Shown piece by piece: positions 1-32,002 of a stretch of 32,002 bases of DNA (positions within the stretch are counted from its first letter, which is position 1; every line of letters begins with the position of its first letter). Below the pieces are notes generated by a model. That model saw only the letters and a list, made by a program, of their open reading frames with translations. It was not told the DNA's origin and did not search any database. Origin of the DNA: a virus; the IMG/VR virus record IMGVR_UViG_3300021962_000390, positions 1-32,002 of that record; one strand, 5' to 3'. The position numbers were made by a program, and so were the translations under genes.

Positions 1-2
1 AG

Positions 3-182
3 AAGACTACAGGTGTGCGGCCAACAAAAGAAGCTGTTAAGAAAGCAAAAACGCTTACAGGACCAGCAGCAGTTAAGGCACTTCAAGATCGTGTGTCACC
101 TGCTGGCGTAAAGAAGGCAGAGATGGATGCAAAGAAAGCCATCGCTAAGAAGTACCCAGGATTAACCAAAAAGTCTAAGTAA
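3..182 (+). CDS. C-terminal end of an unknown Lys/Ala-rich protein (5' truncated by window)
   Basis: An open frame enters from the left edge and runs 59 codons to TAA at 180-182. The visible part is very basic (many Lys, ending KKSK) and Ala/Val-rich, with no recognisable domain. It lies directly upstream of the portal gene, where a terminase large subunit is common in phages. However, the sequence does not resemble a terminase nuclease C-terminus, so it is more likely a small basic structural or DNA-associated protein. The stop is followed at once by AAGGA, which serves as ribosome binding site for the portal gene. Function is unknown; only the reading frame is supported. Confidence 0.6.
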   Translation, partial: KTTGVRPTKEAVKKAKTLTGPAAVKALQDRVSPAGVKKAEMDAKKAIAKKYPGLTKKSK

Positions 183-192
183 GGACCCCACA

Positions 193-1944
193 TTGTTATC
201 AGTCAAAGAAGTAGACGCTAAGCTCGCACGCTTACGTACTCGCTCATCAGCGCGAGATCAGCGTATGCGCGATGTGCTCTCGGTGCGTCAGGGAGATATC
301 TCTAAGGTATACCCTGCAATGTTTTCAGAGGAATACCCAAAGCCTCTGGTTGCAAACTTCATTGACGTAGCAGCACGAGATCTCGCAGAAGCAATGGCAC
401 CACTGCCATCATTTAACTGCTCAGCAACTAATATGGTTTCAGACTCAGCACGCAAGGCTGCAGATACTAGAACTCGTATTGCAAACTTTTATGTAACAAA
501 CTCAGACCTACAACTGCAGATGTACACAGCAACAGATTGGTATAACACCTACGGTCTTGGTATCGGTATGGTTGAAATGGACTTTGAGGACAACAATCCT
601 CGTATCCGTATGCTCAACCCATTTGGTACGTACCCAGAACTAGATCGTTATGGTCGTGTTCTATCTGTTACTCAAGTTATTGTTACCGATGCAGAGACAC
701 TAGCTGGTCAGTACCCAGAGTACTACGATTTAATTTTAGGTAAGAACCAATACGCTTTGTCATCTCCTTACGTATCAATGGTTCGCTACCACGACAAGGA
801 CCAAGACCTGCTCTACATCCCAGAGCGTAAGAACTTGGTGCTATCACGCACACCTAACATCTTGAACAAGCCAATGGCATCTGTCATTATGCGCTCTTCA
901 CTCGATGGAGAAGCACGCGGTCAGTTTGATGATGTGCTCTCAGTTCAGCTTGCTCGTGCTCGCTTTGCAGTGTTGCAGATCCAAGCAGCAGAAAAATCTA
1001 TCCAAGCACCTATTGCTATCCCACAGGATGTGCAAGAACTTGCACTTGGTCCAGATGCGATTATGCGTTCTGCTAACCCACAAGGTATTCGTCGCGTTCC
1101 ACTAGAGCTACCACCTGGAGTCTTTACAGAATCTGGCGTACTAGAGCGTGAACTACGTATGGGTGCTCGTTACCCTGAATCTCGTTCAGGTAACATTGAC
1201 GCATCAGTTGTAACAGGCCGTGGTGTGCAAGCGCTACAAGCTGGCTTTGATACACAGATCAAGGCAGCACAAGCACAGTTTGCTCGTATGTTCCAAGAAC
1301 TTATCTCTATTTGCTTTGAAGCAGATGAGAAGGTATTTGGTGGTATTCCAAAGACCATCAAGGGAACAGATGACGGTACACCTTACGTTCTCAAGTACAC
1401 ACCATCTCGTGACATCAAGGGTGAGTACGGCGTAGATGTACGCTACGGAATTATGTCTGGTATGGATCCAAACCGTGCCATCATTGCATTACTACAAATG
1501 CGTTCAGACAAGCTCGTATCACGTGACTATGTACGTCGTGAGATTCCTATGGACTTGAATGTTACCCAGGAGGAACAACGTGTTGATATCGAAGAAATGC
1601 GCGATTCTTTGCGCGTGGCTGTTGCTCAGTATGCTCAAGCCATTCCAGCCCTTGCAGCGCAAGGTCAAGACCCTAGTGAGATTATCTCACGCATCGCAAG
1701 TGTTATCCAAGGTCGGCAAAAGGGCCAATCGCTAGAATCAGTTATCGAAAAAGCATTTACACCAGAACCACCACCACCTGCGCCAGATATGGCGATGGCA
1801 GGTGGCCCACAACTTCCAGCGGCAGGTGCGGCCCCCGCCCCAGCCTCAGCGCAACCTCCACAAGAACAAGGTGGTATGGCCCCTGCTGCTGGTCAAAAAC
1901 CCGATATAGCCCAACTACTCGCTGGTATCACCGGCGCAGCTTAA
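193..1944 (+). CDS. Portal protein
   Basis: This 583-aa protein looks like the phage portal, the dodecameric ring at the capsid vertex through which DNA is packaged and ejected. The N-terminus is charged, then comes a mixed alpha/beta body. A long helical region around residues 360-480 includes a GRGVQALQAGF segment, typical of portal stem/crown regions. The last ~60 residues are Pro/Ala/Gln-rich and probably disordered. Length fits portals of actinophages. The start is TTG at 193, preceded by AAGGA at 181-185; no ATG lies nearby in frame. It heads the structural block, upstream of large internal proteins, scaffold and capsid, as expected for a portal. The family call rests on overall pattern and position, not on a catalytic motif. 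Confidence 0.8.
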   Translation: MLSVKEVDAKLARLRTRSSARDQRMRDVLSVRQGDISKVYPAMFSEEYPKPLVANFIDVAARDLAEAMAPLPSFNCSATNMVSDSARKAADTRTRIANFYVTNSDLQLQMYTATDWYNTYGLGIGMVEMDFEDNNPRIRMLNPFGTYPELDRYGRVLSVTQVIVTDAETLAGQYPEYYDLILGKNQYALSSPYVSMVRYHDKDQDLLYIPERKNLVLSRTPNILNKPMASVIMRSSLDGEARGQFDDVLSVQLARARFAVLQIQAAEKSIQAPIAIPQDVQELALGPDAIMRSANPQGIRRVPLELPPGVFTESGVLERELRMGARYPESRSGNIDASVVTGRGVQALQAGFDTQIKAAQAQFARMFQELISICFEADEKVFGGIPKTIKGTDDGTPYVLKYTPSRDIKGEYGVDVRYGIMSGMDPNRAIIALLQMRSDKLVSRDYVRREIPMDLNVTQEEQRVDIEEMRDSLRVAVAQYAQAIPALAAQGQDPSEIISRIASVIQGRQKGQSLESVIEKAFTPEPPPPAPDMAMAGGPQLPAAGAAPAPASAQPPQEQGGMAPAAGQKPDIAQLLAGITGAA

Positions 1945-1961
1945 GCAGAGGAGGTGTAAAT

Positions 1962-2105
1962 ATGAACAAGGGATCTCGCGCAGCAGCGCCAATGTCAAAG
2001 CCAGTTGAAGGCAAGAAGGACACATCTAAGCCAGCAGGACCAGGCAAGGTAGTTCCATCAATGATGCCAGCAGGCCGTCGTGGCAACGCAGTAAAAAAGG
2101 GATAA
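1962..2105 (+). CDS. Small basic hypothetical protein (47 aa)
   Basis: A 47-codon ORF begins with ATG at 1962, preceded by a strong GAGGAGGTG Shine-Dalgarno at about 1948-1956. The product is rich in Lys, Arg, Pro, Ala and Gly, with no hydrophobic core, so it is probably disordered. It begins MNKGSRAAAPMSKP and ends NAVKKG. It sits between the portal and another small gene in the structural operon. No function is recognised. The excellent ribosome site and the tight fit between neighbours argue that it is translated. Confidence 0.6.
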   Translation: MNKGSRAAAPMSKPVEGKKDTSKPAGPGKVVPSMMPAGRRGNAVKKG

Positions 2106-2134
2106 TAACTTTTTAAGGGAGGGTGTACTGGACG

Positions 2135-2350
2135 ATGAAAGATGATAATTACATTTCTCGTCCAGTGCGCTTTCTTGATTTTGTTGTTGTAGGAGTAGGC
2201 TTTCTACACAACATAGCATCATCTGTTGAAACGCTAACAGGTGAACTAATGGAATTAGCAATTTACCAATCAAATCATCTTACTCAAACCAATAGGGCTT
2301 GGGAAGATATGACAGCAGATTTAGAAAAATTAGAGGAGGACAAACAGTGA
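2135..2350 (+). CDS. Small acidic helical protein (71 aa)
   Basis: The start is ATG 2135 rather than the upstream in-frame GTG 2123, because AAGGGAGGG at 2115-2123 overlaps that GTG and is well spaced from the ATG. The product begins MKDDNYISRPVRFLDF, then has a hydrophobic stretch (FVVVGVGFLHNIAS, about residues 15-28) and a helical acidic C-terminus (DLEKLEEDKQ). The pattern resembles small conserved proteins seen near actinophage portal genes, but no function is known to me. The hydrophobic segment is too short and polar-flanked to call a membrane span with confidence. Its stop overlaps the next start in GTGA. Confidence 0.7.
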   Translation: MKDDNYISRPVRFLDFVVVGVGFLHNIASSVETLTGELMELAIYQSNHLTQTNRAWEDMTADLEKLEEDKQ

Positions 2351-2778
2351 GTATGATGAATCCACTGGCTGGACCAGCAGGCCCAGGTAAGTACTCCACA
2401 CGTACCGATAATCTACAAATGGGATCTATAGCATACGGTGAAGGCGTCGAGACACAGGCTATTAAGTCTGGTGCTCCGCTAGCCAAGAGTGGCGATGTAC
2501 GTCCTGCTCGCGCAGGAGATGTACGTCAGGCTGCAACAAAGGCACCACTAACAGGATTATATGCACCAACAGAGCGACCAGATGAACCAATTACCGCAGG
2601 TGTAGATATGGGTCCAGGTCCAGGTTCTAGTTCATTGATGATGAACCAACCAGCAGACTACACAAACTTTAACGCTAACATCCAATCTTATACACCAGTA
2701 CTTTCATACATTGCATCTTTGCAAAACACATCACCTGAAACACGTCGAGCAATCAGACAGCTAAGGGATTCTTTGTGA
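2347..2778 (+). CDS. Hypothetical structural-region protein (143 aa)
   Basis: The start is GTG at 2347, overlapping the previous stop as GTGA. AGAGGAGGA at 2332-2340 sits six bases upstream and decides this start; two ATGs follow at 2353 and 2356. The N-terminal two thirds are Gly/Pro/Ala-rich and probably extended (MSMMNPLAGPAGPGKYS), including GLYAPTERPDEPITAG. The last ~35 residues look helical (SPETRRAIRQLRDSL). It lies between the portal and the 1534-aa protein, so it is probably a minor virion or assembly factor. No domain is recognised. Confidence 0.7.
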   Translation: MSMMNPLAGPAGPGKYSTRTDNLQMGSIAYGEGVETQAIKSGAPLAKSGDVRPARAGDVRQAATKAPLTGLYAPTERPDEPITAGVDMGPGPGSSSLMMNQPADYTNFNANIQSYTPVLSYIASLQNTSPETRRAIRQLRDSL

Positions 2779-5700
2779 GCGTATGGAACAGAATTGGTGA
2801 TGTAGCCTCTACTGCTGCTAAAAATGCTTTTAAGTTTGGTGGAGAAGTAATTGGAGCAGGTACAGGAGTTGCACGCTTTGCGTGGGATGTAGGTACTGCT
2901 CCTTGGAATGACCAAGCTCAGTACAATGGCTTTATTCAGCCATTCAAAACTGCTGCTGCAAAAGAAGGTGGCAACATAATCAAGCCACTTTCATCTGCAG
3001 GTGGCGCAATTATGAAGGTTCCTGGTGTTGCACCAGCCCTTGAGCGTATCAATTACATCAACCGTGAGTACATCCGTGAGCCATTAACTACATATAACCT
3101 AGTTCTTGGCGATATTACATCAGGTCGTGAAGACCTAACTGCAGTTTTTGACCCTAACGTATACAGAAAAGCCTACAAGGGCGCACAGGAAATTTCATTT
3201 GGTCAAGCAGCACTTGCTGTTGGGCGCAATGTTTACGACCCAAAGTTTAATGTTTACGATCCAAAGCAACGCGAAGCAGCATTTAAGAAAAGCGCTTGGG
3301 GTAAAGCCCTATCAGGCGGTATGGATCTAAGCATTCAGCTAGTTGGAGATGTAACTGTTGGTGCTGGTAAAGTTCTTAAGGCAGCAAAAGCATCTACATT
3401 GGGTGTAGGTAAACTCAATAACGCAGATGCTGTAGCAAAAGCAGCAGAAGATATTACAAAAGCACAATACGGTGAAGCAAACCGTATGACTAAAGTGCTA
3501 GATGACTTTACTGCTAACGATTCTGCCTACGCTATTAACCATCCAATGGTTAAGTCCTCATCTAACCCAGGATTGCTAGCACATCTACTAGGCGATTCCG
3601 TAGATCGTGACGAAACAGCGCTGATTCTACGCTCTGCTATGTCAGATCCTGCAGCTATGGACGAATTACGCTTACAACGTCGCTACATTACAGATGCACT
3701 AGAGACTGCTCGTGGTGATTTGTCATCTGTTGATGAATATAAGTTATTTGCTGCTCCAGACGGTTCTGGAATGCTTCCATTCCTTAATGATGACCCAGCA
3801 GTTTCACAAGATGCTCTTGCTAACTACGCATCCCTTGCAGAAAACGACAAGTACTTTGCAAAGCTGATGGAAGTTGGGCAGGGTGGCGGTGCGCTTACAC
3901 GCACAACTGGTAAAGGATTGCAGGCAATTGAGAACTTTGTAGCAGAAGGCCGTGCAACTAAGTTCTATGACAAGGTTAATGGCAACCCTCGCGTAGAGGT
4001 TTTCCAACCAACGCCTTTCCACCGCCTATACCAGAAGATCTCTTGGGCATCTGGGGAAAAGCCAGCAGGTTTAATTGACTTTAACGATGCAGATTCTTAC
4101 CGAGAGGTAATTGCAACAACTAATCAGTTAGATAGCATTCTTAACTTAGATCCTGCACAAAGCAAGTCTATCCTTGACTCATATATCGGAGCACGTACTC
4201 CTGAAGAGCGTATGATTGCAACAATCAATCTTGAAGGCGAAGCACTCCGAAAGATTGCTGCCAAGTACGATATTGATGAAGACATTGCTAACCAGATTTA
4301 CAATAACTATAACGGTGCTCGTACATCTGCACTTAAGTCCATTAAGGACAAAGGTTTTATGGTTGATACCGACGGTTCAATCATCAAGATACCTCAACTA
4401 GAATCTCAGACAGCAGACTATCTGCCTATTATGGATTTCAAGTTAATGGATAATCTGCTCAAGCGTAACAGTTCTGCTCTTCGTGGAGTAGTCGGAGCAG
4501 GTAAAGACAGTTTCCTTACAGTTGCTGACTTTGTACAAGATGCTTTCAAGGCAGGAGCTTTGCTTCGCCTTGGTTATACACAACGTAACGCTATTGACTC
4601 TCAACTTCGTATCGCAGCATCAGTTGGTTCTCTTGCTACATTACGCCACCTAGGCCCAGGACTTAAGAACGCTGTCAACAACAGTGTTGCAGTACCTGCT
4701 CGCTTTATAGATAGTTACCGTGCAGTAGATTCCGGTATGACAATCAAGCAAGTCCAGCAATCAAATGTTAAGGTTATTAACGAACTCAATGGCCTTAAAA
4801 CTAAGATTGGTGAATTAGAAGCAAAGCTATCTTTGAAGCCTGATGACATTGACCTTAATGGTGAACTCAATACCTTGAAACTTCTTCAAGAAGAAAAGGT
4901 TGCAGTCTACAAGCACTATGCAGATGTCTTATCTCGCAAGGGAGTTAAAGACCCTAAGAAGCGAATTGGTACTGGTACTTACAAAGTAACAGGTAGCGAT
5001 GGCGAAGTCTATGACTTACACGATGCTTTTGGTGGACCACTAGGTGATATGTTCCGCAAGATTGCATCATCTGGTAACTCATTTGAGCGTTTAGTTGACA
5101 GCAACACAGATATGTATATGCGTAAGTTGCAGTCTAAAGGTATTGCACAGGTACGTCCAACAGATCCTGCATACTTTGAGCAGTGGGCGCAAACCCTACG
5201 TCAACAGTTTGGTAACTCTGCAGTAGTAAACAAGATTGTTGCTGGACAAAGCATTGACGATATTACTAAGTGGTTACGTAATTCAGCAGAAGGTCGTGAC
5301 CTTCGTAAGCGTCTTGCTCTTACATCAGATGAGTCAAATGAATATGTTAACAAGATTAACGGATTCCTAGACCAGTACCTGCCTCTTCAGTCAGGCCTAC
5401 GTGGCAAGTTGAAGGATATTACTGCAGCAGATCTTCGTTCAGCATTTGATGATCCAACTGAACTGCCTGTAATCCACGGTCACGTACTTGAAGAAGCGCT
5501 ATTTAACGCATCTCAAGTTAAGGGTCGCGAGATTATCAATACAATGTTTAAGTTCCTTGGAACTTTACCAGAAGATACTTGGGCAAGAAACCCATTGTAT
5601 GTCTACCTATATCGCCGTGAGGCAAAGCGTCGTCTTGATGTTATGACAGGCCAAAAGGTAGAGCGTCTGACAACAGAAGAGCAGGCGCGTTTGATGTCAC

Positions 5701-7379
5701 AAGCTCACAAGATTGCACAGCGTGAGATGAAGGGTATCCTGTTTAACATCGAACGCCGAAGCAACCTTGCTACAGCATTTAAGTACATCAGCCCATTCTT
5801 CTCTGCACAAGAGAACTCATACAAAACTTGGACTAAATTAGCAGTAGCTAATCCTGCAATTGTTAATCGCGGTTACCTAGTATGGAATGCTCCTAACCAG
5901 GCAGGCCTTGTTACAGACCAAGAAGGTAACGAAGTACCAGCAGGTAAAACTAGTGGTAACGATATTATCTGGGTAGGACTGCCAAAGGGAATCACAAAGA
6001 TTCCTGGTCTTCAGTCATTAACTGAAATGGGTATCCCAAAGGGTTCACTAGATATTTTGTTCCAGGGTGGATTAGATATCCTGTATATGAAGGGTAACCC
6101 AAATGTATTTAGCGACATTTTCCCAGTAGGACCTTATGTTGCTATCCCTGCATCAGAGATTACTAAGCGTCAGCCTTCACTAGAAGACTCATTCAAGTGG
6201 GCATTGCCATTTGGTCCATCAAAGGATGCGATATCTGGGCTTACGCCTACTTGGTTCCAACGTTTGCAGACTCGATCAGCAGGTCTTGAAGACCCAGCAT
6301 TTGCTCGTTCTTATCAGTTAATTTGGAACACAGAGCAGCAACGCGCAAAGCGCAATGGTAAAGACCCAGTGCCTGCAAACAAAATTCTTAGAATGACTAA
6401 GGATTACTGGAATATGCGTACAGCGGCTAACTTGATTATGCCGTTTGCTCCACGTTTTGATAGTCCTTACAAGTATTACTTAGATAAGTCTCGTGAGTAC
6501 CGTCGTATGTACGGACTTGAGGCAGATGCTAAGTTCCTAGATGATTACCCAGAGTTCTTCTCGTTCTCTGCAAGCCTTTCATCTAACCCAACTAACGTAC
6601 AGTCTTCTGTACAAGCAGTTGAAAATCTTAAGAAGTATGATGGATTGGTTGGAGATCTAGCAAAGGTTGAACCACGTTTAGTTGGTTTAATTGTCAACGA
6701 CTTCTCAGGCTATGAGTTCTCACAAGCTGCTTATGATTACCTATATGGTAAGCGTATATCGCCAGATTCACCACAGAAGTTCCTCACATCTCAATCACCA
6801 GCAGATGCACAAAAGCGCAATGAGGCTGAAAAGGGATGGATCCAGTACAACCGCATTATGGATGCTATTGACAACGAACTTCAGGATCGTGGTCTTTCTT
6901 CAACACAGCAAAAAGGTGCAGAAGATCTAGCAGTTCTTAAGGCTGCATTTATTACTAAGTTATCTATTAAGACAGATGCTGATGGAAATAAGATTGTTAA
7001 CCCAAAGACTGGTCAGTTTGAACAGACTCCTTGGTATGACGATTACCTAGATTCAGATGGATCTAAGACCAACCGAGTAATTGTAGGTCTTGTAAAGATT
7101 CTAACTGATAAGAAGTTTATTGAAGTCAACAAGAACAACTCAACTTGGAAGTCAGTATCTGCCTACTTAGATCTACGCAAGGCAGTTGCCCAAGAACTTG
7201 TAGGTCGTGATGTTAAGTCTATCAACGCTAAGGCTAATATGGATCTAAAAATGATTTACGATGGAACTGTCAACAAGTTAAAGCAAGATGACAAGTTAGG
7301 TTTTGCCTATGTATATGACCGCTTCTTGTCACAGGACCTTGTGTACGACAAGTATTTAACCCCAAAGGAGAATAAGTAA
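2775..7379 (+). CDS. Very large virion protein, probable internal/ejection protein (1534 aa)
   Basis: The start is GTG 2775, overlapping the preceding stop as GTGA. The 1534-aa product is the largest in the window. It is mostly helical, with a Gly/Ala-rich amphipathic N-terminus and a coiled-coil-like stretch around residues 665-720 (many K/E/L). Around residues 985-1030 a region containing SPFFSAQENSYKTW and surrounding basic helices recalls C-terminal regions of large phage polyvalent or internal virion proteins. No catalytic motif is evident. Position between portal and capsid is not where a tape-measure protein normally lies. With the next two genes it may form an ejection complex, carried inside the capsid and delivered with the DNA, as in podoviruses; this is inference. 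A MuF-like or toxin role is possible but unsupported. Confidence 0.7.
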   Translation: MSVWNRIGDVASTAAKNAFKFGGEVIGAGTGVARFAWDVGTAPWNDQAQYNGFIQPFKTAAAKEGGNIIKPLSSAGGAIMKVPGVAPALERINYINREYIREPLTTYNLVLGDITSGREDLTAVFDPNVYRKAYKGAQEISFGQAALAVGRNVYDPKFNVYDPKQREAAFKKSAWGKALSGGMDLSIQLVGDVTVGAGKVLKAAKASTLGVGKLNNADAVAKAAEDITKAQYGEANRMTKVLDDFTANDSAYAINHPMVKSSSNPGLLAHLLGDSVDRDETALILRSAMSDPAAMDELRLQRRYITDALETARGDLSSVDEYKLFAAPDGSGMLPFLNDDPAVSQDALANYASLAENDKYFAKLMEVGQGGGALTRTTGKGLQAIENFVAEGRATKFYDKVNGNPRVEVFQPTPFHRLYQKISWASGEKPAGLIDFNDADSYREVIATTNQLDSILNLDPAQSKSILDSYIGARTPEERMIATINLEGEALRKIAAKYDIDEDIANQIYNNYNGARTSALKSIKDKGFMVDTDGSIIKIPQLESQTADYLPIMDFKLMDNLLKRNSSALRGVVGAGKDSFLTVADFVQDAFKAGALLRLGYTQRNAIDSQLRIAASVGSLATLRHLGPGLKNAVNNSVAVPARFIDSYRAVDSGMTIKQVQQSNVKVINELNGLKTKIGELEAKLSLKPDDIDLNGELNTLKLLQEEKVAVYKHYADVLSRKGVKDPKKRIGTGTYKVTGSDGEVYDLHDAFGGPLGDMFRKIASSGNSFERLVDSNTDMYMRKLQSKGIAQVRPTDPAYFEQWAQTLRQQFGNSAVVNKIVAGQSIDDITKWLRNSAEGRDLRKRLALTSDESNEYVNKINGFLDQYLPLQSGLRGKLKDITAADLRSAFDDPTELPVIHGHVLEEALFNASQVKGREIINTMFKFLGTLPEDTWARNPLYVYLYRREAKRRLDVMTGQKVERLTTEEQARLMSQAHKIAQREMKGILFNIERRSNLATAFKYISPFFSAQENSYKTWTKLAVANPAIVNRGYLVWNAPNQAGLVTDQEGNEVPAGKTSGNDIIWVGLPKGITKIPGLQSLTEMGIPKGSLDILFQGGLDILYMKGNPNVFSDIFPVGPYVAIPASEITKRQPSLEDSFKWALPFGPSKDAISGLTPTWFQRLQTRSAGLEDPAFARSYQLIWNTEQQRAKRNGKDPVPANKILRMTKDYWNMRTAANLIMPFAPRFDSPYKYYLDKSREYRRMYGLEADAKFLDDYPEFFSFSASLSSNPTNVQSSVQAVENLKKYDGLVGDLAKVEPRLVGLIVNDFSGYEFSQAAYDYLYGKRISPDSPQKFLTSQSPADAQKRNEAEKGWIQYNRIMDAIDNELQDRGLSSTQQKGAEDLAVLKAAFITKLSIKTDADGNKIVNPKTGQFEQTPWYDDYLDSDGSKTNRVIVGLVKILTDKKFIEVNKNNSTWKSVSAYLDLRKAVAQELVGRDVKSINAKANMDLKMIYDGTVNKLKQDDKLGFAYVYDRFLSQDLVYDKYLTPKENK

Positions 7380-8548
7380 TGGCTTTATCACCAGCAATGA
7401 AAGCGCTCCTCAAAGGTCAAGGATTTTCAGATGCAGAAATTGCCGCTTTTGAAGCAGCAGGTTCATCTGCTACAGATACAAAGGGCGATACACCAACAAA
7501 GCCAAAGATAACTCTTAATAAGTATCCAAGCGTTTCTAGCCCTACACAGGCAACAGCACTTATCAATAAAGTGTTTGAATCTGTACTCAAGCGCCCTGCT
7601 ACTGCTACGGAAATGAAGAAGTGGAAGCCACTTCTCAAAGCAGCACAGGAGCAAAATGCTCCTACCCAGAAGTATGACGTCAAGGGTACTGTTGGTACTC
7701 AGAACAGTACAGGTGGATTAGATTCTGATACTTGGCTTTTAATCCAGTTAAGCAATGACCCAGAGTACGCAGCAGAAATCGCAAAGGTTAAGTTTACTGA
7801 CCCAGCTCTATTCCAGCGTCAGTCAGACAAGAAACTGTATCAAGACGCAATCGCAGCAGCAGGCAACGATGCTACTAAGTTAGCAGAGGCTGAGGCAACA
7901 ACTACCTATGGTCGAGGACTTAAAGACCTTAAGGATGCTATTGAGACAGCACGCCTTGCAGCCGGTGCAGATCTTACTCAAGATGAAATAAACGCTATAG
8001 CGCAAGAGGCCTACGATAAGGGTCTTGATAGAGAACGTAATTCATTTAACACTTTCCTTGACCAGAAGTTTAAGTTTAAGGGCCAAGGTGCTACAGGTAA
8101 TGCAGGCGAGCAACTAGCAGAACTACAAAGGACTGCAGCGGCAAACGGACTAGATCTTCAAAAGAACTTTGGTCCACAACTGCCTACTTGGCTTGCATCC
8201 ATTAACAAGGGTGAGTCTGTTGATACTTTCAAGAAGATGATCCGTGATGTAGCAAAGATTGGTATGCCACAGAATGTAGGAGCAATGCTTGATAATGGCA
8301 TTGACCTAGATGCTATCTACTCTCCTTACAAGAACGTAATGGCATCTGTCCTAGAGGTTACTCCAGATTCAATTACATTGAACGACCCAGTACTGCGTAA
8401 TGCAATTACTGGAGATAAAGAAATTCCTATTTACGAGTTTCAACGTCAGCTTCGTCAAGATGATCGTTGGCAGTACACCAACCAAGCAAAAGAAGAAGTA
8501 TCAAACGCAGCGCTTAAAGTCCTTCGTGACTTTGGATTTATGGGGTAA
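7379..8548 (+). CDS. Helical structural protein, probable internal virion protein (389 aa)
   Basis: ATG 7379 shares one base with the preceding stop (TAATG), so it is translationally coupled. The 389-aa product begins with a short helical motif (MALSPAMKALLKGQGFSDAEIAAFE), then a Thr/Pro-rich linker. A mostly helical body follows, rich in Ala, Asp and Lys. No membrane segment or signal peptide is visible. No known domain is recognised. The operon position between the 1534-aa and 661-aa proteins and the similar composition suggest a virion protein, possibly part of the same ejection apparatus. The function is inference only. Confidence 0.7.
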   Translation: MALSPAMKALLKGQGFSDAEIAAFEAAGSSATDTKGDTPTKPKITLNKYPSVSSPTQATALINKVFESVLKRPATATEMKKWKPLLKAAQEQNAPTQKYDVKGTVGTQNSTGGLDSDTWLLIQLSNDPEYAAEIAKVKFTDPALFQRQSDKKLYQDAIAAAGNDATKLAEAEATTTYGRGLKDLKDAIETARLAAGADLTQDEINAIAQEAYDKGLDRERNSFNTFLDQKFKFKGQGATGNAGEQLAELQRTAAANGLDLQKNFGPQLPTWLASINKGESVDTFKKMIRDVAKIGMPQNVGAMLDNGIDLDAIYSPYKNVMASVLEVTPDSITLNDPVLRNAITGDKEIPIYEFQRQLRQDDRWQYTNQAKEEVSNAALKVLRDFGFMG

Positions 8549-8551
8549 CCA

Positions 8552-10537
8552 ATGGCATATACAGAGGCACAGTGGAATAAATTTCAAGCAAGTTTGCCAG
8601 CAGAAGACCGCATCTCTTACCTTGACTACCTTAAAGAAGAAGATCCTGCTGCATACAATAAACTTGTCAGCAAGATCCTTGAAAACCTTAAGACAGCAGA
8701 ACTGCAATCTGGTACTCCTATAACCAAGGTTGTTGATGAACGTGCCAAAATTGCTGGCGCTAAGACAGACACTGCAGCACAAAAGGCTGCAACAGTTGCT
8801 GCTGCTAAAGTTGTTCCAAATTTTAGAGCAGCAGAAGCAGCATCTGCTAAAACAGATTCAGCTGCAACCGTATCAGTTTCAGCAGCAGAAAGTGCAGCAC
8901 AAAAGCGTGCAGCAGAAGCAAAGGCAGAAGCAGATGCAAAGGCAGAACAAGAAGCTGCCAGAATAGCACTTGCTAAGAAAATAGCAGATGCCAAAGCAGC
9001 CCAAGAGGCAGCAGACAAAGCTGCAGCGGATGCAAAAACAGATGAAGAAAAAGCATTGGCTGCCGCATTAGCAGAAGCAGCCGCAGCTGCTGCGGCAGAT
9101 GCAGATGCCACAGGAGAGCTTGCTGGCGACGATAGCACAGCAGCAGATGAAGCAGTAGATGTTGTTACTGAACTTGCTGAGCCGCCAGGAAGACCAGGCA
9201 AGGCTTGGATTGTTGCAGCAGACGGTAAGACTTGGGTTAAACCTGGTATGCCATCAGATGGCAAGAAGTATGATTGGAATGATGAGACAGGTTGGACTCT
9301 TGCTGTTGAAGCAGCAGATGAATACACAACTGTTGATGGCGTACTTACATTTAAGGGTTCCCCATTTACTGGATCTTACAACGGTAAGAACTATAAAGAC
9401 GGTAAAGTTGTAGAAGAGCCAGCTGCAGACGAATACACCACAGTTGGTGGCGTACTTATGTTTAAGGGTGCAGCCTTTACTGGTAATTACAATGGTAAGA
9501 ATTACAAAGACGGCAAACTCGTAGAAGTTGCAGCTGAAGAAGACACTGGAGACGGTGCCAAGACATACACAGCAAGTGACGGAACTAAGTTTACAGATCA
9601 AGCAGCCTATGTTGCTTATCAGAAGATGCTTACTGAAGGCGATCTAGCTAATAAAACAAAAATAGAAGAAGCCCTTGCAGCACGCCAATCAGCCTATGAT
9701 TTACTATACACACAATTTGCAAACTACGGTCTTGGTTCTTTAGTAGAGCCACTTAAGGGACTCATCAAAAGCGGTGCATCTCCTTCAGAGTTTGCTATCA
9801 AGTTACGTACCGATCCTTTATATAACACTGCATACAAGAAGCGTTTTGCTGCAAATGATCTGCGTATCTCCAAGGGCCTTAAGGCCATTGATGAAGCAAC
9901 ATACTTAGGTCTTGAGGACCAGTACCAAGAAATCTTGCGTAATGCAGGATTACCAGAATCTTACTGGAAGCGTGGAGAACTAGGAATCCAAGAAGGATTT
10001 ACTAACTTCATCGCCAACGATGTATCTGCAACTGAACTAGAGGACCGTGTGAATACGGCACAACAGCGTTTAATCTATGCTAACCCAGAGGTAAGCATTG
10101 CGCTTAAGACATTCTACCCAGACATTAGCAATGGCGATCTGCTTGCTTATGCGCTAGATCCTACTAAGGGACTAGACCAAATCAAGCGTCGCATTACTGC
10201 AGCAGAGATTGGTGCATCAGCAGTTCAGATGGGACTTGCAACCAACGTCACTGATGCTGAATACCTAGCACGCTACGGTGTGGACAAGGGAGCAGCACAA
10301 ACAGGTTACCGAACAGCGGCAGAACGTTTACCTGTAGCTAGCAAGTTAGGTGACATCTACGCTGGTCAAGGTCTTGGTGCCTACACGCAGCAGACTGCAG
10401 AACAAGACATCTTTAACTTGCCTGGTGGAGCAGCAGCTGCAGAGAAACGCAGAAAGCTATCAGAACTAGAGCAAGCATCATTCAGCGGTAAAGCTGGTAT
10501 GGGCGCTCTAGCGCGAGATCGCGCTGGCGCTTTCTAA
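8552..10537 (+). CDS. Ala-rich coiled-coil virion protein with a two-copy repeat (661 aa)
   Basis: This 661-aa product has four visible parts. Residues 1-65 are helical. Residues ~70-200 are an Ala/Lys/Glu/Asp coiled-coil-like rod (TolA-like composition). Residues ~215-330 hold a Trp-containing segment and two ~37-residue repeats with the core YNGKNYKDGK. The ~300-residue helical C-terminus includes NPEVSIALKTFYPDIS and ends ALARDRAGAF. The C-terminal region resembles conserved structural proteins near capsid genes of uncultured actinophages, but I cannot name the family. The Ala-rich rod creates a long antisense open frame that is not a gene. It is probably an internal or portal-proximal virion protein. 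The stop is followed by the longest untranslated leader of the late block. Confidence 0.7.
   Translation: MAYTEAQWNKFQASLPAEDRISYLDYLKEEDPAAYNKLVSKILENLKTAELQSGTPITKVVDERAKIAGAKTDTAAQKAATVAAAKVVPNFRAAEAASAKTDSAATVSVSAAESAAQKRAAEAKAEADAKAEQEAARIALAKKIADAKAAQEAADKAAADAKTDEEKALAAALAEAAAAAAADADATGELAGDDSTAADEAVDVVTELAEPPGRPGKAWIVAADGKTWVKPGMPSDGKKYDWNDETGWTLAVEAADEYTTVDGVLTFKGSPFTGSYNGKNYKDGKVVEEPAADEYTTVGGVLMFKGAAFTGNYNGKNYKDGKLVEVAAEEDTGDGAKTYTASDGTKFTDQAAYVAYQKMLTEGDLANKTKIEEALAARQSAYDLLYTQFANYGLGSLVEPLKGLIKSGASPSEFAIKLRTDPLYNTAYKKRFAANDLRISKGLKAIDEATYLGLEDQYQEILRNAGLPESYWKRGELGIQEGFTNFIANDVSATELEDRVNTAQQRLIYANPEVSIALKTFYPDISNGDLLAYALDPTKGLDQIKRRITAAEIGASAVQMGLATNVTDAEYLARYGVDKGAAQTGYRTAAERLPVASKLGDIYAGQGLGAYTQQTAEQDIFNLPGGAAAAEKRRKLSELEQASFSGKAGMGALARDRAGAF
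9317..9535 (+). repeat. Two tandem ~37-codon repeats inside the 661-aa protein
   Basis: Copies at about 9317-9427 and 9428-9535 encode near-identical units: DEYTTV-x-GVL-x-FKG, then FTG-x-YNGKNYKDGK. They correspond to residues ~256-292 and ~293-328. Spacing of Gly and aromatic residues suggests small beta-hairpin repeats comparable in style to MORN or cell-wall-binding repeats; that comparison is tentative. The synonymous differences between the copies show that this is not a very recent duplication. Confidence 0.75.
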
Positions 10538-10664
10538 ACAAACAAAGCCTGCCACTAGAGTAACTGGACTAGTGGAGAGACAATAAAACCAGTAGTAGGA
10601 GCCATACCGTTTCCCCAAACGAATATGAGGCCTGCGCTAACAACTAATAGGGAGAAGGACCACT
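10538..10664 (+). promoter_or_regulatory. 127-nt leader of scaffold/capsid genes with hairpins
   Basis: This gap holds a perfect 7-bp inverted repeat (CCACTAG 10552-10558 with CTAGTGG 10569-10575, 10-nt loop). It also holds a 5-bp hairpin with a CCCC loop (CGTTT 10608-10612, AAACG 10617-10621). Just upstream, inside the previous gene, AGCGCGA/TCGCGCT (10510-10525) is also self-complementary. GGGAGAAGGA at 10650-10659 is the ribosome site for the scaffold gene. There is no T-tract, so these are not clear terminators. They may mark mRNA processing, attenuation, or a separate capsid promoter. I saw no convincing -35/-10 pair. Confidence 0.4.
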
Positions 10665-11135
10665 ATGTCCAATTACGACTACGAGGATGAAGACGATACC
10701 ACTTACGGTGATTCGTCTAACGACCTAGTAAAGCAACTACGCAAAGCAGCTAAGCAAAAGGATAAAGAACTACAAGAGCTTAAGGCTCAGTTTGAAGGCC
10801 TAAACAAAGCGCAGCGCGAACGAGCAATAAAGGATGCCCTCGCAAGTCGCGGGGTAAACAGCAAAATTGCTTCATTTATCCCACAGGATATAGACCCAAC
10901 TGAAGAGTCTGTATCTAAATGGCTTGAAGATTATGCCGATGTATTCGGTATTGAATCAAGTCAAACCCAGGCAACACCTAACGTAAATCCAAACGATGCT
11001 GCAGCATACAAGCGTATGACAAACTCCGCAGACTCTGGTGTATCACCAGAGCATAATGGAGACATTATGCAAAAACTTATGAACGCTAACAGCAAAGAAG
11101 AACTGGATGAAGTTATTAGATTGTCTGGACTCTAA
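10665..11135 (+). CDS. Capsid scaffolding protein
   Basis: This 156-aa product has a very acidic N-terminus (DYEDEDDTTYGDSS) and a Lys/Glu/Gln coiled coil at about residues 22-60 (KQLRKAAKQKDKELQEL). A helical module follows (ALASRGVNSKIASFIPQDIDP), then a C-terminal helix. This arrangement and the position immediately upstream of the major capsid gene are typical of the scaffolding protein that organises procapsid assembly and then leaves or is degraded. ATG 10665 is supported by GGGAGAAGGA upstream. No protease motif is seen in it. Confidence 0.85.
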   Translation: MSNYDYEDEDDTTYGDSSNDLVKQLRKAAKQKDKELQELKAQFEGLNKAQRERAIKDALASRGVNSKIASFIPQDIDPTEESVSKWLEDYADVFGIESSQTQATPNVNPNDAAAYKRMTNSADSGVSPEHNGDIMQKLMNANSKEELDEVIRLSGL

Positions 11136-11166
11136 TCCGATCCTAAACAAGAAAGGCTAGACCCTA

Positions 11167-12345
11167 ATGGCAACACCAACAGGTACCCCCACCACCACGT
11201 CTAGCATCAGCAACCTCGTACAGACAGCATACGATCAGTATGTAAGAATGGCGCTTCGCTCCATTCCTGTTATGCGTTCACTTGCAGATGTTAAGCCAGT
11301 GCAACAGGCAATGCCAGGATCATCAGTTGTTTTCTCAATCTATTCAGATTTGGCACAAGCTACTTCTACATTGACAGAAACTTCAGATGTATCAAGCATT
11401 GCACTAGGTAACCCATCACAGGTTACAGTAACACTGAACGAATACGGTTCAGCAGTTACAACAACAAAGAAGTTAAACCTAACTTCATTCAACGATGTAG
11501 ATTCAGCACTTGCTGACATCATCGCATACAACGCAGCAGACTCTATTGACAACGTTGTAGGTCAGGTCCTCTCAGCAGGAACTAACGTGATCTACTCAAA
11601 CGGTCCATCAGGAACTGCTCCAACATCATCAGCAACAGTTCTACCAGTAGACACAATGACAGTTGCAGACATCCGCAACGCTGTTGTATCACTACGCACA
11701 AACAAGGCATTGCCTCGTATGGGCGAACTATATGCTGCATACCTACACCCACGTCAGTCAGCCGATCTTCGCGCTGAAACTGGTACAGGTGGATTCCAGG
11801 AGCTAACAAAGTACGTTGAGCGTACACCGTTCGTTGCTGGTGCAGTAGGCGTTATCGAAGGCGCTTTCATCGTTGAGACACCACGTGTTCTAAACGGTCT
11901 AAAGCTAGCTACAGGTATCACACCTACAGTTTCAATCACCAACGTTGCTTTGACATCTAACGTAGTGACAATCACTACTGCAGTTGCTCACGGTCTTGGC
12001 GTAGGTCAGGTTGTAACAGTTGCTGCTACAACAAACACAGGTGTTAATGGTACATACACCATCACTGGTGTTACATCAACAACATTTACCTACGCTCTAA
12101 CAGCATCTAATATCACATCAGTTGCTGATACAGGTACTGTCACATTCACCAACAACTACCGTGCGATCATCGCAGGTCGTGAAGCATTGGCTGAAGCACA
12201 GGCTGCAGACATCTCAACCGTTATCGGTCCAGAGATTGATGCGCTACGTCGTTTCCGCACAATCGGTTGGTACTACTTCGGAGGCTTTGCTCGCCTTCGT
12301 GAAGCTGCTCTCTATCGTATTGAGTCAGCAGCAACAAACGGATAA
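11167..12345 (+). CDS. Major capsid protein, possibly N4-gp56-like, with inserted beta domain
   Basis: This 392-aa product follows the scaffold gene. It starts with a helical N-arm (NLVQTAYDQYVRMALRSIPVMRSL), then a beta-rich segment. YLHPRQSADLRAE and the C-terminal YRAIIAGREALAEAQ...WYYFGGFARLREAALYRIES match the HK97-fold capsid pattern, closest in my recognition to the N4-gp56-like group. Residues ~252-331 (about 11920-12159) are a Thr/Val-rich beta module containing AHGLGVGQVVTV. It is inserted between the P-domain strand GAFIVETPRV and YRAIIAG, where relatives have a short loop. It probably decorates the capsid surface. ATG 11167 is the start. A stable GNRA-loop hairpin follows the stop. 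Confidence 0.87.
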   Translation: MATPTGTPTTTSSISNLVQTAYDQYVRMALRSIPVMRSLADVKPVQQAMPGSSVVFSIYSDLAQATSTLTETSDVSSIALGNPSQVTVTLNEYGSAVTTTKKLNLTSFNDVDSALADIIAYNAADSIDNVVGQVLSAGTNVIYSNGPSGTAPTSSATVLPVDTMTVADIRNAVVSLRTNKALPRMGELYAAYLHPRQSADLRAETGTGGFQELTKYVERTPFVAGAVGVIEGAFIVETPRVLNGLKLATGITPTVSITNVALTSNVVTITTAVAHGLGVGQVVTVAATTNTGVNGTYTITGVTSTTFTYALTASNITSVADTGTVTFTNNYRAIIAGREALAEAQAADISTVIGPEIDALRRFRTIGWYYFGGFARLREAALYRIESAATNG

Positions 12346-12360
12346 TTCCCGTTATTGCTC

Positions 12361-12390
12361 GGCAGGGGGTGGGGAGACCCACCCTCTGTC
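12361..12390 (+). terminator. Stable hairpin with GAGA (GNRA) tetraloop after the capsid gene
   Basis: Positions 12361-12373 pair with 12378-12390 to give a 13-bp GC-rich stem with only two G-U wobbles, closed by the loop GAGA at 12374-12377. It lies 15 nt after the capsid stop and before the ribosome site AGGAAAGG (12395-12402) of the next gene. There is no U-tract (TCACTTAGG follows). It could attenuate rather than end transcription, or protect the abundant capsid mRNA from 3' exonucleases. Confidence 0.55.
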
Positions 12391-12408
12391 ACTTAGGAAA
12401 GGTTGGAT

Positions 12409-12732
12409 ATGCCATACACATTAGTAACTCCGTACCAGTGGCAAACCTGGGGCGCAGGCTATACAGAGTTCACTCCGTATTCACGCCTTGCAGGTCGTCG
12501 TCTTAACGGTGGAACTATTGATGGTGATATCGCTCCAAGCCTTACAGATATCCCACGCGGTCAGACATTGATTGTTAATGGAACTCAGGTTATAGCAACC
12601 TTAACTCCAAGCCAAGATGATCTGGCAGCAGCTAGTTATTACTTCCTCGGCGGTCACGAATACACACTCAGTGATGAACAAGCAGCGGTGCTTACTGCTG
12701 CAGGATATGGAAGTTGGTTAACTCCAGTATGA
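12409..12732 (+). CDS. Hypothetical head-region protein (107 aa)
   Basis: ATG 12409 is chosen over the in-frame TTG 12403 because AGGAAAGG (12395-12402) is correctly spaced for the ATG. The product begins MPYTLVTPYQWQTW and is aromatic- and Thr-rich, with a predicted beta core (QTLIVNGTQVIATLTPSQDD). Its short C-terminus resembles a capsid-side accessory domain (HEYTLSDEQAAVLTAAGYG). Its place directly after the capsid gene suggests a decoration or head-completion role, but no family is recognised. The stop overlaps the next ATG. Confidence 0.7.
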   Translation: MPYTLVTPYQWQTWGAGYTEFTPYSRLAGRRLNGGTIDGDIAPSLTDIPRGQTLIVNGTQVIATLTPSQDDLAAASYYFLGGHEYTLSDEQAAVLTAAGYGSWLTPV

Positions 12733-13001
12733 GTCTACATAGAAGGCAGACACATCCAGAATATGTTGAAGGATGTTTTGGCTGCAAGATAGGCGAGCTA
12801 GAACTAAGCGTTGGCGTTGCAAACCACAGAGGATTACCTACGGCAAAGCAACACGACAAAGAACTACAGTCTTACTATGACGCAACACGTCAGGGTATAG
12901 AACCACGTTCAACAAAGAGCAAAGATATAAATGCAGCAGTCCAACTTTCCAACGAGGCTGGTAAGGCTTTCGATGGGATCTCAATGACGTTTAAGGAGTA
13001 A
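12729..13001 (+). CDS. Small CxxC/His protein (90 aa)
   Basis: ATG 12729 overlaps the preceding TGA (ATGA). The protein has H9, C16 and C19 (GCFGCK) plus H33 and H42, a plausible but incomplete Zn site. A charged helical C-terminus follows (SKDINAAVQLSNEAGKAF). I recognise the HPEYVEGCFGCK style from actinophage head regions but know no function. It may be a head-assembly or DNA-contacting protein. It is co-translated with its neighbours; AAGGAG at 12993-12998 near its stop serves the next gene. Confidence 0.7.
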   Translation: MSLHRRQTHPEYVEGCFGCKIGELELSVGVANHRGLPTAKQHDKELQSYYDATRQGIEPRSTKSKDINAAVQLSNEAGKAFDGISMTFKE

Positions 13002-13003
13002 CA

Positions 13004-13147
13004 ATGGAAAACTACGGCAAGATGGAAATGGAATCAGACGAGTACATCACAAAGTACCCAACACCTGATAAGCAATACGAAGGTGCGATGAAGTACTGCA
13101 CATATGAGTCAATCCAGACAGGTGCTATGGGAAAGGCTGCTAAGTAA
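13004..13147 (+). CDS. Small hypothetical protein (47 aa)
   Basis: ATG 13004 follows TTAAGGAGTAACA, a good ribosome site. The product begins MENYGKMEMESDEY and contains several Tyr and Met residues. The N-terminal half is acidic and the C-terminal half more basic (GAMGKAAK). Its stop TAA shares one base with the next ATG. No domain is recognised. It belongs to a chain of five tiny genes between the capsid accessory genes and 13766. Confidence 0.6.
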   Translation: MENYGKMEMESDEYITKYPTPDKQYEGAMKYCTYESIQTGAMGKAAK

Positions 13148-13317
13148 TGAACAAGGCAGAGAAGAAGGCTAAAGTCGCCAAGGTTATGAAAGAGTTTAAG
13201 GGTGGATCACTTCACTCTGGTAAGAAAGGCCCAGTAGTCAAGGGCAAGAAGCAAGCAATTGCTATTGCTTTATCTGAGGCAAAGATGACCAAAAAGAAAA
13301 TGGGCAAGAAGAAGTAA
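13147..13317 (+). CDS. DUF6496-like small basic protein (56 aa)
   Basis: ATG 13147 overlaps the previous stop (TAATG). The 56-aa protein is extremely Lys-rich. It carries the pattern KVMKEFKGGSLHSGKKGPVV followed by KQAIAIALSEAKM, which I recognise as the DUF6496 type found in phages and bacteria. The second half reads like a helix that could dock on DNA or the portal. Function is not established. A DNA-binding or DNA-condensing role inside the head is plausible from charge only. Confidence 0.75.
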   Translation: MNKAEKKAKVAKVMKEFKGGSLHSGKKGPVVKGKKQAIAIALSEAKMTKKKMGKKK

Positions 13318-13595
13318 TGGCTAAGTCTCCAGCGTGGCAAAGAGCAGAGGGCAAGAACCCAAAGGGTGGCCTCAACGCAAAAGGTCGTGCCTCTGCCAAA
13401 GCGCAGGGGATGAACCTCAAGCCTCCAGTCAAGAAGGCTGAGGCAGCTAAGTCTCCCAAGGCAGCAGGACGGCGTAAGTCTTTCTGTGGTCGTATGTGTG
13501 GGATGAAGGCAAAGAACACTTCTAGTAAGACTGCAAAAGATCCGAACTCAAGAATTAACAAGTCGCTTCGCGCTTGGGATTGTAGTTGCAAATGA
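13317..13595 (+). CDS. DUF6321-like basic Cys protein (92 aa)
   Basis: ATG 13317 overlaps the preceding stop. The product begins with the AWQRAEGKNPKGGLNAKGR segment characteristic of a DUF6321-type domain. It has a Lys/Ala-rich linker, then SFCGRMCGMK, a Ser/Lys-rich stretch and a C-terminal WDCSCK. The four Cys could bind Zn. Members are seen in many phages of aquatic bacteria, near head genes, without assigned function. Strong positive charge suggests nucleic-acid contact. The stop overlaps the next ATG (ATGA). Confidence 0.75.
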   Translation: MAKSPAWQRAEGKNPKGGLNAKGRASAKAQGMNLKPPVKKAEAAKSPKAAGRRKSFCGRMCGMKAKNTSSKTAKDPNSRINKSLRAWDCSCK

Positions 13596-13756
13596 AAAAG
13601 AAAGCAGCATTTTGGGATAAACCAAATCCTAACAAAAAGTCAAAAGCATTAACGCCAGAGCAAAAGAAGCAAGCAAAGGCAAGAGCCAAAGCAGCGGGAC
13701 GACCATATCCCAATCTAGTAGATAACGCTGCAGTCAAGAGAACTAAGAAGAAGTAG
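13592..13756 (+). CDS. Small Lys-rich protein (54 aa)
   Basis: ATG 13592 overlaps the previous TGA. The product starts MKKKAAFWDKPNPNKKSKAL. Its central helix is rich in Lys, Ala and Gln (TPEQKKQAKARAKAAG), then RPYPNLVDNAAVKR and a Lys tail. It is the third very basic protein in a row. Its motif TPEQKKQAKARAKAAGRPYPN looks like a conserved short phage protein fused to or co-occurring with DUF6321-type proteins. Function is unknown. Confidence 0.65.
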   Translation: MKKKAAFWDKPNPNKKSKALTPEQKKQAKARAKAAGRPYPNLVDNAAVKRTKKK

Positions 13757-13765
13757 GAGATATAG

Positions 13766-14050
13766 GTGGCACTAGGACAATACGGCACAACGTTATTAGA
13801 TGAACTTAATCGTTTGGCTAATGGTGGCACCTATAGAGCACCAGGCGAAATGGTTGATGAAGCGTTGGCTGCTCGTCAGTGGGCAGTACAGCGTTCAGTA
13901 ACGACAAACTTAACAGACACGGTAGGAGTATTAAATGCGATTGCGGGTACGTCTAGCAGTAATCGTCTTGATTACAACGGCGTATGTAACCTCATCGCTG
14001 GTACTTTTCAACTACCTGCAGCGCAAGCTCTCAGAGCGGTGTCATCTTGA
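13766..14050 (+). CDS. Hypothetical helical protein (94 aa), possible head-tail region factor
   Basis: The start is GTG 13766 with AGGAGA just upstream (13755-13760). The 94-aa product is mainly helical (LLDELNRLANGGTYRAPGEMVDEALAARQW) and slightly acidic. It has no Cys, membrane segment or known domain. It follows the basic cluster and its stop overlaps the TTG start of the next gene. Position suggests a structural-assembly role; nothing in the sequence proves it. Confidence 0.7.
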   Translation: MALGQYGTTLLDELNRLANGGTYRAPGEMVDEALAARQWAVQRSVTTNLTDTVGVLNAIAGTSSSNRLDYNGVCNLIAGTFQLPAAQALRAVSS

Positions 14051-14388
14051 GTGCTAAATATAACTTGGTCTGTGACCAAGCAACTACATTTAATTTTCAG
14101 TTTCAGATCAAGAACGACTCAACTCCTTGGAACCTAACTGGTTATACCGGAGTTATGACTGTTCGCCCATTCGTTGGCGCAACTACTACAACTGTAGTGG
14201 CATCTACTGCTAATGGTCGTATGGTTCTTACTGAATTGACTGGACGCATTAACATTACTATTGACGCAGCAACTACTGCAGCTATCGCAGCAGGGCGTTA
14301 TGCCTACGATCTAGTATTAGATTCAGGTGCAGAAGTTACACGCATCCTTGAAGGTAAATTTATTGTGACAGGAGCGGTGACAACTTGA
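14047..14388 (+). CDS. BppU-like beta-sandwich tail protein (113 aa)
   Basis: The start is TTG at 14047, overlapping the previous stop as TTGA; the nearby GTG is out of frame. The product has the pattern [39 protein letters not shown], then [10 protein letters not shown]. This matches the N-terminal beta domain of baseplate upper (BppU-type) proteins that anchor receptor-binding fibres. It directly precedes the collagen-like fibre, also through a TTGA overlap, so the two are probably co-translated and may interact. Family assignment is from pattern recognition. Confidence 0.7.
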
Positions 14389-15218
14389 CCACAATTATCG
14401 TAATTGAAAACATCACACCACAGGTTGGTGTAGAACTTTCCCAGGATCAAGGTCCACAGGGTGGTCAAGGTGCTACAGGTCCCACAGGACCAGCAGGGCC
14501 TACCGGCCCTATTGGTGCTACAGGTCCGACGGGAGTTACTGGCGCAACAGGTGCGACAGGTACGACGGGAGCAACAGGTGTTACAGGAAGTACTGGGCCG
14601 ACTGGCCCAGCGGGTGCCACGGGTCCTGTTGGAGCTACGGGATCCGCAGGACTTACAGGCCCAACGGGTCCAGAGGGAGTCACAGGTGCAACAGGACCTG
14701 TTGGCGCTACAGGAGTCACGGGAGCTACTGGACCTACGGGACCAGCTGGAGCAACTGGAACGACAGGAGTTACAGGTCCGACAGGACCTGCGGGAGCGAC
14801 TGGCCCACAAGGGGCCACAGGACCACAGGGTGTAACTGGAGACGTCGGACCTACTGGTATCCAAGGTCTAACAGGCCCTGAAGGCCCTACAGGCCCTACT
14901 GGAGCGGCAAGCACAGTGCCAGGACCGACAGGACCAACAGGTCCAGTTGGAGCAACTGGTCCTTCTGGAGCAGATTCAACTGTGCCAGGACCAACAGGGC
15001 CTACAGGACCTGCGGGTGCAACTGGTCCGATAGGTGCAAGCGGTGCCAATGGAGCAGATGGCGCTACGGGTGCTACGGGACCTGCTGGTACTAATGGAGC
15101 TACAGGCCCAACAGGACCTACTGGTCCTGCAGGAACAAACGGTGCAACAGGGCCGACAGGTCCAACAGGGGCAACAGGCCCATCAGATTTTACAATGGTA
15201 ATAATCGGCGCATACTAG
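14385..15218 (+). CDS. Collagen-like fibre protein (277 aa)
   Basis: The start is TTG 14385, overlapping the previous stop (TTGA). After 22 N-terminal residues ([20 protein letters not shown]), the protein is a long Gly-X-Y tract to about residue 266, dominated by GPT, GAT and GPA triplets. Two near-identical interruptions carry STVPGP. A short tail [11 protein letters not shown] ends it. Such triple-helical rods form trimeric fibres in phages and give length to receptor-binding structures. There is no C-terminal trimerisation knob in this gene, so a neighbouring protein may supply the tip. The repeat makes large spurious open frames on both strands. Confidence 0.88.
14451..15182 (+). repeat. 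Collagen-type Gly-X-Y repeat tract
   Basis: About 80 consecutive 9-nt units (GGN-NNN-NNN) encode Gly-X-Y with Pro, Ala and Thr preferred. Breaks occur at GAASTVPGP and GADSTVPGP. Codons for the same triplet vary, so the tract is maintained at protein level more than by recent slippage, although such arrays do change length between relatives. Confidence 0.9.
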
Positions 15219-15227
15219 GAGATAACA

Positions 15228-15533
15228 ATGCCACAAACATCTAAGGCGCTCTTTCGCGGTGCCGCAACTACCACAACATCAACAACCCTTTACACAGTTC
15301 CAGCTTCAACAACAACTGTTGTAACTGACATTGTGGTGACCAATACTGCAGGTACTTCTGGTTCTTTTACTATGTCGCTCAACGATGTGAGTATTGCAAC
15401 AACAGTAACAGTTGGTGCCTACGACTCAACTGTTATCCCATTGAAGCAAGTATTAGCAACAACTCAAACGATCAAGGGTGGCGCATCTGCGACCACTATT
15501 AACTTCCACATCTCAGGGGTGGAAATTTCCTAA
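15228..15533 (+). CDS. Small beta-rich tail/fibre protein (101 aa)
   Basis: ATG 15228 follows GGAGATAACA. The product is Thr/Val/Ser-rich with alternating hydrophobic residues (TTLYTVPASTTTVVTDIVVTN, SGSFTMSLNDVSI), typical of a beta-sandwich without enzymatic residues. Such proteins are common in phage adhesin clusters and may cap or decorate a fibre. It follows the collagen-like protein directly, so it could be its tip or chaperone; this is inference. Confidence 0.7.
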   Translation: MPQTSKALFRGAATTTTSTTLYTVPASTTTVVTDIVVTNTAGTSGSFTMSLNDVSIATTVTVGAYDSTVIPLKQVLATTQTIKGGASATTINFHISGVEIS

Positions 15534-16151
15534 ATGGCCTCTAACAATTATATTTACAAAATGTCTAACGCAGGTGGTATGTCTACCGTCACCCGTTATA
15601 CAGATATGTTGGCAGGTAATGCTACCTTTGCGCCGTGGGCACCTGCTGGTGCCTATGAGTCTATTGCTACTACCACTGTGGGTTCAGGTGGCACGGCAAC
15701 TATTACCTTCTCAAGTATTCCTAGCACCTATACACATTTGCAAATCAGATTTAGTGCTTTAAGCACAGTAAGTGGCGGATCACCTTTAGTCAGATTTAAT
15801 TCAGACTCTGGCACAAATTATTCTAATCATACAGTTTATGGTACTGGATCTGCTGCTGCCACAGGTAACAATGTATCTAACACTGGTATGTATATAGGTG
15901 GGTCAAACACAGGTACTGACACTACTTATCCTTTAGTGGGAGTTATAGATATTCTAGACTATGTTAACACTTCTAAAAATACTACGATTCGTACTTTAAG
16001 CGGATTAGACTCTAATGGTAACGGTGAGATCAGTTTATTTTCAGGTGCGTGGTATAACACTGCCGCCGTTTCAACTATAGCAATAACTGCACCTAGTCGA
16101 ACTTATGCCCAGTACTCATCCTTCGCTTTATACGGAATCCGAGGTAATTAA
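15534..16151 (+). CDS. Tail adhesin, beta-sandwich paralogue 1 (205 aa)
   Basis: ATG 15534 begins right after the previous stop. Residues 1-40 (MASNNYIYKMSNAGGMSTVTRYTDM) look like a virion-attachment segment. The rest is a beta domain with the signature TITFSSIPSTYTHLQIRFSA, RFNSDSGTNYS, WYNTAAVSTIAI and C-terminal FALYGIRG. The same signature recurs in the next two genes, so this is the first of three tandem paralogues. A receptor-binding or fibre role is likely from context. No enzymatic motif is visible. Confidence 0.75.
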   Translation: MASNNYIYKMSNAGGMSTVTRYTDMLAGNATFAPWAPAGAYESIATTTVGSGGTATITFSSIPSTYTHLQIRFSALSTVSGGSPLVRFNSDSGTNYSNHTVYGTGSAAATGNNVSNTGMYIGGSNTGTDTTYPLVGVIDILDYVNTSKNTTIRTLSGLDSNGNGEISLFSGAWYNTAAVSTIAITAPSRTYAQYSSFALYGIRGN

Positions 16152-16153
16152 CG

Positions 16154-16621
16154 ATGCCATTAACTTACACTCCGATTGCTACACAGACTCTTGGGTCAGC
16201 AGCAGCATCAGTTACCTTTAGTTCTATCCCAAGTACCTATACAGATTTGGTGATGGTGTTTAATGGCGTTGCAGATAACAATGTGAACTTAAGATTTAAC
16301 TCTGACTCTGGCACAAACTACAGCGCAACACGCATCAGAGGCGATGGCTCATCTGCGACATCTGCTCGCTTTGCCAATCAGACTTCAATGGTAGGTTCAT
16401 ACGACCCAGGGCAAAGCATAAGCATTTGGCAGATTATGAACTATTCTAATTCTACTACCAACAAATCTGCTCTTAATCGTGGCGGTGGAGCAGGAACAAA
16501 CGTAGAGGCTTACGTGGGTTTATGGCGCAATACTGCAGCAATTACTTCTGTTACTGTCATTGTTAACGGTAACTTTTCTACTAACAGCACCTTCTCACTC
16601 TATGGCATCCTCGCCGCTTAA
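16154..16621 (+). CDS. Tail adhesin, beta-sandwich paralogue 2 (155 aa)
   Basis: ATG 16154 begins two bases after the previous stop. It consists only of the beta domain shared with its neighbours (SVTFSSIPSTYTDLVMVFNG, LRFNSDSGTNYSATRI, LWRNTAAITSVTVIV, FSLYGILAA). It lacks the N-terminal attachment segment of paralogue 1 and the glycine-rich domain of paralogue 3. It may be an accessory adhesin. The shared motifs with 15534-16151 are obvious at protein level, but the DNA has diverged. Confidence 0.75.
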   Translation: MPLTYTPIATQTLGSAAASVTFSSIPSTYTDLVMVFNGVADNNVNLRFNSDSGTNYSATRIRGDGSSATSARFANQTSMVGSYDPGQSISIWQIMNYSNSTTNKSALNRGGGAGTNVEAYVGLWRNTAAITSVTVIVNGNFSTNSTFSLYGILAA

Positions 16622-16639
16622 TCGAAAGGATAAATAAAT

Positions 16640-17953
16640 ATGTCAAACAGTTACGTCCTTCTCGAAAAGATCGTAGTACCCGCAGCAGGTTCATCCAGCG
16701 TTACATTTGCCAACATCCCACAAACGGGTTACACCGATTTGAAGATTGTTGTAAGCGCAAGAGGCACTGTTGGTGGTGCTTGGAATGATGTTACGGCTAA
16801 ATTTAATTCATCTACTACTGGTTATACACAAAGATATGTATACGGTACTGGATCAGCAGCAGCAAGTAACACTGGCGGTTATTCAGCAGGTTATGCTGGA
16901 CACGCAACAGGATCAGGTGCAACTGCTAATACCTTTAGCAATTTTGAAGTTTATATTCCAAACTATACAGGGTCTAATAATAAATCTTTTTCATTTGATT
17001 CTGTAACAGAAAACAATGCAACCACATCTCTTACTATGTTAGGCGCAAGTCTTTGGTCAAACACCAGTGCAATCACAAGTATATTATTTGAATTACCTGG
17101 TGGTTCATTTGTAACAGGCTCAACCTTCTACCTTTACGGCGTAGCAAAACTTGGCACTACCCCTACCATTGCACCTAAAGCAACAGGTGGCGATGTCATT
17201 GATACCGATGGCACTTACTGGTACCACATCTTTAGATCATCAGGCACATTTACCCCTGCCGTTGGCCTGTCTTGTGACTACCTTGTAGTCGCAGGTGGCG
17301 GTGGAGGTGGCTCTCGTTGGGGTGGCGGTGGTGGTGCAGGTGGATTTAGAACTGACACAGGTTTAAGTCTTGCAACTTCTACCAATTATACAGTAACTGT
17401 TGGAGCAGGTGGTGCTGGCGGTTCAGGTGCTGGATACAATCGCGGTGGTACAGGTAGTAATTCGGTTTTAGCCACAATCACATCATCAGGTGGTGGTGGT
17501 GGTGGTACTAATGGTCAAACACCAACCACAGGTGGTTCGGGCGGCGCAGGCGGTTTCTTTAATCAAAGCGGAGCGGCAGGAACTTCAGGTCAAGGTTTTG
17601 CAGGTGGTGATGCTTGGACTACTACGCAATACGCAGGTGGTGGTGGCGGCGGTGCAAGCGCGGTTGGTGCTAATGCGCCAAGCGGAAGTAATGGTGGTAA
17701 TGGTGGTGCTGGTACATCCAGTTCTTATACAGGCAGCGCAGTGACTTATGCAGGCGGTGGCGGTGGTGGTTGCGAAACTGGCACTGTTGGAGCAGGCGGC
17801 GCAGGTGGCGGTGGTGCAGGTGGAAAATCAGCAGCAAATGGAACTGCGGGAACTGCAAATCGTGGCGGCGGTGGTGGCGGTGGTGGTAACGACACAGGCG
17901 CTGGCGGCGCAGGCGGTTCAGGAATTGTAGTTGTTAGATATTTAGTAGCGTAA
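16640..17953 (+). CDS. Glycine-rich tail adhesin with beta-sandwich N-domain (437 aa)
   Basis: ATG 16640 has AAAGGA upstream. Residues 1-~165 are the third copy of the tandem beta domain (SVTFANIPQTGYTDLKIVV, LWSNTSAITSILFEL, FYLYGVAK). A ~40-residue linker domain follows (DTDGTYWYHIFRSSGTFTP). From about residue 205 there is a long glycine-rich region with runs of GGGGGG separated by short polar loops, ending GGSGIVVVRYLVA. Poly-Gly sheets of this type form receptor-binding tips in T-even adhesins (gp38-like) and other phage fibres. The glycine runs are a likely site of host-range variation. The next gene encodes its probable partner. Confidence 0.8.
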   Translation: MSNSYVLLEKIVVPAAGSSSVTFANIPQTGYTDLKIVVSARGTVGGAWNDVTAKFNSSTTGYTQRYVYGTGSAAASNTGGYSAGYAGHATGSGATANTFSNFEVYIPNYTGSNNKSFSFDSVTENNATTSLTMLGASLWSNTSAITSILFELPGGSFVTGSTFYLYGVAKLGTTPTIAPKATGGDVIDTDGTYWYHIFRSSGTFTPAVGLSCDYLVVAGGGGGGSRWGGGGGAGGFRTDTGLSLATSTNYTVTVGAGGAGGSGAGYNRGGTGSNSVLATITSSGGGGGGTNGQTPTTGGSGGAGGFFNQSGAAGTSGQGFAGGDAWTTTQYAGGGGGGASAVGANAPSGSNGGNGGAGTSSSYTGSAVTYAGGGGGGCETGTVGAGGAGGGGAGGKSAANGTAGTANRGGGGGGGGNDTGAGGAGGSGIVVVRYLVA

Positions 17954-17966
17954 AAGGAGAATATAA

Positions 17967-18263
17967 ATGTCACATTGGGCGCAGATAGACGATAACAATA
18001 TCGTCACACAGGTTCTAGTAGGACCTAATCACGGAGATGAAGGCGAAGCCTTCTTTAACGCACTTGGCGGTACTTGGGTCAAGACAAGTTACAACGGCAA
18101 TATCCGCAAGAACTATGCAGGTATTGGCTACTCATACTGGCCTGACATTGATGCCTTTGTTCCACCACAATGCCACGATGTGGCAGTGCTGGATGAAACA
18201 ACAGCGTTATGGAATTGCACACACGAAGATCACACACCAATAATGGAGATAACAAATGAGTGA
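17967..18263 (+). CDS. MxHWA-type small tail-associated protein, copy 1 (98 aa)
   Basis: ATG 17967 has AAGGAGA at 17952-17958. The protein begins MSHWAQIDDNNIVTQVLVG and contains GGTWVKTSYNGNIRKNYAGIGYSY. I recognise this family from marine phages, including cyanophages, where it lies beside tail-fibre genes, but its function is not established. A second copy lies at 22181-22504, also directly after a glycine-rich adhesin. The repeated pairing suggests a chaperone or co-subunit of that adhesin. It overlaps the next gene by 8 nt. Confidence 0.75.
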   Translation: MSHWAQIDDNNIVTQVLVGPNHGDEGEAFFNALGGTWVKTSYNGNIRKNYAGIGYSYWPDIDAFVPPQCHDVAVLDETTALWNCTHEDHTPIMEITNE

Positions 18264-18480
18264 AGTATTAACAAAGATTGTCGTTGACTGCTCAACTGGA
18301 GTAACAGCAGAGGTGCCGTTGACTGGTGAAGAGATCCAGCAGCGCGAACTAGATGCTATTGCAGCAGCCACTGCTAAGGCAGAGCAAGAGGCAGACAAGG
18401 TAGCTAAAGAAACTGCCAAGGCAGAACTACTTGCAAAGCTCAATATCTCTGAAGATGAGGCTAAACTTCTTCTATCGTAA
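18256..18480 (+). CDS. Small coiled-coil protein, tail-fibre-assembly-like (74 aa)
   Basis: ATG 18256 overlaps the preceding gene by 8 nt. The N-terminus is a short beta segment (KIVVDCSTGVTAEVPLTGEE), followed by an Ala/Glu/Lys helix (AAATAKAEQEADKVAKETAK) and a C-terminal helix. This arrangement resembles small phage proteins that follow tail-fibre genes and may assist fibre assembly. It lies between the adhesin pair and the glycosyltransferase. The specific function is unproven. Confidence 0.65.
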   Translation: MSEVLTKIVVDCSTGVTAEVPLTGEEIQQRELDAIAAATAKAEQEADKVAKETAKAELLAKLNISEDEAKLLLS

Positions 18481-18495
18481 CCGATAGGGGAACCA

Positions 18496-19557
18496 ATGAG
18501 ATTTCACGTTATCAGTCTGCCTCACACCCAGACAACTAAAGAGTACGTCAACTGCGCTTATACCGAAAAGGTTAGACGCTTTTGTATGATGATGAAAGGG
18601 CTAGGCCATACGGTCTATCTCTATGCTAGCGAAGACAACGAAGCCCCAGTAGATGAACTGATTACCTGTATCACCAAAGAGCAGCAAGCAGAAGCGCTAG
18701 CAGGTAAGCACTTTACAGAGGCAGCCTTTGATGCAAACCTTCCGCACTGGCAGATCTTTAATGGTAACGCCATTGCAGAACTTGGCAAGCGCCTAGAGCA
18801 AAAAGACTTTATCTGTGTTATCGGTGGTGCTACTCAGAAGCCTATTGCAGATGCTTACCCAAACCACATCACCGTAGAGTTTGGCGTGGGCTACGGTGGA
18901 GTCTTTAGCAAGTACAAAGTCTTTGAATCATACGCTTGGATGCACAGCATCTATGCAATGTTTAAGAATCCAACAACAGTAGATGGCAACTTCTATGACA
19001 CTGTTATCAATGGGTATTTAGAACCTGAGATGTTTCCATTGCAGGAGAAGAAAGAAGATTACTACCTCTACGTTGGACGGATGATAGATCGTAAAGGTCT
19101 AGTCATAGCACAGCACGTATGTAAGGAGCTAGGACTCAAGCTGATTATGGCAGGTCCTGGTAATGACCCGAAGATTGAATATGGTGAGTGGGTAGGACCA
19201 GTAGGTCCAGAGGAACGAGCAAAGTTAATGGGTGGAGCAACTGCTCTATTTGCCCCAACGCTCTACATAGAACCTTTCGGTAACGTTGTTATCGAAGCAC
19301 AAACCTGTGGGACTCCAACGATTACCACAGACTGGGGTGCATTTACAGAGACTAATCCTAATGGTGTTACTGGATACCGTTGCAGAAATGCAATGGAGTT
19401 TGCAGCAGCAACAGAGTGGGTGAAGGACCTAGATCCAGTAGCAATACACAAGCGAGCAGTATCTCTATATTCACTAGATGCTATCGCTCCGCAATACGAA
19501 CAATACTTTGCACGACTGCTAACTCTATGGGGAGATGGCTGGTATGAGAGGAAATAA
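18496..19557 (+). CDS. GT4-type glycosyltransferase
   Basis: This 353-aa product has the two-domain GT-B plan. The N-terminal half begins MRFHVISLPHTQTTKEYVN. The C-terminal half carries YVGRMIDRKG (G194, R195 and K200 region), a likely nucleotide-sugar phosphate contact. It also carries E-x7-E in EPFGNVVIEAQTCGTP (E259, E267), the hallmark of retaining GT4 enzymes such as glycogen synthase relatives. Both Glu are present, so it is probably active. ATG 18496 has GGGGAA upstream. It sits inside the tail block, so its target may be virion proteins (glycosylated adhesins) or a host surface glycan during infection. The donor sugar cannot be told. The stop shares a base with the next ATG. Confidence 0.85.
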   Translation: MRFHVISLPHTQTTKEYVNCAYTEKVRRFCMMMKGLGHTVYLYASEDNEAPVDELITCITKEQQAEALAGKHFTEAAFDANLPHWQIFNGNAIAELGKRLEQKDFICVIGGATQKPIADAYPNHITVEFGVGYGGVFSKYKVFESYAWMHSIYAMFKNPTTVDGNFYDTVINGYLEPEMFPLQEKKEDYYLYVGRMIDRKGLVIAQHVCKELGLKLIMAGPGNDPKIEYGEWVGPVGPEERAKLMGGATALFAPTLYIEPFGNVVIEAQTCGTPTITTDWGAFTETNPNGVTGYRCRNAMEFAAATEWVKDLDPVAIHKRAVSLYSLDAIAPQYEQYFARLLTLWGDGWYERK

Positions 19558-20459
19558 TGCCAACACTGAACGAACTAGTGGACGAGGTAAAGGCTAACCT
19601 ACAAGGTTACGCACTACGCCAAGACCGAATCACTTATGTTGCTAACCCTGCTGGCTTAACAACTACCAGCACTGAAATCACCGTTGGCTCATCTTCTAAC
19701 TTAGCCAAAGGTATCATCGAAGTTGATGATGAACTTATCTGGATTGACTCCTTTGACAAAGCCAATAACGTACTCAATGTTATTCCAGGCTTTGGTCGTG
19801 GATACCAAGGAACGACAGCATCGCCTCACTCACAGTATGCACCGGTAACCTTATCTCCAACCTTTCCACGTTCTTCTATCAAGAAGGCTATCAACGATAC
19901 GATCAACAGCTTTTATCCTAAGCTCTGGATTATCAACTCTTATACATTTACCTTTAACGCATCTCAGGTCACATACCCATTGCCTGATGACTGCGAAGGT
20001 GTCCTATTTATCTCGTGGCAGACCACTGGCTCTAGCCAAGAATGGCTACCAGTAAATCGCTGGCGCTTAGATGGTATGGCAAATGCTGCTACCTTTAACA
20101 CAAACAATACAATTAACATCTATGAGAATGTACAACCTGGTCGTACAATTCAGGTTTGGTATACAGCCACACCCAATACTCTTGACGCCAACACAGATGA
20201 TTTTGCTGACGTATCTGGCCTACCAGATTCTTGTAGTGATGTTGTCGTCCTCGGAGCAGCATACAAACTACTGTCTTACCTTGACGCTGGACGAATCAAT
20301 CTCTCTTCAGCTGAAGCAGATCTAAACGATTCTAAGTTACCATCATCTGCAGGAGCTGCAGCCTCTCGTTACATCTTTGCCCTCTATCAACAGCGCCTGA
20401 ATGAAGAATCGTTGAAGTTGGCAGACAAGTATCCAATCCGTATTCACTACACCCGCTAG
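19557..20459 (+). CDS. Connector/adaptor-like protein with inserted beta module (300 aa)
   Basis: ATG 19557 overlaps the previous stop (TAATG). Residues 1-30 form a helix (TLNELVDEVKANLQGY). Residues ~45-105 are a beta module with DDELIWIDSF, FGRGYQGTTAS and H. Then comes a helix (SSIKKAINDTINSFYPKLW), a beta region and C-terminal helices, ending KYPIRIHYTR. The helix-beta-helix plan and the C-terminal RIHYTR recall head-tail adaptor or tail tubular A-like proteins of short-tailed phages. A ring protein between portal and tail is my best guess. The beta module is shared with the following fibre gene. Confidence 0.65.
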   Translation: MPTLNELVDEVKANLQGYALRQDRITYVANPAGLTTTSTEITVGSSSNLAKGIIEVDDELIWIDSFDKANNVLNVIPGFGRGYQGTTASPHSQYAPVTLSPTFPRSSIKKAINDTINSFYPKLWIINSYTFTFNASQVTYPLPDDCEGVLFISWQTTGSSQEWLPVNRWRLDGMANAATFNTNNTINIYENVQPGRTIQVWYTATPNTLDANTDDFADVSGLPDSCSDVVVLGAAYKLLSYLDAGRINLSSAEADLNDSKLPSSAGAAASRYIFALYQQRLNEESLKLADKYPIRIHYTR

Positions 20460-20472
20460 GTAAGGAAAGCCA

Positions 20473-21276
20473 ATGACACGTAAGTACTCGTCCATCAGCG
20501 TTGAGACAACGCTGGCTACTGGAATCAACAACAGTTCAACTACTATGACAGTTGCTACTGGTACAGGTTCTGCTCTTTTAGGTGGTGTTACTCTTGCTGC
20601 TGGTAACGTAGATCAGTTTACCGTAGCACTAGATGTTGATACACAGAACGAAGAAATTGTTTTTATCACAGCAGTATCTAGCGATACATTTACCATCGTA
20701 CGTGGACAAGCAGGAACCTCTGCTATCTCACATACTGGTGGTGCTACAGTCAAGCACGTCCTTACTAGTAGCGACCTAACCTTCTACACAACAGGTGTAG
20801 CCACAGCAGATGCTGCTATCCCAAAGGCGTTAGTAACAGCCAAGGGTGACATCATTGGTGCTAGCGCATCAGGAGTACCAGACAACCTAGCCGTTGGAAC
20901 TAACGGGCAGGTGCTGACTGCAGACTCTGCTGAGACTCTTGGAATCAAGTGGGCAACACCAGTAGATGCAAGCCTAACAATTAACGCTAAGACTGCTAAC
21001 TACTCACTAGTAGCAGGCGATGTAAACAAGCTCATCACTATGAGCAGCGGTTCAACAACAACGCTGACAGTTCCTAACGGAGTCTTTACAACAGGCCAAC
21101 AGATTAACATTCAGCGCCTTGGCGCAGGAGCAGTCCAGATTAGAAGCGATGGAACTACTGCATTGACTTCAACTGGTGCAACATCAACTGCGCCAGATCT
21201 ACGCGCTCAGTACAGTGCTTGCACAATTATCTGTACATCTAGTAACAACTTCACAGTGATTGGGGATCTATCGTAA
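20473..21276 (+). CDS. Tail fibre protein (267 aa)
   Basis: ATG 20473 follows TAAGGAAAGCC. The N-terminal ~100 residues form a beta module with NEEIVFITAV, FTIVRGQAGTSA and SHTGGATVKH, probably docking to the virion. The next part is a fibre linker, LVTAKGDIIGAS then NLAVGTNGQVLTADSAETLG and KWATP, a pattern frequent in phage tail fibres. The C-terminal ~100 residues are a beta domain (YSLVAGDVNKLITM, TLTVPNGVFTTGQQINIQR) that could form a trimeric tip. The stop overlaps the next ATG. Confidence 0.75.
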   Translation: MTRKYSSISVETTLATGINNSSTTMTVATGTGSALLGGVTLAAGNVDQFTVALDVDTQNEEIVFITAVSSDTFTIVRGQAGTSAISHTGGATVKHVLTSSDLTFYTTGVATADAAIPKALVTAKGDIIGASASGVPDNLAVGTNGQVLTADSAETLGIKWATPVDASLTINAKTANYSLVAGDVNKLITMSSGSTTTLTVPNGVFTTGQQINIQRLGAGAVQIRSDGTTALTSTGATSTAPDLRAQYSACTIICTSSNNFTVIGDLS

Positions 21277-22181
21277 TGCCAATCCTAGGCATTCTTGCTA
21301 GTTCAAGAAAGGCTAGCATAGCAACGGTGACAGGCGGAACTTTAAGTTCTGATGCAACCTATTACTATCGTACTTTTACAAGTAATGGAACATTGGGTAT
21401 TTCATCAAACTCTTTGATAGCAGATATCCTTGTCATTGCTGGTGGTGGAGCAGGTGGTAATGGTTACTTTACTGGTTCAGGTTCAGGTGGAAGTGCAAAC
21501 TACACACGCTATGTAGGTGGCGGTGGTGGTGCAGGTGGTGTTCTATACAGCGCATCACAAACACTTTCTATTGGCAATCGTTCTGCAACTATTGGTAGCA
21601 GCGCTACTAACTCTTCACTAGGTTCTTATGTAGCAACTGCAGGTGGAACAGGTGGAACACAAGCAGTAGGTGCAGCAGGTGGCTCAGGTGGTGGTGGTTC
21701 CATTGACTCACCACTTGTAAGCGGTACTGCTACAACAACTTATTATGCAGGAGGATCTGGAACAACAGGACAAGGTAACTCTGGTTCCTCTGCTGGTTCT
21801 TTCCAAACATTCGGTGGTGGTGGAGGCGGTGGTGCAGGTGCTGCAGCAACATCATCTAACAATGGTGCTACTGGAGTCAACACATATTCTTCTTGGCCTT
21901 CTATCTCATCATTAGCCAGTGGCTATGTTGGTGGAGGTGGAGGTGGTGGACTCTTTGCATCCTTCACGCTAGCAACAGGTGGTGCAGGTGGTGGTGGTGC
22001 AGGTGGTACAGGTGTTGGTACAGGTGGTGAAGTTGCACCTGTTGCTGGTACTGCCAACACTGGTGGAGGTGGTGGAGGCGGAGGTATCTCTAATAACTCT
22101 ACTCAAGGCTTCCAAGCTGGTGCTAGTGGTGGTTCAGGAATTGTTGTAGTGCGCTACACACGCGCTCAGGTAGGTGGATAA
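21276..22181 (+). CDS. Glycine-rich tail adhesin, second copy (301 aa)
   Basis: ATG 21276 overlaps the previous stop (TAATG). It begins with a short beta segment (SDATYYYRTFTSNGTLG), matching the linker domain of the 437-aa adhesin. The rest is a glycine-rich region with GGGGGG runs and polar loops, ending GGSGIVVVRYTRAQVGG, again like the first copy. It lacks the tandem beta domain. It is probably a receptor-binding tip on the preceding fibre. The following gene is the second MxHWA protein. Confidence 0.8.
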   Translation: MPILGILASSRKASIATVTGGTLSSDATYYYRTFTSNGTLGISSNSLIADILVIAGGGAGGNGYFTGSGSGGSANYTRYVGGGGGAGGVLYSASQTLSIGNRSATIGSSATNSSLGSYVATAGGTGGTQAVGAAGGSGGGGSIDSPLVSGTATTTYYAGGSGTTGQGNSGSSAGSFQTFGGGGGGGAGAAATSSNNGATGVNTYSSWPSISSLASGYVGGGGGGGLFASFTLATGGAGGGGAGGTGVGTGGEVAPVAGTANTGGGGGGGGISNNSTQGFQAGASGGSGIVVVRYTRAQVGG

Positions 22182-22504
22182 TGGCACATTGGGCAGAAGT
22201 AGATGAGAACAATGTAGTTATTCGAGTAACTGTTGGTGACGACAATGACCCAGCAGGTGATGAAGGATACCAATGGTTGTTAGATAACCTTGGTGGTACC
22301 TGGATTAAAACATCTTACAACGCAAACATTCGTAAGAACTTTGCCAATGTTGGCTACACCTACGATCCAGTACGTGATGCCTTCATTGCGCCTAAACCAA
22401 AAGATGACTGGATTCTTGATGAAGATACCTGTCAATGGATGAACCCTAACCCACTAACACCAGAAGAACTTGCTTCAATAAAAGCAGAATCAATCGCAAT
22501 ATAA
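22181..22504 (+). CDS. MxHWA-type small tail-associated protein, copy 2 (107 aa)
   Basis: ATG 22181 shares a base with the preceding stop. The protein begins MAHWAEVDENNVVIRVTVG and contains GGTWIKTSYNANIRKNFANVGYTYDP, clearly paralogous to 17967-18263. It continues with a Trp/Asp-rich part (DDWILDEDTCQWMNP) that fits the common marine-phage form better than copy 1, plus a helical tail (LTPEELASIKAESIAI). Function is not established. The link to glycine-rich adhesins is seen twice in this window. Confidence 0.78.
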   Translation: MAHWAEVDENNVVIRVTVGDDNDPAGDEGYQWLLDNLGGTWIKTSYNANIRKNFANVGYTYDPVRDAFIAPKPKDDWILDEDTCQWMNPNPLTPEELASIKAESIAI

Positions 22505-22519
22505 ATCTAAGGAGTCATA

Positions 22520-24751
22520 GTGGCCTACGGCGACGACATCACAGAGGGCATACCTTATACGCTTTCCAACCCTGCGGGATCTACAAACTATTCAGCAACA
22601 GGTGAAGCCTACGATATAGCTATTGCTGGCTTGCCATTCTTCTTAATGAATAGTGACGACTCACCTTATCGTCGTGTAACAGCCCAGTACCGTAAGCAAC
22701 AGATTGACCAGAGCCGTGAGCCTGGTGAGCAGACGCTTACTGGTTGGTGGCTACGTAGCCAAAGCTCATTCCACTTTGGACAAGGCATCAAGTTCTTTGA
22801 GCCTATCCAGGATGAGTCATTGCGCTTTCAGTACACAGAGTCCAAAGGTATTGATGTCTGGACCAAGGGACAGGCAACATTGCTCAAAGATGTAGATGGT
22901 GGCATCCATACAACCACTGGTGGGCTGCAAGCTAGTGGCCGTCCTAACCAGATGCTTCGTTCTATCAAATGGACTAAGCCAACATACACAGGTGCTACTA
23001 CTACCAATACATACAACGGTGTATTGCTGCTTGATGAGTATGACGTGGATAAGATCTATCCGCGTATCACTGCATCTGTTAACAACAAGGCTCTGACTTC
23101 TAACGTAGCTACACTGACTACAACTGCAGCACACGGCCTAGCAGTAGGTATGGAAATCACAGTCTCAGGAGTAGATGCAACCTTTAATGGTGATTACACG
23201 ATCACTACGGTTCCTACTGCTACAACCTTTACCTATGCCAAGACTGCAACGAATGTAACCTCTACACCAGTTTCACCTGTTGGTACTGTCTACTCAGAGG
23301 TAACCCACTTTATTGATTACAACGCAGGCGTAGATGACCCAGTTTATGCCATCTGTGATGATGGAACCTATGCCTACTGGGTAACCAACCAGACATCAGG
23401 TGGTGCTAACAAGATCCACGTCTATAAGAAGTTGCTATCAGATGATTCAAGCGTTTCACCTACCTTGATGTTCAATGCCACAGGTATTGTGGTAACTAAC
23501 GCTGTTATAGAATTTACAAAAGAGCGTCTGGTTATGGCTGCAAACAACAAGGTTTATGAGTTTGCAACCACTGCAACATCACTACCAACTGCTGTTTATA
23601 CACACCCAACAGATAACTTTACCTATACCAGCATCACTTCATCTGGTGCTGCAATCTACTTAGCAGGTTATACCAACATCCAGTCAACTATCCAGAAGTT
23701 TACCTTGACTACTGCTGGTGCTATGCCTACTTTGACCTCTGCTATCACAGCAGCAGAACTGCCAGTAGGTGAGATCGTATTTAAGATTGCTTACTACCTT
23801 GGCAATATGGCTATTGGAACTAGCCAAGGTATGCGTATGGCAGATGTCAATTCACTTGATGGTTCTATTACCTACGGTGCTTTAGTCTTTGAATCAGATC
23901 AGCCAGTCTATGACTTTGCTTTCCGTGATAGATACATCTGGGCAGCATCTGGCGTTGATGGTCAGGTAGGTGTAACCCGTGTAGATATGGGTCAACCATT
24001 AGGTAACCTACTGTTTCCTTATGCCTGGGACTTGTATGACCCAAATGACGCACTAGGTCACTACACGACATCTTGTGCTTTCCTTGGAGATACCAACCGC
24101 CTAGCGTTTTGTAACGCTGGCAACGGTTCAAATGGCTATGTCTACATAGAGTCAGCAACTACCCTGATTGCAGAAGGAACTATCCGTACAGGATATGTAC
24201 GCTACAACACACTAGAACTGAAGATCTTTAAGTTGATGCAAGCTCGTGTAGATACCGTCAATGGTGGACTCTACATTGACTCTATTGACTATGCCGATAA
24301 CTACTTCCGCATTGGTACCTTTGCACAAGAGGCATCTGTACCAGAGGTTAACATCAACTATCCTCAAGCATCTCAAGAGTACCTTGGCTTCCAGTTCACC
24401 TTGGTGCGCTCAACAACTGATACATCTAAGGGACCATTGTTTACTGGTTACCAGATCAAGGCTCTGCCTGCTATCCCACGTCAGCGACTTATCCAGTATC
24501 CACTGTCTTGCTACGACCACGAATCAGATCACTTCGGCGTAGAGATTGGCTATGAAGGTTCAGCATACTTCCGTATGAGCCAGCTTGAATCTATTGAAAA
24601 CGTAGGTGACACCATCCGTGTTGAAGACTTCAGAACTGGTGAGTCCTACATTGGACTTATCGAAGAGTTGGACTTTAGAAATAGCACACCATCGGATAAG
24701 CGATTCACCGGCTATGGTGGAACGCTCTTAGTGACAATCAGGACGGTATGA
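22520..24751 (+). CDS. Large beta-rich tail protein, nozzle-like (743 aa)
   Basis: The start is GTG 22520 with AAGGAG at 22509-22514. The 743-aa product begins MAYGDDITEGIPYTLSNPAG and is beta-rich throughout, with a propeller-like central part (DDGTYAYWVTNQTSGGANKIHVYKK segment and later repeats). The C-terminus contains HFGVEIGYEGSAYFRM, FRTGESYIGLIEELDF and ends TIRTV. Residues ~182-262 hold the AHGLAVGMEITVSG beta module also found in the capsid protein. As the longest tail gene outside the internal proteins, it may be the nozzle (tail tubular B-like) or a large minor tail protein. It is the last structural gene before lysis. Confidence 0.7.
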   Translation: MAYGDDITEGIPYTLSNPAGSTNYSATGEAYDIAIAGLPFFLMNSDDSPYRRVTAQYRKQQIDQSREPGEQTLTGWWLRSQSSFHFGQGIKFFEPIQDESLRFQYTESKGIDVWTKGQATLLKDVDGGIHTTTGGLQASGRPNQMLRSIKWTKPTYTGATTTNTYNGVLLLDEYDVDKIYPRITASVNNKALTSNVATLTTTAAHGLAVGMEITVSGVDATFNGDYTITTVPTATTFTYAKTATNVTSTPVSPVGTVYSEVTHFIDYNAGVDDPVYAICDDGTYAYWVTNQTSGGANKIHVYKKLLSDDSSVSPTLMFNATGIVVTNAVIEFTKERLVMAANNKVYEFATTATSLPTAVYTHPTDNFTYTSITSSGAAIYLAGYTNIQSTIQKFTLTTAGAMPTLTSAITAAELPVGEIVFKIAYYLGNMAIGTSQGMRMADVNSLDGSITYGALVFESDQPVYDFAFRDRYIWAASGVDGQVGVTRVDMGQPLGNLLFPYAWDLYDPNDALGHYTTSCAFLGDTNRLAFCNAGNGSNGYVYIESATTLIAEGTIRTGYVRYNTLELKIFKLMQARVDTVNGGLYIDSIDYADNYFRIGTFAQEASVPEVNINYPQASQEYLGFQFTLVRSTTDTSKGPLFTGYQIKALPAIPRQRLIQYPLSCYDHESDHFGVEIGYEGSAYFRMSQLESIENVGDTIRVEDFRTGESYIGLIEELDFRNSTPSDKRFTGYGGTLLVTIRTV

Positions 24752-24963
24752 TGACAGCACAAGACTACGCAACAATAGCCGTAGCCGTATGTACAATAGT
24801 GGGAGCCTTTGCTACTGCAGTGCGCTGGTTAGTTAAGCATTATCTTAATGAGCTTAAGCCTAACTCTGGCTCAAGCCTTAAAGATTCTGTCATTAGACTA
24901 GAAGAAAAAGTAGAGATCCTGTATCAGATTATGATTCAAAAAGGAAGAGATGAACAACGATGA
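24748..24963 (+). CDS. Small membrane protein, holin-like (71 aa)
   Basis: ATG 24748 overlaps the previous stop (ATGA); a second ATG follows at 24751. One hydrophobic segment spans residues ~7-29 (YATIAVAVCTIVGAFATAV). A basic boundary (RWLVKHYLNELK) and a coiled-coil C-terminus (SVIRLEEKVEILYQIM) follow. One membrane span plus a cytoplasmic helix, immediately before the endolysin, fits a class III-type holin or holin accessory protein. It overlaps the endolysin start, so the two are co-translated. The product could instead be a membrane anchor of unknown role. Confidence 0.65.
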   Translation: MMTAQDYATIAVAVCTIVGAFATAVRWLVKHYLNELKPNSGSSLKDSVIRLEEKVEILYQIMIQKGRDEQR

Positions 24964-25433
24964 AGCCTGTTGCCAAGAAAGCCACGCCTGCCGCTATTGC
25001 TGTCCTTCGACAAGCCACAGCATTGAGGCCATTACGCAAGAAAGCCTCGGATGGATTGCTACCGAGCAAGGCACACATCCATCAGAATCCTAATTCAGAT
25101 CACAATACTGGATTCGCAGTAGACCTAACACACGATAAGTTGGGTGGTATTGATTGCTATAACATCTTTGAAGAACTAAAAGCAGACAAGCGTGTTAAGT
25201 ATCTTATTTTCCAGGGCAAGATCTGGTCAGCAGAACGTGCCTCAGAAGGCGACCGTGAATACACAGGTTCCAATAAGCACAACAAGCATCTTCACATCTC
25301 AATCAAAGAAGGATGTGGAGACGACACTTCCCCGTGGTTCCCTTGGTTGGGAACACCAAAAGTTGTCGCAAAGGTAAAGGCAGCAGTTAAGCGTTTACCA
25401 AAGAAGAAAGAACCAACAAGTCCAAAGGAGTAA
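24960..25433 (+). CDS. Endolysin, M15-like peptidase
   Basis: ATG 24960 overlaps the previous stop. The 157-aa protein has SDHNTGFAVDLTHD with H48 and D55, and KHLHISIKEG with H110 and H112. Together these are the Zn-binding HxxGxAxD and HxH pattern of M15/VanY-type D-Ala-D-Ala peptidases and related actinophage lysins. It would cut the peptide part of host peptidoglycan. N-terminal (residues 1-45) and C-terminal (residues ~125-157) regions are strongly basic (KVKAAVKRLPKKKE). No separate wall-binding domain and no signal peptide are present, so export needs a holin. The position between two membrane proteins completes a lysis cassette. Confidence 0.85.
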   Translation: MKPVAKKATPAAIAVLRQATALRPLRKKASDGLLPSKAHIHQNPNSDHNTGFAVDLTHDKLGGIDCYNIFEELKADKRVKYLIFQGKIWSAERASEGDREYTGSNKHNKHLHISIKEGCGDDTSPWFPWLGTPKVVAKVKAAVKRLPKKKEPTSPKE

Positions 25434-25435
25434 CA

Positions 25436-25627
25436 ATGGATAAGAACAAGTTAAAGGCAATCGCAGCAACGTACCTACGTGCTGGTATTGCATCAGTAAT
25501 CGCTTTGTATCTTGCAGGCGTAACAGATCCAAAGGCTTTAGCATCAGCAGCACTTGCTGCAGTTGCAGGTCCACTGCTTAAGGCATTGGATCCAAAGGCT
25601 GTAGAGTTTGGTCGTGGGTCTAAGTAA
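25436..25627 (+). CDS. Holin-like membrane protein (63 aa)
   Basis: ATG 25436 has AAAGGAG just upstream (inside the end of the lysin gene). The product has a hydrophobic stretch AGIASVIALYLAGV (residues ~16-29), a turn with DPK, and a second Ala-rich hydrophobic stretch ALASAALAAVAGPLL (~34-48). It ends with a basic/acidic tail EFGRGSK. Two spans and a size near 63 aa fit short actinophage holins. The strong terminator after its stop marks it as the last late gene. Confidence 0.75.
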   Translation: MDKNKLKAIAATYLRAGIASVIALYLAGVTDPKALASAALAAVAGPLLKALDPKAVEFGRGSK

Positions 25628-25646
25628 CCCATAGCGCGAGGCAAAC

Positions 25647-25684
25647 AGGAGGTCGGTCCCTACGGGGACCGGCCTTCTTTTTTT
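25647..25684 (+). terminator. Intrinsic terminator of the late operon (UACG tetraloop)
   Basis: Positions 25647-25660 pair with 25665-25678 as a 14-bp stem with two G-U wobbles. The loop TACG at 25661-25664 is closed by C-G, giving a UNCG-class, unusually stable tetraloop. A run of seven T follows (25678-25684). This is a textbook rho-independent terminator on the plus strand, 20 bp after the holin-like gene. On the minus strand the structure follows the stop of the convergent gene but lacks a comparable T-run, so it may be only partly bidirectional. Confidence 0.9.
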
Positions 25685-25985
25685 ATGCCACTTTGTCGGA
25701 AGGGCAGGGAACTACTACTAGATTCCCACAGTTTACACAGGTAGCATCAAGGAAGTACCAGACCAGTTCATAGTCCTCAAAGGATGCCATAACGTTGAAC
25801 ACCTGAGAGCCACACGGACAGATGTGGATGGGTCCTAAACCCCGCAGATCGGCTCCAAAAGGCTCAGGAAGGGCATTCCTACGCCATCTAAACGATGGCA
25901 GGATTGGTAGACGGAACCGCACAGTTACTGTACGGTTGGTACCACTGCGCCCTTTGAGGGCGCCCGTCTGTTTAATTCGCCTCAC
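25683..25985 (-). CDS. Zn-ribbon protein, the only minus-strand gene (up to 100 aa)
   Basis: The minus-strand frame ends at TAA (25685-25683) and opens at GTG 25985 (100 aa) or GTG 25922 (79 aa). The C-terminal half is conserved-looking: LPEPFGADLRGLGPIHICPC, then SFEDYELVWYFLDATCVNCG and VVPCPSDK. Cys pairs at C56/C58 and C83/C86 (plus C94) form a probable zinc ribbon of a type I recognise from actinophages. The longer start has TACAAT seven bases upstream (leaderless initiation). The shorter start would leave the inverted-repeat cluster untranslated. Being alone on this strand suggests early or regulatory expression. Function is unknown; DNA or RNA contact is a guess. Confidence 0.65.
   Translation of the reverse strand: MRRIKQTGALKGRSGTNRTVTVRFRLPILPSFRWRRNALPEPFGADLRGLGPIHICPCGSQVFNVMASFEDYELVWYFLDATCVNCGNLVVVPCPSDKVA
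25909..25969. other. Possible three-way-junction RNA element
   Basis: AGACGG (25909-25914) pairs with CCGTCT (25964-25969). Immediately inside are two hairpins. The first is 25915-25924 with 25928-25937, loop TTA, 10 bp with one C/A mismatch on plus that becomes G-U on minus. The second is GCGCCCT 25947-25953 with AGGGCGC 25957-25963, loop TTG. Both abut the outer stem with no unpaired base, and a 9-nt linker joins them. Further hairpins lie just left (25883-25888/25894-25899 and 25866-25870/25876-25880). This layout looks like a folded RNA. Strand is uncertain, and it overlaps the start region of the minus-strand gene. Confidence 0.45.
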
Positions 25986-25992
25986 GGCTCAT

Positions 25993-25998
25993 ATTGTA
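25993..25998 (-). promoter_or_regulatory. Minus-strand -10 box (TACAAT)
   Basis: TACAAT on the minus strand (25998 to 25993) ends seven bases before GTG 25985. This is the distance expected if transcription begins at the start codon, as in leaderless actinobacterial mRNAs. The best -35-like hexamer (TTGCGT, at about 26023-26018) is 19 bases upstream, a loose fit. Confidence 0.35.
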
Positions 25999-26009
25999 AT
26001 GCCCAGTAG

Positions 26010-26025
26010 CGTTGCTTACGCAACG
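26010..26025. repeat. Inverted repeat in the divergent intergenic region
   Basis: CGTTGC (26010-26015) and GCAACG (26020-26025) are perfectly complementary around TTAC. The site lies between the two divergent -10 boxes, where a repressor or activator operator would be expected. It could instead be a small RNA hairpin. Confidence 0.4.
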
Positions 26026-26038
26026 ACACGCCGAGGAC

Positions 26039-26055
26039 TGGTATGCTCTCTGGTA
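26039..26055 (+). promoter_or_regulatory. Extended -10 promoter for the Ntn-hydrolase operon (leaderless)
   Basis: TGGTATGCT at 26039-26047 is an extended -10 (TG-n-TATGCT) ending seven bases before ATG 26055. Transcription would then begin at the A of the start codon. No strong -35 is seen, which an extended -10 can tolerate. The alternative ATG 26043 lies inside this box and would need an upstream transcript; GAGGA at 26033-26037 could serve it. Confidence 0.45.
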
Positions 26056-26612
26056 TGACAACAATCGCGGCACTTGAGGGAATTGATTACGCTGTTTTAG
26101 TAGCTGACTCACAGATCACCGAGGACAATCTAGTAACACTTGCCACCAGTACGCCCAAGATTATCGAGGTCGGCAAGTATCTCATTGGTATCTCTGGTGA
26201 CACTAGGCCCGGTGACATCCTTGCATACAACTGGAAGCCACCGCTCTATCGTGGTGAGGACCCAGCCCAGTTTATGGGAAAGAAAGTTATACCCAGTATC
26301 AACCAAGCATTTACCGACAATAACTACGACTACAACAAGGTGGACAAAGATGGTGGCTTCGATTATCTCATTGCTTTTAACGGCAATATCTTTCGCATTG
26401 CTTGTGATCTCTCTTTTTTCCAAGCAAATCACGGAGCGTACGGCATTGGTTCTGGTGGTCAGCTCGCTCTTGGCTACCTGTATTCAATTGTCAAACCTGA
26501 TATGGACTTAGCCTTTGCAAAAAGACACGCCCGTCGTGCCGTTGATATCGCTTCGGTGCTTGACGCTAACACTGGCAAGCCTTTACAGTTAGTAGTACAA
26601 GAAAGACTCTAG
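26055..26612 (+). CDS. Proteasome/HslV-like Ntn hydrolase
   Basis: With ATG 26055 the product is 185 aa, close to HslV length. It begins MTTIAALEG; removal of Met would expose a Thr nucleophile. After Met removal, Asp falls at mature position 17 (ADSQIT) and Lys at 34 (TPKI), near the proteasomal Thr1/Asp17/Lys33 triad. GISGD and GIGSGGQLALG match the conserved inner strand and the SGG turn of proteasome beta subunits. It should therefore be a self-contained N-terminal-nucleophile peptidase or amidase. Starting at ATG 26043 instead would add MLSG as a four-residue leader. It is the first gene of the early block, after a divergent promoter region. The substrate is unknown. Confidence 0.8.
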   Translation: MTTIAALEGIDYAVLVADSQITEDNLVTLATSTPKIIEVGKYLIGISGDTRPGDILAYNWKPPLYRGEDPAQFMGKKVIPSINQAFTDNNYDYNKVDKDGGFDYLIAFNGNIFRIACDLSFFQANHGAYGIGSGGQLALGYLYSIVKPDMDLAFAKRHARRAVDIASVLDANTGKPLQLVVQERL

Positions 26613-26620
26613 GAGGAGTT

Positions 26621-26755
26621 ATGGCTGCAAAAGAAATAAGAATGGGTAAGTGGTTAACTTATGGTCGTGTATCTGGGTTTGCTATTGGGTTTAGCATTAA
26701 CAGATATTTTGTTGATGTGCAACTTGGGTTCTGGTATTTGGGATTTGAGTACTGA
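26621..26755 (+). CDS. Conserved small phage protein (44 aa)
   Basis: ATG 26621 has AGGAGG at 26611-26616. The product, MAAKEIRMGKWLTYGRVSGF followed by AIGFSINRYFVDVQLGFWYLGFEY, is aromatic-rich. It has alternating hydrophobic residues typical of a small two- or three-strand sheet. I recognise this IGFxIxRYxVxxxLGFWYxGxE style from phages of aquatic bacteria; no function is known. The stop overlaps the next ATG (TGATG). Confidence 0.65.
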   Translation: MAAKEIRMGKWLTYGRVSGFAIGFSINRYFVDVQLGFWYLGFEY

Positions 26756-26877
26756 TGGAAATTAAAATACAACCAATGACAGATGAATACGCTGCTCATT
26801 ACTTTTATCAGATGGGTTGGATGGCTTGTCGTCTAGCATACAAACTAGAGGAAGAGAAAACCAATGTCAGTAACTGA
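26755..26877 (+). CDS. Very small hypothetical protein (40 aa)
   Basis: ATG 26755 overlaps the previous TGA. The 40-aa product (MEIKIQPMTDEYAAHYFYQM, then GWMACRLAYKLEEEK) looks like one amphipathic helix. Its last 14 bases overlap the nuclease gene and contain AGAGGAAGAGAAAA upstream of that gene's ATG. Tight packing supports translation, but no function is recognised. It could be mainly a coupling ORF for the nuclease. Confidence 0.5.
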   Translation: MEIKIQPMTDEYAAHYFYQMGWMACRLAYKLEEEKTNVSN

Positions 26878-27811
26878 CCCCAAGGAACTGCTACTCACCG
26901 CTCTTAAGGCAGGAGACGCAAAGCGTTCACGATCTACTCAGGTACAGATCGGGCCATCAGAGGTAGGTGGCTGTCGTCGTAAGGTGTGGTATCGCCTTAA
27001 CAACCAGCCAGAAACTAATGACCACGAATTAAAGTTAGCAGCCATTATGGGTACTGCTATCCACGCAGAAATTGAGAAGGCGTTAGCAGATAATCCAGAT
27101 GTGCTGATTGAAACTGAAGTTGAATACAACGGTATGAAAGCACACGTTGACTGCTTTGTACCTGGTACCGGTGATGTGATTGACTGGAAGACAAGCAAGG
27201 TCCGGAACCTTTCTTACTTTCCATCAACGCAACAACGGTGGCAGGTACAGCTTTATGGCTACCTCCTAGCAAATAACGGCTATGCGGTCAACCGAGTGTC
27301 ACTGGTAGCAATTGCCAGGGACGGGGACGAACGCGATGTCAAGGTTCACACCGAAGACTACGATGAGTCCATTGCACTAGAGGCACTCGGTTGGCTAGCG
27401 GCTGTTAAAGAAAGTAAAGAGGCGCCAGCACCTGAGAAGGATGCAAGTTACTGTCAGCATTACTGCAAGTTCTATGATGCTACCGGTGAGATGGGATGCG
27501 TTGGTCTAAAAAAAGAACGTACGTCAGTCAGTGAGGTAATCATTACTGACGTAGATATTGACAAGAACGCACTGTTGTACTTACAGTTAGCAGCACAAAT
27601 AAAAGAGTTAGAAAAGCAACAGGATTCTTTGAAGGCATCCTTTGAAGGAGTACTGGGTACTACTAATTCAGGTATCGAACTAAGTTGGACAACTGTTAAA
27701 GGGCGAGAGTCAGTTGACAGTGATGAGGTAGAAAAACTATTAGGGTTCGTCCCTAAGAAGGTAGGAGCTGAAAGCCAGCGACTATCTATAAAGCAAAGTG
27801 GAGGTAAGTAA
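26864..27811 (+). CDS. Cas4/RecB-like Fe-S nuclease (PD-(D/E)XK)
   Basis: This 315-aa product has C37 in GGCRRKVWY, the GTAIH motif with H67, D96 in HVDCF, D107-W-K109 as the catalytic D-x-K, and Q127-x3-Y131. It also has a Cys cluster C197, C201 and C212. This is the Cas4/AddB-type layout in which four Cys hold a 4Fe-4S cluster around a RecB-family nuclease core. All key residues are present. The C-terminal ~90 residues contain a coiled coil (YLQLAAQIKELEKQQDSLKA) not found in minimal Cas4. It is probably a 5'-3' or end-processing exonuclease for phage recombination or replication. No CRISPR array is present. The following Zn-ribbon gene may be its partner. Confidence 0.85.
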   Translation: MSVTDPKELLLTALKAGDAKRSRSTQVQIGPSEVGGCRRKVWYRLNNQPETNDHELKLAAIMGTAIHAEIEKALADNPDVLIETEVEYNGMKAHVDCFVPGTGDVIDWKTSKVRNLSYFPSTQQRWQVQLYGYLLANNGYAVNRVSLVAIARDGDERDVKVHTEDYDESIALEALGWLAAVKESKEAPAPEKDASYCQHYCKFYDATGEMGCVGLKKERTSVSEVIITDVDIDKNALLYLQLAAQIKELEKQQDSLKASFEGVLGTTNSGIELSWTTVKGRESVDSDEVEKLLGFVPKKVGAESQRLSIKQSGGK

Positions 27812-27812
27812 T

Positions 27813-28181
27813 ATGGCTACAGAAGGAACAAAGTTCCAGATCAATTACAAGTTAAATGATGGAACACTTATCAATCTTTACGCAGCGACAGTGCAGGAAC
27901 TAGAAGCAGGTCTTGCAGATATTTCTATGAACGCACTTAACATCCGTGCAACTGGTGCTGAACTCAACGGTGGTGCTGCTGTTACAGTTGCTGCAGTTGC
28001 TCAAGCATTTAATGCAACACCAGTACAGGCAGCACCTGCACAAGCAGGTAGCGGTAATGTTTGTAAGCACGGTCCTATGTCACTACGTTCAGGTGTAGGA
28101 CAAAAGGGTCCGTGGTCAGGCTATATGTGTGCAGCACCAAAGGGTGCGCCAGATAAGTGCGACACAATCTGGGTTAAATAA
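27813..28181 (+). CDS. Zn-ribbon protein, possible ssDNA-binding/recombination partner (122 aa)
   Basis: ATG 27813 is preferred over the in-frame GTG 27798 because GGAGGTAA at 27799-27806 lies ahead of it. Residues 1-55 form a beta/alpha domain (TKFQINYKLNDGTLINLYAA). A flexible Ala/Gln/Pro linker follows. The C-terminal ribbon has C84, H86, C106 and C116 (CKHGPM, GYMCAAPKGAPDKC). This pattern is common in actinophage genes next to RecB-like nucleases. A DNA-binding cofactor role is likely from context. The exact activity is unknown. Confidence 0.75.
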   Translation: MATEGTKFQINYKLNDGTLINLYAATVQELEAGLADISMNALNIRATGAELNGGAAVTVAAVAQAFNATPVQAAPAQAGSGNVCKHGPMSLRSGVGQKGPWSGYMCAAPKGAPDKCDTIWVK

Positions 28182-28184
28182 CTA

Positions 28185-28454
28185 ATGCGGGAGCCAAGTC
28201 AATACGAAGCTCCTAGTTGTGCAACAGTAGGCGGAGACTATTGGTTCCCTGAGAAAGAGTCAGGGGGCATTGGTCAGGCTGAAGCAAAACTTGCAAAGTC
28301 TATTTGCCATTCCTGCCCACACAAAGTTGAGTGTGCAGAGTGGGGAATCTATAACGAGTACCACGGAATCTGGGGTGGCCTTGCCGACCTAGATCGCAGA
28401 CGCATCCGCAGAGATCGTGGAATCAGATTGAATCAGGAGGACAGAAGTGCTTAA
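28185..28454 (+). CDS. WhiB-family Fe-S regulator
   Basis: This 89-aa product has C12, then C41-x2-C44-x5-C50, the four cluster ligands of WhiB proteins. It also has the GIWGG turn (residues 61-65) that contacts sigma factor region 4, and a basic tail (DLDRRRIRRDRG) for DNA. WhiB-like proteins are confined to Actinobacteria and their phages, so this gene identifies the host group. By analogy with phage WhiB proteins such as WhiB of TM4, it probably redirects host transcription or blocks superinfection. ATG 28185 lies four bases after the preceding stop. Its 3' end overlaps the ATPase gene; CAGGAGGA serves that gene. Confidence 0.9.
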   Translation: MREPSQYEAPSCATVGGDYWFPEKESGGIGQAEAKLAKSICHSCPHKVECAEWGIYNEYHGIWGGLADLDRRRIRRDRGIRLNQEDRSA

Positions 28455-29295
28455 CCTATCCCGTGCTTGGAGTGGTGTGCTTACCAAAGCAACACCATTG
28501 CCTGATGTATGGAGTGGGTTAGCAGCCGAAGGTATTAAGTTTCGCAGAGGCCAGGTATGTATGGTAGCTGCAGCACCTAATGCTGGTAAGTCTATGTTCG
28601 CACTGATCTATGCAATCAAAGCTAATGTTCCTACACTTTTCTTTTCCGCAGATACTGATACTACTACTGTAATGATGAGAGCTGTCTCGCATCTATCAGG
28701 TCACTCACAGGTGACAGTAGAGGCAAACCTTGCTAACGATAGTCAGTACTACAACGTACACTTCAAAAGACTTTCACATATCAAGTGGGTCTTTGATTCA
28801 TCTCCAAACATTGATGACTTGGAGTTAGAGATCAGAGCCTACGTTGAACTCTATGGACAGGCACCTGAGTTGATAGTCATTGATAACTTAATGAACATCA
28901 CCGCTGAGACGGACAACGAATGGGCAGGACTAAGAGCAATTATGATGGAGCTTCACGATATGGCACGCAAGACTGAGGCCTGTGTGATGGTGCTCCACCA
29001 CGTATCAGAACAGTCAGAGTATGGGTCACCTAGTAACCCACCTCATCGCAGATCAATTCACGGAAAGGTCAGTCAGTTACCTGCACTGATACTTACTCTT
29101 GGTTATGACCCTGGCCAAGCAACATTAAAGGTTGCAGCGGTAAAGAATAGATTTGGGCCACACACAGCAGATGGCAAGAAATATGCACAGCTTCTAGTAA
29201 ACTATGCAGCAGTACAGATATCGGACCAAAACGAGTTTGGTTGGATGTTAAGGAAAGATGCGATTGCAGGATACCAAGGAGGGTATAATGTCTGA
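28447..29295 (+). CDS. RecA-fold ATPase, DnaB-like helicase
   Basis: The start is GTG 28447 with CAGGAGGA at 28434-28441. The 282-aa product is a single RecA-fold domain. It has Walker A AAPNAGKS (K48, S49), strand LFFSAD, Walker B LIVIDNL (D146), VMVLHHVSE and an HGKVSQLP segment with a polar sensor. It lacks the N-terminal DnaB domain, so it resembles the short replicative-helicase ATPases of phages and plasmids (RepA or gp4-C type). With the split primase downstream, it likely forms the replisome motor. It overlaps the next gene by 8 nt. Confidence 0.82.
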   Translation: MLNLSRAWSGVLTKATPLPDVWSGLAAEGIKFRRGQVCMVAAAPNAGKSMFALIYAIKANVPTLFFSADTDTTTVMMRAVSHLSGHSQVTVEANLANDSQYYNVHFKRLSHIKWVFDSSPNIDDLELEIRAYVELYGQAPELIVIDNLMNITAETDNEWAGLRAIMMELHDMARKTEACVMVLHHVSEQSEYGSPSNPPHRRSIHGKVSQLPALILTLGYDPGQATLKVAAVKNRFGPHTADGKKYAQLLVNYAAVQISDQNEFGWMLRKDAIAGYQGGYNV

Positions 29296-29497
29296 AGAAT
29301 TAACAAACAAATACAGAGATAATCTCAAGATAGATGCACTGCGTACAGAACTAGATGCACTTAAGATAGATGTAACCAACTTTGTTGGTGCATTACTTCA
29401 ATCTGGTGTTGTCGAATTAGTTAAAGATGAGACTGGTGAAATTGTCTACAAGATCAACAAGGTTGTATTGGTAGATGAGTCAGTACAACAAGACTAA
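29288..29497 (+). CDS. Small coiled-coil protein (69 aa)
   Basis: ATG 29288 is chosen over the in-frame ATG 29258, because AAGGAGGG (29277-29283) lies just ahead of it and the earlier start would overlap the ATPase gene by 38 nt. The protein has an N-terminal coiled coil (DALRTELDALKIDVTNFVGA) and a C-terminal beta hairpin (GEIVYKINKVVLVDE). It partly resembles the 69-aa gene at 29822 in size and order of elements. Function is unknown; it may be an oligomeric adaptor. Confidence 0.65.
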   Translation: MSEELTNKYRDNLKIDALRTELDALKIDVTNFVGALLQSGVVELVKDETGEIVYKINKVVLVDESVQQD

Positions 29498-29825
29498 AGG
29501 TTCTCAGTTTGAGACAGATGTAATGAAGTGGCTACGCGGTAAAGGCGTACTCGCGGAACGTTTGTCTAAAGCTGGGGCAAAGGATGAGGGCGACATCGTT
29601 ACTGTTATCGCAGGAGAAACCTATATCCTTGAACTCAAGAACAGGCAGACGCTTTCCCTGCCTGAGTTCTGGAGAGAAGCAGAGGTTGAGGCGCTTAACT
29701 ATTCAAATGCACGTGGCCTTGGGGAAGTCCCACTGCATTACGTTGTAGTTAAGCGTCGCAACGCTGGAATAGATAAAGCCTGGGTCATACAAGATCTGAA
29801 CCAATGGCTGAAGGAGAAGCAATGA
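29475..29825 (+). CDS. Holliday-junction-resolvase-like nuclease
   Basis: ATG 29475 overlaps the preceding gene by 23 nt. The 116-aa protein has E13 in GSQFETDVMKWL, D40 in DEGDIV, and E53-x-K55 in LELKN, followed by a helix with FWREAEVEA. This is the compact PD-(D/E)XK core of archaeal Hjc-type resolvases and phage relatives. All catalytic residues are present. It would resolve branched DNA during replication or before packaging. The neighbouring helicase, primase and Cas4-like nuclease support this. It is co-translated with the next gene through ATGA. Confidence 0.8.
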   Translation: MSQYNKTKGSQFETDVMKWLRGKGVLAERLSKAGAKDEGDIVTVIAGETYILELKNRQTLSLPEFWREAEVEALNYSNARGLGEVPLHYVVVKRRNAGIDKAWVIQDLNQWLKEKQ

Positions 29826-30031
29826 TTCATACCAAGAAGGATCTGCTTAAACAGATGAACTACATTGAAAACAATGTGGCTTGGAAGTGGCAGATCGAAA
29901 GACTAGAGCAGAAGATTAGTGTGCTGCAAGGTGTCCTTATTAAAGCAGGAGTTTTAGTAGACGCAAAAGGTGTGCACGAAACAATCATCATCGTTGATGG
30001 TGAACAATACTCAATTAGAAAGGTTAAATAA
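29822..30031 (+). CDS. Small coiled-coil protein (69 aa)
   Basis: ATG 29822 overlaps the previous stop, with AAGGAGAA at 29811-29818; the in-frame ATG 29804 is less well placed. The product begins MIHTKKDLLKQMNYIENN. It has a coiled coil (RLEQKISVLQGVLIKAG), then a short beta part (ETIIIVDGEQYSIRKVK). It has the same length and element order as the gene at 29288. Function is unknown. Confidence 0.65.
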   Translation: MIHTKKDLLKQMNYIENNVAWKWQIERLEQKISVLQGVLIKAGVLVDAKGVHETIIIVDGEQYSIRKVK

Positions 30032-30148
30032 ATGCCAGTACCAGAAGGCGTAATTACCACAACAGAAATTCTAGTACCAGTAGTAGAAGAAGTGGTTGAA
30101 GTTTCAACTACAGAAGAAGCCAAAGATGATTTGCCAGAACTGTCTTAG
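30032..30148 (+). CDS. Tiny acidic hypothetical protein (38 aa)
   Basis: ATG 30032 begins directly after the previous stop. The 38-aa product is very acidic and Val/Thr-rich (MPVPEGVITTTEILVPVVEE, ending DLPELS). It overlaps the next gene by 23 nt. AGAAAGG upstream (30018-30023) is a usable ribosome site. With no domain and such a short length, it might be a coupling leader for the Zn-ribbon gene. Confidence 0.45.
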   Translation: MPVPEGVITTTEILVPVVEEVVEVSTTEEAKDDLPELS

Positions 30149-30305
30149 AGGCGGAGCAGAGAACAGGGACAGCCACTACAAGCGTGCCACCAAGTGGCAC
30201 GACAAGTGCGACTTTAAGGGGTGCGTATGCCAGCACAAGACTGGTCCAGGGTACGTAAAGCGGGACGATTCAAAGGTGCCGTTGATGCAAACTCAATCCC
30301 CATAG
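30126..30305 (+). CDS. Small Zn-ribbon protein (59 aa)
   Basis: ATG 30126 is chosen rather than the in-frame TTG 30096. The product begins MICQNCLRGG and carries C3, C6, H25, C28, C33, C35 and H37 (WHDKCDFKGCVCQH), followed by GPGYVKRD. The CxxC and CxCQH arrangement is a small zinc-binding fold frequent in actinophages. A nucleic-acid-binding function is likely but unproven. Its 3' end overlaps the primase Zn-domain gene by 79 nt in another frame. Confidence 0.7.
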   Translation: MICQNCLRGGAENRDSHYKRATKWHDKCDFKGCVCQHKTGPGYVKRDDSKVPLMQTQSP

Positions 30306-30604
30306 GTCCCATTGTTTTACACTTTGGTGGTGAAGTAAGAGAAGGCAAGAGCGTATCGGTTCGATGCTGCTTGCATAGCGACAGTCGCAGGTCTGCCGTT
30401 ATCAATACCTATGACAACCTGTACTACTGCCACACCTGCGGTAAGGGTGGCAATGCAGCTAACTTAGTGTGCATACTAGAGAACTTGGAGTTTAATGATG
30501 GCCTCAAACGTGCAGTCGAAATTGCTGCTGGAAGCGGCGCAGCAATACGCACAGGCAATAAGTCCAGAGGCTCTAGCCGTCCTAAGCGTACGTGGGATCT
30601 CTGA
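30227..30604 (+). CDS. CHC2 zinc-binding domain of a split primase (125 aa)
   Basis: ATG 30227 is preferred over GTG 30221 because AAGGGGT (30216-30221) sits at the right distance. The protein has C47-x2-H50 and C68-x2-C71 (CCLHSD, YYCHTCGKGGNAANLV), the CHC2 zinc ribbon of DnaG-type primases that reads template DNA. A helix follows (GLKRAVEIAAGSG). Toprim residues are absent and lie in the next gene, which begins inside this one. Together they would reconstitute a primase in trans. Confidence 0.8.
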   Translation: MPAQDWSRVRKAGRFKGAVDANSIPIGPIVLHFGGEVREGKSVSVRCCLHSDSRRSAVINTYDNLYYCHTCGKGGNAANLVCILENLEFNDGLKRAVEIAAGSGAAIRTGNKSRGSSRPKRTWDL

Positions 30605-31148
30605 AGAGGTAGCAGGGCGCTTCCAATTAGGAAGCATAACTGAACCTATCAATGGTCACGAGATGTATGAAGGGTGGCTATCCATCCCATACATCACCGC
30701 TTCTGGTGGTTGTGTTGGCTTTAAGTTTAGACGATTAGATGATGGCAAACCTAAGTATGGTAGTCCTACTGGGCAGAAGGCACACCTGTATAACGTCTGC
30801 GATATTACTGTTGACTCACCACACATCGTTGTATGTGAAGGTGAACTAGATGCCATTGTTACTAGCGGTGAACTAGGCATACCAGCAGTAGGTGTACCTG
30901 GTGTTGCTGCTTGGAAGCCACACTTTCCCAAGCTATTTGCGGGGTATGAAACTATCTATGTAGTAGGTGACAATGATGTGAAAGAGGATGGGTCTAACCC
31001 TGGTGCTGAGTTTGCTAAGCGTGTTGCTAACGAGGTAATGAACTCAGTTATTGTTACACTACCACCAGGTATGGATATCAATGACTACTACCTAGCACAC
31101 GGGGCAGATGCCACACGTGCTTTGCTGGTAGGTGAGCAGATTGGATAA
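30495..31148 (+). CDS. Toprim domain of a split primase (217 aa)
   Basis: The start is ATG 30495 (a second ATG follows at 30498). The frame differs from the CHC2 gene and overlaps it by 110 nt. The product has VVCEGELDAI with E115 and VVGDNDVKEDG with D159 and D161, the metal-binding residues of the Toprim fold. It also has PPGMDINDYYLAHG, typical of phage primase C-termini. An N-terminal helical domain (residues 1-55) and a KFRRLDDGKPKY segment resemble the primase RNA-polymerase core. It probably makes RNA primers together with the CHC2 protein and works with the helicase encoded upstream. Confidence 0.83.
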   Translation: MMASNVQSKLLLEAAQQYAQAISPEALAVLSVRGISEEVAGRFQLGSITEPINGHEMYEGWLSIPYITASGGCVGFKFRRLDDGKPKYGSPTGQKAHLYNVCDITVDSPHIVVCEGELDAIVTSGELGIPAVGVPGVAAWKPHFPKLFAGYETIYVVGDNDVKEDGSNPGAEFAKRVANEVMNSVIVTLPPGMDINDYYLAHGADATRALLVGEQIG

Positions 31149-31154
31149 GGCTGA

Positions 31155-31550
31155 ATGGTTACAGATGGTACAGATTTTGCAGCATATGGGCTTTCAGATC
31201 CTAGAGATCAATATGGAAACCGAGACTTTGTTAGTGCGTCCGACCCCGGCAAGGTAGACGAGGCATTCATTGCAGATGTCTGGCGCATTATGGATCAAGC
31301 AGGTAACCTGCTGGTGCGTAAGCATCACGACTACGGCCCAAAGAACATTGCTCACTCACCAGGTGGACCACTTAATGGTCTGCGTGTACGTATGTGGGAC
31401 AAGATAGCTCGCATCAATAACCTACTAGACTCTGGCGTTAAGCCAAGCAATGAGTCCTTGCGTGATTCCTTCTTAGATCTACTGAACTACTCAGCTATTG
31501 CAATGATGGTACTCGATGGCGTATGGCCAGAAGTGCAGGATAATGACTGA
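31155..31550 (+). CDS. Nucleotide-modification-associated (DUF1599-type) protein
   Basis: ATG 31155 lies six bases after the primase stop. The 131-aa product has LLVRKHHDYGPKNI, LNGLRVRMWDKIARINNLL and SFLDLLNYSAIAMMVLDG. This is the all-alpha pattern of the nucleotide-modification-associated domain 1 (DUF1599), related to MazG-like pyrophosphatases. It may handle modified or excess nucleotides for phage replication. Key acidic and His residues (K/HHDYG, D in FLDLLNY) are present. The stop overlaps the next start. Confidence 0.72.
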   Translation: MVTDGTDFAAYGLSDPRDQYGNRDFVSASDPGKVDEAFIADVWRIMDQAGNLLVRKHHDYGPKNIAHSPGGPLNGLRVRMWDKIARINNLLDSGVKPSNESLRDSFLDLLNYSAIAMMVLDGVWPEVQDND

Positions 31551-32002
31551 ACTACACCCAGTAATCTATGACTTGGTACCTAGCGTTGCCAACACTATCT
31601 ATCGTAGGTATAACAAACACGTGGAGAAGGACGACATCAAGCAGGAGTTGATGGCTTGGGCTATGACTAGAGTAGAAGATCATACAACTGATCTAATGGA
31701 GCCTATCGAAGAGCGACGCAGGCACAATGAGCAGCGCATAGCCTGGCAGATGAGACGTGTAGCAGAACGCTATGCTCGCAAAGAGAAGGCTATCAAGTCT
31801 GGCTACAACACCACAGATGAGGTGTACTACGAGTCATTTACTTTAGGTCAGCTACTACCCTTTGTTATTGCATCCATCATTGATGGCACAGTACTAGAGC
31901 AGGTACAGCAGATGATTCAGGATGGACAACCCAAGGGTAGGTCATCACCATCAGAAGGTGGCAACCTATTGGCAAGTCTTATTGACATCAAGAAGGGTTA
32001 CC
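31543..32002 (+). CDS. Sigma-region-like DNA-binding protein (3' truncated by window)
   Basis: ATG 31543 overlaps the previous gene by 8 nt and the frame stays open to the window end (153 codons). The N-terminal part (YDLVPSVANTIYRRYNKHVE, then KDDIKQELMAWAMTRV) matches the helical pattern of sigma-70 region 2 (core-binding and -10 recognition). A charged helix follows (ERYARKEKAIKSGYNTTDEV), then a hydrophobic linker and a possible second helical domain. Proteins of this style occur in actinophages and are thought to affect transcription. With WhiB nearby, a role in redirecting host RNA polymerase is plausible. It is truncated here, so the C-terminal domain is unseen. Confidence 0.6.
   Translation, partial: MTELHPVIYDLVPSVANTIYRRYNKHVEKDDIKQELMAWAMTRVEDHTTDLMEPIEERRRHNEQRIAWQMRRVAERYARKEKAIKSGYNTTDEVYYESFTLGQLLPFVIASIIDGTVLEQVQQMIQDGQPKGRSSPSEGGNLLASLIDIKKGY

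Follow-up and report, generated by a model that had tools for sequence, protein, structure and literature searches.

We asked whether a cluster of inverted repeats at positions 25883 to 26025 of a viral genome encodes a folded RNA, which of its stems have been kept in related phages, and on which strand and to what end they might act. The DNA analyzed, here called the window, is a virus record of 32,002 nucleotides from IMG/VR, which holds many close relatives of it. Gene content and freshwater-type relatives suggest an actinobacterial host; a search for the host in 84,980 genomes by an 18-base scan returned 7 hits in unrelated phyla, at about chance level, GenBank phages gave no DNA match, and a search for tRNA and tmRNA genes found none. 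The late genes occupy the plus strand and end at a strong terminator, which is followed along the window by the element studied here and then by a proteasome-beta/HslV-like gene that heads exonuclease/helicase genes (Table 1).

The preliminary description had proposed that an outer stem (AGACGG/CCGTCT) encloses two hairpins, AACCGCACAG-TTA-CTGTACGGTT at 25915-25937 and GCGCCCT-TTG-AGGGCGC (plus-strand letters) at 25947-25963, with a further hairpin to the left (GCCATC-TAAAC-GATGGC) and an inverted repeat to the right (CGTTGC-TTAC-GCAACG). All of its coordinates match the sequence, and the single mismatch in hairpin 25915-25937 is C/A on the plus strand and G-U on the minus strand, as it stated. 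Both hairpins abut the outer stem without a gap, again as stated, but they are separated from each other by 9 unpaired bases (25938-25946). RNA folding of 25909-25969 yielded exactly the described three-way junction on both strands, with -33.6 kcal/mol for the minus strand (z of -5.20; 0 of 200 shuffles as good) and -27.4 kcal/mol for the plus strand (z of -3.50; 1 of 200 shuffles as good). The fold thus exceeds the expectation from base composition on either strand.

Table 1. Features of the locus, with their positions in the window
Feature	Positions	Strand	Basis or observation
Dedicated strong terminator of the late/lysis operon	25643-25682	+	Terminator pattern scan
Gene for a zinc-ribbon-like protein (CxCG..CxxCG), 100 aa	25683-25985	-	Translation; frame conservation in relatives; core pN/pS 0.30
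Left hairpin, in the same coding sequence (codons of LPSFRWR)	25883-25899	-	Not conserved; absent from several relatives
Second invariant block CCGTCTAC, codons CGT CTA of RFRLP	25907-25914	-	Synonymous positions fixed; locus counts
Outer stem (25909-25914/25964-25969) and three-way junction	25909-25969	-	Not conserved as a unit
Hairpin specific to the window	25915-25937	-	Not conserved; 57% of cells paired
Conserved covarying hairpin, minus letters GCGCCCT CAA AGGGCGC	25947-25963	-	Covariation, shuffles, relatives
Invariant start block GAGCC-GTGA-GGCGA	25977-25990	-	GAGC(C)-loop-(G)GCGA in GTG-less relatives
-10 box of the minus promoter, TACAAT	25993-25998	-	7 nt before GTG; putative transcription start
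Inverted repeat between the divergent promoters, candidate shared operator	26010-26025	.	Over the expected -35 regions of both
-10 box of the plus promoter, TATGCT	26042-26047	+	7 nt before ATG at 26055
Gene for a proteasome-beta/HslV-like protein, divergent, apparently leaderless	26055-26612	+	PF00227 E 1.2e-10; phrog_1040 E 3e-26

The zinc-ribbon gene and its apparently leaderless start

The preliminary description placed the cluster between divergent genes and offered a small RNA as one reading of it. We found that in most relatives the segment is translated as the start of a minus-strand gene for a zinc-ribbon-like protein, so neither the intergenic placement nor a free noncoding or small RNA fits the locus. 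In the window, the putative GTG start codon lies at 25985-25983. It is followed by a fast-changing N-terminal extension, codons 2 to about 21, in which the hairpin element lies; pN/pS was 0.77 for the extension and 1.03 for the codons of hairpin 25947-25963, compared to 0.30 for the protein core. The open reading frame had no significant family match, and the fold and profile searches with the protein were unusable (pLDDT of 72; best Foldseek E value of 1.7). As a caution, a cluster of hairpins that seems to lie between divergent genes may instead belong to the 5' end of a coding sequence whose leaderless start has not been annotated.

Relatives were collected by protein and by DNA pattern, and 92 distinct sequences, a set selected for the conserved CCGTCTAC, were compared over the span from the minus -10 box to this block. 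The distance from the GTG to CCGTCTAC was 64, 67, 70, 73, 76, 79, or 82 in 86 of the 92 sequences, all in phase; a further in-phase length, 106, lacks the GTG and brings the in-phase total to 87. The frame of the GTG was open in 88 sequences, while the other two frames were open in 1 and 20 of the 92, respectively. Of the 86 elements that keep the GTG in phase, 61 have no ATG or GTG at the protein core and so need the 5' GTG. An ATG or GTG was present at the core in 6 of 6 out-of-phase or GTG-less elements versus 25 of the 86 others (Fisher P = 0.001). The -10 hexamers among the relatives were TACAAT (125), TACCAT (28), TATAAT (7), TACACT (2), and TAAAAT (2). On both sides of the locus, the -10 box has the spacing of a leaderless start, 7 nt before the minus GTG, from which the frame is conserved, and 6 to 7 nt before the plus ATG, where 175 of 176 relatives have TANNNT at one of these two distances. 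Because of this short distance between -10 boxes and start codons, the minus and plus genes both appear from their sequence to be leaderless. Neither divergent promoter has a clear -35.

The TGGTAGACGG motif, considered as a noncoding signal or a tRNA remnant, was dropped as a candidate because the frame test shows that RFRLP is encoded. A zinc-ribbon protein of about 42% identity is found in the cultivated Nanopelagicales phage L358 (OX376641.1, Planktophila phage LanE43-AprF5), where the gene is on the plus strand, comes immediately after a lysozyme-like gene, and is without the hairpin element. Some relatives have a second gene in the minus operon, an HNH-endonuclease-like open reading frame (assigned by eye) that overlaps the end of the zinc-ribbon gene (L002:3313-3663, minus strand); the window is without it.

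Conservation of the hairpin and of the other stems

Among the RNA helices of the proposed junction, only hairpin 25947-25963 was conserved in the relatives. It was found in all 164 distinct loci that carry the minus promoter block, with a stem of 6 to 8 pairs. Its arms occur as 12 distinct pairs, including GCGCCC/GGGCGC, GTGCCC/GGGCAC, GCGTCC/GGACGC, GCGACC/GGTCGC, and GCGGCC/GGCCGC, as well as GCAGCC/GGCTGC, GCGGCG/CGCCGC, GGGAGC/GCTCCY, and CGGCCC/GGGCCG. Stem pair 4 uses all four Watson-Crick pairs (CG 72, GC 11, TA 5, and AT 4), and stem pair 2 occurs as CG, TA, and GC. We counted at least 20 changes of pair 4 on the gene tree, a number that recombination may inflate; the loci are related and recombining, and all such event counts are rough. 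Against synonymous-codon shuffles, the mean z of the hairpin segment was -3.25 for the minus RNA and -2.74 for the plus RNA, compared to -0.42 for control codons of the same gene, and 39 of 45 types (minus) and 37 of 45 types (plus) fell below 5%. Comparable hairpins occur at 0.5% of window positions. The best hairpin was picked in each segment, and a pairing of 100% therefore holds partly by construction, which the shuffles and the rarity control answer in part. Between lineages, the hairpin slides by 1 to 2 nt against the reading frame, with the total length staying in phase, so it is no by-product of a conserved peptide. As judged by this comparison of sequences, the hairpin is selected for pairing and not for sequence or peptide. 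Within the window, we found no other copy of the element. Among the other genes of the window, only 20473-21276 has a comparable hairpin within +16 to +25 of its coding sequence (hairpin at 20498-20512, GCGTTGAGACAACGC).

The remaining parts of the junction behaved differently. All six outer pairs were formed in 18 of the 92 relatives, and there were no two-sided changes. When the outer stem was counted beside the hairpin, 72% of cells were paired, versus 54% after shuffling of the 5' six-mers, and some weaker pairing at this position may matter. In alignment A2, the three helices were paired in 74, 75, and 57% of cells, the middle value being an underestimate due to misalignment of the hairpin in several rows. 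RNAalifold, run on this MAFFT alignment, missed hairpin 25947-25963, whose frame-shifting position is misaligned there, and its sole call was a helix of AGGCG with CGUCU that rests on invariant columns. This alternative closing helix, with AGGCG at +4 to +8, was predicted in 73 of 99 class 1 sequences (see below). Since both of its sides are invariant and thus give no compensatory support, and since CGTCTA is not the best-pairing synonymous choice, we treat it as a candidate only. The three-way junction is an added feature peculiar to this phage and its closest relatives. With the outer stem and hairpin 25915-25937 not conserved, a packaging-type RNA (pRNA type), another reading in the preliminary description, lacks the conserved junction that it calls for. 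Of the three guesses made there, the regulatory leader came nearest. An RNA-like structure under selection is supported, as 25947-25963 covaries and exceeds the synonymous-codon shuffles; the junction as a unit is not. Breakage of the stems without compensation in relatives with a conserved minus-strand start, named there as a ground for refutation, was observed for the outer stem and two hairpins but not for 25947-25963.

Anchoring at the 5' end and the invariant blocks

The loci fell into three classes. Class 1, to which the window belongs, comprises 149 distinct loci that combine a leaderless GTG with a hairpin at +20 to +25; in these GTG-class loci, the hairpin and translation across it coexist. 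Class 2 (15 loci) retains the promoter and the hairpin (+16 to +23) and has no in-phase translation from a 5' GTG; 13 of these loci are without a usable GTG and have the hairpin at +16 to +20, and the other two, L011 and L181, keep a GTG that is out of phase. The start in class 2 is mostly an ATG further downstream, preceded in L354 by AGGAGG at 9 nt. Both the start block and the hairpin are missing from class 3 (18 loci). Across the promoter-bearing relatives, the hairpin lies 16 to 25 nt from the putative 5' end, and its retention at this promoter distance in GTG-less loci shows that its position follows the 5' end rather than the start codon.

The hairpin is flanked by the invariant start block (GUGAGGCGAAU) and by a second invariant block, CCGUCUAC. 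We found CGT CTA in 164 of 164 hairpin loci and CGC TTA or CGC CTA in 18 of 18 class 3 loci. In contrast, a Leu-Arg pair elsewhere in the zinc-ribbon gene uses many codons. Because CGT CTA co-occurs with the hairpin (164/164 versus 0/18), the second block and the hairpin behave as parts of one module. The set of 92 relatives had been chosen for CCGTCTAC; ahead of this choice, 130 of 132 loci passed both criteria. At the putative start site, the palindrome GAGC(C)-loop-(G)GCGA gains or loses its C and G together (L331, L340, L354, L015, and L114), and its loop varies among GTGA, GTAA, GATA, GTTA, GTA, and GAA. Three GTG-less loci, L331 (about 1380-1500), L340, and L344, have a leader of about 95 nt with two hairpins and with a AGGAAGGAG or AGGAGGGAG motif 12 to 13 nt before the ATG, where a stem over the start region is possible.

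Strand of action, function, and alternatives

On balance, we think it probable that a cis-acting, 5'-proximal mRNA hairpin and its two invariant flanking blocks control the minus-strand zinc-ribbon gene, by a mechanism and from a leaderless start that we infer. The message would be transcribed from one of two back-to-back promoters, both giving apparently leaderless messages, and the hairpin would act as RNA in cis on this single gene as a 5'-proximal control of initiation. In the leaderless versions, it may hold the ribosome at the weak 5' GUG; alternatively, and in both versions, a regulator may bind the hairpin, or the hairpin may alternate with pairing of the start region. More tentatively, and with low probability in our own judgment, the first 80 nt or so of the leaderless message might constitute an undescribed phage RNA element. 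In it, the hairpin and two invariant blocks able to pair with each other beside the GUG (AGGCG/CGUCU) would act as a switch of the gene, either by masking or exposing the mRNA 5' end or through RNA polymerase, while being translated, and related phages would have kept the element after the start codon moved downstream.

The preliminary description called the strand undecided. Both strands do fold, and we find modest support for minus-strand action in the better energies of the minus RNA, in stem-end G-U pairs that occur only in the minus-RNA sense (15 U-G and 2 G-U, with no A-C), and in the lack of a consistent plus-strand T run, the stems themselves being almost all Watson-Crick. On the plus strand, the hairpin could serve as a transcription terminator or an insulator and keep late-gene transcription from running into the divergent early promoters, which it does immediately precede. 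It shares with intrinsic terminators a GC-rich stem of 6 to 8 pairs and a short loop, a pattern scan labels it terminator-like, and in many relatives a T-rich stretch follows the stem on the plus side (on average 4.9 T per 10 nt, compared to 1.7 for the minus side). However, this stretch keeps a fixed distance from the GTG and lies 3 to 9 nt off the stem in most relatives; at least five T within 8 nt of the stem were found in only 28 of 149 GTG-class loci and 3 of 15 other loci (31/164), and most relatives have no adjacent T run on either strand. Several GTG-less loci lose the T run (CTGTAAATTC) yet keep the hairpin. Since the T stretch is distant or lost and the late operon already has a dedicated strong terminator at its end, we regard a plus-strand terminator as unlikely. 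The palindromes could also be DNA sites between the divergent promoters, either operators bound by a dimeric regulator or a feature of a replication origin. This would suit the inverted repeat 26010-26025, with its conserved CGACACGCCG flank, and the palindrome around the start site, but hairpin 25947-25963 keeps its symmetry and not its sequence (12 arm pairs), unlike a protein operator, and CGACACGCCG occurs once in the window, leaving DNA sites an improbable account.

A hairpin with no nucleic-acid function, arising in a translated extension simply from codon use and common ancestry, would agree with the relatedness of the loci and with translation of the region in most of them. Against this stand the synonymous-codon shuffles, the two-sided stem changes (four pair types at pair 4), the rarity of such hairpins, and the persistence of the hairpin in loci that have ceased to translate this region from the GTG, which together make it highly unlikely. 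The first 80 nt or so of the early transcript could also act as a put-like nascent RNA, which would fold and bind RNA polymerase and alter pausing or termination, as HK022 putRNA does; the fixed promoter distance, the similar length (about 70 to 80 nt), and the invariant blocks around a covarying stem are consistent with this. The HK022 RNA, with known antitermination, is a structured RNA of about 70 nt directly downstream of an early phage promoter, and putL, just downstream of PL, has two stem-loops (PMC9378689). In contrast, the element here has a single conserved stem that overlaps coding sequence, only one gene (two in L002) lies downstream before the convergent late operon, leaving little to antiterminate, and Rfam 15 gave no gathering-score match for the window and six loci and none up to an E value of 10 for the element. 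A put-like function is therefore hardly probable.

Among known systems, the nearest concept to a cis-acting hairpin of the zinc-ribbon message is that of START elements (structure-assisted RNA translation), which are described for bacteria and eukaryotes, with a stated position of +16 to +19 (PMC7664666). These, too, are stable coding-sequence hairpins just past the initiating ribosome, and they are a proposed aid to start-site selection (PMC7664666). However, the stem of the GTG class begins at +20 to +25, and GTG-less loci have the hairpin upstream of the start codon, with anchoring at the 5' end, so that neither the position nor class 2 fits. Stabilizing stem-loops of the ompA type also lie close to the mRNA 5' end (PMC7148126), whereas here 15 to 24 nt precede the hairpin; in M. 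smegmatis, 5'-UTR hairpins did not stabilize mRNA (PMC11728522), which makes a role in mRNA stabilization less likely. The promoter arrangement resembles that of PL1/PR2 in Cluster O mycobacteriophages, two divergent, back-to-back SigA-like actinophage promoters whose start sites are predicted at first codon bases, that is, leaderless; the portion of that report available to us describes other genes in another host and no gene-start hairpin (PMC4351075).

Hairpins near mRNA 5' ends are of a known kind. In a narrow search, the literature contained no description of this element, nor did we find described a hairpin inside the codons of a leaderless message that is retained when the start codon moves. 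Leaderless messages are without a 5' UTR, the usual seat of bacterial control elements, and this locus suggests a way around, in which the structure would sit inside the first codons, the peptide would drift, and indels summing to multiples of three would keep the frame. Sister phages that have the hairpin but no GTG start, and whose RNA is not read from a GTG, are natural controls, and the class 3 phages, without the hairpin, provide a negative control.

Between the divergent promoters, the arms of the inverted repeat vary together, as TCGC/GCGA in some relatives versus TTGC/GCAA in others, with CGACACGCCG conserved beside them (26010-26033 for the repeat with this motif).
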